A DNA stretch of 62,984 nt, from contig NZ_QMEA01000066.1 in assembly GCF_012912105.1 (NCBI RefSeq), forward strand, positions 1 to 62,984. The letters are read 5' to 3'. Positions 1 through 62,984 of the stretch are shown here, piece after piece; positions within the stretch are counted from its first letter, which is position 1; every line of letters starts with the position of its first letter. Below the pieces are notes generated by a model. That model was not told the DNA's origin. It did not search any database and was given only the letters and a program-made list of their open reading frames with translations. Origin of the DNA: Brasilonema sp. UFV-L1. Its GTDB lineage: Bacteria > Cyanobacteriota > Cyanobacteriia > Cyanobacteriales > Nostocaceae. Made by a program: the position numbers and the translations under genes.

Positions 1-106
1 AACCCTTGAGATACACTGCATACGCCTTTTGTCAATCAGGGAAGTTCAGTTTAAGGAAATTTTCATTTCCCCAAAAATGGGATTGACAAATGTCGAACTT
101 TATGAA

Positions 107-973
107 TTAAAGAGGTGTAATACTGGCAATCTTGCCATTTTGGCGTTGAACCCTTTGAAAGTAATTTGATAGCTGTTCATAGGGGATAATAACTGCCTGG
201 TTAACACGGCGAACCTGAGGATATCCTGGTTTAGAAATACTTGCTACTTCAACTCGATAGAGTCGTCCTGTACCAAATGCTTGCGAACCTCCAAATGTGC
301 TGCTGGGGGTTTCTCCTCTTAGCGGAGGACGATAAGCAAAGCCATTATTGCTAAGCGCAGGAGCAACTACTGTTGATGCACTATTTTTCCCCAGTTCACT
401 AGCTAGACGAGGTGAATTTCCTGGGATTTGAGAGCGATCGCTCGTCGCATAGCCACGATAGAGCTGAAAAATCCGGGTAAAGCCCACGGTTTTCTGTCCC
501 GGTTGAGTCGTAAATCCCCGATAGTAGGGCACAATATTTTCCCCAAAGTTGACTTGGTACTCAGGTGAGTCAATATAAGAATCAATATCAGCGTCGTATC
601 CCTTCGCTTGGTACAAGTCCAGATGATAAGCTATCTCAGATTCATCATAAGGAGCACGACCTAAAAAATGTTTGTAGTTTAACTCGGTGAAACGCGTGTG
701 GAAACTATTGGAGAAAAACTTAGCTTGATACAATTGGGATTTCGCCACCTGACGAACAAATTCCCGCACACTGATCGAGCCATTCAACAGCAGAGATTCT
801 GCGCCAGTCAGGCGTTCAGATTTTAGTAAATAATCATTGCCTAAGACTTGACGATAAACAGCCGCGATCACAGCAAAAATATCCGTTTGGCTGGCATTAG
901 ACCATAATTCAATAGGAGCAGCATTACTAAAAGCAGAGGTTCCCAGTCGAGATGCGGCTGTTGTAATAGCCAT
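107..973 (-). CDS. cpcC: Phycobilisome rod linker, phycocyanin-associated (CpcI3/CpcC type)
   Basis: 288 aa. A rod linker joins phycocyanin hexamers within phycobilisome rods on the cytoplasmic face of thylakoids. The N-terminal two thirds is a linker (PBS_linker_poly) domain with recognisable blocks such as YRQVLGND near residue 40, [17 protein letters not shown] near 98-114 and VPYYRGF near 148. The C-terminal 55 residues form a CpcD-like domain (RLYRVEV ... [15 protein letters not shown]). It is the fourth and last visible gene of a minus-strand operon; a small cpcD could lie beyond the left edge. The only sulfur residue is the initiator Met; there is no Cys. By family logic this is the cpcI3-type linker of a sulfur-limitation phycocyanin operon; cpcC is the generic name. 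Confidence 0.9.
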
Positions 974-1016
974 CTAAAAATCTCCTTGATCAAAAACTTT
1001 TATAATGTCTTAACAA

Positions 1017-1040
1017 TCCCCGTACCGCGATAGTCGGGGA
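1017..1040 (-). repeat. Short GC hairpin between the two linker genes
   Basis: TCCCCG at 1017-1022 pairs with CGGGGA at 1035-1040 around a 12-nt loop. It lies in the 70-bp gap between the linker genes and has no following T run. It is more likely an mRNA-stability or processing hairpin than a terminator. Confidence 0.4.
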
Positions 1041-1043
1041 GTG

Positions 1044-1859
1044 TCAAGAAAGAGTGATACTAATGACTTTGCGTCCCTGGCGATTGAGTTGTTGCAATCG
1101 ATCTGACAACTGCTCAAAAGGGACAACCACTTCGGTAATACTCTGGCGGATGACTGTAGAGTTAGGGGAAGCCGCCTGTGTTAGGCGAATCCGATAGGTG
1201 TTACCACCACGACGGCCTGTTGAAGTACCAGTTAAAGTACCCGCAGAAGCAGGGTAGATAGGAGATACTAAGTTCTTTGCTAAATCCCAAGTTAATTGTC
1301 CTTTGGGCTTGCTTTGAGCGCGATCGCTATTTGCATAGCCTCGATACAACTGGAAGAAATAGGGAAACCCGGCTGTTTTTTGTCCGATCACGGTTTGGAA
1401 GCCCCGATAGTAAGGTACAATAGCATCTCCAAAGCTTTGCTGATACTCAACAGAATCAATGTAAGAATTAATTTCAGCTTCGTAACCCTGAGAATTATAC
1501 AAGTCAACGTGGTCAGCAATTTCTGACTCGTCGTAGGGAGCACGACCCAAAAGATGCTTATAATTCAATTCGATGAAGCGAACTTGAGAGTTGGAATTAA
1601 AGAACTTCTGTCGATACAGTTCTGATTGGGCGATCGCACGCACAAAATTCCGTACTGTAGTTTGTCCCTGACGCAACAGTGATTCTGCACTCAAAAGACG
1701 CTCACTTTGCATCAGATGTTCATTGCCCAAAACTTGTCTATAAGTCGCCCAAATGACTGCCTGGACATCGGCTTCTGTCCTCACAGGGCGCAGTTCAACT
1801 TTTTCAGCATCTGCAAACGGGCGAATCCCCAATCGGCTTGCTTCTCTCAACGCTGCCAT
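1044..1859 (-). CDS. cpcC: Phycobilisome rod linker, phycocyanin-associated (CpcH3/CpcC type)
   Basis: 271 aa. Second rod linker of the operon, with the same two-domain design: a PBS linker domain (YRQVLGNEH near 40, [17 protein letters not shown] near 98) and a C-terminal CpcD-like domain (TYRIRLT ... [15 protein letters not shown]). It is clearly paralogous to the downstream linker and would sit at a different place along the rod. It has no Cys and only one internal Met (residue 50), against several Met in ordinary rod linkers as recalled. It is separated from cpcA by 420 bp of inverted repeats, which may set linker expression below that of the subunits. A PecC identity was considered, but the neighbouring alpha subunit is phycocyanin rather than phycoerythrocyanin. 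Confidence 0.88.
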
Positions 1860-1970
1860 AATCCCACCTCCTAAATCTCAATGACACAATGACGAATCTA
1901 TTCAGAAACACCTTTCAAATCAGCGGGCAGTAGATACTTATTCCATGAACAATTATCAATAAACAATGAC

Positions 1971-1999
1971 TGGATAAGTGATAACTGATAACTGATAAT
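1971..1999. repeat. Heptamer tandem repeat (STRR-like)
   Basis: ATAACTG is repeated in tandem (GTGATAACTGATAACTGATA). Short tandemly repeated heptamers are typical of heterocystous cyanobacteria. The same heptamer recurs near 44.5 kb and 58.9 kb. Confidence 0.65.
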
Positions 2000-2013
2000 T
2001 TTTAAAAAAACCC

Positions 2014-2130
2014 TTGCGTAGTCATTGAAAAGCCATGAAACCTCGACATCATAGGTATTTCACTCAGTTGAAATTGACAGTTAATACGTCATGATGTCAG
2101 TGTTTAAAGCGTTTCAAACTGACTACGCAA
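2014..2130 (-). repeat. Nested long inverted repeat between cpcA and the linkers
   Basis: Outer arms TTGCGTAGTCA (2014-2024) and TGACTACGCAA (2120-2130) are perfectly complementary. Inside them GACATCAT (2045-2052) pairs with ATGATGTC (2091-2098). In the operon transcript this could fold as one large branched structure ahead of the linker genes. It is probably a partial terminator, processing site or stability element. Confidence 0.5.
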
Positions 2131-2160
2131 AAGGCTCGACGCATTTGCAACTTGTACGTT

Positions 2161-2268
2161 CAGTTTTGTGGAACTATGGAACGAAGTTTTGTGAAAATAA
2201 TCTGGTAATCACATGAGTTTGAATTGCACAATTACCAAATTATTTTCCTACTACATCACACAAAACTG
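2161..2268 (-). terminator. Hairpin just after cpcA, probable partial terminator or stabiliser
   Basis: Inner arms are AAAATAAT (2194-2201) plus GGTAAT (2204-2209) against ATTACC (2231-2236) plus ATTATTTT (2239-2246). A second outer pair is CAGTTTTGTG (2161-2170) with CACAAAACTG (2259-2268). It begins 11 bp after the cpcA stop. Hairpins here are known in cpc operons to keep the subunit message more abundant than the linker message. Confidence 0.5.
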
Positions 2269-2279
2269 AAAGACTCCCG

Positions 2280-2771
2280 CTAAATCAGAGAATTGATCAC
2301 ATAATCAATGTAGGAGTTAGCTTCAACAGCGGGGTCACCCGATAAACCATGATTTGCCTTGATGTATCTGAGGGCTTCGATATACCAGCTAGGAGATAAC
2401 TCAAAGGTACGGTTGATTTCAGCTAAGCCAGCAATCAAATAATCGTCGATTGGACCTGTGCCACCTACAACCAAAGCGTAAGTAATAATCCGCAGATAAT
2501 AGCCGACGTCGCGCACACATTTTGCTTTTCCAGTGGAACTAGAAGCGTAGTTAGGTCCATCCAACTGTGTTGTATAAGGATACTTTTGATACACAGCGTT
2601 TGCAGCGGCTTCAGCCAGACTTGGTGCTTTTTTAGATAACGTCTTTGCCGCTTCTAAGCTGACAGCTGCCTGCCGGTAACGACCGAATGCAACCTGGATT
2701 TCAGTGCTACCCAAAAAGCGACCTTGGGAATCCGCAGAAACAATCGCTTCCGTTAAAGGCGTCTTACTCAT
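2280..2771 (-). CDS. cpcA: C-phycocyanin alpha subunit, sulfur-poor (CpcA3 type)
   Basis: 163 aa, the usual CpcA length. It is a globin-like light-harvesting subunit that pairs with CpcB and carries one phycocyanobilin on Cys85 (KCVRD), equivalent to the usual Cys84. Typical CpcA blocks include [33 protein letters not shown] and [10 protein letters not shown]. Cys85 is the only Cys, and the initiator is the only Met. As I recall ordinary CpcA, the YCLVVGG Cys is Ala here and the GPMDEYL Met is Ile. It lies 58 bp downstream of cpcB in the same operon. This matches the CPC3 phycocyanin described for sulfur-limited Calothrix PCC 7601. PecA was rejected because the [12 protein letters not shown] block is CpcA-like. 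Confidence 0.95.
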
Positions 2772-2829
2772 TGACTTAATATCTCCAAGTTTGTTCTATA
2801 AAGGATTGATTTGATGTAGTTGTGATGAT

Positions 2830-3351
2830 TTAGGCAACAGCCGCCGCCGCGCGATCAAAATAAGTTGCAACTTCCGCAATCAGCGCGCTGCAATCACCAC
2901 GGGTAATTCCGTTAGGATCATTGGCAATGGCGATCGAGGCCTCCTTCAGCTTCTGAATGCCGACAGCAACTGAAGCCCCTGGGGTGCCCAGTGCTAAATA
3001 AGTTTCCCGCAAACCATTGAGGGCACGATCATCCAGCACACTGGCATCTCCCGCAAAAATTGCATAGGTTACATAGCGTAGGATGATTTCCAAATCCCGT
3101 ATACAAGCAGCAGCACGACGGCTTGTGTAAGCGTTTCCACCGGGCGCAATTAGCTGAGGTTGTTCAGCGAACAACTGTCGAACTGCATTGGCAACAATAG
3201 TAGATGCATTGCTAGAAATTCGGTTGATGACATCAACGCGCTTGTTACCGTCTCTAACCAAATTTAGTAAAGCATCTAATTGAGAGTCGCTGAGGTATTC
3301 TCCTCGTGTATCAGCTTGAGCAACAACTTTAGAAAAAGCATCCTGCACCAT
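2830..3351 (-). CDS. cpcB: C-phycocyanin beta subunit, sulfur-poor (CpcB3 type)
   Basis: 173 aa, one residue longer than usual. The beta subunit carries two phycocyanobilins: Cys83 (AACIRD) and Cys154 (GDCSAL), equivalent to Cys82 and Cys153. The asparagine block SSNAS and the LRYVTYAI helix are present. The only Met is the initiator, and the only Cys are the two bilin sites. The normally conserved non-bilin Cys109 is Ala110, and several Met positions are Ala, Leu or Ile (for example AACIRDLEI). It is the first gene of the operon. AGGAG at 3361-3365 on the minus strand supports this start with 9-nt spacing. Expression is likely induced by sulfur limitation, inferred from composition and the CPC3 precedent; the promoter was not identified. 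Confidence 0.95.
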
Positions 3352-4000
3352 AGTTGAAATCTCCTAAACTTTGATGAGTTGAGAAATTAGTGATGTAGTT
3401 TTAAACCAGGAAGTGAAGGATTAAGCTTTGCACTTCTTCTCAGACGGAGAATCGCACAGGAAAATCCAAAAAGCCAAGGTTAGAAAATTCCTAACCATCC
3501 GCTTTTTGAAAGCAACAATATCCTCTTCCAAAAGACTAGATTGTCTTTCAGTTTCTGAGAAAGATTCACAATCGTTATCAGAGCAATGAAACTCAATCAA
3601 ACAGAAGTTTCATTACTTTATTTTGCCTGTTCCCTCGTAATTTCTTTTATACAATAGTTGGCATCATCCTTTTTGTTACAAAATATTTCGTAATTTTCAT
3701 GAAAGCATATAAACAATTATGCACTCTGTTAATTGCAGTCATAATTGATATTTTTATCAAAACAAAAATCGTGTTTATTTTCATAAATAAACTCTGCAAC
3801 CCTTGTCTAGAGCCCTTTTAATGAGATATGGTTTTTAATGACGAGATTTATTAAGGTTTAGCAATATCTTTTTTTGGATTGTATATTTTAGGTGTCTGTC
3901 TGATGTTTTCCACAAGAAACAGTGATTGATAACTCAAAAAATAGTGATTTTATCTACTAAATTTTTGTAGCTCGAATTACAATCATTAACTAAGTGTAAC
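3352..4000. other. Upstream region of the cpc operon, no gene seen
   Basis: About 650 bp of AT-rich sequence with no credible reading frame. It must hold the promoter and leader of the minus-strand cpc operon. Apart from the ribosome-binding site at 3361-3365, I see no known regulatory motif that I would assign. Confidence 0.5.
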
Positions 4001-4083
4001 AATAGTGATACTGACTACAAAATTTTGGTAACTCGTATCACTATTAGAATGAGAAACCCGATTTTTTAAAAAAACCGGGTTTC
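4001..4083 (-). terminator. Inverted repeat plus AAACCCG/CGGGTTT terminator-like hairpin
   Basis: AATAGTGATAC (4001-4011) and GTATCACTATT (4035-4045) are perfect inverted copies. Next to them GAAACCCG (4053-4060) pairs with CGGGTTTC (4076-4083) around a loop rich in T and A. The second hairpin is of a kind common at gene ends in cyanobacteria (another is at 29343). It lies just beyond the end of the minus-strand acetyltransferase gene. Confidence 0.55.
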
Positions 4084-4108
4084 TATGGTTAGGCTGAACT
4101 ATTGACAG

Positions 4109-4667
4109 TTATTGTGTCTGTAATTCTTCCCATTCTGGGCGCAGAATGCCATATTGAATGAGGTCAAAGCGCTGTCCTTCACGCTGGATAAAGCTACGTT
4201 GGATTCCTTCCGGGGCGTTACCCGACTTTTTCGTGTACTTTGATTGAGCGGATATTATAGGTGATCGTAGATGAACCTACTCGGTAAAGGTTTAACTCTC
4301 GGAACGCATATCCAAGAATAAGTTGCAAAGCATCTGTACCATAGCCTCTACCCCAATATGCAGGATCACCAATAGCAATACCTAATGATCCAACCTGATG
4401 CATCCATTGGATTTGAAACAAACCAACACTTCCAATCAAGATATCATCAGCCAAGGTTCGTAGACGGAAGTGAAAGCTGTTTGGTGAATTTAGGACACTG
4501 GTTTCAAACTGTGTCCAACCTTCAGGAGTGATGGGTTGTGCTGGATCATTATCTGCAACCCGCAGATACTCATCATTTTCAGACCATTTCGCAAAAAATT
4601 CGCTATCTTCTGGTTTAGGTGCAGCAAGGCGAACCAACTTTCCTGTAAAAAGTGGCTTGAATTCCAT
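4109..4667 (-). pseudogene. GNAT-family N-acetyltransferase, frameshifted
   Basis: The first 149 codons read as a RimJ/RimL-type GNAT acetyltransferase (Acetyltransf_3): start MEFKPLFTGKLVRLAA, acetyl-CoA loop region GRGYGTDALQLIL near 107-119, and NIRSIKVHEKVG at the end of the open frame. A TAA stop then follows at about 4215. The expected C-terminus, EGIQRSFIQREGQRFD and on to PEWEELQTQ, is present in the next frame and ends at 4109. One extra base plus one substitution near 4203-4217 explains both defects. This is either a recent pseudogene or a sequencing error; the decay looks very fresh because the tail is intact. Confidence 0.75.
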
Positions 4668-5260
4668 GAAAAAATCCTTTGAAGCATATTTACGAACTTT
4701 TTACATATATCTTACAAAAATTTAACTTTATTCCCTGGCAATATATGTGTATTCTTTTATTGTTAAGTGAAAAAAAATACTTGATTTTAATTAAACGTAA
4801 ATCAACGAAAATATGATGAGTCAAAATTTTGGATTCAATGGCTTTTCATTGCAATTAAATTTAAGCAGAGGAAAAGATAATCTTGAGTGCAAATTTGCTC
4901 AAATATACGGATTTGACCGAAAAACTGAGAATTTGCTTATCTAGTGTCATTTTTGTTTTTGGTTATCTAACCTAATTGTTACCTTCATTTAGATTCCTGT
5001 CATAAAGAATTTTTTAGATTTTGAATTATAAGGCTTATGACTGTGCTTTGTGGAGTTTTTGTTGTCAAAATAGCTTTTTGCTGTTGAAAAGCAACTTTTG
5101 CAACTAAATTTAGATGTAAATTCTGGTCAAAGAAAACCTTTGAAAAAAAGTTTGCGATTTCCTCAATCTTTTTGCAGAACGATGCCATTACTCTTCGTAA
5201 CAGAGAGTAGTGGAGTTTATCGTCTGCTTAGTGACACTGCTAGAACCATGTCATAAGTTT
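4668..5260. other. AT-rich spacer, no gene seen
   Basis: About 590 bp separating the minus-strand acetyltransferase from the plus-strand sigma-like gene. I see no RNA gene, repeat or convincing protein. It should contain the promoter of the 5.3-9.7 kb cassette. Confidence 0.4.
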
Positions 5261-5917
5261 ATGGACGAGCTAAACCTCTACCTGCAATCGCTTATCCAAG
5301 AAGCTTGCAGTCACCAACCAACCAGCCCACAGCGTAGTAAAGCCATCAACTGTTTGCTCCGAGTTCTCCTTAAATCAAGGCGTACTGGGAGTGAAGGGAA
5401 TGATCTCTACGAAGAAGCTCTATATAAAACCATGTTTAATTTGAGCAAAACACTTTGCGACAAATATGATCCAAGTCGAGGTTCATTTTTGGCTTGGTTT
5501 AACATCTGTCTTCGCAATCAATACAGGGATGAAATTCGCGCGGCTAAACGCGATCGCTCTCACAGACAATCTGTATGGCAAAGTCATGAGGTTGAACTCG
5601 ATCCCTTAGATCAAGTTCCTTCTGGGATAGATGCTAACTTACTGCTTGATACTTGGGAATCATTTGTCCAATGGATCAAGGACGATCCTGAAAATCTTCT
5701 TAAAGCTTGCCACATAGCAAGTAACCCAAAAGCCAACTGTCAATTGCTTGCCCATTTGAGACTTGTTGTTGGCAAAGAATGGCAGGAAATTGCTGCGGAA
5801 GTTGCCTCGACACGCGGTGTCATCTCTTCTCATTGGTGCAGAAAATGTGAACCCTTACTCCAAGAGTGGTTAGATAGAAATCAGAGGCTGTTTGGAGAAG
5901 ATAACTATGAGCGATAA
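5261..5917 (+). CDS. Sigma-70-like (ECF-like) factor heading the CHAT cassette
   Basis: 218 aa from ATG 5261; a longer GTG start at 5210 is possible but less likely. Residues about 50-115 resemble sigma region 2: an acidic helical stretch, then KYDPSRGSFLAWFNICLRNQYRDEIR and a basic KRDRSHRQ run. The last about 60 residues (KEWQEIAAEVASTRGVISSHWCRKC) look like a region-4 helix-turn-helix. It would act in the cytoplasm as a promoter-specificity or DNA-binding factor. Its stop codon overlaps the DUF1822 start by 11 bp, so the genes are translationally coupled. I infer that it regulates this cassette or nearby genes; similarity to sigma factors is by motif only. Confidence 0.7.
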   Translation: MDELNLYLQSLIQEACSHQPTSPQRSKAINCLLRVLLKSRRTGSEGNDLYEEALYKTMFNLSKTLCDKYDPSRGSFLAWFNICLRNQYRDEIRAAKRDRSHRQSVWQSHEVELDPLDQVPSGIDANLLLDTWESFVQWIKDDPENLLKACHIASNPKANCQLLAHLRLVVGKEWQEIAAEVASTRGVISSHWCRKCEPLLQEWLDRNQRLFGEDNYER

Positions 5918-6866
5918 GCTAAATGTCTTACGAAAACTAGCTATTCCCTTCCCAATAACTGCATCGTTTCGCCGACAAGCCAGAGGCTACGCGTCACAGT
6001 ACTTCACTCAACAGACTCAAGAAAGAAGCTATTTTAATAGTTTAGCTGTACTCGTTGCTGATGCGTATTTTCGTCTGCTCGGTTTTGAGACTAATGTTAC
6101 CCAACCAGAAAGATGGAATGCAGTTCGCCGTCTATGGAGCGAAGCAAACGAGCTAGAATTGCGAGGATTGGGCAATTTGGAATGTTGTGTCATTGCTACA
6201 GAACAGCAGTCTGTTATTTTACCACCAGAAAGTTTGAGTGATGAGCTACGGCGGGGCGTAGCCTATCGCATCGGCTATTTGTTTGTAGAAATTGCTAGTT
6301 CTGAAAAATCAGCGACACTGATTGGTTTTCTGCCTGCTTTTCATCGCGAAACTACAGATGCAGAAGTGGCGATCGCTGATTTACAGTCTATGGATGACCT
6401 AATCGATTACTTGACGCAACAAGAAGCATCTTCACTTACTGATTCACTTGCTGAAAGAGTCCAGACAAATGACCTGACGGGAGAATTTGCAGAAAAAAAA
6501 ATTACTTACTTAAGAAACTGGTTGAATAACATTTATGAGGCGGACTGGGAACCCTCAATGCGTGATCTCAGGAGTGTCACCTGCAAGAAAAACCTCCAAC
6601 TGGCAGAGCAAGTCTTTGAAATACAACTTTCTGTTTCTCAGAACAACGACGAATTGATTTTTGTCAGAGTTAATGTCCAATGTAAAAGTGGTTCTCTGCC
6701 TAGAGGAATGCAAGTCAGTGTACCAGACGAATCTGATATTTATACCGAAACAGTCAATGAGGCAGCTGATTTGATTTCTATCCCTCTGGAATTATCTTCA
6801 GGTGAGGAGTTCTGGGTAGAGTTGCGGCTAGGAGAAACTTTCATTAGAGAATATTTCATCGCTTGA
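5907..6866 (+). CDS. DUF1822 family protein
   Basis: 319 aa. ATG 5907 is chosen because GGAGAAG (5894-5900) lies just upstream and the start overlaps the sigma-like stop. The family is cyanobacterial and of unknown function. Family features are the N-terminal LAIPFPITASFRRQA stretch, the SLAVLVADAYFRLLGFET helix near 45-65 and a beta-rich C-terminus ending in a FWVELRLGE strand. There is no signal peptide and no membrane segment. It is the second gene of a four-gene cassette, followed after 12 bp by the CHAT gene. As I recall, DUF1822 genes commonly sit beside sigma-like and CHAT genes in cyanobacteria, suggesting an adaptor or regulatory partner; no activity is known. Confidence 0.8.
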   Translation: MSDKLNVLRKLAIPFPITASFRRQARGYASQYFTQQTQERSYFNSLAVLVADAYFRLLGFETNVTQPERWNAVRRLWSEANELELRGLGNLECCVIATEQQSVILPPESLSDELRRGVAYRIGYLFVEIASSEKSATLIGFLPAFHRETTDAEVAIADLQSMDDLIDYLTQQEASSLTDSLAERVQTNDLTGEFAEKKITYLRNWLNNIYEADWEPSMRDLRSVTCKKNLQLAEQVFEIQLSVSQNNDELIFVRVNVQCKSGSLPRGMQVSVPDESDIYTETVNEAADLISIPLELSSGEEFWVELRLGETFIREYFIA

Positions 6867-6878
6867 AAAAGAGTTGCA

Positions 6879-9128
6879 ATGGCATTTAAAATCTCCTTGA
6901 AAATTGGCGGGCGAGTACAACTTAACCATTCGCAAGTTCTGCCTGTCACCCTTGCTATTTCTGATCAAGAAGGGCAAATAGAAGAACTCGTTTCGTTTCT
7001 TTCTCCTCTACCAAAACCTCTCGAAGAGAAGTTCAAAGAATGGCAGTATTATATTGGTCTTCAAGGTAATCGTAAGGTTGCAAAAAATCGTGATAAGTTT
7101 ATTTCAGGGGTAGTCAATCTCACAGAACTCGCAAATTCCTTGAAAACGGAATTAAACAAATGGTTGGGTAGGGATGGGTGGATTGATGAGAATGGAAAAC
7201 CTGATCCACGTGTCAGTCTGGTTCTGGAAAGTTTCAGGGAAAAAATTACCCAAAAGGATGAAATCCAAATTATTGTACAGACAGAAGATAGACAACTGCG
7301 GGGACTGCCTTGGCAAGAGTGGGATACTTTGGCAGCGTATACCAGCAGAGGTGTAGAAGTGGCAATTAGTGCCACAAATTTCAAGCGGCTGACTCAGAAG
7401 CAAACACCCCAAATTAAAGCAACTGCACGCATACTTGTGGTGTTTGGTGACGAAAAGCTTGGTTTTGCAGAAGAAGAGGATTTTATCAAAAGTCTGAGAC
7501 AGCATGGTGGAGAACCCCATATCCTCAGACAACCTATGCGTCAAGAGTTAGAACAAAAGTTAAAAGACTCTCAAGGCTGGCACATTTTCTTTTTTGCCGG
7601 ACATAGTGAAAGCGATCGCGACGGACGGATTGGACGCATTCAAATTAACCTAGGCGATGGCGAACAAGGAATTATTGAAATCACTGAACTGAGAGATTTA
7701 CTCGAAGGTGCGATCCAGAAAAAGCTGCAACTGGCAATCTTTAATTCTTGTGATGGTTTAGGACTGGCAAACCAGCTAACCGAGCTATCTCTACCCTACT
7801 GTATTGTGATGCGCGAAATGGTTGAGTCCTCTGTCGCTAGAGAATTATTGAGGCATTTTCTCGCAGCTTTTGTCAAAGATCGCTCTTTATTTGCATCGAT
7901 GAATGCAGCAAGGCAGCAGTTACAAAAGAAATTTGAACCCGGTAAAAGTTGGCTTCCTGTGATCGTTGCCAATCCTCTGGCGAAAGAACTGACATGGAAT
8001 CGTTTGTTTTCCGAGAGGAGGTTATCTTGGCAGTGGGAGATGGTACTGGGCATGATTGCGATCGCTTTGTTGGTTAGCCTACCCATCGGGATATTCAGCG
8101 AGTTCCAGGGTTGGGAAACCTTGACGCTTTACGCGCAACTTTACCCTCACCTCATAGTGTATCCTTCCCTGTTTCTCTGGATGCCTTTGTTTGCGTCTTA
8201 CAAAGCACATTGCATGATTCGCGTCAAGACACGCCCGTTTGTACTTTTGACACTCCTAACTGTGTTTTTCACACTGGGGGCGCTGTTGTTTGAACTGACT
8301 GGCGATCGCATGATGTTAATGGAGTTTAAATCCGATGCGACAACGACAATTTACGCACAGGAACTCCCAGAACTCTACTCCAAGTGGAGAACTTCAACAA
8401 CAGATATTCAGAGCATTCCCCAAGAAATTTTTAACACTCGTCAGGCTTTCGACGCTGAAGGAAATTTGACACTGAAAAAATCAGAGTTAGAGCCAGCCAT
8501 CAAACGTATTTACAAAGTCAATAATCTTGCGGGATTGCAAGGGCTTTTGCGGATTGCTACCGCCTATGACGTTTGGCGACAAAATACTCAAGCCTTTTCC
8601 ATCAGTCGCTGGTTTTACGCCCTCAACTTTGTTGCCATTATTAGTTGTGGTGTTCAGATTCTGGCACTTGTGGCGACGATTTGGTTTGTACCAGATTCTA
8701 TATTTAACAAGAATAAATTTTTGACATATGTCATCATTTGTGAATTAGGTATCTTGTTGTGGGTGCCCTTTCAAAGCTACAGCATAGAGCATACTAAAAG
8801 CCTGTTATTTTCACAGGAATTTCGCGGGACTCTAGCTGGACTCAATGTTCTTCTTTACGTTATTATTTCCATCATATTTTCGGCAACTGTTAGCAGCATC
8901 TACAGAAGCGCCACCAAAAAATATCAGCCTATTTTATTGTTATTGTTGTTAGGTAGTTTAAGTTTGACGGTTCTAGGTAGCTGGTTTGGTGTTTCTCTCA
9001 TTAATCATCTGTTTGGAATGAATAGTACCAATCCCGTAACTCCTTGGCTTGCAAGTAGCCTTTTCTTTGCTGCTTTATTTTTCTTCCTGTTTGTGCGGTT
9101 GATTGATCATGGCGTTGGAGACGAGTGA
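6879..9128 (+). CDS. CHAT-domain protease with C-terminal membrane region
   Basis: 749 aa. Residues 1-180 are an effector-type N-terminal region typical of cyanobacterial CHAT proteins (IIVQTEDRQLRGLPWQEWD). Residues about 180-370 are a caspase-like CHAT domain. The expected catalytic dyad is visible: His242 in FFFAGHSESD and Cys291 in AIFNSCDG. From about 390 there are several hydrophobic segments (385-410, 425-445, 455-475, 580-610, 625-645, 660-690, 700-745), with a soluble loop at about 480-580. It should therefore face the cytoplasm from a membrane anchor. The fusion to membrane helices, the sigma-like and DUF1822 genes upstream, and a membrane protease 2 bp downstream suggest a proteolytic signalling or defence unit. 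The substrate is unknown. Confidence 0.85.
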   Translation: MAFKISLKIGGRVQLNHSQVLPVTLAISDQEGQIEELVSFLSPLPKPLEEKFKEWQYYIGLQGNRKVAKNRDKFISGVVNLTELANSLKTELNKWLGRDGWIDENGKPDPRVSLVLESFREKITQKDEIQIIVQTEDRQLRGLPWQEWDTLAAYTSRGVEVAISATNFKRLTQKQTPQIKATARILVVFGDEKLGFAEEEDFIKSLRQHGGEPHILRQPMRQELEQKLKDSQGWHIFFFAGHSESDRDGRIGRIQINLGDGEQGIIEITELRDLLEGAIQKKLQLAIFNSCDGLGLANQLTELSLPYCIVMREMVESSVARELLRHFLAAFVKDRSLFASMNAARQQLQKKFEPGKSWLPVIVANPLAKELTWNRLFSERRLSWQWEMVLGMIAIALLVSLPIGIFSEFQGWETLTLYAQLYPHLIVYPSLFLWMPLFASYKAHCMIRVKTRPFVLLTLLTVFFTLGALLFELTGDRMMLMEFKSDATTTIYAQELPELYSKWRTSTTDIQSIPQEIFNTRQAFDAEGNLTLKKSELEPAIKRIYKVNNLAGLQGLLRIATAYDVWRQNTQAFSISRWFYALNFVAIISCGVQILALVATIWFVPDSIFNKNKFLTYVIICELGILLWVPFQSYSIEHTKSLLFSQEFRGTLAGLNVLLYVIISIIFSATVSSIYRSATKKYQPILLLLLLGSLSLTVLGSWFGVSLINHLFGMNSTNPVTPWLASSLFFAALFFFLFVRLIDHGVGDE

Positions 9129-9130
9129 AG

Positions 9131-9742
9131 ATGAAAGGTAAGTTAATCAGTAAAGAACAGCAGAAAGTAATTTTGATTGTAAGCTTGGCATACATTTTGC
9201 CCGTTCTAGTGATTTATCTGGGATTGGTTCCTTTCTCCTGGCGGTTTTATATCCTGATATTGGCTGCTATAGCTATTTTTAATATCGCGCGACTGTACCG
9301 ATTTTCTGCTTTAGAACTGGGATTTACTAAAAAATACCTGGTAACTTCTCTTTTTGCGATCGCGCTACCAACATTGGCTTCTGCTTTGCTCATGTTCATT
9401 TACTATATTATGCAAGGGGCACGCATCGACAACTCTGCATACAAATGGACTTTCTATCTTTTCTTTGTTGGTGTATCTTCTCCTGTACAAGAGTTTCTAT
9501 ATCGCGGCTTTTTATTCGGTATTTTTTCTAGAGCAAAGTTGGCGATTTGGGTACAGATTCTGCTCTCGACATTACTCTACAGTTTCGTTCATCTCATCTA
9601 TCGAGATGTACCTACGCTGCTGTCCACATTTATCCTTGGTATGTTCTGGGGCTGTCACTACGCAAAGTATCGCAATTTATATAGTATCATCATCAGTCAC
9701 TCACTACTTGGTGCGATCGCTATCCTGGTTGGACTAGTGTAA
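9131..9742 (+). CDS. CPBP (CAAX/Abi) family intramembrane protease
   Basis: 203 aa from ATG 9131, 2 bp after the CHAT stop; GTG 9125 would overlap it. There are six or so hydrophobic helices. The CPBP motifs are visible: PVQEFLYRG (motif 1), SFVHLIYRD (motif 2) and the C-terminal ISHSLLG (motif 3). Motif 1 is normally EExxxR; the first Glu is Gln here (QEFLYR), which could lower or alter activity. The family comprises membrane metalloproteases that process prenylated proteins or bacteriocin-related peptides. It is the last gene of the sigma-like/DUF1822/CHAT cassette. The repeat array begins about 100 bp downstream. Confidence 0.85.
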   Translation: MKGKLISKEQQKVILIVSLAYILPVLVIYLGLVPFSWRFYILILAAIAIFNIARLYRFSALELGFTKKYLVTSLFAIALPTLASALLMFIYYIMQGARIDNSAYKWTFYLFFVGVSSPVQEFLYRGFLFGIFSRAKLAIWVQILLSTLLYSFVHLIYRDVPTLLSTFILGMFWGCHYAKYRNLYSIIISHSLLGAIAILVGLV

Positions 9743-9832
9743 GCCATAATCCAATACGCTTGCTGTTAGTGGTGTTTAGTTTTGTTAAGATCCCCCAATA
9801 GACTAATTACAGGTTCAGATAATTTACAGTTA

Positions 9833-10470
9833 GTCTGGTATAATAAAGCTCATGCAAAATTGGTTGAGTGTTTTGCAGTACAGGGTGATTCTCCTACGTA
9901 TATAAACTGAGTTTGTAATGCGATCGCTATAAGAGTGATGGTATCAGGCTTAAGCAAAGTTTTTTGAGTATTGTGCAGCACGGGGTGACTATCGTACGTA
10001 TCTAAATTGAGCAGGAGTGCGATCGCGCCCCGGCGGGGCGAAAGCCCATCCATTGGTGTCAACTTAAGCTGAAACCCTTGTCATTACTTCAGAATCATGC
10101 CTTATTATACTCGTCCACAATTGTCGCTTTACCTCACCCCGCTTTTGGCTACGCCAAAGTTCCCCTCCCCTTAGTAAGGGGAGGGGTTAGGGGTGAGGTT
10201 AAATCAACGTGGAATTAAGGCTTAAACGTTAAGTTGACACCAATGAAGCCCATCGCTATTTTAGTGAGTCTGGTAAGCAAAGTTTTTTGAGTATTGTGCA
10301 GCACGGGGTGACTATCGTACGTATCTAGATTGAGCAGGAGTGCGATCGCGCCCCGGCATGGCGAAAGCCCATCGCTATTTTAGTGAGTCTGGTATCAAGC
10401 TCAAGAAGAATTTTCTAAGTATTTGCAGCACAGGGTAACTCTCCTACGTATCTATATTGTTGAGTAGAAA
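9833..10470. repeat. Degenerate tandem array with a 36-bp conserved core (copies A-D)
   Basis: Four cores begin at 9874, 9974, 10297 and 10424. Each carries TGCAGYAC, then GGGTRAYT, then TACGTAT and an AT-rich end. Flanks are also shared: each core is preceded by CTGGTAT-like sequence and an AAG-T4 run. After removal of the MITE the unit length is about 100-127 bp. The cores contain the self-complementary TACGTA. Copy D ends 28 bp before the start of the gene at 10487, so a promoter-like role is possible. It is not a CRISPR: units are imperfect and there are no uniform spacers. Confidence 0.7.
10051..10245. mobile_element. 195-bp MITE with 17-bp terminal inverted repeats and 9-bp target duplication
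   Basis: The ends are CATTGGTGTCAACTTAA (10051-10067) and its perfect inverse TTAAGTTGACACCAATG (10229-10245). The 9-bp direct repeat AAGCCCATC flanks it at 10042-10050 and 10246-10254. The neighbouring array unit at 10360-10390 shows the empty site. The interior holds a long nested palindrome (ACCTCACCCC ... GGGGTGAGGT around CCCCTCCCC/GGGGAGGGG). There is no coding capacity, so movement would need a transposase elsewhere; a 9-bp duplication fits IS4-like elements, an inference only. Confidence 0.85.
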
Positions 10471-10486
10471 TCAAGAGAGCCAGATC

Positions 10487-10777
10487 ATGAAGCAAATGAT
10501 GACTATTTCTGGAGGGATACTCTTTGCTGTTGCAATGATATCTCTAATTTTTGGCGGTGCAACTTTTGTGCGGATCATTCAATTTCAAAATGAGTTAAAA
10601 AGTCGAGGTCAAGCTAATAAGATATTTAGTGAAGTGACAGGTTTGGAAAAGTTCAACGAGCAAGAATTGAAAGGGAAGCAGGATGTAATGTTTGCCTCTC
10701 TTGCAACTGCTGGAATATTCGGTTCTGCTGGCATCGGTCTTGCAATTGCAGGAAGAAATAAGGCGATACAAGGCTAA
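10487..10777 (+). CDS. Small two-helix membrane protein, unknown
   Basis: 96 aa from ATG 10487, with a weak AAGAGAG ribosome site just before it. One hydrophobic helix spans about residues 8-30 (ILFAVAMISLIFGGATFV). A soluble charged stretch (about 38-65) follows, then a second helix (about 68-88) rich in Gly and Ala. I do not recognise the family. Repeat copy D lies directly upstream and copy E directly downstream, so the gene sits between two repeat units. Confidence 0.5.
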   Translation: MKQMMTISGGILFAVAMISLIFGGATFVRIIQFQNELKSRGQANKIFSEVTGLEKFNEQELKGKQDVMFASLATAGIFGSAGIGLAIAGRNKAIQG

Positions 10778-10824
10778 AAGGTCATAAAAAGAATTGTAGG
10801 TTGAGAACAAATTTATTCACTGTT

Positions 10825-10860
10825 TGCAGCACGGGGTGACTCTAGTACGTATCTATATTG
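10825..10860. repeat. Fifth copy (E) of the 36-bp core repeat
   Basis: TGCAGCACGGGGTGACT followed by TACGTATCTATATTG, nearly identical to copy D. It stands alone between two small genes, about 126 bp before the exported protein at 10987. Confidence 0.65.
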
Positions 10861-10986
10861 CGAGGGATACGAAATTGCAAAGGGAAGTCAGAATGTCTGC
10901 TGCTGTAAGCTTCCATTCTGCAATTCTATCTACAACCATCGATGATCGCAGTTAACAAAAACTACCACTATAAGGAATACAGTCTT

Positions 10987-11541
10987 ATGAAATTCATTGT
11001 TGCGTTATCAAGTCTTGCTTTATTTTCACTCTCTAGCGTTTCTCCGTGTTTAGCCGCAAGTCAATCGATCAGTCCCTCAGCAGATCAATCCCTATCGAGT
11101 CAATTTTTACCCAGTGCAGCAAAAACAATCCAGGTGGCTCAGACCTTCGGCTCTGTCACCCAAGTAATCAATACAGTAGACCGCGAGATACGCAACAGAG
11201 AAAGAGCTAGGCAAAGACAAGAACGTTTAGATATCTATAGACAACGAAGTGAGGAACGACAAAGAAAGCTAGAGGCCTCTAGAGAAGCAGCTAGGCAACG
11301 GCGAGAAGCAGCTAGACAACGGCGAGAAGCATACCTGCAAAGCCTCACCCCCCAGCAGCGAGAAGAATTTCTAGCAGCAGAACGGGAAAGAAACGCTCGG
11401 ATGTTGACCATCTATGGTGACATATTAAAGAAGACGGCACCCATGTGGGGCAATGGTGGTTCCAGCACTGGAACGGGGAGCCGTAGTCAGCTTGAAAATT
11501 GCTACAACGACCAAGGCCAGATGAAATGTTGGAGAGAATGA
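10987..11541 (+). CDS. Exported Arg/Gln-rich coiled-coil protein, unknown
   Basis: 184 aa from ATG 10987, with AAGGA about 10 nt upstream. A signal peptide is clear (MKFIVALSSLALFSLSSV, then a likely cut after CLAA). Residues about 60-140 are strongly charged and helical, with near-repeats of ARQRREA, consistent with a coiled coil. The C-terminus has two Cys (ENCYNDQGQMKCWRE) that could form a disulfide. No family is recognised. It is the first of several exported proteins in this stretch. Confidence 0.6.
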   Translation: MKFIVALSSLALFSLSSVSPCLAASQSISPSADQSLSSQFLPSAAKTIQVAQTFGSVTQVINTVDREIRNRERARQRQERLDIYRQRSEERQRKLEASREAARQRREAARQRREAYLQSLTPQQREEFLAAERERNARMLTIYGDILKKTAPMWGNGGSSTGTGSRSQLENCYNDQGQMKCWRE

Positions 11542-11691
11542 TCCTACTTTTACGCTTTAAGTAAGTCGGCACAAATAATCATCACTGGTTTGTAGTTGTG
11601 CTTGAGCGAAGACAGCGCAACTACGAGCCAAATACAGAGATTTTACGCAAAGTACCTTCCAACAATACTACCTTGGACATTTTGATATCAA

Positions 11692-12294
11692 ATGCCAAAA
11701 TTTATGTTTAAGCTTCCAAAGAAGCTAGTAAGTCTTTCCTTTGTAGGTGGTGCGATGCTCCAGCAGGGAGCCAAGCCCTTGCGGGCGATCGCACTGTTAC
11801 TTATTCCAACCACCTCTTCCTATGCTACAAGCCTTAATAGTATTTTCTTCATTACCAAGACTGACAACGGTAATCAGGTGCATTATGGTGTGCAGACTAA
11901 TGCAGACTGTTCTGTGAAAACTTCTAAACCTGTGTACCCCTACTGGAAGCTCGAAAGTGGTCGGTTAGAGCGTTTGCTTGCTATGGAGGTTCCAGCTTTT
12001 GGTATTGCCAGCCAATCAGTCTCAGGTAACGAAGTAGTCATGGAAGTGAACGGCTTCAAAGCACGAGGAATTTCAAAACCGATTACAATTCGGTCTACCC
12101 GATTAAAAAGTCAAGAGTGTCAAATATCAGCTTTTACAAAAATCAACGGCGAAGCTACTCAGCTACTCCAAGTCCATATTGATTTGACTAGACAGGGTTT
12201 ATTTGGGCTTGGTGGTACCGTTCACAGCATCAGATTTTACGGTGTTGGTGAAAAGCAGGAAGAGATTGTCTGTAGATCTAATTGTAGTTTCTAA
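11692..12294 (+). CDS. Exported protein resembling DUF4833
   Basis: 200 aa. The N-terminus is basic then hydrophobic (about 5-45), likely a signal peptide ending near SSYATS. The body (SIFFITKTDNGNQVHYGV ... VYPYWKLESG ... LAMEVPAFGI) resembles the DUF4833 fold of exported proteins with unknown role. Four Cys (CSVK, CQIS, CRSNC) fit an exported, disulfide-bonded protein. Start choice is uncertain; an internal Met at residue 5 is an alternative. A GGGAGCCAAGCCC repeat-like stretch lies within the leader. Confidence 0.5.
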   Translation: MPKFMFKLPKKLVSLSFVGGAMLQQGAKPLRAIALLLIPTTSSYATSLNSIFFITKTDNGNQVHYGVQTNADCSVKTSKPVYPYWKLESGRLERLLAMEVPAFGIASQSVSGNEVVMEVNGFKARGISKPITIRSTRLKSQECQISAFTKINGEATQLLQVHIDLTRQGLFGLGGTVHSIRFYGVGEKQEEIVCRSNCSF

Positions 12295-12426
12295 GGGTCC
12301 GTGCCACTGACTGTCTAATCCAACTGGTCGATGATCTGGCTGAGGATCTGGTCTATTCATATTCAAAGTTTCGCAGCCATTAGGTCATTAGATAATGTAT
12401 TGCTAGCTAATTTGTAGAAGAAAATA

Positions 12427-13182
12427 ATGTTGAAAATGAAAAGTTTTAACCTCCCAAAATTATTACTTGCTACCCTGACACTCTTAGTATCCATTCCTCA
12501 TCCTGGAATGGCGGCACCCAATATATGTGAAGAGTGGGGTAATCATCGCTATATGAATTTCAGAGATGATGGTCCTGGGAAAAGAAAGCGTGGCTATGTG
12601 TGTGTTGTCATCAGAGACAACCCTAATTTGAAAGGCGTATTGACTTTAAAGCATCTGAATAACCGTGGAAATTGGGATATTTTAGTCGGTACACATTTTG
12701 ATCCCGCCTCCAAGAAGATGTATGGCGGAATTAATTATCAAAACAACCGTGGCAGCGTTGATGAATTGGTGTGGCTTCCAGGTACTAGTAATAGAGAGTA
12801 CGTAGTTGTTGCATTTCCCAACTCCAACACACCATCCAATGCTTGTCTGGTTTTTCATAGGATTAATAATTCCGAAATCATAGGTCAAGCATTAGGTGAG
12901 GCTCTAATTAAAGCAGGAATTAGATATGTTTCAGGAGGTAATAACCTAAGTCAAAAAGACAAAGCCCAATCTGATCGAATCATAGGTGCTGGGTTATCCG
13001 TATTAAGTAGGAATAATCTTGCAGATGTAGGATATGACGTAGTACTCAATGAGATTAGTATTCAACTTTCTAATTTTTTTGGCACCGACTCTTGGATGCT
13101 TGACTTCGGCGTAAGCTATTTTGGCAACTATGTAAAAGAATCTGGTAAATTTTTGTTTGATAAAAATATGAGATGTACCTGA
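12427..13182 (+). CDS. Exported protein, unknown family
   Basis: 251 aa. It has a good signal peptide (MLKMKSFNLPKLLLATLTLL ... GMAA). Next comes an about 100-residue beta-rich domain with paired Cys (NICEEWG, YVCVVI) and Asn/Gly-rich loops. A C-terminal helical half (about 155-251) ends in a Cys (DKNMRCT). I do not recognise the fold. It lies in the run of exported proteins upstream of the helicase and protease genes. A solo MITE end lies 18 bp after its stop. Confidence 0.55.
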   Translation: MLKMKSFNLPKLLLATLTLLVSIPHPGMAAPNICEEWGNHRYMNFRDDGPGKRKRGYVCVVIRDNPNLKGVLTLKHLNNRGNWDILVGTHFDPASKKMYGGINYQNNRGSVDELVWLPGTSNREYVVVAFPNSNTPSNACLVFHRINNSEIIGQALGEALIKAGIRYVSGGNNLSQKDKAQSDRIIGAGLSVLSRNNLADVGYDVVLNEISIQLSNFFGTDSWMLDFGVSYFGNYVKESGKFLFDKNMRCT

Positions 13183-13199
13183 GAGGACGACACGCAGCA

Positions 13200-13216
13200 C
13201 ATTGGTGTCAACTTAA
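13200..13216 (+). mobile_element. Solo terminal repeat of the 10051 MITE family
   Basis: CATTGGTGTCAACTTAA is identical to the left end of the MITE at 10051. No matching right end follows within the gap, so this is a decayed copy or the end of a deleted element. Confidence 0.6.
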
Positions 13217-13376
13217 ATTGTTCGTATTTCAGGGAATGTTCTTATTAAATCTAGTAATGGCAAGACTTTGTTAGTGGCATACAACAGCTTAACCAGAAAC
13301 TTGCCTACTTTCAACTAATTAGAGAAGATGATGATTTTAAGATTTGTGATAATATTTTTAATGTCAAAAAAAAGAA

Positions 13377-15611
13377 TCAATACGAATTGTCATATCCTTG
13401 CCAAAGAGCAACCTGCTGTCTCAGTTCCGACATATCTAAATGATTGCTGGCAAATGCTTTCCGTAAAAGTGGATAAGGAATAAACTCATCATACTTTTGA
13501 ATTTGTGGAGCTTCAGCATCATTGACTAAATCCTCATTATTTATTCTTTGCTCACATAATGAAACAATTTCAAAATAAACAGATTGGAATTTTTTATGAG
13601 CTAATTTAAGTGTTAAGAAATAAGGATGATCGCCACTTATACTGCTAATTTCCAACGACTCACGGCAAAAACAGTTCAGCAATCTTTCCAAAGTACGGTA
13701 AGCGACAGTACCCATCCAAGGAAAAATACAGCACTTTCCCTTTTCTAATTGTAAAATATTACGTTTATCAAGTCCAGCATCTCTTGCTAATTCACGAACT
13801 GACTGCAAACGCTTCAAAGCATTGTTTTGTAAGTAGCTATACTCCATATCCTCAAACAACACCTGTCGCATTCGTTGCAAAACTCTTGTATGAATCGTAC
13901 CACTACCACCCCGCCAAAAAATACTAGCCTTACCATCTACCTGCTTAACTAAAATAATCTTTCTTTTAAAATCAACATCTGTAACTTCCCAAGTTTTCCC
14001 TGCCAATGCAAATACATGTCCGACAGGAGAGGGCATTACGATACTACCAATTTCTGTTGTTCCTTGCTTAACAACATATTCTTGATTATCAGGAAAGACA
14101 GCATAAAACTGAAACTTTCCTACCACCTTTTCCCCAGCCAAACCAACAATAAGTTTACCTTGCTCAGTTAAGTGAAGATGGTCAATATCAATCAGATAGC
14201 GCAACAATAACTTAAAATCTTCCTGAGAAATAGCAGCAAAACTTGGTAGACTTAAAACCTGTTTAGCAAGAGCAGCAGGAGAAAGTTCTCCCATTGCTAC
14301 TAAAACACTCATTGTCTGATGATATAACAAACTCAAAGGATATCTAAGAGGCTTAATTGGTTCAATCCACCGTTCCTCTAAATAAAGTTGAATAATTGCG
14401 ATACATTGCAAAAGTTGCCAAGGAACTTGTTCCGGTAAAGATGCTTCTGAATGTACTTTCTCCTCAGCACAAACAAACCGCATATCAGCAGCCTCACCTC
14501 TTCTTCCAGTACGTCCCAACCGCTGTAAAAAACTAGCAACAGAAAGAGGCGATTCCAACTGAATAACTCTCTCCAAATAACCAATATCAATACCCAACTC
14601 TAAAGTCAACGTCGCAGCAGTCACCGCAGGTTGATTTGGTTCACGCATAGCAGCTTCAGCCGCTTGACGCAAACTAGCAGAGATACTGCCATGATGCACA
14701 TGATAAATATCTGAATACCCCTCCTCAGCAGCAATTTGACGCAAAGATGAAATCACAGATTCCGTTTGCGACTTATTATTCGCAAAAATCAGACACTTCC
14801 GAGACTTACTCAAATTAAAAAGATATCTATCATATACACTTACATCTCCTTCCATCTTCTCTTTTTCTTTCTTCGCGTCCTTCGCGCCTTTGCGGTTCGT
14901 TTCATAAACATAAAAATGCTCCACCGCAAGTCGAATTTGACGTTTTCCTCCCTCAATATTTGGAGTAACCACCAACCTATCACTCCCAGAACATAACCAC
15001 TCCTCAGCCATCGAGTAATCACCCAAAGTCGCCGACAAACCAATTCTTCGGGGTTCTCTTTGCATCACTCTTCCCAACCGTGCTAATTGACAAAGAATCT
15101 GACAACCTCGTTCCGAACCCATAAATGCATGAATTTCATCGATGATGACAAACCGTAAATCACCAAACAAACGCGTCAACTCATGATGTTTGTTGATTAA
15201 CAAACTTTCTAAAGATTCTGGTGTAATTTGCAGAATCCCCTTAGGATTCTTAAGAAGCTTTGCTTTATGACTTTGACTAACATCACCGTGCCAATACCAA
15301 ACTGGAATATCCGCTTCTTTTAATAAATCATTGAGACGTTCAAATTGGTCATTAATTAAAGCTTTGATAGGACCAATATAGAGTGTACCAATTGTAGTAG
15401 AGGGATTTTCATGTAAGAGAGTCAAAACTGGTAAAAACGCTGCTTCTGTTTTCCCCGAAGCAGTACCAGCAGCAACGAGTAAATGAGCGTCAGTGTTAAA
15501 AATCACTTTACAAGCTTCAATTTGAACTGGTCTTAATTCAGTCCAGTTATGATTGTAAATATATTGTTGGATAAAGGGGGCGAGTCTGGAAAATAATGAT
15601 GGAGAACTCAT
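13377..15611 (-). CDS. Lhr-like DEAD/DEAH-box helicase (Shango SngC/BrxH-like)
   Basis: 744 aa. Superfamily 2 helicase: Q-like motif RPVQIEA (27-33), Walker A AAGTASGKT (47-55), DEIH (158-161), SAT (193-195), and motif VI QRLGRTGRRG near 375. The C-terminal half resembles the large helicases paired with BrxD-type ATPases and TerB proteins in defence loci. At residues about 237-253 it carries a charged insert, ETNRKGAKDAKKEKEKM, matching a repeat also found in menC. The likely partners, an ATPase and a TerB_C protein, lie on the same strand at 24.5-27.3 kb, with unrelated genes between. It probably unwinds or translocates on invading DNA; this is inferred. Its start is 82 bp from the divergent gene at 15694. 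Confidence 0.85.
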   Translation of the reverse strand: MSSPSLFSRLAPFIQQYIYNHNWTELRPVQIEACKVIFNTDAHLLVAAGTASGKTEAAFLPVLTLLHENPSTTIGTLYIGPIKALINDQFERLNDLLKEADIPVWYWHGDVSQSHKAKLLKNPKGILQITPESLESLLINKHHELTRLFGDLRFVIIDEIHAFMGSERGCQILCQLARLGRVMQREPRRIGLSATLGDYSMAEEWLCSGSDRLVVTPNIEGGKRQIRLAVEHFYVYETNRKGAKDAKKEKEKMEGDVSVYDRYLFNLSKSRKCLIFANNKSQTESVISSLRQIAAEEGYSDIYHVHHGSISASLRQAAEAAMREPNQPAVTAATLTLELGIDIGYLERVIQLESPLSVASFLQRLGRTGRRGEAADMRFVCAEEKVHSEASLPEQVPWQLLQCIAIIQLYLEERWIEPIKPLRYPLSLLYHQTMSVLVAMGELSPAALAKQVLSLPSFAAISQEDFKLLLRYLIDIDHLHLTEQGKLIVGLAGEKVVGKFQFYAVFPDNQEYVVKQGTTEIGSIVMPSPVGHVFALAGKTWEVTDVDFKRKIILVKQVDGKASIFWRGGSGTIHTRVLQRMRQVLFEDMEYSYLQNNALKRLQSVRELARDAGLDKRNILQLEKGKCCIFPWMGTVAYRTLERLLNCFCRESLEISSISGDHPYFLTLKLAHKKFQSVYFEIVSLCEQRINNEDLVNDAEAPQIQKYDEFIPYPLLRKAFASNHLDMSELRQQVALWQGYDNSY
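14861..14903 (-). repeat. In-frame dispersed repeat within the helicase gene
   Basis: On the coding strand it begins GAAACGAACCGCAAAGGCGC and encodes ETNRKGAKDAKKEKE. The same module in the same frame is found at 61875-61923 (menC) and, partially, at 35923-35958. It lies between conserved helicase motifs in a likely surface loop. Confidence 0.7.
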
Positions 15612-15693
15612 TATCTAAGTGGGTAAGAAAGATTAAAAAAAGGGAAACACTGTTTGTGTCAATGAAAAGCACAACAGTGTAGGAGTTATAACT

Positions 15694-16683
15694 ATGACAT
15701 TTTACAAGCGTTTAGCTACTGTTGTATTAGCAATAGCTACAGTAATAGGAATAGCATTTTTTCATACACTTGCTTTCGCATTGCCAGAACACGAAGTTGA
15801 TGCGATCGCATCTCAGACTACCGTATTAATAGCACCAGCGTTAGAAGAAGGAGATATAAAAGCACGTAGGGAGTGGGACCCAGGTTCTGGGGTGATAATA
15901 GCACGAAAAGGTAAAACTTATTACGCACTTACGACACTCGGTGTTGTGCAAACGAAAGGATTTTATGGGGTACGCACGAGTGACGGGAAAGTACACTTAG
16001 TAGAACATAAAGAAGATAATTCCAGCATTCATCCTTTAACTAGGGAAGAGGGAGAACTAAGAACAAAAGTTAAAAATCTTGATTTAGCACTGGTAAAATT
16101 TGAGAGCGAACATGACTATCCTGTTGCTTCTTTGGGAAATTCTGAGTTACTTAGAAGCAAAGATGTATTATATGTTTCTGGTTGGCCCATACCCCAAAAT
16201 CAAACTCCTCGTCGGGAACGGGTTACAGAAGTCACATCATTAAATCAAATGCCTTCTCAACTTCATTCTGAAGACGGTTATAGCTTAGCTTACAACATTC
16301 AAACCCGTCAGGGCATGGATGGCGGTCCAGTATTTAGTAAAGATGGACAAGTTGTTGCTATTCACCGAAGCGAAAGCAAAAATGAACATGGATATTGTCT
16401 TGAGCCAAAATTAAGCGGAAATAATAGTTGTGGTTTGCCAATTAGTCATATTGTGCATGCGATCGAAGCAGAGGATATGCGCTTGAGTTTTGATCGCAGT
16501 TCGATAAATCCAAAAGTGATTGCGCGGGGAATAGCAAATAAATCAAAAGCGGATGTTATTCCGGATGTTTACAAACTGTTTACCTTTGATTTAGATGCAA
16601 TGTTGAGAAATAAGCCTTCTTTAGGATGTGGAAGTCTATTGCTAGGAGATAAATGTCCAAGAAGAGATACATCTAAACCGTAA
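15694..16683 (+). CDS. Exported trypsin-like fold protein lacking catalytic His and Ser
   Basis: 329 aa. Signal peptide 1-29 (VVLAIATVIGIAFFH ... AFA). It aligns along its length with the intact proteases at 17498 and 18413. The His position reads LTTLGVV instead of LTNxHVV, giving Gly83. The Asp is kept (NLDLALVKF, Asp130). The Ser motif GMSGGP reads GMDGGP, giving Asp209. Two of three catalytic residues are therefore gone, so it should be inactive and may bind peptides or regulate its neighbours. The frame is intact and long, arguing against a plain pseudogene. The C-terminal about 80 residues are extra to the protease fold and contain paired Cys. Confidence 0.75.
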   Translation: MTFYKRLATVVLAIATVIGIAFFHTLAFALPEHEVDAIASQTTVLIAPALEEGDIKARREWDPGSGVIIARKGKTYYALTTLGVVQTKGFYGVRTSDGKVHLVEHKEDNSSIHPLTREEGELRTKVKNLDLALVKFESEHDYPVASLGNSELLRSKDVLYVSGWPIPQNQTPRRERVTEVTSLNQMPSQLHSEDGYSLAYNIQTRQGMDGGPVFSKDGQVVAIHRSESKNEHGYCLEPKLSGNNSCGLPISHIVHAIEAEDMRLSFDRSSINPKVIARGIANKSKADVIPDVYKLFTFDLDAMLRNKPSLGCGSLLLGDKCPRRDTSKP

Positions 16684-16890
16684 CCAATCTGAGCAAGTTT
16701 CTGTTTGCAGACACAACGCCTGCTCATCGCTACAACTAACAGCAGTCATGACTTCTACAATTTCATCGACAAAGTTCTCATTAATTCTTCACATTTCACT
16801 TTTATCTTCCAGACTCAAAGTATAATATATGTACAATCTTTATGTAAAAAAAATTATATTTTCTGTTTTAGAATTGACATCAGGTGTGAA

Positions 16891-17475
16891 ATGATCATGA
16901 AATTGAGTTTATTTATCCAAGTCCTTAGTGTCATCGCGATCGCACTCAGTTCTACTGCAATTAATGTTCAACCCAGCTATGCTCAGAAAGAGAAATTTTT
17001 CTGCGGTATGAGCAGGGGTAATCCAGCAACAATTGTTAACACCAATAGGGGAAATAAACCAATAATTAGCTGGGTGTATACGGCTTTTCCACCACCTTGG
17101 ACGCCTCAGCAACGCTGTGAGGAAATCTCTGAGAGGTTCAATCGCTTCTATCAAAATGGCACACTAAAGTTTATCAGAGCAGGGGAATTTGGTCGTCAAC
17201 CTGTGTTGTGTGTTGCCAGTTACAGTGGTGGTTCTTGTTTGCCTGATGGGGTATTAGTCACTTTCAAACCAGGAACAAACGCCCAGCTTATTCTATATCG
17301 GTTGCTGAATAAATCGGTTGGGGGCGGTGGCAAAATCATTGAACTGACAGATAATAAAAGCAACAATGTGATTTCCAATGTCGGTAAAGCCTCTTATCTT
17401 GATGTACAAAAGCTCATTGGTGAGGGAAGCGAATCAGAAAAATGCCCATCTGGAGTACCGATGTGGGAATGTTGA
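16891..17475 (+). CDS. COP23-domain exported protein
   Basis: 194 aa from ATG 16891; ATG 16897 is equally possible, with AGGTG at 16882-16886. The signal peptide runs to about QPSYA. The mature part matches the COP23 (circadian oscillating protein) family: FFCGMSRGNPATIVNTNRG, then ISWVYTAFPPPWTPQQRCEEISERFNRFYQNGTL, VLCVASYSGGSC and LPDGVLVTFKPG. Six or so Cys suggest disulfides outside the cytoplasm. The family is cyanobacterial with unknown biochemical role. Placement between trypsin-like genes on the same strand recurs in cyanobacteria as I recall, hinting at a protease partner or substrate. It is followed after 22 bp by the protease at 17498. Confidence 0.8.
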   Translation: MIMKLSLFIQVLSVIAIALSSTAINVQPSYAQKEKFFCGMSRGNPATIVNTNRGNKPIISWVYTAFPPPWTPQQRCEEISERFNRFYQNGTLKFIRAGEFGRQPVLCVASYSGGSCLPDGVLVTFKPGTNAQLILYRLLNKSVGGGGKIIELTDNKSNNVISNVGKASYLDVQKLIGEGSESEKCPSGVPMWEC

Positions 17476-17497
17476 GAAAATCGTAAGGTAAACCAAC

Positions 17498-18361
17498 ATG
17501 GATTGGCGCTTATTAAGCATACTTGCCTGTATTGGGGGTTTATCAATTTTGTTGCCAGTATCAGCACCATCAAGCCCTAGGATTGTAGTTGAACTACCAT
17601 TCAGTCAACCAAGTCAACGTTCGGTAAAACAATTACATCACTTAGCGAAGTCAATTACAGTCAAAGTGCTTGCAGGAGGGTTTTTGGGTTCAGGGATTCT
17701 CATTAAAGAACAAGGTTCTGTTTATACTGTGATCACTAATGCCCACGTCATGATTTCGGGGGATCCTCCCTATAGAATTCAAACGCCTGATGGTCGGGTG
17801 TATGAAGCGAAACTTCCCAATCAAGTACAGAAATTGAATGCAACTTCTTTTAAGGGCAAGGATTTGGCGATTTTACAATTTTACAGTCCGAGATCCAGAT
17901 ATGCTGTCGCATCTGTTGGGTCGGCATCAAATTTAAGTGTGGGAAATCAAGTATTTGCCGCCGGATTTCCGTTTAATATTGAAGGAACCCAGGATGTAGG
18001 TTTTGTTTTCAAAGCAGGTCAAGTTTCCTGGGTGTTGGATAAAGCCTTGGAGGGTGGTTATCGGATTGGTTATACCAATGATATTCAAAAGGGTATGAGT
18101 GGGGGACCTTTACTCAATCAGCAAGGAAAGGTAGTGGCTATTAATGGAATGCATGCGGAACCTCTTTGGGGCGAACCTTATACTTATCAGGATGGAACAA
18201 AGCCAGAAGCAGCCCTACGGAAACGAATGAGTCAATATAGCTGGGGTATTCCGATTGAAACATTTGTGGAATTAGCATCTTTGGCGGAAGTTTTGCGTAG
18301 CCATCATGAACTGCGTACACCAAAAACGCATGAAAATTTATCTTTTCTTGTGAGTTGGTGA
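17498..18361 (+). CDS. Exported trypsin-like serine protease
   Basis: 287 aa. The N-terminal hydrophobic segment (about 5-25) is a signal peptide or anchor. The catalytic triad is intact: His83 (ITNAHV), Asp122 (GKDLAILQF) and Ser201 (GMSGGP). It belongs to the S1/DegP-like protease class without a PDZ domain. It should act in the periplasm or outside the cell. It lies 22 bp after the COP23 gene and 51 bp before the protease-TPR gene, so an operon is likely. Contrast the inactive relative at 15694. Confidence 0.85.
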   Translation: MDWRLLSILACIGGLSILLPVSAPSSPRIVVELPFSQPSQRSVKQLHHLAKSITVKVLAGGFLGSGILIKEQGSVYTVITNAHVMISGDPPYRIQTPDGRVYEAKLPNQVQKLNATSFKGKDLAILQFYSPRSRYAVASVGSASNLSVGNQVFAAGFPFNIEGTQDVGFVFKAGQVSWVLDKALEGGYRIGYTNDIQKGMSGGPLLNQQGKVVAINGMHAEPLWGEPYTYQDGTKPEAALRKRMSQYSWGIPIETFVELASLAEVLRSHHELRTPKTHENLSFLVSW

Positions 18362-18412
18362 GTCCTGAATTGGTGAGTTTAGAATTCTATTTTCAAGCTA
18401 GCAGTTTTGAAG

Positions 18413-20071
18413 ATGAAGTATTCTTGTGTTCTTCACGCAGCGCTATTTGGTGCAGCAATCGTAGTTATACAACCTCAATTCACGGTAGCATTATCTCCCA
18501 AGCAGGTGAGTGATATTGCTAGACAATTTACCATTCGCATAGATGGAGAAAGTATTGGCTCTGGGATAATTTTTGAACGCAAGGGGGATAAATATTTTGT
18601 TCTCACGAATCAACATGTTGTAAATAATGTTGGGAGATACGAAATTCACACCCCAGATGGCGATCGCTATCCAGTTTACTATAGCCAAGAATTACCCGGT
18701 TTGGATTTGGCAGTATTACAGTTCACAAGTCAGAAAAATTACAGCACTGCAAAATTTGGTAACTCCGATCAATTAACAGAGGGAATAACTGTTTATGCGG
18801 CGGGTTGGGCTCAGATACCAGGGTTGGATCAACCCAGTTACCAGTTTACTAAGGGAGACATTCGCAGTCGTTTGCAAAAACCAGATAAAGGTTATGCCTT
18901 AGTTTATAATAACGAAGCTATACCAGGGATGAGTGGTGGTCCTTTACTAGATGAAAATGGTTTGGTAGTGGGTGTTAATGGGGGAGCGACTCCTCCCGAT
19001 CCTTCCACAGGAACTGTTTTGCGATTGGGAATTCCTATCAAAATATTTGTAGCCGCTAGAGGGAATTTAAGAACGCCAACTACTCAACAACCAACAATTA
19101 CCCAACAACCAAGCGCTACCCAAAAACCAACGACTACCCAACAACCAACTAGAACTGCAACGCAGACTAGTAAACAACAACCAAGTGCTGAAAGTTTAAT
19201 CAGCTCAGGTGGAGCCAAAGCTCAAAAAGGAGACTACCAAGGAGCTATTGTCGCTTATGAAGCAGCTTTGCGGATGAATCCGAATTATCCTGATGCTTAC
19301 TTTCAAAGGGCTGTTGCTCACTACGAACTTAAGAATTATCAAGCAGCATTTGAGGATTTAAACCAAGTCGTTCGCCTGACTCCAAATAGTCCTGTTGCTT
19401 ATATGAATCGGGGTTTAACTCAGGATCTTCTGCAAAGAAATCAGGAAGCTCTTAAAGATTATAGTAAAGCTATTAGCCTTAATCCTGACTATGCAGCAGC
19501 ATATTTAAACCGAGGAGCACTCAAGAATGAACTCCAAGATTATCAAGGAGGACTATCTGATTTAAATAAAGCAATTAACCTCAAATCTGACTATGCTCTT
19601 GCTTACTTAAATCGGGGTGATTCTTACATTGGTCTTAAAGATTATAAAAGAGCGATCGCGGATTTAGACGAAGCAATTAAACTACAACCCAATAGTGTTC
19701 TTGCTTACTCAAGACGAGGTTTTGCCTATAGACAACTCCAGGATTATAAGAAAGCAGCTTTGGACTATAATATGGCAATCAGCATTCAACCAGATTACGC
19801 TTCTGCGTACTTTGGTAGAGCTTTTGTCCGTCGCAGACTTCAAGATGAGCAAGGTGCTCTTGCCGATTACAGCAAAATAATTAGTATCAATCCAGAATTT
19901 GCAGAAGCTTACTACAATCGTGGTCTGATTTATCGGAATTCAGGAGAAAATCAAAAAGCTCTTTTAGATTTTCAAAAAGCAGCAAATCTCTATCAACAAC
20001 AAAGAAAAACAGAATATTACCAAGATGCTCTTCAAAGAATAAGAGAACTACAAAGTACAAAGGGCAGCTAA
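18413..20071 (+). CDS. Exported trypsin-like protease with TPR repeats
   Basis: 552 aa from ATG 18413; TTG 18407 is less likely. Signal peptide 1-27. Protease domain about 28-205 with His68 (LTNQHVV), Asp98 (GLDLAVLQF) and Ser174 (GMSGGP). A Thr/Gln/Pro linker of near-repeated TTQQPT units spans about 215-255. Then at least eight TPR units (34-residue period, NPDYAAAYLNRG type) run to the end. TPRs bind peptides or partner proteins, so this looks like a scaffolded periplasmic protease. The linker DNA is itself a degenerate short tandem repeat (ACCCAACAACCAAC), prone to length change. It is the last gene of the COP23/protease run. Confidence 0.9.
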   Translation: MKYSCVLHAALFGAAIVVIQPQFTVALSPKQVSDIARQFTIRIDGESIGSGIIFERKGDKYFVLTNQHVVNNVGRYEIHTPDGDRYPVYYSQELPGLDLAVLQFTSQKNYSTAKFGNSDQLTEGITVYAAGWAQIPGLDQPSYQFTKGDIRSRLQKPDKGYALVYNNEAIPGMSGGPLLDENGLVVGVNGGATPPDPSTGTVLRLGIPIKIFVAARGNLRTPTTQQPTITQQPSATQKPTTTQQPTRTATQTSKQQPSAESLISSGGAKAQKGDYQGAIVAYEAALRMNPNYPDAYFQRAVAHYELKNYQAAFEDLNQVVRLTPNSPVAYMNRGLTQDLLQRNQEALKDYSKAISLNPDYAAAYLNRGALKNELQDYQGGLSDLNKAINLKSDYALAYLNRGDSYIGLKDYKRAIADLDEAIKLQPNSVLAYSRRGFAYRQLQDYKKAALDYNMAISIQPDYASAYFGRAFVRRRLQDEQGALADYSKIISINPEFAEAYYNRGLIYRNSGENQKALLDFQKAANLYQQQRKTEYYQDALQRIRELQSTKGS

Positions 20072-20075
20072 AATC

Positions 20076-20168
20076 AGGACTTACGCACGAACAAAATAAT
20101 CATAGTCCGCAGCGACCGGAGGGAAGCAATCGCAACCCGCTGTTTTTAGTAGTGCATGCGTAAATCCT
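20076..20168. mobile_element. MITE-like element with AGGACTTACGCA ends
   Basis: AGGACTTACGCA (20076-20087) and TGCGTAAATCCT (20157-20168) are inverted copies with one mismatch. The 93-bp unit lies between two converging genes. The same end sequence occurs alone near 49079. Confidence 0.55.
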
Positions 20169-20189
20169 ATAAAATGTGCATCTTAAGAG

Positions 20190-21605
20190 CTAATAAATTT
20201 CTAACGAATTAATCATGATGTGCGCTATTTTTAAAAATTTCTCATATTGACTTTCTTCTGCTGTATAGGTAATTATATAAACTTTATTATTTTTTAAAGT
20301 CCAAACTGCCATTCTTTTAATGTTAAATCCTTCTTCTTTACCGCTATAAATGACCTCATGAGCGGGAAGGTTTGATAGTTTAGTAGAATAGGAATCAAGA
20401 ATTCTAGCATTAGTGAGAAATTGGGTGATTTCATTCACAGATGAATTTGTATATTCTGCTAAGGAGGTTGGTTCTTTCAAATTTTCAATATTGATATTGA
20501 CCTCTGCTGTCATTTTTTTGGAACTACTTGTTGAGATTGACCAAAATTTAACTACATCTCCTGTCAATGGGTCTCCTATTTGTTGCATTTTCCAAGATTG
20601 AGGATATTTTATCTTAATGCCATAGCTAGGATTTTCATAAGTAGAAAATTCTGTCTCTGCTGATAAATATTGCTTTTGTAGGTTGAATATTTGTTGTCTG
20701 ATTTGTGGAACTGTCAACACTGTTGTGGATAAGATAGCAGTAAGTAGCACTACTGATATCGCGACTTTTTTGCTTAGTTTCCACTTTTTAGTATTCTTGA
20801 TATCTGCAAGTGCTTGTAACGCTTCACTTGCAGATTGGTAGCGATCGCGGAAGTCATAGCGTACCATTTTGTCTAAAATCTCTATGAGATCAGGTTTCAT
20901 CTTTACCAGACTTCGCCAAATAATTTCATTCGTATCGGGATCTCTTGGTAGTTTCTTGGGCGAAATGCCTGTAACAGCTTGAATAGCAATTAATCCTAAA
21001 GCATAAATATCACTGTTAAATTTTGGTTGACCATTGTGTTGTTCATACGGCATGTAACTAGGAGTACCAATAGCAATTGTCTTGCCTTCAAAATTAGCAG
21101 CTAAGGCACTGATTTGTTTAACCGCTCCAAAATCAATGACAACTAACTTGTTATCGGTAGTACGTCTGATTAAATTGGCAGGTTTAATATCTCGGTGGAT
21201 AACATTTTGTTGATGGACATACTTGAGTACCTTTAAGATGTCCTCTAAAAAATCTATTACCTCTTCGTCATTCCATTTTCTACCAGTTTGTAACTCTTCG
21301 CTAAGAACATGACCTTCTATAAAATCCTGAACTAAATAAAAGTCCTGATTTTCCTGAAAATGAGCCAAAAGCCGTGGTATTTGCTCGTGGTTGCCTAATT
21401 GGTAAAGAACTTGCGCTTCTTGCTCGAATAAACGTCTAGCGGTCTGTAAAAGAAACGGATCGGTAAACTGGGGTTTGAGCCGCTTGACAACGCAATAAGG
21501 ATTGCCGGGTAAATCCTTATCTTTAGCCAGATAAGTCTCAGCAAACCATCCTTTTCCTAATTGTCTGATGATTTCGTAGCGCCCTCGAAGGGTTGTTCCT
21601 AACAT
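20190..21605 (-). CDS. Membrane-bound Ser/Thr protein kinase with PsbP-like C-terminus
   Basis: 471 aa. Kinase domain about 10-268: Gly loop QLGKGWFAETY (15-25), Lys41 (CVVKRLKP), HRDIKPAN (137-144), DFG (158-160) and GTPSYMPYEQ in the activation loop. A single membrane helix spans about 275-300 (VAISVVLLTAILSTTVLTV). The extracytoplasmic part (about 315-471) resembles the PsbP/DUF1795 fold (YENPSYGIKIKYPQSWKMQ). This Hanks-type architecture is common in filamentous cyanobacteria; the outer domain probably senses something outside. It is transcribed toward the protease-TPR gene and separated from it by the 93-bp element. No cognate phosphatase is seen here. Confidence 0.9.
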   Translation of the reverse strand: MLGTTLRGRYEIIRQLGKGWFAETYLAKDKDLPGNPYCVVKRLKPQFTDPFLLQTARRLFEQEAQVLYQLGNHEQIPRLLAHFQENQDFYLVQDFIEGHVLSEELQTGRKWNDEEVIDFLEDILKVLKYVHQQNVIHRDIKPANLIRRTTDNKLVVIDFGAVKQISALAANFEGKTIAIGTPSYMPYEQHNGQPKFNSDIYALGLIAIQAVTGISPKKLPRDPDTNEIIWRSLVKMKPDLIEILDKMVRYDFRDRYQSASEALQALADIKNTKKWKLSKKVAISVVLLTAILSTTVLTVPQIRQQIFNLQKQYLSAETEFSTYENPSYGIKIKYPQSWKMQQIGDPLTGDVVKFWSISTSSSKKMTAEVNINIENLKEPTSLAEYTNSSVNEITQFLTNARILDSYSTKLSNLPAHEVIYSGKEEGFNIKRMAVWTLKNNKVYIITYTAEESQYEKFLKIAHIMINSLEIY

Positions 21606-22157
21606 TCATTCGACTCAGGGTTGCACAACTTCTGGTTTGAAAATAAGGAATAGGGAGTGAAGAACAGTCGTTTTCATGGTTGTTTGCAGGATTTTCCCGT
21701 AAACGACTAGCTTGCCAAAGAGTTACTCAGCTTTTACACATCTAATTTGTTAGTTTTGGTAGACGGCGCAGATGGTGACTTTCTCAAGTATGTAATATAC
21801 GAGTTAAATGTGGAATTGCTTGTCAATTCTGGCATATTACCTAATTTAGCAAAATTTATCTCACTCCAAAAAATCGGGTGTCACAGTTAACTGGATACAA
21901 AGCTCAACCTTTAATCCACTGACACTCACATTTTGTACTTATTTTAAATAAAAAAATACTTAAGATTTCGTCAAAATAGAACCGAAAAATTACATATACA
22001 CAATTATTTATAATAGAATATGAAGCATTATCTATTGTTTTCACAAAAACCACGAGATCGATTAATAATTCTTTATTGAGTTTTTTATACATTAATTTTA
22101 CTAAAGCAATCTTGTATCGAAAGATATCAACGATGTATAGTCTACCTATAATAACGT
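21606..22157. other. Spacer between divergent kinase and porin genes, no gene seen
   Basis: About 550 bp of AT-rich sequence with no convincing gene. It should hold the kinase promoter. Confidence 0.4.
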
Positions 22158-22276
22158 AAGTTGCTAGTTACTGCCGTAAAATGTATCCATAAATACAAAA
22201 ATCAGATTTTTGAGTACCTGAAAACACAAATAACTAATTTTTGTACTTAGAGGCATTTTTGGATAACTCGCAACTT
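22158..22276. repeat. Inverted-repeat-bounded 119-bp element
   Basis: AAGTTGCTAGTTA (22158-22170) and TAACTCGCAACTT (22264-22276) match in inverted orientation at 12 of 13 positions. It could be a MITE or a large regulatory palindrome upstream of the porin gene. No clear target duplication is seen. Confidence 0.4.
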
Positions 22277-22373
22277 GGGTTAATCGTCTGTCAAGCAATA
22301 TCTTATATATCCAGTTCAAATAATGAGCTGTCATTAAAAAGGCAGCTATAGCTAGGTATTAGAGAAGGAACAA

Positions 22374-22430
22374 CTTCTGAAGCTTAGCTCAGAAGCTCTT
22401 ACCTTTTCAAGAAAGTAAGAGTTTCTTTTT
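22374..22430 (+). promoter_or_regulatory. Tandem leader hairpins before the porin gene (possible attenuator)
   Basis: Hairpin 1 is CTTCTGA (22374-22380) with TCAGAAG (22389-22395). Hairpin 2 is CTCTTAC (22396-22402) with GTAAGAG (22415-22421), followed at once by TTTCTTTTT (22422-22430). The second has intrinsic-terminator form but lies 33 bp before the porin start on the same strand. It could be the upstream gene-less leader's attenuator. Confidence 0.5.
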
Positions 22431-22463
22431 AAAAACTGTTTTGTCGGGTGAGGATTTAAGAAA

Positions 22464-24497
22464 ATGATAGGAAGAAAATATTTACTCCTAAGTAGTGCTT
22501 CAGCAATTTTCTTGGGTTTATCAGCAACTGTGGCAAAAGCTGTTGAAAAGCCAGCATTAGAAGAAGAGGCACTACAATCTACTTATACAACTGTGGCTCA
22601 ATTAAGTGAAAAACAATCAGTCACATCAGAGAAAAAAACAGAAGCAAATTCTCTTGATGGGCTGAAAAAAAATACGACTTTGCAATCAGATTTAAATATT
22701 AATGCAGAACAATCAATAGTTCAGGTAACTAATGTTTCCCAGCTAGAAGATGTTCAACCAACAGACTGGGCTTTTGATGCATTGCGTAATCTGGTGGAAC
22801 GATATGGTTGTATAGCAGGATATCCCGATGGCACTTTTCGGGGTAACCGGGCGATGACGCGCTACGAATTTGCTGCTGGTTTAAATGCTTGTCTGGAACA
22901 AATAAACACACTTATTAACCAATCTACTTCTGAGGCAGTGCGTCAAGAAGACTTACAAACATTACAACGGCTATCAGAAGATTTTCAAGCGGAATTAGCT
23001 TCGGTACGAGGTCGTATTGATACTCTGGAAGCGAAGACAGCAGAACTACAAGCAAATCAATTCTCTACAACTACAGTGCTAGGAGGAGAAGTCATTTTTG
23101 GAATCGCATCTGCCTTTGGAGGGAATCCACCAGGAGGATGTAGCGTGCCAGATGCAAGTTTATATGGAGCAAGAGCTGTTGACTGTAGAAATCCACGTGA
23201 ACCACAGACTAACACGACTCTGGCTCACTTGACACGCTTGGGATTAGAGACCTCATTTACTGGTAAAGACCGCCTGCGAACTTATTTAGTCACAGGCAAT
23301 TCTGACAACGGTGGCTTTACAAATGCTGGATCACTGAATACTTACATGGCACGGCTTTCTTACCAAGCAGACTTAGATAACCAGGTAAAACTAGACTTGC
23401 TAGAGTATCGGTTTCCGGCTTTTGGCGATCGCGTTGTCTTTAGTGTCATTCCCTATGGGTTCAGCTTAAGTAATGTGCTGTCAGCGAACTCTCCCTATTT
23501 TGATATTGGTAGAGGCTCAATTTCCCGCTTTGGTCAACTCAATCCCATCTTCCAGATTGGTAGCGTATTGGATGCTGGCGTGGGCTTTGACTGGCTGCTC
23601 TCTGACAAAGTGCGCTTGCAAGTGGCTTATGGTACTGGAAATAGTTCAAATCCAGATGGAGGAATCATCGGATCAGACCGTAGTGTTCTGGGAGTGCAGC
23701 TGGTCGCAACGCCATTTAACAACGTCATCACTGGATTAAGTTATGTAAATGCCTACACAAGTGATGGTGTATTGGGAACTTACACAGGAAGCGTTAACGC
23801 TGAAACGACTGGGTTATGGTCCGGGGGAAGGCTTCCCAATCAAACTAGCCAGTTTAATAACAATCAGCCTGATGCCGATCCTGGGCTTGGAGTAGAACTT
23901 GGAAATTTCCCAGCTCAAACTCATGCTGTTGGTGCAACATTACAATGGCGTTTGGCAAAGAACCTGACTTTTGGTGCTTGGGGAGGTTGGACTTTTACTA
24001 ACTTCCTAAAGGAGATTCCTGAGTTTGCAGGAGACGACCGCTTCACACCTGATGTGAGAGAGGCCGGAAAGAAACCCTTTGGCAACACGGTGACTTACCT
24101 ATTTTCTCTCGGTCTTTCCGATCCTTTTGGTCGCGAAGGAGATTTGTTAGCTTTCTTATTTGGTATGCCGCCTAAATTAGTTGATGCTGGACCGACAACC
24201 CCAGGTCAGTCTGTACCTTTTTTTGAACAGGTGGTCAGAGACGAAGACCCAGTCCCGGTTACTGATAACGACTCCCGAGTATCTCTCCGAGATAATCCCT
24301 CTCGACCTGGAGGAAGTATAGATCAGTTTGGACGTAAGGATAGATCAACCTCACTCCACTTCGAGTTGTTCTACCGCTTCAGAGTAAATGATAACCTCTG
24401 GATTACCCCAGGCTTGTTTGTTGTCACAAACCCAGGACATATTGCTGAAAACGACGCGATTTTTGTCGCTACTCTCCGCACGACTTTCCGCTTTTAG
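22464..24497 (+). CDS. SLH-domain OprB-type outer-membrane porin
   Basis: 677 aa. The signal peptide ends about ATVAKA (26). An SLH domain spans about 92-150 (VQPTDWAFDALRNLVERYGCIAGYP ... MTRYEFAAGLNACL) and should bind the cell wall. A coiled coil (about 160-200, LSEDFQAELASVRGRIDTLEAKTAELQ) follows. Then comes a carbohydrate-porin (OprB) beta barrel ending in a terminal Phe (TTFRF), the classic outer-membrane signal. This is the major cyanobacterial porin family, annotated in places as an iron-uptake porin and thought to pass ions and small solutes. It is monocistronic, with the tandem leader hairpins upstream. Start ATG 22464 gives a canonical signal peptide. Confidence 0.93.
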   Translation: MIGRKYLLLSSASAIFLGLSATVAKAVEKPALEEEALQSTYTTVAQLSEKQSVTSEKKTEANSLDGLKKNTTLQSDLNINAEQSIVQVTNVSQLEDVQPTDWAFDALRNLVERYGCIAGYPDGTFRGNRAMTRYEFAAGLNACLEQINTLINQSTSEAVRQEDLQTLQRLSEDFQAELASVRGRIDTLEAKTAELQANQFSTTTVLGGEVIFGIASAFGGNPPGGCSVPDASLYGARAVDCRNPREPQTNTTLAHLTRLGLETSFTGKDRLRTYLVTGNSDNGGFTNAGSLNTYMARLSYQADLDNQVKLDLLEYRFPAFGDRVVFSVIPYGFSLSNVLSANSPYFDIGRGSISRFGQLNPIFQIGSVLDAGVGFDWLLSDKVRLQVAYGTGNSSNPDGGIIGSDRSVLGVQLVATPFNNVITGLSYVNAYTSDGVLGTYTGSVNAETTGLWSGGRLPNQTSQFNNNQPDADPGLGVELGNFPAQTHAVGATLQWRLAKNLTFGAWGGWTFTNFLKEIPEFAGDDRFTPDVREAGKKPFGNTVTYLFSLGLSDPFGREGDLLAFLFGMPPKLVDAGPTTPGQSVPFFEQVVRDEDPVPVTDNDSRVSLRDNPSRPGGSIDQFGRKDRSTSLHFELFYRFRVNDNLWITPGLFVVTNPGHIAENDAIFVATLRTTFRF

Positions 24498-24548
24498 GGG
24501 TTGGGAGACCTCGCCTCCCGATTATTGAGAATGGTGCAAGTTATCAGT

Positions 24549-25877
24549 CTACAAACTAAACTCTGCTACATCATCCTCATCCACATCTGAACCTTTACTC
24601 ACAACAGTAGGTTGAAAATCAGCACCATGAATGAGTGTACCAAAAGAAAGATTTGAATTTTGATAGAGAATATTCAACACGCTTAAGAAATCCCGTATGA
24701 TTTCACTTGGTGTCAGCAAAGATTCTGCGCCTAAACGGTTAACGATTTCTTGCACAAAACTTTTAAAATCATCGTTTGTTAAAGTCTTTTCGTAACCAAA
24801 GTTGATGGCATGAATTTCTGTTAAGATGCGCAAAAGTGTCAAGATTTCTGCTTCTGTTAGCGGGTTAAGCCGCATGACTGGTCCCATATATTCCTGAACT
24901 CCTGCTTGAGTGACAAAACGGCTTTCTTTTGTCCGTCTTCGCCAAGCAGCATCTGCAAAAAGTCCGCGATTTGGGTCTTCTAAAAATCTTGTGGTACCAC
25001 CAATAAAAATGCCAAGATGCTCTGCTTTGCACTGCATGGTATCATTAAATATTCCTAGCAACCTGTTATAATTTTTTTCTCGTGTCACTGTAGGAGATAT
25101 CTGATATAAATGTGCAGCTTCATCAAGCAGAATTAAAAGACCTTTATAGCCAATTTCAGCAACAAATTTAGCGATGAGCTTGATGTAGTCATACCAACTC
25201 TCATCGTCAATTATGACACGTACTCCTAAAGCTGCTTTTGCCTCACTTTTAGTGGTGAATTCTCCCCGCAACCATCGCAGTGCTGCATTTTTCAAATCAT
25301 CATCATCTAAGCGGTAGCCGCGCCAATAAGCAACAATCACGCTACCAAAATCAAATCCGTGAACTAAATCTTCAATATACTGAACAACTTCCCTAATTTT
25401 TTCTTCAACTTGATCATCAAAGCCTTCGTCATTGGGACGCATTCCGGTTTCTTTGGCAACTTCTTGTTGGATTTTATTAATCCATCCTTCTAAGATGGAA
25501 ACCAACGCACCACCATCAGGACGAGTTTTTGTCGCAAGGTGACTCATCAATTCTCGATATGTTGCCAACCCTTCGTTGTGACTTCCCGCTAGTCGGCGTT
25601 CCCAGCATAAGTCAGCATCAGCGACAACAAAACCTTGCTCCATCGCACGGTTGCGAAGCAATTGTAGCATGAAGCTTTTGCCGGAACCGTAATTACCAAT
25701 GATGAAGCGGAATGCTGCGATCCCTTCTGCGATGTCATCAAGATTTTGCGATAGGCTTTTGAGTTCTTGTTCCCGCCCTACTGCTATATGTTCCAATCCT
25801 ACTCTCGGTACGACTCCCGCACCCAGAGAATTTATCAAAGCAGTTGATACTTTTTTTGAGATTTTGAGCTTTGTCAT
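24549..25877 (-). CDS. BrxD-like P-loop ATPase (DUF2791; Shango SngB-like)
   Basis: 442 aa. Walker A GNYGSGKS (61-68) and Walker B LLILLDEAAHL near 250 are intact. The overall pattern (RVGLEHIAVGREQEL, GGTTRFLEDPNRGLF, TPSEIIRDFLSVLN) matches the BrxC/BrxD-type ATP-binding family (DUF2791) found in BREX and in helicase/TerB defence modules. It lies 142 bp downstream of the TerB_C gene on the same strand, so the two form an operon. The expected third gene, a DEAD/DEAH helicase, is not adjacent but at 13377-15611 on the same strand. It probably couples ATP hydrolysis to assembly on foreign DNA, inferred from the family. Confidence 0.85.
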   Translation of the reverse strand: MTKLKISKKVSTALINSLGAGVVPRVGLEHIAVGREQELKSLSQNLDDIAEGIAAFRFIIGNYGSGKSFMLQLLRNRAMEQGFVVADADLCWERRLAGSHNEGLATYRELMSHLATKTRPDGGALVSILEGWINKIQQEVAKETGMRPNDEGFDDQVEEKIREVVQYIEDLVHGFDFGSVIVAYWRGYRLDDDDLKNAALRWLRGEFTTKSEAKAALGVRVIIDDESWYDYIKLIAKFVAEIGYKGLLILLDEAAHLYQISPTVTREKNYNRLLGIFNDTMQCKAEHLGIFIGGTTRFLEDPNRGLFADAAWRRRTKESRFVTQAGVQEYMGPVMRLNPLTEAEILTLLRILTEIHAINFGYEKTLTNDDFKSFVQEIVNRLGAESLLTPSEIIRDFLSVLNILYQNSNLSFGTLIHGADFQPTVVSKGSDVDEDDVAEFSL

Positions 25878-26019
25878 CTAGATTAATGCACCTCACTTTT
25901 TTCGTTCCTACGAAGTGCGTGGGAAAGCATTGAGTGGGCTGTCTCCTCTTGCCAATTTACCAAAGATGGAGCTTTGGTGAAAGTCTTCCCAGTTGAAACT
26001 CAGAATACGGTACATATAT

Positions 26020-27333
26020 TCAGTTTAAAGAGGTTTGTTCAGCCATTTTGTACTCGTATATTGCAACTACTTTTTTGATATTGGTTTTATGTTCTTCATA
26101 AATTTCTGGAGTTTCTGAATTTGGGTCAATGATCAATTCACCAATAGTATCATTAGCAAGTTCATTAATGGAATCAATCAGTAGATTCGGCATGGTAATA
26201 TTGTCTTCAGCAATCTTTTTCATCATAGCCTTTGGGTTGTCTTGCTCTAGCATAGCTTTTAATAGTCGAATTTCATAACCCTGTAGTTGCTTGGTTAATT
26301 CAGCCCATTCTTGCGAGAAATTTTCTGAGCTAGCAGTCGTCTCTGTAGTCTCTATTGATTCTATGGATTCTATTAATTCAGAGAAAGGAAAGAAATCTTC
26401 GCTTTCTTCCTGTTCATTGTCATTCAATTGTTCTTGAGTCGTTAGGGTTTCCATTTGATGGAGAAGTTCCCAAACTTGGCTTTGCAATTGGTCACGTTCC
26501 TCCTGTAACAATGTCACTTGTCTTTGTAACTGTTGTAATAGAGTTTGTTGTTCTGATACTTGGGTTTTCAAAGTCTTCAAGCTTGCTTTTATTTCTTTTT
26601 TCTCAGTTTCTTTCTCTAAAATGAATTGCTTTTGCTGGTTTTCTTGAACTTCAAACTCTTGTATTTGTACTCGCAACTCGTATAATTTCTCTTCTAGTTG
26701 AGGCTTTAACCGATTGAGGAGAGTTAAGCTACTTTCTAATTCTTGTTTTTCCTGCTGAAGTTCAGTGATTTGAGTTTGTAATTGAGTTATTTCGGAACGT
26801 GATACACTATAGTTTAATTCTAAACGGCGTTTTTCGGCTGTTAATGTAGAAAAAGTCTTGTTAAGTTCTATTTTTGATTTATCTAATGTGTGAAGTTCAT
26901 TTTGTAGATAATTAATTTTTCCTTCTAACTGTTTTTTTTCCATTATGTAACTGCTGAGTTCTCGATTCAGAGAATCTCTCTGGTTACGTCGTTCGACAAC
27001 TTGATTTTGTAAGTTGCTTAACTCGGCGTGCAGTACGGCATTATGCGCTTGAAGCTGATTCACTTCTGTGACAATGCGAGACTTTAATCCTTCGAGTTCT
27101 CTAATTCGCCTGTGTTGAGAATCTAAAATGAGCATCTCATGATTTCTTTGACGTTTATCTACAAATAATGCTGCTAGATACGTCGCAGGTACAGTGACGA
27201 AACCTGTCAGAAAAGCTTTGCTAAAATCCCAGCTAAGGATGAGACTAAGACCAAAACTGACGCCAAAGGCAACTATACCTATAATAAGTCGATTGCTGAC
27301 TATCGCTGATTGCATATTGCTTGTTCTTAACAT
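26020..27333 (-). CDS. Membrane-anchored coiled-coil protein with TerB_C-like domain
   Basis: 437 aa. Two hydrophobic helices lie near residues 15-52 (LIIGIVAFGVSFGLSLIL, then FLTGFVTVPATYLAALF). A very long coiled coil follows (about 65-300, heptad-rich in Leu, Gln and Glu), then an acidic linker. The C-terminal about 95 residues (WAELTKQLQGYEIRLLKAML ... PNLLIDSINELANDTIGELI ... IYEEHKTNIKKVV) resemble the TerB C-terminal domain. The usual TerB_N part is not seen; membrane helices and coiled coil take its place. It lies first in a two-gene operon with the BrxD-like ATPase. In Shango-type systems a TerB protein, ATPase and helicase act together; here the TerB partner may tie the system to the membrane. 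Confidence 0.75.
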   Translation of the reverse strand: MLRTSNMQSAIVSNRLIIGIVAFGVSFGLSLILSWDFSKAFLTGFVTVPATYLAALFVDKRQRNHEMLILDSQHRRIRELEGLKSRIVTEVNQLQAHNAVLHAELSNLQNQVVERRNQRDSLNRELSSYIMEKKQLEGKINYLQNELHTLDKSKIELNKTFSTLTAEKRRLELNYSVSRSEITQLQTQITELQQEKQELESSLTLLNRLKPQLEEKLYELRVQIQEFEVQENQQKQFILEKETEKKEIKASLKTLKTQVSEQQTLLQQLQRQVTLLQEERDQLQSQVWELLHQMETLTTQEQLNDNEQEESEDFFPFSELIESIESIETTETTASSENFSQEWAELTKQLQGYEIRLLKAMLEQDNPKAMMKKIAEDNITMPNLLIDSINELANDTIGELIIDPNSETPEIYEEHKTNIKKVVAIYEYKMAEQTSLN

Positions 27334-27464
27334 AGCTAAGTTATTAACCTAAGTATTTTCTAAGTCAATAAACCTTACACTGTCGCTTTGAAAGCTATCT
27401 GTGTCATGATTTCTAACACTATAGTCGAGAAAACGAAAAAATTAAAAACGAAATTTATCTTATT

Positions 27465-28829
27465 TTATGATTCTGTGTTTGCTGCATGCTGGGTTGAACG
27501 AGACACGGTTAAATCTGCTTTTAAGAAATCAACAAATTGCCTTGCTGTTCTTCCAGAACGACCATTATGGCGAGTCGCCCATTGTAAAGCTTGACGTTCT
27601 AAATCTTCCTGACTCATATCAATTTCAGCTTGTGCCGCAAGATGCCGGATAATGTGTAAGTAAGTTTTCTGGTCAGCGCCTTCAAAAGTCAAGGTCAAAC
27701 CAAAGCGATCGCTAAAAGATAGCTTCTCTTGCATGGTATCCCATACATGGATTTCATCGTTGTCTTTGGGAGATGGTCGATCAGCAAAAAACTCTCGAAT
27801 TAAGTGGCGACGGTTAGAAGTAGCATACACAACAGCATTTTGAGGTCGTGCGGTTAAATTGCCTTCTAAAACCACTTTAAGTGCTTTGAAGGCATCATCA
27901 TCTTCTTCAAAAGACAGGTCATCGACAAAGATGATAAACTTTTGTGGAACACTGCGTAACTGTTCCACAATTTTTGGTAAGTCTTTCAATTCAGATTTTG
28001 CGACTTCTAGTAAACGTAAGTTGCGATCGCCATACTCATTGAGCAAAGCTTTTACCAAAGAAGATTTTCCTGAACCGCGACTACCGTAAAGTAAAACGTG
28101 CAGCGCCATCTGTCCAGATAATAAAAACTCTGTGTTTTTCAACAAAGCTTCTTTTTGCGACTCGTAACCGACAAGTTGATTCAATTGAACTGGATCGGGG
28201 TAGCGTATTCCGATAAACTGCCCAGCTTGCCAACGCGCAGCCCTATACTCTGCAAATAAGCCTGTACCAAATTGGTGATAATACGCCGCCAATTCTTTCA
28301 CCGCATCAGCCCAATGTTCCAACTGTTGTAGTTTTGAAATCAAAGGAAATTCGTGAGTTTTTGCAACTCCATCTTTCTCTGTATACCATACGACTGGTGA
28401 AACGCTCAGATGAGCTACGTCTTGCACCCATTCACTTAAGATAGCGCTGCTACACTGATAAAGACTCTGCAACGCTTGTAAATCATGCTGAACTGCGGCT
28501 ATTAAAGCTGGAGGTAAATTTTCAAATTCTTGTTGTTGAGCCAGTTGAGTAAAAGGATTCTCTGCTCTGAGAATTTGAGTAATGAGATATTCCTCCCAGT
28601 TTTGATGTCTGGCAGCCAAGCACCTAAAATAATTGCCGTATGACTGGAGGCAACCGCGTGCGTCGGCATCAGTGTAGCGTATTGCTTGCAACAGATCAAG
28701 ATACGCGCTCCCCACTTCGCTTTGGACGACGGACTGGTAGAGTAAAAGGGACGCTGCTTGGCGTTGGAGGTATTGAACCTTTGCGTTCGGCTTAGCCGCT
28801 TCGTAGAAGATCGCTTGATTATCCATCAA
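27465..28829 (-). CDS. DUF815 family AAA ATPase
   Basis: 454 aa. C-terminal AAA domain with Walker A LYGSRGSGKSS near 245-255 and Walker B FIIFVDDLSFE near 300. The arginine-rich SGRTARQF region near the end resembles sensor 2. The N-terminal 200 residues are helical and family specific. DUF815 proteins are widespread P-loop ATPases of unknown substrate. The gene is on the same strand as the TerB_C/BrxD pair, 131 bp upstream, so it could be co-transcribed, though it is found without them in many genomes. The start could be Met1 or Met2. Confidence 0.85.
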   Translation of the reverse strand: MMDNQAIFYEAAKPNAKVQYLQRQAASLLLYQSVVQSEVGSAYLDLLQAIRYTDADARGCLQSYGNYFRCLAARHQNWEEYLITQILRAENPFTQLAQQQEFENLPPALIAAVQHDLQALQSLYQCSSAILSEWVQDVAHLSVSPVVWYTEKDGVAKTHEFPLISKLQQLEHWADAVKELAAYYHQFGTGLFAEYRAARWQAGQFIGIRYPDPVQLNQLVGYESQKEALLKNTEFLLSGQMALHVLLYGSRGSGKSSLVKALLNEYGDRNLRLLEVAKSELKDLPKIVEQLRSVPQKFIIFVDDLSFEEDDDAFKALKVVLEGNLTARPQNAVVYATSNRRHLIREFFADRPSPKDNDEIHVWDTMQEKLSFSDRFGLTLTFEGADQKTYLHIIRHLAAQAEIDMSQEDLERQALQWATRHNGRSGRTARQFVDFLKADLTVSRSTQHAANTES

Positions 28830-28914
28830 TCAAAAGGTAATGTAGCTAGATAGCTATGGTAAATTGTCTGCTGATAGCCGCATCAAAATTAAATTCTATA
28901 TAGGTTTTTTAACA

Positions 28915-29235
28915 ATGACTTTAGGTATCGTCGCACCTCTTGCCTACGGCATCTTAGCTCTCATAGGTGGTATTATTGGCTACCGTCAAGCGAATAGCAA
29001 AGTTTCTTTAATTAGTGGTGGTATCAGCGGTTTACTGCTGATTATTGCTGCTGTTGTGCAACTCCAAGGACAAACTTGGGGTTTGACGTTAGCTGCTGTG
29101 GTGACTGCTGTTTTAGTCATAACTTTTGGGGTTAGATTGGTGAAAACACGTAAATTTATGCCTGCGGGATTAATGGCTATCTTAGGTTTGGTGGCACTAG
29201 GGACAATGGTCAATCAACTGGTGGTGTTGAGGTAG
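28915..29235 (+). CDS. TMEM14-family small membrane protein
   Basis: 106 aa from ATG 28915; a TTG start at 28864 is open but lacks support. Four hydrophobic helices rich in Gly, Ala and Ile (LAYGILALIGGIIGYRQANS pattern) match the Tmemb_14 family. Relatives are implicated in fatty acid or haem precursor transport in plastids; the bacterial role is not established. It is divergent from the DUF815 gene. A strong terminator-like hairpin follows at 29343. Confidence 0.8.
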   Translation: MTLGIVAPLAYGILALIGGIIGYRQANSKVSLISGGISGLLLIIAAVVQLQGQTWGLTLAAVVTAVLVITFGVRLVKTRKFMPAGLMAILGLVALGTMVNQLVVLR

Positions 29236-29342
29236 CGTGAGGTTCCAAATCATACTAAGGGACTTCCAAATCAAAAATATGTAATCCTATATGAGTTGTG
29301 TAAAAGTGCCTGCGGGCAGCGCATAAATTGCTGGAGTCCACC

Positions 29343-29380
29343 AAACCCGGTTTCGCAAGAGTTACCGGGTTTCTAATTTT
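29343..29380 (+). terminator. AAACCCGGT/ACCGGGTTT terminator hairpin
   Basis: AAACCCGGT (29343-29351) pairs with ACCGGGTTT (29364-29372), followed by CTAATTTTT. A 9-bp perfect stem with a T-rich tail fits an intrinsic terminator about 110 bp after the TMEM14 gene. Confidence 0.65.
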
Positions 29381-29490
29381 TCACAAATGATTTATAACTG
29401 CTTGGGACAGACCCCATAAGAACTGCCATTGTCATCATCATAATTGGACGGAAGCGAACCAGGCAAACTTCATAAATGGCACCAAAAGAA
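29373..29490 (-). pseudogene. Relic of an RND efflux transporter
   Basis: About 30 residues in one frame, GAIYEVCLVRFRPIMMMTMA followed by VLMGSVP, match a conserved AcrB/MdtB-type transmembrane stretch (QACLLRFRPIxMTTxAALxGALP). Nothing else of the about 1000-residue transporter is present. The relic is bounded upstream by a MITE end at 29494 and downstream by the terminator. Confidence 0.6.
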
Positions 29491-29493
29491 TTT

Positions 29494-29508
29494 TTGGCGT
29501 TGCTGAAT
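29494..29508 (+). mobile_element. Solo TTGGCGTTGCTGAAT transposon end
   Basis: Identical to the left end of the MITE at 40351. No partner end is found nearby. It abuts the RND relic, so a transposon-mediated deletion is plausible. Confidence 0.55.
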
Positions 29509-29563
29509 CCATGTATGAAAAAGATGTCGTGTGATTCCAAACCCCCGGATTCATCCGTGGGGA

Positions 29564-29592
29564 TATTCTGAATTCTGAATTCTGGATTCTGA
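29564..29592. repeat. ATTCTGA heptamer tandem repeat
   Basis: Four consecutive ATTCTGA-type heptamers (one with a G change), of the STRR kind of heterocystous cyanobacteria. Confidence 0.6.
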
Positions 29593-29801
29593 CTCCTTTT
29601 CATTGAGATTTGTGTGACTTTTTTCCTAGTCCACAAAGAGCTAATCAGTAGGAAAGACTCTATCAATATTGATGATAGATTCGTTAAAGAAGAGAAAGAA
29701 AATGTTTGCAATGTTCTTTGGTGTCCAATACAGTTCAAATAAGCCCACAGGCGCACGTCCTGCTTCTGCAGGCTAGAACGATTTTCCAATCAGTCAATCT
29801 T

Positions 29802-31004
29802 ATGGTTCGTCCGTCCTACCAACCGTTTCGTCTGTTGCTTTATCTGGAGTGGCTATTGTTAGCCACGGCAATTTTCATGGAAGTGATGTTACCTTTCGTG
29901 TTGTCTTGGCAGTTACTGCAGCGAGTTCTGATCATCATTGCCTTTGGTTTGATGGGCTTGAGACTGCCAAAACAAAAGTTGGGAGTAAAATTGCTTTACA
30001 CTGCTCTGGAATTTGGCTTGATTTTGCTAGCAACGACTCAAGAAGGCTTATCCTCTCGCTCTGTTTTCCTGCTATGTCTGGTGCTGGTGATGCGGAGTTG
30101 CTTACTGTTTCGGCAAAAGGGACAGTTAGTAGTGTTGAGCTTAGCTTTCCTCTGTTATGGAACACTGCTGCTGTCAAAACCCATTATGCCTGACAAGATT
30201 AAAGTCGCTGTATGGGATTGGCGATTGAGTTCTGTATTGTTGTTTAGCTTGACGCTGATATTTGCTTTATTGTTGATTAATGCTCTGCTCGCAGAACGGC
30301 AAAGTCGAGAGCAGTTGCAGATTGCTCATCAGGAACTAGAAATCACCCATGAGCAACTACGACAGTATGCGCTGCGAATTGAAGATCAGGCAACTTTGCA
30401 GGAACGTAATCGGATTGCTCGCGAAATTCACGATGGACTCGGACACACCCTAGCCGCCCAAACCATTCAAATTAATAATGCTTTATTGTTCTGGCAATCG
30501 AATGACGACAAGGCATTGACTTTTATCAAACAGGCAAAGCAACTGGGATCTCAGGCGTTGCTGGAAATTCGGCGCTCAGTTTCAGTTTTGCGCTCAAATC
30601 CGCTGCAAGGACAATTACTTGAATCAGCCATTGAAAAGCTACTAAAAGACTTCCAACACACCACAGGGATTTCTCTGTCTAGCAAAATCTACTTACCAGT
30701 ATCCTTACCCACAGAAGTGAAAACAACCGTTTACCGGATTGTGCAAGAATCGCTGACAAATATTTATAAACATGCTCAAGCAACAACTGTGAGCGTTCAG
30801 TTACAGCAGCAGACTGAGACGCTTCATCTTTCAATTGAGGACAATGGTAAAGGATTTGATCCAACTCAAAATACAACCGGGTTTGGACTGCAGGGGATGC
30901 GAGAACGAGCACTGGCGTTGGGCGCAGAGTTTCATCTCCACAGTCAACCAGAAAAAGGGTGTCGTATCTGTGTTTCTTTTCCACTATCAAATTTATTAAT
31001 ATGA
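29802..31004 (+). CDS. NarL-type sensor histidine kinase, membrane-bound
   Basis: 400 aa from ATG 29802 (MVRPSYQPFRLLLYLEWLLL); an upstream start at 29706 is open but adds a poorly fitting tail. The N-terminal about 165 residues contain six hydrophobic helices. A coiled coil (about 165-200) leads to a HisKA_3 domain with His210 in RNRIAREIHDGLGHTLA. An HATPase_c domain follows (VQESLTNIYKHA, then DNGKGFD and GFGLQGMRERA). It phosphorylates the response regulator encoded immediately downstream, with which it shares a 4-bp ATGA overlap. The signal is unknown. No target operon can be read from the context. Confidence 0.93.
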   Translation: MVRPSYQPFRLLLYLEWLLLATAIFMEVMLPFVLSWQLLQRVLIIIAFGLMGLRLPKQKLGVKLLYTALEFGLILLATTQEGLSSRSVFLLCLVLVMRSCLLFRQKGQLVVLSLAFLCYGTLLLSKPIMPDKIKVAVWDWRLSSVLLFSLTLIFALLLINALLAERQSREQLQIAHQELEITHEQLRQYALRIEDQATLQERNRIAREIHDGLGHTLAAQTIQINNALLFWQSNDDKALTFIKQAKQLGSQALLEIRRSVSVLRSNPLQGQLLESAIEKLLKDFQHTTGISLSSKIYLPVSLPTEVKTTVYRIVQESLTNIYKHAQATTVSVQLQQQTETLHLSIEDNGKGFDPTQNTTGFGLQGMRERALALGAEFHLHSQPEKGCRICVSFPLSNLLI

Positions 31005-31639
31005 TTCGGATTTTATTAGTCGATGATCAACTTATCATCCGTCAAGGACTCAAGAGTTTACTAGAGTCTAATTCCGATATGCAAGTTATCGGTGAAGCGG
31101 AAAATGGGCAACGAGCGCTTGAGGTGATTTCCAGGCTACAACCCGATGTTGTGCTGATGGATATCCGGATGCCCGTTATGGATGGAGTCGCTGCAACTGG
31201 GGCGATCGCCCGACAATATCCTGACACGAAAGTGCTGGTGTTGACAACTTTCGATGATGATGAGTATGTCTCGCAAGCGATGCGATTAGGCGCTAAGGGC
31301 TACTTGCTCAAGGATACTGAGCCAGATGAACTGGCGTTAGCCATTCGAGCTATTTACAAGGGACATACCCAACTTGGTCCTGGGTTGTTTGAAAAAGCAC
31401 TCATCTCCGTCACAACACCAGCCCCCTCGATGAAACATCCCCCAGAACTAGGGCAACTTACACCCAGAGAACTGGATGTATTACGTTTAATGGCTTCTGG
31501 AGCTAATAACCGTGAAATTGCGCAATCGCTTTTCCTCTCAGAGAACACTGTTAAGAATTATGTGACTAATATTCTCAGTCGCTTAAATTTGCGCGATCGC
31601 ACCCAAGCAGCCCTGTTTGCTCATTCTTTATTTAAATAG
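31001..31639 (+). CDS. NarL/LuxR-family response regulator
   Basis: 212 aa from ATG 31001, overlapping the kinase stop by 4 bp, so the pair is translationally coupled. Receiver domain with phospho-acceptor Asp54 (VLMDIRMPVMDG), acidic DD8-9 and Lys in LLKDTEPDEL. C-terminal LuxR helix-turn-helix at about 145-205 (LTPRELDVLRLMASGANNREIAQSLFLSENTVKNYV). It acts as a DNA-binding regulator after phosphorylation by the upstream kinase. It is complete, with no oddities. Confidence 0.95.
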   Translation: MIRILLVDDQLIIRQGLKSLLESNSDMQVIGEAENGQRALEVISRLQPDVVLMDIRMPVMDGVAATGAIARQYPDTKVLVLTTFDDDEYVSQAMRLGAKGYLLKDTEPDELALAIRAIYKGHTQLGPGLFEKALISVTTPAPSMKHPPELGQLTPRELDVLRLMASGANNREIAQSLFLSENTVKNYVTNILSRLNLRDRTQAALFAHSLFK

Positions 31640-31662
31640 TTGTTATCTTAGCAAAACTCAGT

Positions 31663-32280
31663 CTAGTAGTTTACATTTATCCATCGTGCGACTTCTTCCA
31701 CACTCTCATTTACTGTTATTTTGGAAGTATCTAGAAGAGTGATTGGTGGCTTTGTCTTGTGTGCATTATCTTTAAACCAACGATTGAAGGATATGTGTTC
31801 GTTTATCCGTTCATCCGTAAAACCACGCCATGCGGGACGATTTTGTAATCGTGAGGTAAGAATTTCATCGTCACAAATCAAAGCCAAATAATAAATTTCT
31901 GAAAAATAGCGACGCTCTAAGCATCCTTCAAAATGCTCAGGAATTCCAGCGCCACATAGAACAACTGGTTTTCCAGACTGCGAAATATTTTTACACACTC
32001 GCAGCCAAGTTTCTCGATATTGACGTAAATCAGTTCCTGGTTGCTGTAATTCCTGACGCCAAAGAATATCACTTTCCATCACAACAACTTCTTTCATTTT
32101 GTCAACAAGTGCAAGACTGATTGTTGATTTGCCAGTACCACTTGCGCCCGAAAGAATAAATAATGGTAGTTGTATAAACTTGTGTTTCAATCCGCAATTT
32201 GGACATACAGCATATGGTCCAGAAGATACAATGATTTTATCAGGGCGATATTCGCCACAGTTGGAACAGATGTTAAACAT
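31663..32280 (-). CDS. Zinc-ribbon P-loop (nucleotide) kinase
   Basis: 205 aa. The N-terminus is a zinc ribbon: Cys5, Cys8, Cys26 and Cys29 (NICSNCG ... AVCPNCG). Walker A SGASGTGKST follows at 44-53. LCGAGIPEHFEGCLERRYF and RLQNRPAWRGF match small adenylate- or shikimate-like kinase (AAA_33) enzymes. The substrate cannot be told. The zinc ribbon suggests nucleic acid or protein contact. It converges with the response regulator gene, with 23 bp between stops. Confidence 0.7.
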   Translation of the reverse strand: MFNICSNCGEYRPDKIIVSSGPYAVCPNCGLKHKFIQLPLFILSGASGTGKSTISLALVDKMKEVVVMESDILWRQELQQPGTDLRQYRETWLRVCKNISQSGKPVVLCGAGIPEHFEGCLERRYFSEIYYLALICDDEILTSRLQNRPAWRGFTDERINEHISFNRWFKDNAHKTKPPITLLDTSKITVNESVEEVARWINVNY

Positions 32281-32325
32281 GATATTTCTGAACGCTATTC
32301 GTTGAAAATCTTTGACCGAAGAAAT

Positions 32326-32351
32326 AACGGGCTACGCCCCGCTACGCTAAC
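32326..32351 (-). repeat. GC palindromic dispersed repeat, inverted copy 1
   Basis: AACGGGCTACGCCCCGCTAC then GCTAAC, the reverse complement of the copy at 32554. The two copies face each other across about 200 bp. Confidence 0.7.
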
Positions 32352-32553
32352 ACCAACTCACTAACTCAGTAATCAGAAGATCAACGCTAAAAAGTATACT
32401 AGCAACACTATACTAGCATCATTATTGATTTATGGAATGAAGAATAAAGATGTATTTCAAGTAGAGTGCAACGTGTAGAAATACGGCGTTCTTATCTAAA
32501 TATCAGCGCATTTCTGTATGGGAATGTATTCTAAGTTCTGCGTTCTGATAACT
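32352..32553. other. Non-coding region between inverted repeats
   Basis: About 200 bp with a short direct repeat (TATACTAGCA near 32396 and 32410) and no gene. With the flanking repeats it makes up the 515-bp gap between the zinc-ribbon kinase and APH-kinase genes. Confidence 0.4.
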
Positions 32554-32585
32554 GTTAGCGTAGCGGGGCGCAGCCCGTTCTTCTT
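32554..32585 (+). repeat. GC palindromic dispersed repeat, copy 2
   Basis: GTTAGCGTAGCGGGGCGCAG then CCCGTTCTTCTT. Related copies are at 32326, 35431, 35464, 35991, 46537 and 62927. Confidence 0.7.
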
Positions 32586-32795
32586 AATCAGTGTTGAGCA
32601 AAATTTTAAGCAATAGTCATAATAGTACTGCCATTTTGGCAGGTTTGTTTGAAATAAATCGGATATTAGTAGATTGTGTCAATCGTTATTGATACTTGCA
32701 GGGTTTATTGCTATCTACCAAAATAATTCTAAAGTCAAGTCAACACTGAAATTGTTGATTATTATCAAGCATTTTTACGCTATAGGAAATTATAC

Positions 32796-34034
32796 ATGGT
32801 ACTCTCACTATCTTCTCAGAATGTTATTCAGTATCTGTATCAAGCAGGTCTGTGTAGCTCAGAAGAAGGTGCAAATACCGATTCTGAGTTCACATCAAAT
32901 AGTCAGAAAAATCTCAATTTACTTGTTACTTTAGCGGAAAACCACAAGTTGCTAGTGAAACAGGAACGATGCATTGAAAATGACGGATATCCACAAGACT
33001 TTTTCAATGAATGGCTGTTTCATCAGTTACTTCAGAAATTTCCGGTGTTAGGAAATATTTCTGCGATCGCATCTTTAGTCGTGCATTTTGATGAAGAAAA
33101 ATCTATTCTTGTTCGCCACTACCTACAGGAGTATTTTGAACTAGGAAGTTTTTATCAAAAAAGTTTGCTCTTTCCCAAGGCGATCGCAAGTGCTATTGGT
33201 ACTAGTTTGGGAGCGCTACATCGTGCTACTTTCAACCGCCGGGAATATCGTGATTTTATGGCAACTGCTCCTCAAGGACAGTTTTGCTATCAATTTTATA
33301 ATCCAGCGCAAGGGATAGGAACAATTGGACCAGAAATTTTTGGTAATGTTCCTACAGATGCACTGAAATTTTATGTTCTTTATCAAAATTACGAAACAAT
33401 AGAAGCAGCTATTGCTGAATTAGCGTATGAGTGGAATCCTTGCTGCTTAACTCATAATGACCTAAGATTGGAAAATATTTTAGTGCATTCAAAGTGGAAG
33501 CAGTTAGACAATTGTCTTGTCAAACTCATTGATTGGGAAGCTTGTGCTTGGGGAGATCCTGCTTTTGATTTGGGAACTTTAGTCGCAAGTTATCTAACAA
33601 TTTGGTTAGATAGCTTAGTTGTAGATTTTACTCTCGATTTAGAAGAATCGCTACTTCTTGCAGCGGTTCCATTAGAAAATCTTCAGCCTTCAATACTAGC
33701 TCTTCTTCTAGGGTATCTTGATACTTTTCCAATCATTCTTGAGTATCGTTGTGAATTTGTTCAACGAGTTCTCCAGTTTGCGGGTTTAGTCCTGATTCAT
33801 CGAATTCAAGAAAAGATTAATTCTTACAAACATTTTGATAATTCTGGTGTTTGTATGCTTAATTTTGCTAAAAGCTTACTGACGAGACCACAAGAATCTG
33901 TGCTGACTGTTTTTGGTATAGCAGAGTCAGAAATCTTAAAAATATTTACAAAGTTTGCTCAACTCTCTCATCCCAAAACAGAAAATAATCTGCTTCGCCT
34001 TTATTACGAAAAAACTCGATTGCGCGGTTTTTAA
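32796..34034 (+). CDS. APH-family kinase (class V LanK-like)
   Basis: 412 aa. C-terminal lobe of the aminoglycoside-phosphotransferase/choline-kinase fold: catalytic loop LTHNDLRLENILV with Asp222, and metal-binding KLIDWEACAWGDPAFDLG near 247-264. The N-lobe is less typical. It is paired with a HopA1-family gene 117 bp downstream. APH-like kinase plus HopA1 lyase is the pairing in class V lanthipeptide synthesis (LxmK and LxmY of lexapeptide), where the kinase phosphorylates Ser/Thr and the lyase removes phosphate. The assignment as a peptide kinase rests on this pairing. No precursor gene was recognised. Confidence 0.75.
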   Translation: MVLSLSSQNVIQYLYQAGLCSSEEGANTDSEFTSNSQKNLNLLVTLAENHKLLVKQERCIENDGYPQDFFNEWLFHQLLQKFPVLGNISAIASLVVHFDEEKSILVRHYLQEYFELGSFYQKSLLFPKAIASAIGTSLGALHRATFNRREYRDFMATAPQGQFCYQFYNPAQGIGTIGPEIFGNVPTDALKFYVLYQNYETIEAAIAELAYEWNPCCLTHNDLRLENILVHSKWKQLDNCLVKLIDWEACAWGDPAFDLGTLVASYLTIWLDSLVVDFTLDLEESLLLAAVPLENLQPSILALLLGYLDTFPIILEYRCEFVQRVLQFAGLVLIHRIQEKINSYKHFDNSGVCMLNFAKSLLTRPQESVLTVFGIAESEILKIFTKFAQLSHPKTENNLLRLYYEKTRLRGF

Positions 34035-34072
34035 AACAGCATGTAGTACACTTCTTGTGTTAAGTAAACAGT

Positions 34073-34091
34073 CCTGCCAACTTATGGCAGG
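34073..34091 (+). promoter_or_regulatory. Perfect 7-bp hairpin between kinase and HopA1 genes
   Basis: CCTGCCA (34073-34079) pairs with TGGCAGG (34085-34091) around ACTTA. The right arm runs into AGGAG, a ribosome-site-like sequence that the stem would cover. It could tune translation or transcript ratio of the second gene. Confidence 0.4.
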
Positions 34092-34151
34092 AGACTGAAA
34101 GCCAAATGATGAAACTGATAACTGCTCATTCTCCTTTGAGAAGTTCCAAGA

Positions 34152-35240
34152 ATGCTAGAGTCTTCTACCAAACCACTACTAAATTCTCTATTAGATATTG
34201 CTAACAATATCCAAATTGAATCCAATTTTTGCATTCGTCATCCCAAATATCAACCTTTTGCCTTGCCAACTAAGATTGCAGAGCGATTTCGCAAAAATTC
34301 GCCTGCATTACAATGTAAGTATCTGGCTTTGCTATTGCGAAACTTCCTTCACGGTATTTATTACAATGGCTCTTTACAAAACACGTTGTCACTCAATAGT
34401 AATGTGAGTCATGACTTACCATATCAAAACTTAGAAAGTCATTCTATCTTGGAAATTGATGGGCAATTTTATGAACAACTACATACCAGTAATCATGGTA
34501 TAGGTTACTTTGACCCTGGTTGGCAGCTGTTGCGACGGGAACCAGATGGTAGTATAGCAGTCAGCAAAGGTGGTTTAACATTGTATGTTGAATACAGTCA
34601 CAAAATAGAACACTCAACGCAGACTGTCAAAGTAGGAGAGTTAATAAATATCTGGATGCCTAAAAATCGACTGCAAAACGGCTTTTATATAGCACTGAGT
34701 AATGTCAGACAGAATTTGCATCCTCACCCAGATACTGATTTAGGCGGAGGGCGAATTTACTTTAATATCACTCCAAGAGGTGCGATCGCCCTTATGGATA
34801 GTCTGACACAACAACTGAACGCTGCTGCAATTCCCTTTAATTTTCAGGTTTTACACAATCCAGTCGCCTATGGACGCTACGATTCAGGAGTGCTGTCGTT
34901 TGAGTGCGAAGACTATCCAGCGCTACGAAAAGTCCTTCAGGCTGTCTATGCAGAACATCAATCTCATTTTTACAAAGAAATACCTTTGTTTACCAAGTTT
35001 TTAGCGCCAGGGTTAAGTTTAGCTGAAGAACTTAGCCAAAAATTTGCTGTACAGGAAACTTTTGGAATGAACCGCTGCCAAATTGTGGCGAATGCTTTGT
35101 TGGAAGTTTGGCAACAACAGAACGATTCAACTGACGAGCGCATGAAAGCAATTCATTCACATTTTACTCGATTCGGTCTTGATTTACAGCGTCCCTACCT
35201 CAATCCTTGCTCAGAAGATATTTATTACCCATTAAACTGA
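34152..35240 (+). CDS. HopA1-family protein (class V LanY-like lyase)
   Basis: 362 aa. The pattern matches the T3SS-effector HopA1 family found in bacteria without type III secretion: GYFDPGWQLLRREPDG, VYVEYS-like LTLYVEYSHKIE, FYIALSNVRQ, RIYFNITPRGAIALM and VLHNPVAYGRYDSGVLSFE. In class V lanthipeptide pathways a HopA1 protein removes phosphate from phospho-Ser/Thr made by an APH-like kinase. Its partner kinase is directly upstream, and a terminator follows at 35276, so the operon appears to be just these two genes. Start ATG 34152 has only a weak upstream purine run; the real start is not certain. Confidence 0.8.
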   Translation: MLESSTKPLLNSLLDIANNIQIESNFCIRHPKYQPFALPTKIAERFRKNSPALQCKYLALLLRNFLHGIYYNGSLQNTLSLNSNVSHDLPYQNLESHSILEIDGQFYEQLHTSNHGIGYFDPGWQLLRREPDGSIAVSKGGLTLYVEYSHKIEHSTQTVKVGELINIWMPKNRLQNGFYIALSNVRQNLHPHPDTDLGGGRIYFNITPRGAIALMDSLTQQLNAAAIPFNFQVLHNPVAYGRYDSGVLSFECEDYPALRKVLQAVYAEHQSHFYKEIPLFTKFLAPGLSLAEELSQKFAVQETFGMNRCQIVANALLEVWQQQNDSTDERMKAIHSHFTRFGLDLQRPYLNPCSEDIYYPLN

Positions 35241-35275
35241 TAAATGTAGATTATTACGGTAAAATTGTTTACTGT

Positions 35276-35305
35276 AGCAGGCAAATAGCCTGCTATATAT
35301 TTTTA
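35276..35305 (+). terminator. Intrinsic terminator after the HopA1 gene
   Basis: AGCAGGC (35276-35282) pairs with GCCTGCT (35288-35294) around a 5-nt loop, followed by ATATATTTTT. It closes the kinase-HopA1 transcript. Confidence 0.75.
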
Positions 35306-35430
35306 ATACTCCTTTACTCGTACGCCGCCCTTGCGTTCCTGTAGGGTAGATTAAGTATTATCGAACCGCCAAAACGCTAAAGAAAAGATAGGTAATCTTG
35401 TACTACCGAAGGAAGTAAATTTTGAATGTT

Positions 35431-35525
35431 GTTAGCACAGCGGGACGCAGTCCCGGATTGAATGTTAGCGTAGCGTGCCGTAGGCAGCGAATGCGTGAAT
35501 TTTGAATTTTGAATTTTGAATTTCT
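35431..35525 (+). repeat. Two dispersed repeats plus TTTTGAA heptamers before the thioesterase start
   Basis: A degenerate copy (GTTAGCACAGCGGGACGCAG, 35431 on) is followed by GTTAGCGTAGCGTGCCGTAG (35464 on) with GCAGCGAATGCGTGAATT. Four TTTTGAA heptamers then end 5 bp before ATG 35530. The second module recurs just before plsY (46537-46570). No normal ribosome site remains between repeat and start. Confidence 0.65.
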
Positions 35526-35529
35526 CAAT

Positions 35530-35976
35530 ATGTCGTTTACATATAACCGTACTGTTCGATTTCAAGATACTGATGCTGCTGGGGTTGTTTACTTTGCCAA
35601 TATCTTGGCTATTTGTCATGAGGCTTATGAGGAATCTCTAGTTACATCTGGCATTAATCTCAAAGATTTTTTTACGAAGCCATCTGTAGCTTTTCCCATT
35701 GTTCATGCTGGTGTGGACTTTTTTCGTCCGCTACATTGTGGAGATAATTTAGTTATTAGATTAATACCTCAACAGCTTAGTTTTGACAGATTTGAAGTTG
35801 CTTATGAAGTGATAGTGCATGAGGTGATGGCTGCTAAAGCTGTGACTAGACACGTTTGTATTGAGACAAATAGTAGAACGAAAAGAGAATTACCAGAAAA
35901 TATGAAAGAATGGTTAGAGATGAACAAGAAAGGCGCAGAGAGTGCAGAGAGAAGAAAGTCAAGAGAGGTTATTTGA
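35530..35976 (+). CDS. Hotdog thioesterase, likely DHNA-CoA hydrolase of phylloquinone synthesis
   Basis: 148 aa from ATG 35530. 4HBT-type hotdog fold; active-site region [18 protein letters not shown] with Asp15, and [17 protein letters not shown] in the middle. Cyanobacterial relatives (for example Synechocystis slr0204) hydrolyse 1,4-dihydroxy-2-naphthoyl-CoA, the step after MenB. Other men genes lie 23 kb away in this window. The C-terminus ([17 protein letters not shown]) is not part of the fold and matches the dispersed N-K/R-x-x-A module, so the gene has probably gained a repeat-derived tail. Repeats occupy the space before the start codon. Confidence 0.82.
35923..35958 (+). repeat. 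Coding copy of the N-R/K-x-x-A repeat at the thioesterase C-terminus
   Basis: AACAAGAAAGGCGCAGAGAG and following AGAAG-rich sequence encode [13 protein letters not shown]. It resembles the modules in the helicase (14861) and menC (61875), and uses the same frame. Confidence 0.55.
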
Positions 35977-35990
35977 AAAGCTAAGATTGA

Positions 35991-36022
35991 AGAAGAACGG
36001 GCTACGCCCTGCTACGCCCTCC
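35991..36022 (-). repeat. GC palindromic dispersed repeat between thioesterase and tnpB
   Basis: AGAAGAACGGGCTACGCCCT followed by a second GCTACGCCCT. It lies just outside the tnpB end. Confidence 0.6.
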
Positions 36023-36053
36023 AGAACGCAGAACACAAAATGCAATTAGTAAA

Positions 36054-37247
36054 CTACCCACACTGATTCGGAGTACCGAATACAGTGTGGGCTTTCAGTA
36101 GCCCTGAAGAGTCCGTGCTGAGATTACAACACAAACCGTTCGAGCCTCCAGGCACGCTTACAGAGTGCCCCAATAATGCAATCATCTTCGCTCCATTCAA
36201 ATCAGCATCGCAAGATAGTCCACAGTTGCCGCATTTGAATTTCTTCTCAGAGCGCAAGCCAATGTGTAGACAACGATTGCAGGTTTGACTCGTGTAGGCA
36301 GGAGGAACAGCAACAACTTCTACGCCGTTCCGTAGTCCTTTGTACTCCAAAAACATCCGCAACTGATAAAACGCCCACGAGTTACTTCTACGGCGTTCTG
36401 TCTTGTTGCGCGGTTTTTGATTCGTTCTTTCACGAATGCCAGTCAAGTCCTCAATAGCTATAGATGCTTGTTCACTCTTGGCTTGCTGAATGATTGTCTT
36501 ACTAATGTTGTGGTTTACCCACGCTTGAAATCGTCTTTCGCGCCCCGATAGCCGTACCAAGACTTGCCGACATCTACGCCGACTAGACCTTGTGCGTGTG
36601 GAAGCTTTTTTCTGGAGAGACGCTCTGACCTTGCTGTATCTATCTCTGGTTTTGGTTAATTGTTTACCGCTCCATGAATCGCCGTTGCTGGTTGCGGCAA
36701 TATCACGTCGTCCAAAATCGACCCCAATTACCTTCCTTGTTGGCTGTGGGTCTGGAACTTCGTCTTTTAACTGGATGTGGATATAGTACTGCCCATCACG
36801 GTGTTTGCATAACTGAGCGCTTGTTGGTTTGCGTCCTGCAAGCTTACCACGCTGATAATTACCAGCATTGATTTTAATGTGTTCTCGACCAGACAAAGTG
36901 GTCAAGCTGACAGTCCAATCCTTCTCCCTGAAAGCAAAAATCCTAGCATCATAATCAGCAGATGTGGGTTTAAACGCAATAACGGGCTTGTTCTTTTGTT
37001 TTGCTGTTTTACGGTTAGCCCCAACTCTGGCACAAGCTCTGACAGCCAAATTAGCAGGCAACCCAAACTTAGTTCTTAAGTCTTCGTAGACAATACCTTG
37101 AATTGTCAACTTACTCGTTATGTCTGGTTTAATTATTTGGTTTGTGTAGTTGCAAGCTTCAGCAAAAGCATGAAGCACTACTTCCAATTTCTCCGACTGT
37201 AACGGCGTGGGGTTGAGTTTGCAAACTAGTGTCAGTACTTGTTCCAT
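36054..37247 (-). CDS. tnpB: TnpB, RNA-guided nuclease of an IS200/IS605-type element
   Basis: 397 aa. The RuvC residues are visible: Asp in VIGVDFGRRDIA, Glu in IAIEDLTGI, and Asp in CDADLNGAKMI. A zinc ribbon (TCNRC ... CGNCG) lies between the last two. Length and domains look complete, so the nuclease may be active. No TnpA transposase is present, so this is a TnpB-only element that would rely on TnpA elsewhere. TnpB proteins cut DNA guided by an RNA derived from the element's 3' end. A 15-bp hairpin overlaps the last codons at 36057-36091. A TATAAT-like box lies upstream near 37280 on the minus strand. Confidence 0.93.
   Translation of the reverse strand: MEQVLTLVCKLNPTPLQSEKLEVVLHAFAEACNYTNQIIKPDITSKLTIQGIVYEDLRTKFGLPANLAVRACARVGANRKTAKQKNKPVIAFKPTSADYDARIFAFREKDWTVSLTTLSGREHIKINAGNYQRGKLAGRKPTSAQLCKHRDGQYYIHIQLKDEVPDPQPTRKVIGVDFGRRDIAATSNGDSWSGKQLTKTRDRYSKVRASLQKKASTRTRSSRRRCRQVLVRLSGRERRFQAWVNHNISKTIIQQAKSEQASIAIEDLTGIRERTNQKPRNKTERRRSNSWAFYQLRMFLEYKGLRNGVEVVAVPPAYTSQTCNRCLHIGLRSEKKFKCGNCGLSCDADLNGAKMIALLGHSVSVPGGSNGLCCNLSTDSSGLLKAHTVFGTPNQCG
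36057..36091 (-). ncRNA. Hairpin at the tnpB 3' end, candidate part of the guide (omega) RNA
   Basis: CCCACACTG and ATTCGG (36057-36071) pair with CCGAAT and CAGTGTGGG (36076-36091) around AGTA, with one bulged A. It covers the last tnpB codons. In IS605-type elements the guide RNA scaffold overlaps this region and the guide starts at the element boundary just beyond. The guide would then derive from about 36056 leftward (minus strand); the exact boundary is not known. Confidence 0.55.
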
Positions 37248-37389
37248 GAGTTCGACCTACTCACTATGTGATTACAATTATAGACTACAATCCTCCGTCG
37301 TGTGTTTCCGGAGATTGTTGAAAACTCGGACACCCCTGTTCTTCAACAACCTACGGTTGCTATCAGTCGGGGGCGGGGGTCTAACACGA

Positions 37390-37465
37390 AAAAATTTGGC
37401 AGCCTTTGTTTTGTTGATCTGTCTTCCAAGCCGGGTACGCGTTGTAATAAGGCTGCCAAATTTTT
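37390..37465. repeat. 17-bp perfect inverted repeat upstream of tnpB
   Basis: AAAAATTTGGCAGCCTT (37390-37406) and AAGGCTGCCAAATTTTT (37449-37465) are perfect inverted copies around 42 nt. It could be a small MITE or the end of a decayed element. The stretch 37248-37773 holds no credible gene; another inverted pair (TGTTGAA/TTCAACA) is near 37316-37347. Confidence 0.55.
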
Positions 37466-37773
37466 AGGGGACAATGCGTCGGGTGTACCGAGTTTTCAAC
37501 CCGCAATTCCTCTCACCACTGACCTGAGTACAGGTACAGTGGGAGCCTCCTTGCGGCAAGAGGTGAGGGTGAGAATTTTATACCAATTCTGGAGTCAACT
37601 TGAGCTTAATATTTTGGTGACAAACAACACGAGCATCTCAATGTACCTGAACGTAGTGTAAGCATCTTGCTCGCACTACAGATAGCAGAAATTTGAACAT
37701 TACAATTCCTACTTAAATAGAGGTTATGTTTTAGGATTGCTATAGAGTAAGTAGTTATCTACAAGCCAAAATT

Positions 37774-38019
37774 ATGGATTTTAACCTAGATGAAGCACTC
37801 CAAATTGCTAATCAATTAGTCTATTTTAAGTTGAAGAGACACTTAACAGATGTTGAAATTTTAATTTTTAAAGGAGCTTGGCACAAACAAGAGTATGATG
37901 AAATTGCCGTTCAACATCAATACGCTACCAGTTATCTGAGTCAAGATATTGCTCCAAAACTTTGGAAGATTTTGACAGAATCGTTGGGCGAGAAAGTCAG
38001 AAAAAGTAACTTTAAATAA
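37774..38019 (+). CDS. N-terminal HTH domain of an HTH-AAA protein, cut by a stop codon
   Basis: 81 aa. The sequence (DEALQIANQLVYFKLKRHLTDVEILIFKGAWHKQEYDEIAVQHQY ... YLSQDIAPKLWKILTESLGEKVRKSNFK) matches the helix-turn-helix (vMAP-type) N-terminus that in cyanobacteria is normally fused to an AAA-like or NACHT domain. A TAA at 38017-38019 ends it, but the same frame continues open from 38020 into the AAA gene (ALKRAWIQQQSTSRKNS). So one ancestral gene spanned 37774-39252. It is either a recent pseudogene, a split gene or a case of stop readthrough. Confidence 0.75.
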   Translation: MDFNLDEALQIANQLVYFKLKRHLTDVEILIFKGAWHKQEYDEIAVQHQYATSYLSQDIAPKLWKILTESLGEKVRKSNFK

Positions 38020-38073
38020 GCTTTAAAAAGGGCTTGGATCCAACAGCAATCTACCTCTAGAAAAAACTCAGAT

Positions 38074-39252
38074 TTGAATTCAGATTTGACTAATAAAAAT
38101 CTGATGAATAAAAATTCTCATAACATCTCTTTCAAAGAAGCACAAACAGATTGTGTATGTGTCAACGATGAGAGTATCGTTCAACACTCTTCTCCAGAGA
38201 AAAAGCAAGAAACTTTGAATTTTGATATTTATGTAGAGCGCCCTCCTATTGAATCTGTGTGTTATGAAACACTTTTGCACCCTGGTTCTCTCATCAGAAT
38301 TAAAGCTCCAAGTTTGATGGGTAAGACATATCTCGTAACTAGAGTATTGACTCAGGTTGCACAACAGAAAAATTATCGTACTGTCAGTTTGAGCTTTAAG
38401 CTAGCAGAACGCAATATACATTTTGCCAGCTTGAATAAATTTTTGCGTTGGCTTTGTACTAACCTCAGTCGAGACCTAGGATTACCTAATGAATTAGATG
38501 AATATTGGGATGAAGAAGGTATAGGATCTAAAGTGAGTTGTACAACTTATTTTGAAGAATATTTGCTACCTCAAGCAGAGAATCCTCTCGTTTTATGCTT
38601 GGATGATGTGGATTTACTTTTTCCCTATCCCGAAATTTACGAAGACTTTTTTGGGCTGTTGCGCTCTTGGTATGAGAAGGCAAGAAGCCGTAAGATTTGG
38701 AAAAAGCTACGCTTAGTCATTGTCCACTCTACAGATGTTTACATTCGACTAAATATTAATCAATCTCCATTTAACGTAGGATTACCAATTGAATTATCAG
38801 AATTTACTAGTACGCAGGTTCAAGACTTTGCTGTGCAGCATGGACTAAAATTAGATGCAGATATGATTGAACAACTCATGATAATTGTGGGAGGACATCC
38901 TTATTTATTAGAACTAGCTTTCACTTACCTCAAAAGTCATCCCCATATAACCCTTGAACAACTTTTAACAGAGGTGAATATAGAAACAGGAATTTATGGC
39001 TATCATTTGCGAGAACATTGGTTAAATCTACAACAGCGTTCTGAACTAGCAGAGGCTTTTAAAAAAGTGATTCTTTCCACGAGTTCTGTACAATTAGAAC
39101 CCATGCTAGCTTATCAGTTACACAGTATAGGATTAGTGAAATTCTCTGGTAATACAGTAGAGCCTCGCTGTCATTTATATCGTCAATATTTTCAACTGCT
39201 ATACTATATCTCTCCAAAAATGGCTATAAAATCTTTACCGCGCTTGCACTAA
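38074..39252 (+). CDS. AAA-like (AAA_35) ATPase, C-terminal part of the split HTH-AAA gene
   Basis: 392 aa from TTG 38074; ATG 38104 is another option, with no ribosome site evident for either. P-loop region IKAPSLMGKTYLVTRVL near 73-89 is a variant Walker A. Walker B LVLCLDDVDLLF near 173. The C-terminus SIGLVKFSGNTVEPRCHLYRQYF is the winged-helix tail typical of the family. These are STAND-like ATPases that may act as sensors in cyanobacteria. It shares frame with the HTH piece at 37774, separated only by a TAA. It may be silent if translation cannot restart. Confidence 0.75.
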   Translation: MNSDLTNKNLMNKNSHNISFKEAQTDCVCVNDESIVQHSSPEKKQETLNFDIYVERPPIESVCYETLLHPGSLIRIKAPSLMGKTYLVTRVLTQVAQQKNYRTVSLSFKLAERNIHFASLNKFLRWLCTNLSRDLGLPNELDEYWDEEGIGSKVSCTTYFEEYLLPQAENPLVLCLDDVDLLFPYPEIYEDFFGLLRSWYEKARSRKIWKKLRLVIVHSTDVYIRLNINQSPFNVGLPIELSEFTSTQVQDFAVQHGLKLDADMIEQLMIIVGGHPYLLELAFTYLKSHPHITLEQLLTEVNIETGIYGYHLREHWLNLQQRSELAEAFKKVILSTSSVQLEPMLAYQLHSIGLVKFSGNTVEPRCHLYRQYFQLLYYISPKMAIKSLPRLH

Positions 39253-39271
39253 AAATCATTTTTGGAAAGGT

Positions 39272-39961
39272 CTACTGATGACCAAAACAATTCACGCCCC
39301 GTGCGCAAGATCTATCGCGAAGCGATTTTGAATTCAAGTGAAGTGAGTGACATCTCAAGTAGTTTATAAAACGATACACAAGAAGCGGTTGATTGGATAC
39401 CGATCGCAAAGAATACTCTTCTAAGCTGGCAAACAGCAATGCATTCCGTAGATGAGAATCAGTGGTAAATTCAGAAATACAAATTATTTGTTGTTGTATA
39501 TAGTTGTCAGTTTCTAGTAATTCTTGAATGACTTTTTCGAGCACATCTAAAATAATTCGTTGGCGATCAGCTGGAGGCTTTAGCTTGTGCGTATCGCGAC
39601 TCAAAGGAATCCAAGTCTGAACCTTATGGCGTGATGTTACCAAACTCCCCAATCGAGTGATTAAGTTGCGGTAAGCACGTTCTCTGCTAACTCCTAAGTA
39701 GCGCTGAAGCAAAATTTTGTAGCGGTACTCCATCGCTTCTTTGGTAATATCCAGTTCCTTTGAATTAAGTGTCTCAAATTGATGTAAGTCAGTTTCCACA
39801 AGCCATTTTACTATACTTTCCCTGTTAGCAACGTTTTGTTCTGGACATTCCATATCCAACCGCTTGAACCAATATTGTGCCAGTTTCTCTATCTCCAAAG
39901 CAACAGTAAAATTGTATTCAAAGGGATTTTTTTTGAAAGTTTTCATAATAAAAACTTCCAT
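39272..39961 (-). CDS. Truncated HetZ-related protein
   Basis: 229 aa. Residues about 15-205 match the N-terminal half of the HetZ-related protein 2 family: RESIVKWL, AMEYRYKILLQRYLGVSRERAYRNLITRLGSLVT, QTWIPLSRD, DVLEKVIQELLETDNYIQQQI and NQPLLVYRFINYLR. The family is about 370 residues and continues after NYLR with a helical C-terminal half. Here it ends in an unrelated 26-residue tail (CHSLHLNSKSLRDRSCARGV and on). The C-terminal half is therefore missing. HetZ relatives act in heterocyst development. This could be a decayed paralog or a dominant-acting fragment. It converges with the AAA gene (20 bp apart). Confidence 0.7.
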   Translation of the reverse strand: MEVFIMKTFKKNPFEYNFTVALEIEKLAQYWFKRLDMECPEQNVANRESIVKWLVETDLHQFETLNSKELDITKEAMEYRYKILLQRYLGVSRERAYRNLITRLGSLVTSRHKVQTWIPLSRDTHKLKPPADRQRIILDVLEKVIQELLETDNYIQQQIICISEFTTDSHLRNALLFASLEEYSLRSVSNQPLLVYRFINYLRCHSLHLNSKSLRDRSCARGVNCFGHQ

Positions 39962-40350
39962 TTGTGTTGTCTTAAAATGATTACATTTGAAATGTTATAA
40001 AATGTATTTTTACATTTTCACAAGAGATAAAATAGCAGTTTTTGCATTTAGCTTACAGCTATCATTAAAATAGTTGATAAACAGGTTAATACCATTTGGT
40101 TTGCAGTATATAAAATAAAGTATTGACTAGCCAAGCAATTTTTAAAAATGACATAATTATCAATTAATAGCAAACTAAAAATCTTTGATTTTGGCAATTA
40201 GTAAATAAGTATCTTGTTCACTTATGTTAAAGTTATCTCTAATAAAATGACTAAAAAGTTGAGTGAAACTCAGGAATCTCAAAATTTACATAAACTAAAA
40301 AACTCAGATAAATTCAGGTAAATTTAGGAAAAATCACTGGCGAAGAATAA
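39962..40350. other. AT-rich spacer, no gene seen
   Basis: About 390 bp upstream of the HetZ-related gene. No RNA gene or clear repeat is visible; it presumably holds that gene's promoter. Confidence 0.4.
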
Positions 40351-40444
40351 TTGGCGTTGCTGAATCATGGGATGATTTCGCCCAATTTTGAACGATTTTC
40401 AATGGTTTTAACCGCCAATTCATCCCGCATTTATGCAACGCCAA
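40351..40444. mobile_element. 94-bp MITE with TTGGCGTTGC ends
   Basis: TTGGCGTTGCTGAATCATGG at the left is mirrored by a right end finishing GCAACGCCAA (40435-40444), with extended partial complementarity (GGGATGA/TCATCCC). There is no coding capacity. Its left end is shared by the solo end at 29494. No unambiguous target duplication is seen. Confidence 0.65.
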
Positions 40445-40640
40445 AAATTCTACTATGGGGAAAAGTTGCTGCCAAAAACCGTCCTGAACATCTGCAATTG
40501 CGGTTATCTGGGTTGGTGAGTCAGCAACATGGAAGTTTGGTCGTCAAAAATCGTATTTACCAAACAGTCTTTAATTTAAATTGGGTTCAGCAACAGCTCA
40601 ACAGTCTGGCATCACCGTGGTCGGGTAGCAGGACTATATT
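40445..40640 (+). pseudogene. Relic of an AAA-like (AAA_35/STAND) protein
   Basis: The frame KILLWGKVAAKNRPEHLQLR, then LSGLVSQQHGSLVVKNRIYQ and TVFNLNWVQQQL, matches the conserved end of the ATPase module of cyanobacterial AAA-like sensor proteins. Upstream it is cut by the MITE, downstream by the group II intron fragment. Only about 60 codons remain. Confidence 0.65.
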
Positions 40641-40654
40641 GCTATAATCCCGCC

Positions 40655-40895
40655 CCCTCAGAACCGGACGTGCGCCTTACGACGCATCCGGCTCAAGCAA
40701 GTCATAAACTACTCACCGTTCCAGAATGGATTTGCTGATGACAGTATAGATGCACCAGTTGTAGATTACCGTAATTGTCTCCACCGTCCTGGCTTTTGGG
40801 TTTTTTATGATGAAGGTGTAATTCCTCACCATTTAACAGAGACTCTCCACAAACGGGGCAGACATATTTTTGCCGTTGGGCTATCTGAGGATTTA
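40655..40895 (-). mobile_element. Group II intron 3' fragment with maturase HNH domain
   Basis: On the minus strand, frame 40895-40712 encodes LNPQIAQRQKYVCPVCGESL, then a LHLHHKKPKSQDGG stretch and LVHLYCHQQIHSG, ending in TGA. This is the HNH endonuclease C-terminus of an intron reverse transcriptase. It is followed by GAGCCGGATGCG/CGCACGTCCGGTTC (40704-40671), the domain V hairpin. The rest of the maturase and the 5' intron are absent, so it is a 5'-truncated copy. Confidence 0.85.
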
Positions 40896-40904
40896 GCTAA
40901 AAGG

Positions 40905-41204
40905 ATGCGGACAAGCGATCGCCTGTTTGCCATTTGCTTATACGGTCAACCGGGAGTTCCACCGCCTCCAGAGGTTCCTCCCCAGCGCCAGGGATTTAAC
41001 AATGTTTTGTTAGATTCCGATGATGTTATTCGTCGTCATTTGTTGGCTGTGGGTATATCATCTCCTTGTCAAACCGAATACGCCATGAGTTGGCAGCTAG
41101 CAACCCGTTACTTGGCTGACGAGAAAATTCAGGAGAAAACTTCTCCAGATAATTACTTACAACTTGGTAAAACTGTATTCAAAACTGTAGGCAAGTGTAG
41201 TTAG
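40905..41204 (+). pseudogene. Relic of a CHASE2-domain sensor protein
   Basis: About 90 residues match part of CHASE2, an extracytoplasmic sensor domain: FAICLYGQPGVPPPPEVPPQ, GFNNVLLDSDDVIRRHLL, YAMSWQLATRYLADEKI and PDNYLQLGKTVFK. Both ends are cut: the left by the intron fragment, the right at KTVFK just before aroH. It may or may not derive from the same gene as the AAA relic. Confidence 0.7.
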
Positions 41205-41214
41205 TTGACTCGCA

Positions 41215-41595
41215 CTACAAAAGCTGAGGGACACTCCAATCAGGACGCAAGCTTGCAGCGTGACGCAAATAAGTATGGCAAATTGGGGTGGTGGTAGGGA
41301 GATAAGCATGAACTAAAAACCGAATACAACGTTCCAAGCTGCCATCAACGTGCATTTGCTGTACATCTAACATAGAAACAGTATCCCAGTACGGGCGTGA
41401 ACGTGCAATTGCAGCAGGGAAAGTTGCATCCAAATCGTGTGTCACCGAAAAAGTCACACTGATGATATCTGTTGGATGTAATTGATTCCGTTTTTCTAGT
41501 TCATCCAGTAGTTCCGTTACAGCTTCTCGCATTGCTTCAACCGTATTTTCTGGGACGGTTGTGGCCCCGCGAATAGCCCGCATTCGCCACTCCAC
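41215..41595 (-). CDS. aroH: Chorismate mutase, AroH type
   Basis: 126 aa. It converts chorismate to prephenate for Phe/Tyr synthesis. AroH signatures: MRAIRGATTVPENT at the N-terminus, TFSVTHDLDATFPAAIAR in the middle, and a conserved Arg in RCIRFLVH near 88-95. GTG 41595 is chosen because AGGAGG stands 8 nt upstream; an in-frame ATG lies four codons on. The gene is 66 bp downstream of sppA on the same strand, a pairing common in cyanobacteria. The length is typical. Confidence 0.92.
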   Translation of the reverse strand: MEWRMRAIRGATTVPENTVEAMREAVTELLDELEKRNQLHPTDIISVTFSVTHDLDATFPAAIARSRPYWDTVSMLDVQQMHVDGSLERCIRFLVHAYLPTTTPICHTYLRHAASLRPDWSVPQLL

Positions 41596-41661
41596 TCAAA
41601 AATCCTCCTTGATATTAATAGTCATTAGTCGAACGACCAATGACAAAAAACAAATCATTAT

Positions 41662-42483
41662 CTATGGTCTATACAACCATAAAGGTAAACCACTGGTAGA
41701 CACTTCAAATTCCACCCAGTCGAGACCAGCCCCAAGTCCTGAAGAAACTTGACGGCTTCCTGGTAAGATACGACTCAACAAAGGTTTGGGTTCTTCAAAG
41801 GTGTAGACAGGAGTTTTTTCGGGGTCAAGACTAGCTAGTTCAGCAGCCCAACGCCGCGCGTCTTCCTCTGTTCCCAGACGATCCACAATACCTAACTCCA
41901 AAGCTTGCTGTCCAGTAAAAATTCTACCATCAGCAAAACTTTTAACAGTGTCCACTCCTAGGGAACGTCCTTCAGCTACTGTTTGAACAAACTGTTGATA
42001 ACTTGTATCAATTAATTCTTGCAGAATATTTTGTTCAGGTTCCGTCAGTTCCCGATCAAACGCCAAAATGTCTTTGTAAGGACCAGACTTAATAACCTTA
42101 AACGAAACACCTATTTTTTCTAACAAACGTTCCAAGTTATTACCACGTAAGATAACACCAATGCTACCTGTAATTGTACCAGGGTTAGCCATGATGTATT
42201 GCGCTCCCATGCCTATGTAGACTCCACCGGAAGCAGAAATATTGCCAAAGCTAGCAACTATTTTGATTTTCTCACGCAACCGCTTCAGAGCACTGTAAAT
42301 TTCTTGGGAATCTCCCACTGTTCCGCCAGGACTATCTATCCGTAGCAGTAACGCGGGAAATTTTCTTTCTTCTACAGTTTTTAGGGCTTCTAGTACTCGC
42401 TTGCGAGTTGCACTGGCGATCGCACCTGTAATTTCAATACGAGCTATTTGTTTACGAAACCTGGGCTTAAAAGGCCAAATCAT
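41662..42483 (-). CDS. sppA: Signal peptide peptidase SppA (short form)
   Basis: 273 aa. Ser/Lys protease of the S49 family that degrades cleaved signal peptides at the membrane. Nucleophile Ser85 in NISASGGVYIG; probable base Lys137 in SGPYKDIL; RIDSPGGTVGDSQEIY near 48-63 is also conserved. It lacks a strong N-terminal membrane anchor and is the short cyanobacterial form, half the length of E. coli SppA. It is upstream of aroH in the same direction. Confidence 0.92.
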   Translation of the reverse strand: MIWPFKPRFRKQIARIEITGAIASATRKRVLEALKTVEERKFPALLLRIDSPGGTVGDSQEIYSALKRLREKIKIVASFGNISASGGVYIGMGAQYIMANPGTITGSIGVILRGNNLERLLEKIGVSFKVIKSGPYKDILAFDRELTEPEQNILQELIDTSYQQFVQTVAEGRSLGVDTVKSFADGRIFTGQQALELGIVDRLGTEEDARRWAAELASLDPEKTPVYTFEEPKPLLSRILPGSRQVSSGLGAGLDWVEFEVSTSGLPLWLYRP

Positions 42484-42931
42484 GAGCAGTTCAAAAACCT
42501 CCTAGTAAGCTTAATCATAAAACCTTAAGTGCTCAAACCACTTGCTTTCCCTATGTTAAGAAAAACAAGCAGGTATGATCATAATTGGATTTTTAATAAA
42601 ATTTTTATAATTTATGTATATCTTTACCTGCTATCATACATACAGTAACAAAAAATAAAAAACCATATAAAGCTTAAAAAAAATAAAAAAGCCTTTTGTC
42701 ACCGAACACCAATACTAGCGATTTTCAGTGAACAGGTGAATATTTGTTAGAGTGTACTAATAACTGTACCGATGTAAAGTCAAGTATGCGATCGCCTCTA
42801 CACCTATTACGAGGAAGAGAGCACAAGTGATTTTTCAGTCCTGATATAAGTCCTGATATATTAAGACTAGCTGCAAATAAGCTGTATAACGGAATAAGAA
42901 TCTGAAATTGACCTGAGTAGCACCTGCTGAA
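42484..42931. other. AT-rich spacer upstream of sppA, no gene seen
   Basis: About 450 bp with poly-A/T tracts and one HIP1 site, and no credible gene. An AAGTCCTGATAT direct repeat occurs near 42840-42860. Confidence 0.4.
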
Positions 42932-43228
42932 CTATCGTAAAATTTGACATCTGTAATAAGCGTAAGTGTCAAATAGCGCCCCAACGAAACTAAAAGTTGA
43001 ACAGATGACAAACAATCCTCCAACAGGGGTGCCACTGCCGAAAATGCAGAGGAATTCTTTGATAAGAGTAGTGACAACCTGTGTAACCTCTTGTAAGCCA
43101 GGAACATAGCTTATGAGAGATAAGGTGAGTAAAACGCCACCGAACAAAAACATGGGAGCGATGAAACTGAAAATAATCGATAGCAGCAATGAGCGGAGAA
43201 AGTTGGTCATATTCGTCATCACATTCAT
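42932..43228 (-). CDS. Small two-to-three-helix membrane protein, unknown
   Basis: 98 aa from the Met at 43228 (MNVMTNMTNFLRSLLLSIIF); a longer frame to 43285 exists. Hydrophobic helices lie near 10-40 (LLLSIIFSFIAPMFLFGGVLLTLSLI) and 70-88 (GGLFVICSTFSFVGALFDTY). I believe similar small proteins occur across cyanobacteria, but assign no function. It is followed by an AT-rich spacer. Confidence 0.55.
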   Translation of the reverse strand: MNVMTNMTNFLRSLLLSIIFSFIAPMFLFGGVLLTLSLISYVPGLQEVTQVVTTLIKEFLCIFGSGTPVGGLFVICSTFSFVGALFDTYAYYRCQILR

Positions 43229-43687
43229 TTTGGATAGACTCCATAAATGTACCAAGCAGACTAAAGCTGTCTGCTCAGTTGTCACTTTCTACAATAAGCG
43301 CGATCGCTCTGGTTCGGAGAAGATTTCAAGAATCTTAAGTTTTTATTAAACTATATACACAATTTTCCCAAGATATATTGCTAAATGCAAAGTAGGTTTG
43401 ACATACCCCAAGCCCAGAAAAATCAATCTCTGACTCTAGCGTCACAGCTTTTGTTATGGTGACTGCGCTACTCACACAAGCTTAAATTTATGAGATTGGC
43501 TTTAAACTAAGTTCATTTTTCACCCAAAAGTGGAGGATAGGCTAGGAATCCCCTTTGGGGTTGGGGGCAACAGGGAAAGTAGGGGAGGATAATAATTATT
43601 AACTCCTGAGTTCTGACTAATGACTAAACTGAAGCCTTCGTAATTCGCTATGATGACGGCAGTTACAGAGTTAATTTGTGATCAACA
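43229..43687. other. Spacer between the divergent small membrane protein and MlaE permease
   Basis: About 460 bp; one HIP1 site near 43300 and no gene seen. It contains the promoters of both divergent genes. Confidence 0.4.
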
Positions 43688-44485
43688 TTGAGTGAAACGA
43701 CATCCAAATCTAGTTTAGGAGTCTGGAGTCAGCGATTGCTGGCAGCAATTTTCTTGGGTGGACAAGTGATGATTCATCTGCTGAGGTGGAGAATTCATCG
43801 GCGTAATACTCTAGAACAAATGGCAGCAGTAGGTCCAGATTCCTTATTTATTGCCTTGTTAACAGCTGTTTTTGTCGGTGCTGTGTTTACTATTCAGGTG
43901 GCGCGGGAGTTCATTACTTTTGGTGCGGGAAATGTCGTTGGTGGAGTGCTAGCAATGGCGCTGACACGCGAACTCTCGCCAGTTTTGACAGCAGTCGTTT
44001 TAGCAGGACGAGTTGGTTCGGCATTTGCTGCAGAAATCGGCACAATGCGAGTCACTGAACAAATCGATGCTCTTTTTATGTTAAAAACTGATCCAATTGA
44101 TTATTTGGTAATCCCTCGTGTACTTGCTTGCTGCTTGATGTTACCAATCTTAACGCTCTTATCTTTAGTAACAGGTATGTTAGGGGGATTACTGATTGCA
44201 ACAAACGTATATAATCTTTCCGATACTGTGTTTCTAGACTCAGCCCGCAACTTTCTTGGCACTTGGGACATTGTGAGTGCCATGATTAAGGCGTGTTGCT
44301 TTGGAATTTTAATTGCTGTCATTGGATGCAGTTGGGGTTTAACGACAACAGGAGGAGCAAAAGGAGTTGGACAATCCACCACAACCGCTGTTGTTACTGC
44401 CTTGTTAATTATATTTGTTGTTAACTTTTTTCTTTCTTGGATAATGTTCCAAGGGACTGGGAGTGCATTGTTACAAGGGTTCTAA
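43688..44485 (+). CDS. MlaE-family lipid ABC transporter permease
   Basis: 265 aa, starting at TTG. MlaE/YrbE permease fold with five or so membrane helices. The family stretch FTIQVAREFITFGAGNVVGGVLAMALTRELSPVLTAVVLAGRVGSAFAAEIGTM and the EQIDAL motif are conserved. It would move lipids between inner and outer envelope membranes, with an MlaF ATPase and MlaD-like partners not encoded next to it here. The C-terminal helix ends GSALLQGF, as in relatives. STRR heptamers follow the stop. Confidence 0.9.
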   Translation: MSETTSKSSLGVWSQRLLAAIFLGGQVMIHLLRWRIHRRNTLEQMAAVGPDSLFIALLTAVFVGAVFTIQVAREFITFGAGNVVGGVLAMALTRELSPVLTAVVLAGRVGSAFAAEIGTMRVTEQIDALFMLKTDPIDYLVIPRVLACCLMLPILTLLSLVTGMLGGLLIATNVYNLSDTVFLDSARNFLGTWDIVSAMIKACCFGILIAVIGCSWGLTTTGGAKGVGQSTTTAVVTALLIIFVVNFFLSWIMFQGTGSALLQGF

Positions 44486-44488
44486 ACG

Positions 44489-44556
44489 ATTATCAGTTAC
44501 CAGTTATCAGTTACAAGTTATCAGTTTTTTGTTCACTGATGACTGATGACTGATTG
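44489..44556. repeat. STRR heptamers (TTATCAG / ACTGATG)
   Basis: TTATCAGTTACCAGTTATCA and related units, followed by three ACTGATG heptamers. It lies between the permease and DUF3119 genes. Confidence 0.65.
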
Positions 44557-44657
44557 AAGTGACAGTAACTCCTAAAATAGAAATAATATTTACTGCCGTG
44601 TTGTGTTTCCTCCGTGGTCGCGCATACGCACGGTTTCCACACTTCCACAAAATCATC

Positions 44658-45044
44658 ATGACAACTTCAACGTCTAACTCGGCATCTACTACTGTTGAAC
44701 TTAAGCCTAGTTACAATATACCTTTGGTGTTAGTGATTGCAGCAATCCCAACGCTTGTCCTACAACCTTGGGTGGGAGGCTTAATGGCTCTTTTTGGCTT
44801 GTTTCTTATGTTTCAAGCTGTAACACTGCGTCTTTTGTTTACTCCCACGGATTTGGATATTTACAGAGGTGAAAAATTAATTCGGCGTTTTCCTTACCGA
44901 GAATGGCAAAATTGGCGTATATTCTGGAATCGGGTTCCGATTCTCTTTTACTTTAAAGAAATTAGAAGCATTCACTTTCTGCCGATTTTATTTAATCCTA
45001 GTACTCTTAAAACTTGTCTAGAAGAACGCTGTCCACGTATTTAG
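44658..45044 (+). CDS. DUF3119 family membrane protein
   Basis: 128 aa from ATG 44658; upstream in-frame starts add a poorly conserved tail. Two hydrophobic segments (about 22-60: IPLVLVIAAIPTLVLQPWVGG, LFGLFLMFQAVTLRLLF) are followed by a PH-like region (LDIYRGEKLIRRFPYREWQNWRIFWNRVPILFYFKE). The family is restricted to cyanobacteria and plastids, with unknown role. It precedes the DUF3086 gene on the same strand, a pairing I recall as common. Confidence 0.85.
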   Translation: MTTSTSNSASTTVELKPSYNIPLVLVIAAIPTLVLQPWVGGLMALFGLFLMFQAVTLRLLFTPTDLDIYRGEKLIRRFPYREWQNWRIFWNRVPILFYFKEIRSIHFLPILFNPSTLKTCLEERCPRI

Positions 45045-45185
45045 CATCAGTGCTCAGGATAAGATGACTTAAAACAAGACTGAAAATAACAAAACAAGTG
45101 AGCATTTACTGCTTAGGACTCTTCCAGACTTAATATATATTGCTGAAAGCTATTTATTCGTGTCACAGGAATTACACTATTGTTT

Positions 45186-46478
45186 ATGAACCCAGAGGAA
45201 TTTCAAACACCACAACCAACTGGCGAGTCGTTGAAGCAAAAAGAACAACCCAAAGTTGAACAACAAGAAAGTTCTTCTGTTGAGTCGGTGGTGGAAATAA
45301 CAGCGCCAAACTCCAAAGTTGACACACAAAATGACCAGCCAACTTCTGCTGTGTCCAATTCAGATAAATTAACACAAGAAGAGTCAACACTCGAAGTTGT
45401 GACGCAGTTAGAAGAGGAAATTACCACACTGGGGTCACAAGTGGAATTACAATCACAAAATTATCGTCAAGAACAGGAAGTCGCACAGCAAGTTGCACAG
45501 CTACAAAGCGAAAAACAAGCACTGAAAGAAGAAATAGCAAACCTGCAAGCATTTTACAAAACTCTTCAAGCGCAGTTGGGCGAAACTCAAACGGCGATGA
45601 CACAACTCGTGCAAGAAGCGCTTTCTGGATTAGAACAACGCAAAGCAGCGCTGCAAATTTCTGTCGAACAACTCGAACGCCGTCAAGAACGCATTCGTAA
45701 TGAGATGCGAACAACTTTTGCAGGTACTTCTCAAGACTTAGCGATTCGGGTACAAGGTTTTAAAGACTATCTCACAGGTAGTTTACAAGATTTGGCAGCA
45801 GCCGCAGAACAGTTGCAACTTGTGCCAAAATCGAAACCAGAACCAGAAAAGCGAGAAGTTAAAGAGGTTAAGCAAGCGGAACTGCAGCCAGCAATACCAC
45901 AATTTGCTCAACAGCAGTTTCAAGATACAACAAAACAAGTTCGCTATTTGATTGACCAGTATCGCACGAAACCAGATTACTATGGTCCAGCTTGGCAATT
46001 GCGGCGCACCTTTGAACCAGTGCATGCAGAACGAGTCTCCAACTGGTTTTTTAGCCAAGGAGGACGAGGTGCTTTACGGACGATGGGCAGTCGGTTACAA
46101 AATATTTTGATTGCCTCAGCAATCATTTCGATTTTACACAAGTTGTATGGCGTTCGCGTAGCAGCTCCAGAGGAGCATCGCCTCCGTACTCTAGTATTAG
46201 CAAATACACCTGAGCGTCTCGGTGAATGGCGGCGAGGTTTGCAGGATTGCCTAGGAATAGGTCGCCCAGATTTCGGACCAGACAGAGGCATAGTATTATT
46301 TGAGACACCGGAAGCTTTAGCACAAAAGGCAGATCGACTGGTAAAAGCGAATCAACTGCCTCTGATTTTGATTGATGATTCTGAAGAGCAAATTAGTTTA
46401 GCACTCTTACAGTTTCCCCTATGGTTAGCCTTTGCGCCAGATCCCAAAATGATGAAAAATTATGATGACGACTATTAA
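45186..46478 (+). CDS. DUF3086 family protein
   Basis: 430 aa from ATG 45186. The N-terminal third is acidic and low complexity (about 1-75), then a coiled coil (about 75-170, Gln/Glu/Leu-rich). The C-terminal half is the DUF3086 domain: DQYRTKPDYYGPAWQLRRTFEPVHAERV, SQGGRGALRTMGSRLQNILIASAIISILHKLYG and a terminal ILIDDSEEQISLALLQFPLW. It is a cyanobacterial protein of unknown function, probably cytoplasmic. The gene runs in the same direction as DUF3119 and plsY. Confidence 0.88.
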   Translation: MNPEEFQTPQPTGESLKQKEQPKVEQQESSSVESVVEITAPNSKVDTQNDQPTSAVSNSDKLTQEESTLEVVTQLEEEITTLGSQVELQSQNYRQEQEVAQQVAQLQSEKQALKEEIANLQAFYKTLQAQLGETQTAMTQLVQEALSGLEQRKAALQISVEQLERRQERIRNEMRTTFAGTSQDLAIRVQGFKDYLTGSLQDLAAAAEQLQLVPKSKPEPEKREVKEVKQAELQPAIPQFAQQQFQDTTKQVRYLIDQYRTKPDYYGPAWQLRRTFEPVHAERVSNWFFSQGGRGALRTMGSRLQNILIASAIISILHKLYGVRVAAPEEHRLRTLVLANTPERLGEWRRGLQDCLGIGRPDFGPDRGIVLFETPEALAQKADRLVKANQLPLILIDDSEEQISLALLQFPLWLAFAPDPKMMKNYDDDY

Positions 46479-46536
46479 TTTAGTCATGAGTCAAGAGCCA
46501 ACCCTCTTGACTTTTTTAAATTTTGAATTTTGAATG

Positions 46537-46570
46537 TGTTAGTAGCGTGCCGTAGGCAGCGAATGCGTGA
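46537..46570 (+). repeat. Dispersed repeat immediately before plsY
   Basis: TGTTAGTAGCGTGCCGTAGG then CAGCGAATGCGTGAATT, nearly identical to the module before the thioesterase at 35464. It ends 8 bp before the plsY start and replaces a normal ribosome site. Confidence 0.65.
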
Positions 46571-46577
46571 ATTATTT

Positions 46578-47270
46578 ATGTCTATTTGGTTAAGTTTGTG
46601 CGGAGCAATTTTAGTCGTAGCTTATCTACTGGGTTCTATACCCACTGGATACACAGCAGTTAAGCTATTGAAAGGTATTGATATTCGGGAAGTTGGTTCT
46701 GGTTCCACTGGAGCAACAAATGTACTGAGAACCTTGGGGAAAGGTCCAGGGGCTTTTGTTTTAGTGATAGATTCCTTAAAGGGAGTATTGGCGATCGCCT
46801 TAGTATATTGGTTCTTCAACTTTGCCTCCAATCAAAATCTTATTCCTACAGAAGTCAATCCGCAATTGTGGCAACCTTGGATGGTGACTTTATCTGGGTT
46901 AGCTGCCATCCTTGGACACAGTAAATCAATTTTTCTAGGTTTTAGTGGTGGTAAATCTGTTGCTACAGGTTTAGGTATTTTGCTGGCGATGAATTGGCAG
47001 GTTGGTTTAGCGACTTTTGGTGTATTTGCTATCGTCGTGGCGATCTCGCGGATGGTTTCTTTAAGTTCGATTGCTGGATCTGTTGTCGTTTCTATTTTTA
47101 TGGTACTCCTGCATCAACCATTACCTTATATCTTGTTTGGTGTTATTGCTGGTTTGTATGTCATTTGGCGACACAGTGGCAATATTGAGCGTATACTTGC
47201 AGGCACTGAACCAAAATTAGGACAGAAGTTAAACTTAGAACCAGCAGAAAGTGTAAATTCAGCAAGTTAA
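46578..47270 (+). CDS. plsY: Glycerol-3-phosphate acyltransferase PlsY
   Basis: 230 aa from ATG 46578. Membrane enzyme that acylates glycerol-3-phosphate using acyl-phosphate, the first step of phospholipid synthesis. The three family motifs are visible: GSIPTGYTAVKLLKGIDIREVGSGSTGATNVLR (motif 1), ILGHSKSIFLGFSGGKSVATG (motif 2) and the later IWRHSGNIERILAGTEPKLG (motif 3). Five membrane helices are likely. A longer in-frame start would translate the dispersed repeat just upstream, so ATG 46578 is preferred. Confidence 0.95.
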   Translation: MSIWLSLCGAILVVAYLLGSIPTGYTAVKLLKGIDIREVGSGSTGATNVLRTLGKGPGAFVLVIDSLKGVLAIALVYWFFNFASNQNLIPTEVNPQLWQPWMVTLSGLAAILGHSKSIFLGFSGGKSVATGLGILLAMNWQVGLATFGVFAIVVAISRMVSLSSIAGSVVVSIFMVLLHQPLPYILFGVIAGLYVIWRHSGNIERILAGTEPKLGQKLNLEPAESVNSAS

Positions 47271-48014
47271 AGATCCTTTGAACCCCTCCCCATAAGTGAG
47301 GAGGGGAAAAAGTCATAAATTCGTTTAAAAACGCTTAGATTTGATGTTGGGTACAAGTAAACACCAATGAAGACAGAAGTATCCTTCTAGCCAGTCATTT
47401 CAGGTTTTCAGCACTCGATGCTGTTGAGTCATTAGGAGTTTGTATTTGATTAGGCGTGGACTACTGCCCAAGTATCCACTCTTATTTTTTAGTAAGTATC
47501 GATTATGAACACCATCAAAAGTCGTACGAATACAACTGGTTGATTCACGAAAAATAATGTTTTTTAATTTTCAAAATGTGATTTGTATAATTTTTATTTT
47601 TTCGCTTGGTTAATGCTTAGGATACAACTACATAATCGATATAGCAAAAGTTTTTCATTCTTTTCTAAATAAGAAAATTCGATGAAAAGTACATCACCTG
47701 TTCTGATAAGATGAATAATTTAAGGTATAAAAAAAGAAAACGTAAGTCCAAAAATGCTTGTCATTCAGGTGGGGTGTTGACAAAAGAGATGATGAGTGAT
47801 TTGATACTACTAAATAACTTGGCTGGTGTTCAGACGAAAGCATGAGAAAAGAACCCAGTGGCGCTGGGAGCATCTTAAGTTTGCCAAAACACCGTTGTCA
47901 TATCAAATCCGTTTGTCTCGGAATGATTTCTTGTTTCTCTGTGGTGCTACGCCAGTCGCTACAACAAGGGATTTATGCGTCCCCACATAACTTGAAATAT
48001 TTGCGCGGACTGAC
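47271..48014. other. 740-bp spacer, no convincing gene
   Basis: Near 47284-47307 is a CCCCTCCCC/GAGGAGGGG hairpin, and ACACCAATG occurs at 47371-47379. Both echo parts of the 10051 MITE and may be a decayed copy. CCCAG/CTGGG forms a small hairpin at 47854-47868. A 44-codon frame at 47711-47845 is not convincing. Confidence 0.45.
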
Positions 48015-48890
48015 TTAGCTCTTTAAAAAACCAACTAGATTTTCTAAAAACGAAGTACTTATCCTGGATGTTTCTGGGTATTTAGATTGTTTGAATCCAA
48101 AAGCAGAGGAATTGACTGAGTTAGAAGAAAGCATCGGAGATTCTTTCAGATTCAGTGTAGATTCTGCTAACGAAACTTCTTTGACTAAACCCACAAGTAT
48201 CAACCGAAAAGCAGCTTGCTGGACTATGGCTATTGGTTGATTGAGTTGAGATGCGATCGCATTTAACGAAAGACTACCATTTGCAAATTCCCACACTTGC
48301 CACTCTAATGTATTCAAGTGTATTTGGGGTTTGTCATTGGTAAGATTCTTAATACCAGAATTAGCTGCTGGAAGTACTTCAGCAAGGACTTTCCAGTTTT
48401 TTAAAGCTCTAACAGCCATAAGAGCAACTTCCATCGTTCTCAGACTTAATCCTGTCATTTCTTCCAAAGGCAAACTTGCTCGACTATCTAGTTTAAAAAC
48501 TCCCTTTTGGATTTCAAAAAGTGCTCGAACTTGCTGTAATTGGCTGGCAAATAATAGATTTAGCTGTTCAGTAGTCAATATTCCTTGAATTTTTAGTAGT
48601 AATCCAAGCGGTGTGACTAGTGATGTTTCAGTACAAACTTGTTCAATAAGTTGCTTGCTGACCCAACCCCGTTGTATAACATTTTGGAGCAAACCTTGAC
48701 CGTTTAAGCGATTAGCCGCAGCAACAACAGATCCTTGGCGAAACCAAATGTAGTAGTAATGGGATTTGGAACCAGGGGTATGAAGGTCTGGTAAAGTACA
48801 AACTGTTAGACAACCGGATTTTCGACCTTGGTCAATCAGTTGAAACAACTCAGCTAATGAAAAATCTGTAAAAGAACTAGATATGCTCAT
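48015..48890 (-). CDS. DUF4388 domain protein (PatA N-terminal type)
   Basis: 291 aa. The N-terminal about 110 residues match the DUF4388 domain seen at the start of PatA-like regulators: FTDFSLAELFQLIDQGRKSGCLTV, YYYIWFRQGSVVAAANRL and GLLLKIQGILTTEQLNLLF. A winged-helix-like region spans about 190-245 (WEFANGSLSLNAIASQLNQPIAIVQQAAFRLI). The last about 45 residues are Ser-rich. No receiver domain is present, unlike PatA. It likely acts in a cytoplasmic signalling or motility complex; this is inferred. Confidence 0.8.
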   Translation of the reverse strand: MSISSSFTDFSLAELFQLIDQGRKSGCLTVCTLPDLHTPGSKSHYYYIWFRQGSVVAAANRLNGQGLLQNVIQRGWVSKQLIEQVCTETSLVTPLGLLLKIQGILTTEQLNLLFASQLQQVRALFEIQKGVFKLDSRASLPLEEMTGLSLRTMEVALMAVRALKNWKVLAEVLPAANSGIKNLTNDKPQIHLNTLEWQVWEFANGSLSLNAIASQLNQPIAIVQQAAFRLILVGLVKEVSLAESTLNLKESPMLSSNSVNSSAFGFKQSKYPETSRISTSFLENLVGFLKS

Positions 48891-49461
48891 CCGTGCAAAA
48901 ACTATAAAAGAGTATACTTATACGAAGTTACGCCCCGACATATCTTTTTTAGCAGGTATTTTTGATACTTGGTTTGATGAAGTCATAAAAATGTTAGCGG
49001 GTGGGGTACTTCAGGATTTATAAGTCATTCAGCACATAACCTCTCAACCAAGCCGTACCAAGAGCGATAAAATAAAACAGGACTTACGCAAACGAACCGC
49101 ACTCGTACACGTTGTTTACAGTATGTACGCTCTTCGCATAGAAATAAAAGTTTCATTAGAGTTCTTGCCTAAATCTTATAAAAACGAATCAATGGAAGGC
49201 ATTATTTATGACAACCCAGGTTAGTTAGATGAAACACCTACTTAGTTAAAATGTTCGGTAGCAGCAAAATAATTCTATATTCAACAGACCAATTGATAAA
49301 TTTATCATTAATAGAAATTACACATCATCTACCACCAAACCCGCTTTGTTCATTCGTATTTGGTTGCCAAACAGACAATTATTGGTAGCAACCGAGTAAC
49401 TTTTGTATAAGTCCTGATTAAATAGCGATCGCTCAATAGTTATCAGTGAATCATAACTCAA
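48891..49461. other. Spacer with a solo AGGACTTACGCA element end
   Basis: About 570 bp. AGGACTTACGCA at 49080-49091 matches the left end of the 20076 element. An imperfect inverse (TATAAGTCCT) occurs near 49406-49415 and could be a decayed right end. No gene is seen. Confidence 0.45.
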
Positions 49462-50271
49462 ATGAGAATTCATCAATTGCAAAATATATTCATAATGCCT
49501 GCTGTGAAGGTGATTTGGAGTTTTTGCCTGATTATTGTATTCCTGCTATTTCATACGGAGGCTCAAGCAGGAGAGTTATCTGAACGTTTTGCACATTTTC
49601 CCCAATGGGAAAAGTTAACTTCCGTGCGACCTGCTGTGGGAGATTTGGTTTATCCTAACTGGATGATGGGTTCTTGGCTGGTAAAAAGTACGCTGATAGA
49701 TTTGGTTGCACCCTTAGCTCCTGATATTGTCACACCAGGATTTGAGGGTAATCGTCAGTATCTCAACAAGCCTATCATTTTTCAAGTACGATTTGTTCGG
49801 GAAACAACGCCTCATTCTGGATTGAAAATCATTCCCCGAATAAGTAACAAATCAGCAGTCGTTGCGGATAGGGCTTTTAATGGGTTGAATTTGGCACGTT
49901 CATATCTAGGCGACACCGTGTTATCAGTCAAAGTCGATCCAAATTCTCCCAATCGTCAGATTACATTTTTACGTGGTGAGCGTCAGCTTGTTTCCATTGT
50001 CACAGCACGCGCTACAGAAACAACACCAGATGGTAAATTTCTGACAACCGAAGTGTTTCAACAACTTTTTAAAGGCGGTGGGCGTCCTTATTTCAATACC
50101 GTAGAATCGACGACAGCTTATCACAGACTTGATCAGTTAAATCCTGCTATAGAGGCAGATCAAATCACTGCAATTTATTTATCGCCCCAAGATCCTAATT
50201 ATTTTGCTGCTCTTTCTCAACCAGTTGCACTCTATCGCTATCGCCTGGAATTCTTACGCCAGAGTCAATAG
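49462..50271 (+). CDS. DUF6816 family exported protein
   Basis: 269 aa; ATG 49495 (12th codon) is an equally good start. The signal peptide (VIWSFCLIIVFLLFHTEAQA) is clear. The body (FPQWEKLTSVRPAVGDLVYPNWMMGSW ... ITFLRGERQLVSIVTAR ... FNTVESTTAYHRL) matches a family conserved across cyanobacteria and plant chloroplasts (DUF6816), probably lumenal or periplasmic. The function is unknown. The gene lies 146 bp before an ABC exporter on the same strand. Confidence 0.78.
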   Translation: MRIHQLQNIFIMPAVKVIWSFCLIIVFLLFHTEAQAGELSERFAHFPQWEKLTSVRPAVGDLVYPNWMMGSWLVKSTLIDLVAPLAPDIVTPGFEGNRQYLNKPIIFQVRFVRETTPHSGLKIIPRISNKSAVVADRAFNGLNLARSYLGDTVLSVKVDPNSPNRQITFLRGERQLVSIVTARATETTPDGKFLTTEVFQQLFKGGGRPYFNTVESTTAYHRLDQLNPAIEADQITAIYLSPQDPNYFAALSQPVALYRYRLEFLRQSQ

Positions 50272-50417
50272 TTATTGGTTTTCTGCTCTTGTGAACATGT
50301 ATTGATAAATCAACCGAAAGGATGATTTACCCTTCTAAGCTATTGACTGTCGTGTAGTATATATGTAGTATTTAACTCCAGGAGTTATAGGCTTGCGCTC
50401 CAAGGGCAGTGTGCATC

Positions 50418-52238
50418 ATGGCAAATTTTCGAGATATTCTTAACTATTTCCGTCCCTACTGGTCGCTAAGTATTTTTAGTATTGCAGCAACCAGCATCTA
50501 CGAGATCATAGATTTGGTTGTCCCTTATGCCATTGGGCAAATTTTAAACCTTTTGTCTGGTCAACCACTAGACAAACCACTTGAAGGAGCGATTGCCACA
50601 ATCTCAAGCCTAACCAATAACCCAGTCAATAAACTTTTTGAGTTAGGTATATTACTGAGTTTAATTTTCATTGTCACCGTGTTGAGAGCACCAATCCAGC
50701 CTTGGCTAACCAGTTGGTTTCACTGGGATATCGCCTTCAAAGCACGTCGTGACTACAGCCAAAAAGCAATCGAGAAAATTCTCACTTTACCACTAGAATT
50801 TTATGACGAAAATAACGCCGGACGCATTGCTGGACGAGTCGCCAGAGGTATCGCCAACCACACTTGGACCTATCCTGAAATTGCTGGACAATTAATTCCC
50901 AAACTGTTTCGTGTATTAGGAATTTTTGTGTTCATCTGGTTTGTTGATTGGCGGATTGCGGTTCTCTATCTGATTTCCTTTGTCATTATCCTAGGCTTTA
51001 CTTTAAGGAAATTGCAGCGGCTAATTTGGCATGATAACCGCATGGATAAATACATGGAAGACACTGAAAGTCGGACTTCCGAAATTATTACCAACATCAA
51101 AACAGTCAAAGCATTTGCAACTGAAGCAAAAGAACTACAGCGGCAAAAACAACGTTTGGCTCGTGAACTGACAGTGACTGAATATCGTATCCACAAAGGT
51201 TACGTGAAGCTAAATACTTGGCAAAAAACTGTGATTCAGTTTTGTGTGTTTCTAGTGCTAGGTTTGACGTTGGTGGAGACAGTAAAAGGTCAAATTTCCC
51301 TAGGTCACTTTATTATGACTTTAACTCTTTCCAGCATGGCTTATGCCGAGTTGGAACCTATTAGTATCCTAGCTGAGGGTTTTGCCCGTCGATCTCCTTC
51401 AATGCTGCGGTTTCACGAGTTCCTCAAAGTCCCATTGGGAGTCGATGCAAATAACCTTTTAGAAGAACGAAACACATCAAATAATCCTTACCAATTTACT
51501 GGAAAAGTCGAGTTTTCACATGTTAGTTTTGGATATGAATCCGAACGTCAGGTTTTGCAAGATATCAACCTCTTGATTGAGCCATATCAAACAGTGGCGT
51601 TAGTGGGTCGTTCTGGTTCTGGTAAATCTACCTTGGTGAAGTTGCTTTTGCGGTACTTTGAACCTCAACAAGGTCAAATTTTGATTGATGGTCACGATAT
51701 TCGTAGCCTTGCTGTAGGAAACTATAGGCGAAGACTAGCTATAGTTCACCAAGAAGTGGACGTTTTCAACGGAACCTTGCTGGATAACCTGATGTACGGT
51801 TCGCCTAATGCCAGTTTTAAGCAGGTTGAAGAAGCCTGTAAAATCTCCAGATTAGATGAAGTTATACAGCATCTACCCCAAGGCTATTACACAGTCGTAG
51901 GTGAGAGGGGTGTGAGGTTGTCTGGTGGACAAAGACAGCGCCTAGGAATTGCTAGAGCATTGATCGTAGAACCAGACGTGCTGATTTTTGATGAAGCAAC
52001 CTCAAGCTTAGACTATGAGTCAGAACGTTCAATTCAGCTAGCAATGCGCTCAATTCTGGGAACTCGTACTACAATTATCATTGCCCATCGTCTGAGCACA
52101 GTCAGGGAAGCAGATAAAATTGTCGTTCTGGATCAAGGCAGAATCGTAGAAATAGGTAGCCACGATGAACTCTTGCGCCACGAGGGAATTTACCACCGTT
52201 TGCACTCACTGCAAGAAAAAGGTGAACTGGTAAGCTAG
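50418..52238 (+). CDS. ABC exporter half-transporter (fused permease and ATPase)
   Basis: 606 aa from ATG 50418 (GTG 50409 also possible). Six membrane helices in the first about 330 residues, then a nucleotide-binding domain: Walker A GRSGSGKST near 398-406, signature LSGGQRQR near 503, Walker B VLIFDEAT near 525, and H-loop IIAHRLST near 560. It would act as a dimer exporting lipid, drug or peptide. No substrate gene is nearby. It is complete and of normal length. Confidence 0.93.
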   Translation: MANFRDILNYFRPYWSLSIFSIAATSIYEIIDLVVPYAIGQILNLLSGQPLDKPLEGAIATISSLTNNPVNKLFELGILLSLIFIVTVLRAPIQPWLTSWFHWDIAFKARRDYSQKAIEKILTLPLEFYDENNAGRIAGRVARGIANHTWTYPEIAGQLIPKLFRVLGIFVFIWFVDWRIAVLYLISFVIILGFTLRKLQRLIWHDNRMDKYMEDTESRTSEIITNIKTVKAFATEAKELQRQKQRLARELTVTEYRIHKGYVKLNTWQKTVIQFCVFLVLGLTLVETVKGQISLGHFIMTLTLSSMAYAELEPISILAEGFARRSPSMLRFHEFLKVPLGVDANNLLEERNTSNNPYQFTGKVEFSHVSFGYESERQVLQDINLLIEPYQTVALVGRSGSGKSTLVKLLLRYFEPQQGQILIDGHDIRSLAVGNYRRRLAIVHQEVDVFNGTLLDNLMYGSPNASFKQVEEACKISRLDEVIQHLPQGYYTVVGERGVRLSGGQRQRLGIARALIVEPDVLIFDEATSSLDYESERSIQLAMRSILGTRTTIIIAHRLSTVREADKIVVLDQGRIVEIGSHDELLRHEGIYHRLHSLQEKGELVS

Positions 52239-52368
52239 GGTACAGGTTGTGGGGGCATGGGATGGCTTAACTTTGTAAATGACCTATCACCTGTGCCCTA
52301 TGATCTTTTTTCAAAAAGAGCTTGCAATTTCAAAATATTGTGATAAGATAAGGAATCGTGAACAACAT

Positions 52369-52451
52369 GGGTCGATGTCCGAGTGGCTAAAGGAGGCGGA
52401 CTGTAAATCCGCTGGCTAACGCCTACGCTAGTTCGAATCTAGCTCGGCCCA
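52369..52451 (+). tRNA. trnY: tRNA-Tyr (GTA)
   Basis: 83 nt with long variable arm (class II). The acceptor stem GGGTCGA pairs with TCGGCCC; the discriminator is A. The anticodon is GTA at 52403-52405. CCA is not encoded. Confidence 0.95.
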
Positions 52452-52543
52452 TCTCACATTCAGTACCGAGTACTCAGTGTTGAGTTAGAAAAAGGCTAAG
52501 TTGTTTGTCAGTAACCAGAACTGATTTTTCAAAATTAAGTGTT

Positions 52544-52615
52544 GCCCGTGTAGCTCAGTGGTAGAGCACACCCTTGGTAAGGGTGAGGTCACGAGTTCAA
52601 TCCTCGTCACGGGCT
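52544..52615 (+). tRNA. trnT: tRNA-Thr (GGT)
   Basis: 72 nt. Acceptor GCCCGTG pairs with CACGGGC; anticodon GGT at 52576-52578. It lies 92 bp after tRNA-Tyr on the same strand, a pairing seen in many bacteria. Confidence 0.95.
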
Positions 52616-52732
52616 TTTGATAAAGCTTAGTCCTTCAGTAGTAATTGTACATTCAGGCATTTCCAAATAGAAAGGTATCCCATTCTAATTGTTGAGTGTT
52701 AACACTCAACAAGTTTGTTAACAAAATAATTG

Positions 52733-53320
52733 TCACTTCACCTCCTCTAGATAGAATTCTCCTTCGATATCTGAATTGCCTTCAGTCTTTAAGTATTCAA
52801 GTTTATCCTCTGCTTCTAAGGGAATGTAAATTTCTAACTGTCTGAAAGGAAAACGTTTACCAGCCCACTCAAACAAAACCATACCATCAGAGCATGGAGC
52901 AATAAACGGCTCAACCTTTGAAAAATCAAGCCCTCTATTAATACAGTAAGTCCGGAGATTAGAGTAGAGGTTTAGAGCTAAGTCAATCTGTTCTTTAGAA
53001 AATTTAGGGGCATCATAACCATCCCACTTATCTTCCAAATCTGACAAGTGAACAATTCTTTGATAGGCATTAGTATTTTTCTGCCAGTCAAAAACTTGTT
53101 GCTTACGCGTGTCGATAAATAACGAGGAGCCTCGTATAACGTAAACACCATTAGAAGATAGGAACTTTAAAGCAGCTTTTGAAGCCGCTGAAAGAGGAAC
53201 AGCAGACTTTGTATACGTTGGCGAAACAGGGTAAACTTGGTCTGCTGTTGTGTGAATAGAAGTAGTATCCGGGTTTTGGATACCCTTGAAACAGGTGTCT
53301 CCCCAAGTGCTTGTGTTCAT
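52733..53320 (-). CDS. Unknown protein, second of a two-gene unit
   Basis: 195 aa. No signal peptide or membrane helix. The N-terminal 40 residues look unstructured. The middle (VYVIRGSSLFIDTRKQQVF, then DKWDGYDAPKFSKEQIDLALNLY) and the beta-rich end (DGMVLFEWAGKRFPFRQLEIYI) suggest one globular domain. It starts 17 bp after the gene at 53337-54032 ends, so the two are co-transcribed. No family is recognised. Tight pairing next to tRNA genes is compatible with an accessory or toxin-antitoxin-like unit, but nothing in the sequence proves that. Confidence 0.6.
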   Translation of the reverse strand: MNTSTWGDTCFKGIQNPDTTSIHTTADQVYPVSPTYTKSAVPLSAASKAALKFLSSNGVYVIRGSSLFIDTRKQQVFDWQKNTNAYQRIVHLSDLEDKWDGYDAPKFSKEQIDLALNLYSNLRTYCINRGLDFSKVEPFIAPCSDGMVLFEWAGKRFPFRQLEIYIPLEAEDKLEYLKTEGNSDIEGEFYLEEVK

Positions 53321-53336
53321 ATGTTTACCCTTACTT

Positions 53337-54032
53337 TCACTCTAAAAAAGCTTCTTCCACAAAAGATATAAAAGTCTTAAAGTCTGTTTCCCAAGATTGT
53401 ATGATGTTTTTTATTTGAAAAATTTTTTCTGGATAAGTGCTGTTGACTAATTCTCGATGAAAGTTGGCTGAGAAATTTACTACAGGAACTAATTGATTTT
53501 GTGGCAATTGTTGTTGAAAAACTACTTCTTGAATTGCAATTGTAAGGTTAGTATTATCTAGTTGATACATAAATTGGACAACTGCATTTGGTGACTTACC
53601 TTGAAAATTTTTCCACTTGCCAGCAGCAATTACCTTAGTAAGAACAGTATCCTGATTATCTTCTTTTTTTTCTGCTACTATATGAGCATTTATATTAATT
53701 CCAACTGCTCGATAGTCAACAGAAGGAACGATCTCAATATATTTAGAACTAATATCTGGTACTTGAAACACAAGATGTTCAGGATCTAAAGCCTCCCAAA
53801 ATGAAACTCTGTCGGATTGAGCTACTATATTAACTCCATTTTTGAAAACAACTTGAGATATGGGAGGGGTGCAAATAGGCGGCATTGCCAACTCCCAGTC
53901 GCGGGGTACAATTTGGTTGTACTTCAAAAAGTCAGGATTCAAAATTGATGGGTTTTGGTTGTCCGCTACCACAACAATCGAAAAATCCCGAACCTCCAAA
54001 TTTGTACTGAGCATCAAGCAACTAACCCTCAC
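53337..54032 (-). CDS. Unknown protein, first of a two-gene unit
   Basis: 231 aa; Met7 is an alternative start. Mostly beta-rich with conserved-looking stretches (IVPRDWELAMPPICTPPISQVVFKNGV, YRAVGININAHIVAEKK, VPVVNFSANFHREL) and a helical C-terminus. No export signal and no known motif. It is 17 bp upstream of its partner. I do not recognise the family and assign no function. Confidence 0.6.
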   Translation of the reverse strand: MRVSCLMLSTNLEVRDFSIVVVADNQNPSILNPDFLKYNQIVPRDWELAMPPICTPPISQVVFKNGVNIVAQSDRVSFWEALDPEHLVFQVPDISSKYIEIVPSVDYRAVGININAHIVAEKKEDNQDTVLTKVIAAGKWKNFQGKSPNAVVQFMYQLDNTNLTIAIQEVVFQQQLPQNQLVPVVNFSANFHRELVNSTYPEKIFQIKNIIQSWETDFKTFISFVEEAFLE

Positions 54033-54197
54033 TGTGAGCTAAGAATGCGTGCATCAGATTACAACTACCTTTTCATGTAACTGTAATACAACTACATGAC
54101 TAGCCAGTTAAATTCCAACCGCTTCGCAATGCTATATCTATAATCATCCTAAAAATGTACCGTTTTCTCGGAAAAAACAAGGAACTTTAAATACATC

Positions 54198-54424
54198 TTA
54201 AACAGACTTTTTATGCTCTGCCATCTGCCAAAAAGTCATAAAACGCCTATAAAAAGCAGCTTCTGATACCTTGCCATCTCCCCAAACCTCATAAAAACAG
54301 CGTTGACACCACCCATCGAACCACAACGCCAGAACTTTAAACCTTGCCCCACAATTTAGACATTCTGAAAGTCAGCGTAATTTATGGCATTCACTTCAGC
54401 CAGTTCTGTTTTTTGACGCTGCAT
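54198..54424 (-). pseudogene. Small zinc-ribbon protein, probably frameshifted
   Basis: The frame 54371-54198 encodes ECLNCGARFKVLALWFDG, then WCQRCFYEVWGDGKV and a helical tail ending MAEHKKSV. Two CxxC pairs (CLNC, CQRC) suggest a zinc ribbon. This frame lacks a start codon and is closed upstream by TGA. A start (MQRQKTELAEVNAINYADFQ) lies in the adjacent frame at 54424. Joining the two by one frameshift gives a plausible about 75-residue protein. It may be a pseudogene or a frameshift artefact. Confidence 0.5.
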
Positions 54425-54524
54425 ACTGTCATTTTGGTAGACGTGGATGAAGAAGACCACATTAACCAGGTTCTTTACTTAACTGTAAAAGAACTATACT
54501 TAACTGTAAAATAACTATAAAAAA

Positions 54525-54597
<73 letters not shown>

Positions 54598-54748
54598 ACT
54601 GTTGCATACAAGAATATATGTTAGCACACAAATTCTCAAAACGCGATAGTATTTTGGAGAAAATTTTTTTTGCTTTCCTCATCCCCAGAGTGAATAGCGA
54701 TTCAGGCAATAGCTTGGATATATGTGAACATTGAACTTTGAACTACCT

Positions 54749-55339
54749 ATGCCCTCTGGTCAGACTCATGATCGTATTACTCTATGGACTCTGCCGTTTG
54801 TGACTGGTGTTGCTTTCTGGCAAACCAAGAGTGGTAACTTGACTTTGTTGATTATTTGTGGGTTTCTGTTCGGAGGGCTGATGTTCGGCCCTGACTTGGA
54901 TATTTACTCCCGTCATTACCAACGCTGGGGTTTTTTACGCTTTATTTGGTTACCTTATCAAAAAAGTCTACGCCATCGTTCTTTGTTATCTCACGGACCA
55001 ATTATTGGTACAACGCTGCGTGTTCTTTATCTGGTTAGCTTGGGAGCAATAGCGGCAATTTTGACTTTGCTCATTGTCGAAAGGCTATGGAATGCGCAGT
55101 TCAATTGGCAAACCACTGGTGAAACTATAATATCCATGCTTGCTCACTACAGTACAGAATTTTTTGCTTTATTTGTAGGGCTGGAACTTGGTGCTATGAG
55201 TCATTCTCTGAGTGACTGGGGAGGTTCGGCGTACAAGCGTTTTCAAAAGCACCGGATTCGTGGATTGCTGCCGCGTGCGAAAATGAAGAAACGTAAAGCG
55301 ATCGGTCGCGCTAATCGTCGGTCGAAAGGTAAAAGTTGA
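54749..55339 (+). CDS. DUF2227 family metal-binding membrane protein
   Basis: 196 aa from ATG 54749; an upstream ATT/TTG frame adds six residues. Metal-binding pattern: His in SGQTHDRIT near 5-9, Asp pair in MFGPDLDIYSRHYQRWG near 46-62, HRS/HGP motif near 76-85, and HSLSDWGGS near 154-162. Four or so hydrophobic helices. The family is related to metal-dependent membrane hydrolases (YdjM-like) and is common in cyanobacteria. The basic C-terminal tail (KMKKRKAIGRANRRSKGK) is typical. Confidence 0.85.
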   Translation: MPSGQTHDRITLWTLPFVTGVAFWQTKSGNLTLLIICGFLFGGLMFGPDLDIYSRHYQRWGFLRFIWLPYQKSLRHRSLLSHGPIIGTTLRVLYLVSLGAIAAILTLLIVERLWNAQFNWQTTGETIISMLAHYSTEFFALFVGLELGAMSHSLSDWGGSAYKRFQKHRIRGLLPRAKMKKRKAIGRANRRSKGKS

Positions 55340-55366
55340 ACCTGGGAAGTGGGGGACTAAACAATT

Positions 55367-55430
55367 CAAAATCGCGTAGCGTCCTGAGTGTTTGCGCAGC
55401 GCCCCCAAAGGGGCTAGCGAAGGATCTAAT
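55367..55430 (+). repeat. GC-rich dispersed repeat-like sequence
   Basis: CGCGTAGCGTCC and CGCAGCGCCCCC with AAAGGGGC form an imperfect palindrome. It shares GTAGCG/CGCAGC elements with the other dispersed repeats. It lies between DUF2227 and mazG. Confidence 0.45.
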
Positions 55431-55505
55431 TCAAAGTTCAAAAAAAGATCTATTATTTTGAATTTTTAAAAAGCGCGTGGAGAAAGGGGATAAGGGAGAG
55501 AATCA

Positions 55506-56345
55506 ATGTCTAATCTTGAGCAAACGAATCAAACCCAGGGAAACGCTGAGACTTTGGTAGCAATACAAAAGTTAGTTAATGTAGTAGCAAAGTTACGTTC
55601 TCCGGATGGGGGTTGTCCGTGGGATTTAGAGCAAACTCCTCAAACGCTGACACCATACGTCATCGAAGAAGCTTATGAAGTTGTAGACGCAATTAACAGC
55701 GGGAATCAAGACGCTATTGCGGAAGAGTTAGGTGACTTACTTTTACAAGTTGTTCTGCAAGCACAAATCGCCAGCGAATATGGACAATTTTCTTTGAAGG
55801 AAGTCGCCGAAGGTATTTCACAAAAGCTGATTCGCCGTCATCCTCATGTCTTTGGTGATGTGTCGGTGCAAAGTGTTGATGAGGTGCGGCAAAATTGGGA
55901 AAAAATTAAAGCACAGGAGAAAGGAGAACCATCCCCAGATAGTCAAAAACTGAGTGATAAACTCAGTCGTTATACACGAAAGCTTCCTCCATTGATGGCG
56001 ACAATGAAGATTTCGCAAAAGGCGGCGGCTGTTGGATTTGAATGGAAAGATATTGATGGGGTGTGGGACAAGTTTAATGAGGAATTGACGGAATTTAGAC
56101 AGGCGTTAGCCTACGAAACACCAGAACGACAACAAGCTGAGTTAGGTGATTTGCTGTTTTCTCTTCTTCAGCTTGCTCGTTGGTGTCATCTTGATCCGGA
56201 AGCTGCTTTGCAGGGAACAAATCAGCGGTTTATTCAACGTTTGCAAAAAATGGAAGCATTTGCTTCGCGTCCTCTTGCTGATTACACTTTAGAGGAATTA
56301 GAAACACTGTGGCAAGAAGCAAAAGCCCAACTTGCACAAGACTAG
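55506..56345 (+). CDS. mazG: MazG nucleoside triphosphate pyrophosphohydrolase
   Basis: 279 aa. It hydrolyses (d)NTPs to monophosphates, cleaning damaged nucleotides or lowering ppGpp precursors. Two MazG modules are visible: the first has CPWDLEQTPQTLTPYVIEEAYEVVDAI and EELGDLLLQVVLQAQIA with the metal-binding EExxE/ExxD pattern near 55-80; the second has KFNEELTEFRQAL and ELGDLLFSLLQLAR near 195-230. It is complete. The gene stands alone, 124 bp before proA. Confidence 0.93.
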   Translation: MSNLEQTNQTQGNAETLVAIQKLVNVVAKLRSPDGGCPWDLEQTPQTLTPYVIEEAYEVVDAINSGNQDAIAEELGDLLLQVVLQAQIASEYGQFSLKEVAEGISQKLIRRHPHVFGDVSVQSVDEVRQNWEKIKAQEKGEPSPDSQKLSDKLSRYTRKLPPLMATMKISQKAAAVGFEWKDIDGVWDKFNEELTEFRQALAYETPERQQAELGDLLFSLLQLARWCHLDPEAALQGTNQRFIQRLQKMEAFASRPLADYTLEELETLWQEAKAQLAQD

Positions 56346-56469
56346 AAAAACCCTGCTTCTTTGAGAAACCGGATTTTGTGTTTCTACTTGCTTACACAAT
56401 GAGTGTTCACTAATTATTTAGAATTGCTATAGGATTGTTAAAAGGCATAGATTGACGTAATTTTCTGTC

Positions 56470-57780
56470 ATGACTATTTCTGCTGAGAATTCATTAAACT
56501 TAATTGCAGTTGCTCAAAAAACTAGACAAGCTGCACTCAAACTGGCAGTTCTCTCAACTGAGGCGAAAAATCAAGCGATTGAAGCGATCGCTCAAGCTTT
56601 AGAATCTGCAAAAGATGAAATTTTACAAGCGAATGTTGCGGATTGCGAAAGAGCGATTACAGATGGAATTGCTAAGCCACTTTATAAGCGTTTGCAGTTA
56701 GATGAACATAAGTTAAGAGATGCGATCGTCGGAGTACGAGATGTAGGCAAACTCAGCGATCCAGTTGGGGAAGTGCAAATTCACCGCGAACTGGATACAG
56801 GCTTAATTTTGAAGCGAGTCACTTGTCCTTTGGGAGTGTTGGGTATTATTTTTGAAGCACGTCCGGAAGCCGCAATTCAAATTGTGACTCTTGCTATCAA
56901 GTCGGGAAATGGTGTTATTCTCAAAGGTGGGAAAGAAGCAACTCGTTCTTGTGAAGCCATCGTCAAGGCGATTAAACAAGGACTCTCTCAAACTGCTGTC
57001 AATCCAGATGCAGTGCAGTTGTTAACAACGCGAGAAGAAATTTCGGAACTTCTAAAATTGGATAAGTATGTGGATTTAATTATTCCTAGAGGTTCTAACT
57101 CTTTTGTGAGATTTGTGCAGGATAATACTCGCATACCTGTATTAGGTCATGCTGATGGCATTTGTCATGTTTATGTAGACAAAGCTGCAGATGTTGAGAA
57201 AGCTATTGCCATTACAGTTGATGCGAAAACAGGCTATCCTGCTGCTTGCAATGCGATTGAAACTTTGTTAGTTCACACTAACATGGCTTCAGAATTTTTA
57301 CCAAAAGTTGGAGAAAGTTTGCAAAAACTCAATGTGGAATTAAGAGGGGATGAATTAACTCGAAAAATTCTACCAAATTTTGCAACCGCAACAGAAGAAG
57401 ATTGGGAGACAGAATACTCTGATATGATTTTGTCGATAAAAGTTGTGGATTCGTTGGAGGATGCGATCGCTCACATTAACGAGTATGGCTCAAAGCACAC
57501 GGATGCTATTGTCACTGAAGATGCGGAAGCTGCTCAAACTTTCCTCGCATTGGTGAATTCAGCCGGAGTTTATCATAACTGTTCTACTCGATTTGCTGAC
57601 GGCTTCCGCTATGGTTTTGGTGCAGAAGTCGGGATTAGTACTCAACAAATGCCTCCTCGTGGTCCTGTTGGTTTAGAAGGTCTGGTAACATACAAATATC
57701 AAATAACTGGCAATGGTCATATTGTGGCGACTTACACAGGTGCAGATGCCAAGCCCTTCTCTTTTAAGAATTTAGGATGA
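56470..57780 (+). CDS. proA: Glutamate-5-semialdehyde dehydrogenase
   Basis: 436 aa. It reduces gamma-glutamyl phosphate in proline synthesis. Catalytic Cys260 in [15 protein letters not shown]. The cofactor region [28 protein letters not shown] near 135-165 and [15 protein letters not shown] near the end are typical of ProA. Length fits the family. HIP1 sites lie within the gene. proB is not in this window. Confidence 0.95.
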
Positions 57781-57852
57781 ATGAGCGCTCACAAAATACT
57801 AGAATGTTCTATTCTTTTAGTGTTTTGTGTGACGTGAAGTCGTGAATATCAT

Positions 57853-58761
57853 ATGAGCGAAAAAGTAAATTGGTTTCAAATCGCCTTACGGATGCGAGGC
57901 TCAGTCTTCCCTGTCATTTTGCCTCGCATGTTTTTCTTTAGTGGATTTGGAGTTATCATCTCAATCATCCACTTTTACGGATTTTCTCTACCAGAAAAAA
58001 TTGGTAACGTAACAACAAATGTAGCCTTTAATCTTGTGTTAGGCTTGTTGTTAGTTTTTCGTACAAACACGGCTTATGAACGTTATTGGGAGGGTCGAAA
58101 AACTTGGGGTGGGATAGTATTTAATTCCCTAAATTTAGGCAGAAAAATTCAGATAGAAATCTTAGAAAACGAATTTATAGATAGAGATAAAAAATCAGCT
58201 TCTCTGCGGTTATTGAGTGCTTTCGCCATTGCGACTAAATTACATTTACGTCAGTCAAAAGAAAATAATGAACTGAAACCTTTTCTGACAGAATCACAAT
58301 ATATACAATTAAAGGATGTGAGAAATATCCCTTTGAAGATTGTCGTTTGGATTGGAGAATATCTTAAACAAGAACAACGGACAAATCGGTTGAGCCTGTA
58401 TGAATTGGTGTCTATGAATAATTTACTGAATAACATAGTCGAGTCTTTCATAGGCTGCGAGCGTATTTTAAAAACACCAATGCCCTTAGCTTATGCTATT
58501 TATCTCAAGCGATTATTACTGATATATTTTGTTGTCTTACCTTTGAATTTAGTTGATAATTTCCAGTGGTGGACTGTACCAATTGTGGCGTTAGTAAGTT
58601 TTACTTTACTTGGAATCGAAGAAATAGGTAATCAATTAGAAGATCCATTCGGTTTTGATTTATATGATTTGCCCTTGGATGACATTTGTCATACCTTAGT
58701 CAAGAATCTAGAAGATTTGATGAATAAAAGCGAAGATAATTTAGTTTGTCAAACAGAATAA
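57853..58761 (+). CDS. Bestrophin-family anion channel
   Basis: 302 aa. RFP-TM/bestrophin fold: N-terminal VFPVILPRMFFFSGFGV helix, then NLVLGLLLVFRTNTAYERYWEGRKTWGGIV near 60-90, and the C-terminal PFGFDLYDLPLDDICHTL. Cyanobacterial and plastid members conduct chloride or bicarbonate across thylakoid or plasma membranes. Four membrane helices. Complete. STRR repeats follow the stop. Confidence 0.9.
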   Translation: MSEKVNWFQIALRMRGSVFPVILPRMFFFSGFGVIISIIHFYGFSLPEKIGNVTTNVAFNLVLGLLLVFRTNTAYERYWEGRKTWGGIVFNSLNLGRKIQIEILENEFIDRDKKSASLRLLSAFAIATKLHLRQSKENNELKPFLTESQYIQLKDVRNIPLKIVVWIGEYLKQEQRTNRLSLYELVSMNNLLNNIVESFIGCERILKTPMPLAYAIYLKRLLLIYFVVLPLNLVDNFQWWTVPIVALVSFTLLGIEEIGNQLEDPFGFDLYDLPLDDICHTLVKNLEDLMNKSEDNLVCQTE

Positions 58762-58830
58762 TGTTCGTCAAGCTGAATTTGATCAGCAATACATTTGCTT
58801 GTCGCATATTATGCTCACTGAATATTAAAA

Positions 58831-58901
58831 CAGTACACAGTAAACAGTACACAGTTATCAAGGTTATGAGTAACAAGTACTGATAACTGATAACTGATAA
58901 C
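58831..58901. repeat. Tandem repeats (CAGTACACAGTA; ACTGATA heptamers)
   Basis: CAGTACACAGTAAACAGTAC followed by three ACTGATA-type heptamers (TGATAACTGATAACTGATAA), between the converging bestrophin and menF genes. Confidence 0.65.
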
Positions 58902-58931
58902 ATTTTGTTGTGAAAAATATGACACAAAACT

Positions 58932-60347
58932 TTAAACTAATGCTTTGAGCAACGCTTGCAGTTTAAGTTGAATTTCTGCAAGTTCTTTGTCAGGATCAGA
59001 ACCAGCAACGATACCAGCACCTGCGTAAAGTCGGGCGCGATCGCCATCTATAAGTGCAGAACGAATACCAACAATAAACTCACAGTTTCCCTCCAAGTCT
59101 ACCCATCCAAGCGGTGCAGCATATAAACCTCTTTCAAAGCGCTCAAAACGACGAATTTCGCGACAAGCAACTTCCTGGGAAGTACCTGCAACTGCTGGTG
59201 TAGGATGAAGTTGAGCAATTATCTTTAAGGGATGGACATCAGCCGGAACTCCTGCGCTGATAGGTGTCCACAAGTGCTGAATATTAGATAATTGTCGCAA
59301 GCGGGGTGCTAAGACTTGAGGTCGTAAACCCAGTTGAGATAAACGTTGAGTGATAAAATCAATCACTGATAAATGTTCGTGCCTTTCTTTCTCACTATTA
59401 AGCAAACGACTCGCATTCTTCGCATCTTCACCAGGTGTTTTACCCCGTGGCGCAGAACCAGCCAAAGCATCAGTCATTAACTGTTGTTCTTGAATACTAA
59501 TTAAACGTTCTGGACTTGCGCCGATAAAATTCTGTCCTTTGCCATTACTCTTAGAAAAAACATAACAATTAGGATGTAATCGTCGGAGGTTATTTAAAGA
59601 TTGAATTAAGTTAAAATGAGTATTTGAATTAACATCAAGTACATCTGCTAAAACAATTTTACTTAAATGATTAGACTGAATTTTCTCTAAAGCTGACAAG
59701 ACTGAATACTTGAATTTTTGAGGGTTTGCAATAGATTGATTGCTAAATGTAGGCAAAGAAGAATCAACAATTTGTGACTTGTATTCTAAAGAATTTAAAT
59801 TTTTAAGCTTTCTCTTTAAAATTTGCAATATTCTTTGAAGATTTCTGTCAGCATTGATAATTGTATTAAAAACTAATACGCAACGTTCATTTTTCACAGC
59901 CACTTGCCAACGCGGGAGAAAAATCGTAGCTGCAGAAAATGGATACTCTGGCTGGGTATTATAATCAAAAAATCCAAAACTACATAAAAATTGAGTTCCA
60001 CAAAAAGCTTGATTTATCCTAGAAAAGCTCGTTATATTTTGAACACACTCTTTGATAAATTCTTCTGATTTAGCAAAACGGTCTTTCCCTGCAATTTCTA
60101 TTTTTGCGACAGCATCAACAGCAGCCAGCGCTTCCTTTTTTCCTTTATTCTCCCAATAAAAACTAAGCTTATTTGGCTGTGCGAGTTTCTCAAGCACAAC
60201 CAAAGGGTCAACCCAGTCAATATCGAGCGCAAGACTTGCAATTTGCGTGCTATTATTCTTGATGCAATTTTGCTGAACAGCTAAAAGAAAACGGTATAGT
60301 TCTTTATTATAGACAAAAAAGTCAGCATTACATGGAGAAACTGTCAT
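58932..60347 (-). CDS. menF: Isochorismate synthase
   Basis: 471 aa. It converts chorismate to isochorismate, the first step of phylloquinone (vitamin K1, photosystem I) synthesis. Chorismate-binding signatures: KIVLADVLDV near 232, FIGASPERLISI near 275, DALAGSAPRGKTPGEDA near 293, HLWTPISAGV near 358, HPTPAVAGTSQEVA near 380 and YAGAGIVAGSDPDKE near 440. It is divergent from menA, with about 330 bp between. Confidence 0.93.
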   Translation of the reverse strand: MTVSPCNADFFVYNKELYRFLLAVQQNCIKNNSTQIASLALDIDWVDPLVVLEKLAQPNKLSFYWENKGKKEALAAVDAVAKIEIAGKDRFAKSEEFIKECVQNITSFSRINQAFCGTQFLCSFGFFDYNTQPEYPFSAATIFLPRWQVAVKNERCVLVFNTIINADRNLQRILQILKRKLKNLNSLEYKSQIVDSSLPTFSNQSIANPQKFKYSVLSALEKIQSNHLSKIVLADVLDVNSNTHFNLIQSLNNLRRLHPNCYVFSKSNGKGQNFIGASPERLISIQEQQLMTDALAGSAPRGKTPGEDAKNASRLLNSEKERHEHLSVIDFITQRLSQLGLRPQVLAPRLRQLSNIQHLWTPISAGVPADVHPLKIIAQLHPTPAVAGTSQEVACREIRRFERFERGLYAAPLGWVDLEGNCEFIVGIRSALIDGDRARLYAGAGIVAGSDPDKELAEIQLKLQALLKALV

Positions 60348-60681
60348 GGATCTAGAAAGAGTAAATTTTTTTGAAGTTAACTTCCAAAAGAGTGATAATT
60401 CGTGGTCGTATTTCTACAGGTAACATAAAACAGCTACCTTTTGACCAACGTAGTGGCTCTGCCAAATTGTGGTTTGATAAAAACCTAATTGCAGTGTCGA
60501 GTTTTTGCTGTCATTTGAGAGTAAAAACAACTATAGGCTCTAGCCTTGAATGCACCTGATTGATGCTTGACTTTTACAGAGAGGCTTTTTTGAGTCTGTT
60601 ATCTGAATTTTGTGTCTTTCCAAACCATCAATCAAAAACTTTAGTTCAAAAAGTTGTTGACAATTTTATTAATCACGACTG
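60348..60681. promoter_or_regulatory. Divergent promoter region of menF and menA
   Basis: 334 bp between divergent starts, with no convincing gene. It should hold both promoters; I do not recognise a specific operator. Confidence 0.4.
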
Positions 60682-61578
60682 ATGACTACAAAGCTGATTT
60701 CTTATCCCAACACTAAGTTATGGATGGCGGCAATAAAACCGCCAATGTACAGCGTTGCTATTATGCCCATCTGGGTAGGAACAGCTATCGCTTTTGCTGA
60801 AACTAAGGTATTTCATGGAGCAGTTTTTTCTACTTTCTTAGTTGCTGCAATTTTTATCCTAGCTTGGGAGAATCTCAGTAATGACGTCTTTGATTCAGAC
60901 ACAGGAATTGACAAAAAGAAACACCACTCTTTGGTGAATTTAACAGGCAATAAGCTATTAATATTTTGGTTAGGAAATTTATTTTTAGGTCTGGGTTTGC
61001 TGGGAATACTCGCAATAGCTTGGTGGCAACAAGACTTAACTGTAATAGGAATAATTCTGCTTTGCTGTGTTTTGGGCTACCTTTACCAAGGACCTCCCTT
61101 TCGTCTAGGATACCAGGGTTTAGGTGAAATCATTTGCTTTTTTGCCTTTGGTCCGTTAGCCATAGCAGCAGCATATTACAGTCAAACTGCTAGTTGGTCA
61201 ATAACGAGTTTTGCTGCTTCGGTAATTGTTGGAATTGCGACAAGTTTAATTTTATTTTGTTCGCATTTTCACCAGGTTGAAGATGACATAGCAGCAGGAA
61301 AACATTCTCCAATTGTCCGGCTTGGAACACAAAAAGCAGCCCAACTTTTATCTTGGTTCACTGGTAGCATTTATGTTTTCATCTTGCTGTTTGTGCTTTG
61401 CGGTATTTTCCCCGCGTGGACTTTACTAAGTTTCGTAAGTTTACCTTTTGCTGTAAAGTTATGTCATCATGTCCAGCAAAATCACAACCAGCCAGAAAAA
61501 GTGAGTAACTCTAAATTCATTGCTGTATCGGTGCATTTTTGGAGTTGCTTGCTGTTAGGTTTGGGATTTTTACTGTAG
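60682..61578 (+). CDS. menA: 1,4-dihydroxy-2-naphthoate phytyltransferase
   Basis: 298 aa. Membrane prenyltransferase (UbiA family) that attaches the phytyl tail in phylloquinone synthesis. Metal-binding Asp-rich motif NDVFDSDTGIDKKK near 73-86 and the second motif HFHQVEDDIAAGKHSP near 194-209. Eight or so membrane helices. It is followed 11 bp downstream by menC, so menA-menC-menE form one operon. Confidence 0.94.
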   Translation: MTTKLISYPNTKLWMAAIKPPMYSVAIMPIWVGTAIAFAETKVFHGAVFSTFLVAAIFILAWENLSNDVFDSDTGIDKKKHHSLVNLTGNKLLIFWLGNLFLGLGLLGILAIAWWQQDLTVIGIILLCCVLGYLYQGPPFRLGYQGLGEIICFFAFGPLAIAAAYYSQTASWSITSFAASVIVGIATSLILFCSHFHQVEDDIAAGKHSPIVRLGTQKAAQLLSWFTGSIYVFILLFVLCGIFPAWTLLSFVSLPFAVKLCHHVQQNHNQPEKVSNSKFIAVSVHFWSCLLLGLGFLL

Positions 61579-61589
61579 ACAAGCTTGTA

Positions 61590-62591
61590 ATGGCATATCG
61601 ATTTGAGTTTCGTCCTTATCGCCAGAAATTTTTGACTTCGCTGACGACAAGTCATGGTACTTGGGATATCCGCGAAGGAATTATTCTCCGTCTGAGTGAT
61701 GAAACAGGGAAAATCGGCTGGGGGGAAATTGCACCCATTAGCTGGTTTGGTTCTGAAACTTTAGAACAAGCTTTGGAGTTTTGCTGTCAGCTTCCAGAGG
61801 AGATTACACAAGAGACGATTTTCTCTATTCCTGACGAGTTAAGCGCGTGTCAGTTTGGGTTTGAGTCTGCTTGGGAAACGAACCGCCAAGACGCCAAGGG
61901 CGCAGAGAAAGAGGAGAAAGAGGAGAATTTAAGAGTTAATAACCTTAGCTACAGTGGCTTAATGCCAGCTGGGGAAGCAGCACTACAAATTTGGGAAAAG
62001 CTGTGGTATCAGGGATACAGCAGTTTTAAATGGAAAATTGGTGTCTATCCAATGGCGAAAGAACTAGAAATTTTGGAACAACTTGCTCAAAGTTTACCAG
62101 CTTCTGCAAAACTGCGATTAGATGCTAATGGCGGACTCAGTTATGAAGAAGCTCAGTTATGGCTACGAACTTGCGACAATATCAAGGTAGATGACAAATT
62201 TTCCCTAGAAATTGAATTTCTTGAGCAGCCTTTGTCTGTGAAACAATTTCAGGCGATGTTGGAGTTGAGTCATTGTTATCAGACGGCGATCGCCTTAGAT
62301 GAATCTGTCGCTACACTCAACCAACTTGTTACATGCTTCAAACAAGGTTGGCGAGGAATTTTTGTGATTAAGCCTGGGATAGTCGGTTCACCATCCCGTC
62401 TGCGTCAGTTTTGTCAACAACATCAAATTGATGCTGTATTTTCATCTGTGTTTGAAACCGCAATTGGTAGACAAGCTGCACTAAAGCTAGCAGCGCAATT
62501 ATCTCAGCGTAACAGAGCAGTGGGTTTTGGTGTCAAACATTGGTTCGTCCAACAGGAGACTTTACCAGAAGATTTATGGAAAAAACTCTAG
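61590..62591 (+). CDS. menC: o-Succinylbenzoate synthase
   Basis: 333 aa from ATG 61590; the frame extends upstream into menA but that start is not supported. Enolase-superfamily dehydratase of phylloquinone synthesis. Catalytic Lys pair in SFKWKIG, metal ligands in LRLDANGG, EFLEQPL and ALDES, and a late Lys in FVIKPGIVG. A charged insert near residues 96-112 (ETNRQDAKGAEKEEKEE) is the dispersed repeat module also present in the helicase. Its stop overlaps the menE start by 16 nt. Confidence 0.92.
   Translation: MAYRFEFRPYRQKFLTSLTTSHGTWDIREGIILRLSDETGKIGWGEIAPISWFGSETLEQALEFCCQLPEEITQETIFSIPDELSACQFGFESAWETNRQDAKGAEKEEKEENLRVNNLSYSGLMPAGEAALQIWEKLWYQGYSSFKWKIGVYPMAKELEILEQLAQSLPASAKLRLDANGGLSYEEAQLWLRTCDNIKVDDKFSLEIEFLEQPLSVKQFQAMLELSHCYQTAIALDESVATLNQLVTCFKQGWRGIFVIKPGIVGSPSRLRQFCQQHQIDAVFSSVFETAIGRQAALKLAAQLSQRNRAVGFGVKHWFVQQETLPEDLWKKL
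61875..61923 (+). repeat. In-frame dispersed repeat within menC
   Basis: Starts GAAACGAACCGCCAAGACGC and encodes ETNRQDAKGAEKEEKEE. It lies in a surface-loop region before the barrel Lys pair. The first 12 bases equal those of the helicase copy at 14861-14903. Confidence 0.7.
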
Positions 62592-62984
62592 AAAATTTTG
62601 TGCAGTATGCATTTAGCCAGTCTCTATCCAATGACTGGCTCATTTGTGAGAATAACCATTTATTTGCTCAATTAACTGAACAACTTTATTTAGAATTAAC
62701 GCAGTTCTCATATTATCACAGTACACCACTGAGAGTTATCCTTGCTGAACGCGAACCAGTGCGGTTTTTAGCAGGTTTTTTAGCCGCTTGCGCAGCTCGT
62801 TGTCAAGTTTTTCTTTGCAACCCCGACTGGACAAAACAAGAATGGGAACAAGTTTTTGATTTAGTCAAGCCAGATGTCATTTGGGTAAGTGAAGACAAAG
62901 AAACAAGACAGTTCAAAATTCAAAATGGACTGCGTCCCGCTGCGCTAACAAAATTAACATCCTCCTTATCCCCTCCACCTCCCC
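62576..62984 (+). CDS. menE: o-Succinylbenzoate-CoA ligase, N-terminal part (cut by window edge)
   Basis: At least 136 codons, open to the right edge. It starts MEKTLENFVQYAFSQSLSND; the start overlaps the menC stop by 16 nt. It is recognised by operon position and the adenylating-enzyme-like stretch RVILAEREPVRFLAGFLAACAARCQVFLCNP. The enzyme activates o-succinylbenzoate with CoA for MenB. Near 62927-62950 the coding sequence carries a GC dispersed repeat (encoding NGLRPAALTK). Confidence 0.8.
   Translation, partial: MEKTLENFVQYAFSQSLSNDWLICENNHLFAQLTEQLYLELTQFSYYHSTPLRVILAEREPVRFLAGFLAACAARCQVFLCNPDWTKQEWEQVFDLVKPDVIWVSEDKETRQFKIQNGLRPAALTKLTSSLSPPPP
62927..62950 (-). repeat. GC palindromic dispersed repeat inside menE
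   Basis: GGACTGCGTCCCGCTGCGCT then AACA, the inverse of the GTTAGCACAGCGGGACGCAG copy at 35431. Here it is translated as part of the enzyme. Confidence 0.6.

Follow-up and report, generated by a model that had tools for sequence, protein, structure and literature searches.

A sulfur-depleted phycocyanin operon of the CPC3 kind and its relatives in filamentous cyanobacteria

Introduction

Besides its ordinary cpc genes, strain PCC 7601 carries an accessory cpc3 operon, which encodes a sulfur-depleted phycocyanin and ends with cpcD. This CPC3 phycocyanin of Calothrix/Tolypothrix sp. PCC 7601 was reportedly described by Mazel and Marliere in 1989 and by Gutu et al. in 2011. Tolypothrix PCC 7601 is reported to acclimate to low sulfate with antenna proteins that contain few sulfur amino acids (PMC4424289).

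In this work, we analyse an operon at one end of a 62,984-nucleotide stretch of DNA, hereafter the window, together with its relatives in other genomes. The window operon and the PCC 7601 system are alike in having a sulfur-depleted accessory phycocyanin operon beside ordinary cpc genes, but the window comes from another organism, its operon runs into a contig end, and its sulfur response is a prediction. An operon of this kind would very probably provide a spare phycocyanin rod, used to save sulfur during shortage.

Organization of the operon

The operon comprises four open reading frames, all on the minus strand, of 288, 271, 163 and 173 residues (895 in total). CpcB and CpcA were identified by passing the NCBIfam equivalog cut-offs, and the linkers by PF00427.

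2830..3351, minus strand: cpcB3, phycocyanin beta subunit, 173 aa; Met1 and two bilin Cys; TIGR01339, 299.8 bits (cut-off 279.3)
2280..2771, minus strand: cpcA3, phycocyanin alpha subunit, 163 aa; Met1 and one bilin Cys; TIGR01338, 291 bits (cut-off 269.45)
1860..2279, minus strand: gap of 420 bp separating cpcA3 from cpcH3
1044..1859, minus strand: rod linker, here named cpcH3, 271 aa; two Met, no Cys; PF00427 above cut-off
107..973, minus strand: rod linker, here named cpcI3, 288 aa; one Met, no Cys; PF00427 above cut-off
1..106, minus strand: contig end, 106 bp beyond the last linker
3352..4217, minus strand: region upstream of cpcB3; no copies of the 26-bp palindrome (see below) of at least 9 bits
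3672..3695, minus strand: upstream element at a conserved position, from 344 to 321 bp ahead of the cpcB3 start

The window begins at a contig end, 106 bp beyond cpcI3, and part of the operon may therefore be missing from it. In three close relatives (Brasilonema L064 and L065, Scytonema L066), cpcD follows the second linker. A search of the window's own assembly with the relatives' CpcD, the operon itself running into the contig end, returned no clear cpcD copy and two matches, namely a frame of 437 aa on C199 (57%) and, on C293, a stretch with one stop (38%). In the three closest relatives, no cpcE lyase gene was recognised at the locus, and the window contig stops after the second linker. 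Among the window's other open reading frames, whose lists were judged by eye with a family search for the neighbouring GNAT gene only, no sulfur genes were noticed.

Sulfur content compared with the ordinary operon

A recount agrees with an earlier note on this DNA: the 895 residues contain eight Met and Cys, that is five Met, four of them initiators, and three Cys. The three Cys are the bilin sites (CpcB Cys83 and Cys154, CpcA Cys85), and theirs are the only Met/Cys columns in which more than 95% of 89 CpcB+CpcA pairs carry Met or Cys. Apart from initiators and bilin sites, CpcB and CpcA have no Met or Cys at all, and the two linkers have one internal Met in 559 aa, located in the linker at 1044-1859, and no Cys. 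Where most ordinary proteins carry Met or Cys, the window CpcB has L31, V39, A80, L87, A110, L135 and I158, and the window CpcA has L70, I95, A99 and I108; the earlier description of these replacements as Ala, Leu or Ile thus fits every listed site except the Val at CpcB 39. The same note had singled out the nearly sulfur-free rod linkers of this organism. Their poverty in sulfur was borne out, but the trait is not special to it, since the other complete CPC3 linker pairs (n = 11), with starts set mechanically, have 0-3 Met/Cys beyond the initiators.

The genome has two CpcB genes. Its ordinary cpc operon, on contig C247, encodes four counterparts with 27 Met+Cys (7+3, 3+2, 6+1 and 5+0); once initiators and bilin Cys are subtracted, 20 remain, versus one in the window operon (Poisson chance about 4e-8). 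The lack of a second, Met/Cys-normal cpc operon, which the note had named as evidence against its reading, therefore does not apply here. No sulfur depletion was seen in the genome's ApcA, ApcB and phycoerythrin.

The same pattern extends to 31 sulfur-poor CpcB+CpcA pairs (the window, 24 accessory loci and six of Nostoc type), in which the same Met/Cys positions are replaced. Set against 38 ordinary pairs, they have 2.0 vs 10.5 Met and 3.1 vs 5.2 Cys. There is no such reduction in Trp, Tyr or His, and side-chain nitrogen and carbon are slightly raised.

Placement among CPC3 phycocyanins

CpcB+CpcA trees were built from an 89-row set and a careful 55-row set, with Met/Cys columns removed from both. 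All 31 operons with 0 or 1 excess Met/Cys, the window included, lie on one side of a branch with an SH-aLRT of 97, and in the 55-row tree the 21 such rows (21/21) group together with support of 99/99. The nearest loci belong to Brasilonema and Scytonema, and the CpcB of Scytonema L066 is 95% identical to that of the window. Every one of the 14 genomes searched that carry an accessory CPC3 has 2-4 CpcB genes. As a separate observation, CpcA3 has six matches in plasmid records, the best (84%) in a 1.2-Mb Kovacikia replicon.

The sulfur-free CpcB and CpcA, the near-sulfur-free linkers, the separate ordinary operon and the grouping with sulfur-poor accessory phycocyanins, in a comparison set drawn from genomes other than PCC 7601, support the earlier assignment to the CPC3 type and the view that the window operon is a new member of this already known kind.

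Sulfur genes and a palindrome at related loci

In flanks scanned over up to 9 kb, sulfur-acquisition genes accompany 14/24 accessory CPC3 loci vs 0/50 other cpc loci; in Scytonema L066, a TauE/SafE gene comes after cpcD. Moreover, a 26-bp palindrome stands upstream of cpcB3 in 9/24 accessory loci. It also precedes ssu, sbp, cysA and sulfatase genes, as well as tauD-type genes in other stretches examined; 57 sites reach at least 18 bits, compared with none in 56 other loci. The palindrome is a candidate sulfur-starvation DNA element of filamentous cyanobacteria, and the protein that reads it may be a CymR-like Rrf2 regulator whose gene adjoins cysK and cysE. In Nostoc ATCC 43529, on contig C82, a Crp-family protein is encoded next to this regulator. 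A narrow title-level literature search, with most subscription journals outside its scope, found no earlier report of it.

Eight loci of Calothrix, Fischerella and Scytonematopsis (L070, L074, L076, L077, L078, L081, L083 and L088) resemble the window in their sulfur-poor cpcB/cpcA (0-1 excess Met/Cys) and belong to the same large tree group. They differ from it in that the palindrome precedes cpcB3 in 8/8, sulfur genes lie nearby in 6/8, and a linker gene beside cpcBA was recognised in 0/8. The palindrome is missing before cpcB3 in 15/24 accessory loci, including all 12 of the window's subclade, and within the 450 bp before the window cpcB3 no site reaches 9 bits, so that sulfur induction of this operon is something we infer. 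Palindrome sites are present at sulfur genes of the same genome. Among relatives, the cpcB3 upstream region of Calothrix PCC 7716 has the palindrome and that of Brasilonema lacks it. In the reading favoured below, the window cpcB3 would not belong to the palindrome regulon and would be under a different switch.

The upstream element at 3672..3695 has fewer summed mismatches (17) than any of three shuffles (21, 26 and 22). It was considered as a sulfur element specific to the window's subclade and rejected, because weaker look-alikes precede several ordinary cpc operons; perhaps it is a general cpc promoter element. A structured leader RNA before cpcB3 (hairpin 3478-3496) was likewise discarded, with a covariation term of +1.38 in a four-sequence fold and 3/81 pairs kept by two-sided changes. 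Rfam gave no match near the gathering score over 1-4700, and neither promoter-like sites (7 vs a mean of 8.5) nor terminator-like sites (3 vs a mean of 3.5) exceeded shuffles.

Sulfur-free phycocyanin as the only one in some Nostoc

In five genomes, Nostoc sp. ATCC 43529, N. linckia z4, N. calcicola FACHB-3891, Nostoc sp. FACHB-973 and Desmonostoc geniculatum, the only CpcB found is sulfur-free. Their CpcB and CpcA are, like those of the window, down to the initiator Met and the bilin Cys, but each genome has this CpcB alone, a cpcE-like gene adjoins, and the linkers group with other Nostoc linkers, apart from CPC3 linkers. Much of the phycobilisome is sulfur-poor in the two of these genomes that were examined further, and their sulfur-free phycocyanin possibly reflects permanent sulfur sparing. 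No earlier report of such sole sulfur-free phycocyanins turned up in the same kind of narrow title-level search, most subscription journals being beyond its reach.

The sole Nostoc CpcB/CpcA group with CPC3 in the trees (97; 99/99). A clade uniting them with other Nostoc proteins is nonetheless not rejected (p-AU 0.61 for the 89-row set, where constraining this clade even improved on the free tree by 5.6 log units, and 0.378 for the 55-row set). On these grounds, and given the linkers, the idea that CPC3 as a whole displaced the phycocyanin of these Nostoc was set aside; either a replacement of cpcBA only or an independent, in-place loss of sulfur could explain the pattern. These same findings make it uncertain where precisely the CPC3 group ends; placing the 17 accessory rows alone in one clade is not rejected either (p-AU 0.386, 55-row set).

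Discussion

The operon would encode a spare rod made of alpha and beta subunits, two rod linkers and probably a capping linker past the contig end, in which every Met and Cys besides initiators and bilin anchors, one linker Met excepted, has been replaced. Under sulfur shortage, cells would make this CPC3 isoform instead of ordinary phycocyanin, which would lower the sulfur cost of a protein made in very large amounts. We infer that expression is under sulfur control and that these proteins are produced and assembled.

The absence of sulfur is in itself no proof of conditional use, because the sole phycocyanin of some Nostoc is sulfur-free. It is thus conceivable, though unlikely, that the window phycocyanin is constitutive, as it may be in those Nostoc, and belongs to a lasting economy of sulfur; the five genomes, the missing palindrome and the look-alikes of the upstream element before ordinary cpc operons would all suit such a role. 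The window genome, however, retains an ordinary cpc operon, and its ApcA, ApcB and phycoerythrin are undepleted, both of which speak against this rival. Removal of Met and Cys for resistance to oxidation during desiccation or UV exposure, rather than for sulfur saving, appears less probable again: these residues are oxidation-prone and many carriers belong to genera that we take to be terrestrial, but Trp, Tyr and His, which are oxidation-prone too, are not reduced, and the neighbourhood of relatives and the palindrome point to sulfur acquisition. Chromatic acclimators have several cpc operons, and N. carneum has two further cpcBA pairs close together (L129), which would accord with a light-colour-regulated, CPC2-like phycocyanin whose low sulfur is incidental; these pairs, however, are not sulfur-poor, with 9 and 8 excess Met/Cys, and sit among the ordinary phycocyanins in the tree, making this reading very improbable. 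Chance or biased base composition, for which no support was found, can be dismissed in view of the difference of 20 vs 1 between sister operons of one genome and the identical positions replaced across 31 operons.

Taken together, the comparison leads us to favour, by a modest degree, a view in which there are two modes of sulfur eradication from the phycobilisome. The CPC3 mode would consist in keeping a spare phycocyanin, which in part of the group would be wired into a sulfur-starvation regulon via the palindrome shared with ssu, sbp, cys, tauD and sulfatase genes, whereas in the permanent mode of some Nostoc and Desmonostoc the sole phycocyanin would be sulfur-free and phycoerythrin, ApcA and rod linkers stripped too. 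The window organism would follow the CPC3 mode.

With this operon, a classic case of element sparing extends to a genome nearest Brasilonema and Scytonema. The comparison also yields testable outcomes, namely a DNA element that may serve the sulfur-starvation response of filamentous cyanobacteria and a candidate regulator. Furthermore, lineages in which the sulfur-free antenna protein is the only one of its kind would allow conditional and permanent element sparing to be compared in one protein.

The phycocyanin operon of the window

The four genes of the sulfur-depleted phycocyanin operon were found where the earlier note had placed them:

2830-3351, minus strand: CpcB (cpcB3), passing the NCBIfam equivalog cut-off
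2280-2771, minus strand: CpcA (cpcA3), passing the NCBIfam equivalog cut-off
1044-1859, minus strand: linker (PF00427)
107-973, minus strand: linker (PF00427)

Its count of their sulfur residues was reproduced as well, with 5 Met and 3 Cys among 895 residues in total. The only columns with Met or Cys in more than 95% of 89 CpcB+CpcA pairs are those occupied by the three window Cys, and by this conservation the three Cys of CpcB and CpcA are the bilin sites, as had been claimed. The organism's own genome has 14 PF00502 matches, and contig C247 carries an ordinary cpcB, cpcA and two linkers, together with a further gene whose position and protein suggest cpcE. The counterparts of the four window proteins there contain 27 Met+Cys, and because of this operon the earlier reading, staked on a second, Met/Cys-normal cpc operon, stands. 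A phycoerythrin-type pair, named by eye, lies on C293.

As described in PMC4424289, the antenna proteins with which Tolypothrix PCC 7601 acclimates to low sulfate are depleted in sulfur-containing residues, and PMC10551891 briefly recounts the work of Mazel and Marliere. In view of the literature on this acclimation, the window operon is a further member of the already known CPC3 kind, and we have good grounds to infer that it responds to sulfur supply.

The own genome comprises 8.3 Mb in 337 contigs. Because the window begins at the start of contig C300, the operon reaches the contig end 106 bp beyond its last linker. In the Brasilonema loci L064 and L065 the next gene encodes CpcD (82 aa, 1 Met, 0 Cys; over the CpcD cut-off in L064), and the same protein occurs in the Scytonema locus L066, where its mechanical ORF spans 86 aa with 2 Met and no Cys. 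A clear cpcD copy was not found in the own assembly, which gave two matches only: one, at 57%, belongs to a 437-aa frame on C199, and the other, at 38%, is a stretch containing a stop on C293.

The gap between cpcA3 and the linker genes (1860-2279) is long, at 420 bp, and gaps of about 500 bp occur at the same place in L067 and L073. Upstream of the operon, a GNAT-type gene (4218-4667) encodes 149 aa vs 205 aa in its counterpart in Brasilonema L065, and may be disrupted close to its end. Sigma-factor-like, CHAT-like and CPBP-like ORFs lie close together at 5210-9742, and a TnpB-like transposon ORF lies at 36054-37247, all named by eye.

Relatives and residue replacement

Relatives were collected in one scan of genome contigs with CpcB, 80 of 118 loci being kept; the closest of these belong to Brasilonema angustatum and Brasilonema sp. 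CT11 (97%) and Scytonema tolypothrichoides (95%). In a tree of 89 CpcB+CpcA pairs, with the 26 columns holding any Met or Cys removed, 31 operons whose excess Met/Cys (beyond initiator Met and bilin Cys) is 0 or 1 lie together on the same side of a branch (SH-aLRT 97), a grouping that received 99/99 in a careful tree of 55 rows. The pairs of Dendronalium (L123, from 615) and Amazonocrinis (L130, from 2911) are near sulfur-free, with 1 excess each, yet are placed among ordinary pairs, and that of Geminocystis (L133, from 2486; 2 excess) also falls outside the CPC3 group; these three appear to be further losses of sulfur. Among 22 named genomes in which every CpcB candidate was scored (E up to 1e-50), the 14 accessory-CPC3 genomes (L064-L067, L070, L071, L074, L076, L077, L081, L088, L089, L090 and L122) each have 2-4 CpcB genes.

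The composition of the sulfur-poor pairs (31 in all, from the window, 24 accessory loci and 6 Nostoc-type loci) was compared with that of 38 ordinary pairs, 20 intermediate pairs being left out. Met is reduced (2.0 vs 10.5 per pair), as is Cys (3.1 vs 5.2), but there is no drop in Trp, Tyr or His (1.2, 17.5 and 1.2 vs 1.0, 16.3 and 1.1), a pattern that fits sulfur saving better than general oxidation resistance. Ile, Leu and Val are higher in the sulfur-poor pairs, side-chain N and C are slightly higher, and Phe (9.1 vs 9.9) and Thr (18.2 vs 21.2) are lower.

Sulfur genes beside CPC3 loci

Neighbours of CPC3 loci were identified by NCBIfam and Pfam. Those over NCBIfam cut-offs include CysA, CysT, a sulfate-binding protein, SsuA, SsuD, O-acetylhomoserine sulfhydrylase and an NtaA/DmoA-family monooxygenase, and those over Pfam cut-offs TauD, a sulfatase and TauE; DszC/SfnB-like and SsuB-like proteins remained below NCBIfam cut-offs, and CysW and SsuC were named from place alone. 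When these 14 sulfur proteins were used as BLAST queries against the fetched flanks of cpc loci, at least one match was obtained in 14 of 24 accessory CPC3 loci, with none in 6 Nostoc-type sulfur-poor operons or 50 other cpc loci (Fisher p 4e-9, which is too strong, since the queries were drawn from CPC3 loci, favouring them, and several loci are closely related). In Scytonema L066 a TauE/SafE gene follows cpcD. No sulfur genes were seen by eye in the window.

A palindrome shared with sulfur genes

A 26-bp palindrome (approximate consensus TACGGTAAnTCGATAGAnTTACnGTA) was described by a matrix built on eight sites upstream of cpcB3, chosen by eye among inverted repeats. At a threshold of 12 bits the matrix gives 72 sites in the accessory CPC3 loci (24 loci, 411 kb), all but one outside ORFs of at least 100 aa, vs 21 in the remaining 56 loci (876 kb), 15 of them within such ORFs. 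At 18 bits or more there are 57 sites in the accessory loci, training sites included, and none in the other 56 or in three sets resampled from the accessory loci. The palindrome precedes cpcB3 in 9/24 (L070, L074, L076, L077, L078, L081, L083, L088 and L089), and sites outside the training set precede ssuA, ssuB, ssuD, sbp, cysA, a sulfatase gene and a porin gene. The matrix scan found none before cpcB3 in the window, nor in 15/24 accessory loci, including the 12 of the window's subclade.

A degenerate pattern allowing at most 2 mismatches was run against whole genomes, counting matches on both strands and with the reversed pattern as control, giving 12 vs 2 in the own genome, 43 vs 7 in N. 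carneum, 48 vs 2 in N. calcicola, 21 vs 4 in Nostoc ATCC 43529, 15 vs 0 in Brasilonema CT11 and just 7 vs 2 in the Scytonema of L066. Sites in the own genome precede several genes on C284 (among them those of SsuA, an SsuD-like protein and a 607-aa protein), SsuE on C272, a TauE-like gene on C326 (named by eye; no NCBIfam match) and an aminotransferase-like gene on C138. One on C334 is near, though not in front of, DmoA- and TauD-like genes, and no gene was recognised behind those on C12 and at L305 12075. Sites also precede tauD-type genes in N. calcicola (L315) and N. carneum (L313). Four own-genome proteins at or near sites (L305 3055-4182, L306 5312-7135, L307 6341-6907 and L310 2939-3850; 375, 607, 188 and 303 aa) also contain little sulfur themselves, with 1 Met and no Cys each.

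A candidate regulator lies in Nostoc ATCC 43529:

L319 6643-10171, contig C82: candidate sulfur regulator locus

Palindrome sites are interspersed among its Crp-family, cysE, Rrf2-family (CymR-like) and cysK-like genes. There is a site on either side of cysE (over cut-off), and one of the two separates cysE from the Rrf2-family gene, after which comes the cysK-like gene (named by eye). The best specific match of the Rrf2-family gene is CymR, at 91 bits, below the cut-off of 195, and for this reason we only propose that a CymR-like regulator may read the palindrome. Alternatively, the adjacent Crp-family gene could encode the regulator; CysR belongs to the same family. Part of PMC12016511 presents CysR as a regulator of sulfate assimilation in Synechococcus.

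Genomes in which a single, sulfur-free CpcB was found

Nostoc ATCC 43529, N. linckia z4, Desmonostoc geniculatum, Nostoc FACHB-973 and N. calcicola each yielded a single CpcB (E up to 1e-50), which is sulfur-free (sole sulfur-free CpcB: loci L084, L085, L117, L118 and L121; genomes G398 and G406). In group g7 of an order-wide search, two members of which share coordinates with two of these five, the best CpcB has at most 1 internal Met in 12/12 genomes and is the single one in 10/12 (E up to 1e-60; 9 candidates scored per genome).

The Met/Cys counts in ATCC 43529 and N. calcicola are 1/4 for CpeB, 1-2/2 for CpeA, 2-4/1 for ApcB and 1-2/0 for most rod linkers; ApcD-type proteins and a 343-aa linker retain more of both residues together, and ApcE was observed only in pieces. 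ApcA was searched in 36 genomes (2 without match, 4 matches without locus), Met being counted over the matched stretch in the 30 measured. Internal Met is 0 in 4/4 of the five giving a match (Desmonostoc gave none), also low in 8 intermediate Nostoc (0-2) and N. carneum (1), 1-7 in accessory-CPC3 genomes and 4-6 in three ordinary ones. RbcL is only mildly lower in sulfur in the five (14-19 Met+Cys). Its count is 17 in the window genome; the intermediate Nostoc (four measured) have 15-16, the accessory-CPC3 genomes (nine) 17-22 and the ordinary ones (five) 20-26.

Intermediate Nostoc-type CpcB+CpcA have 3-6 excess Met/Cys, and the sole Nostoc phycocyanins may have arisen either by CPC3 descent or by sulfur loss in place. 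Because no other CpcB was found beside them, they would be made in sulfate-replete conditions too, and a permanent sulfur sparing in Nostoc and Desmonostoc is possible.
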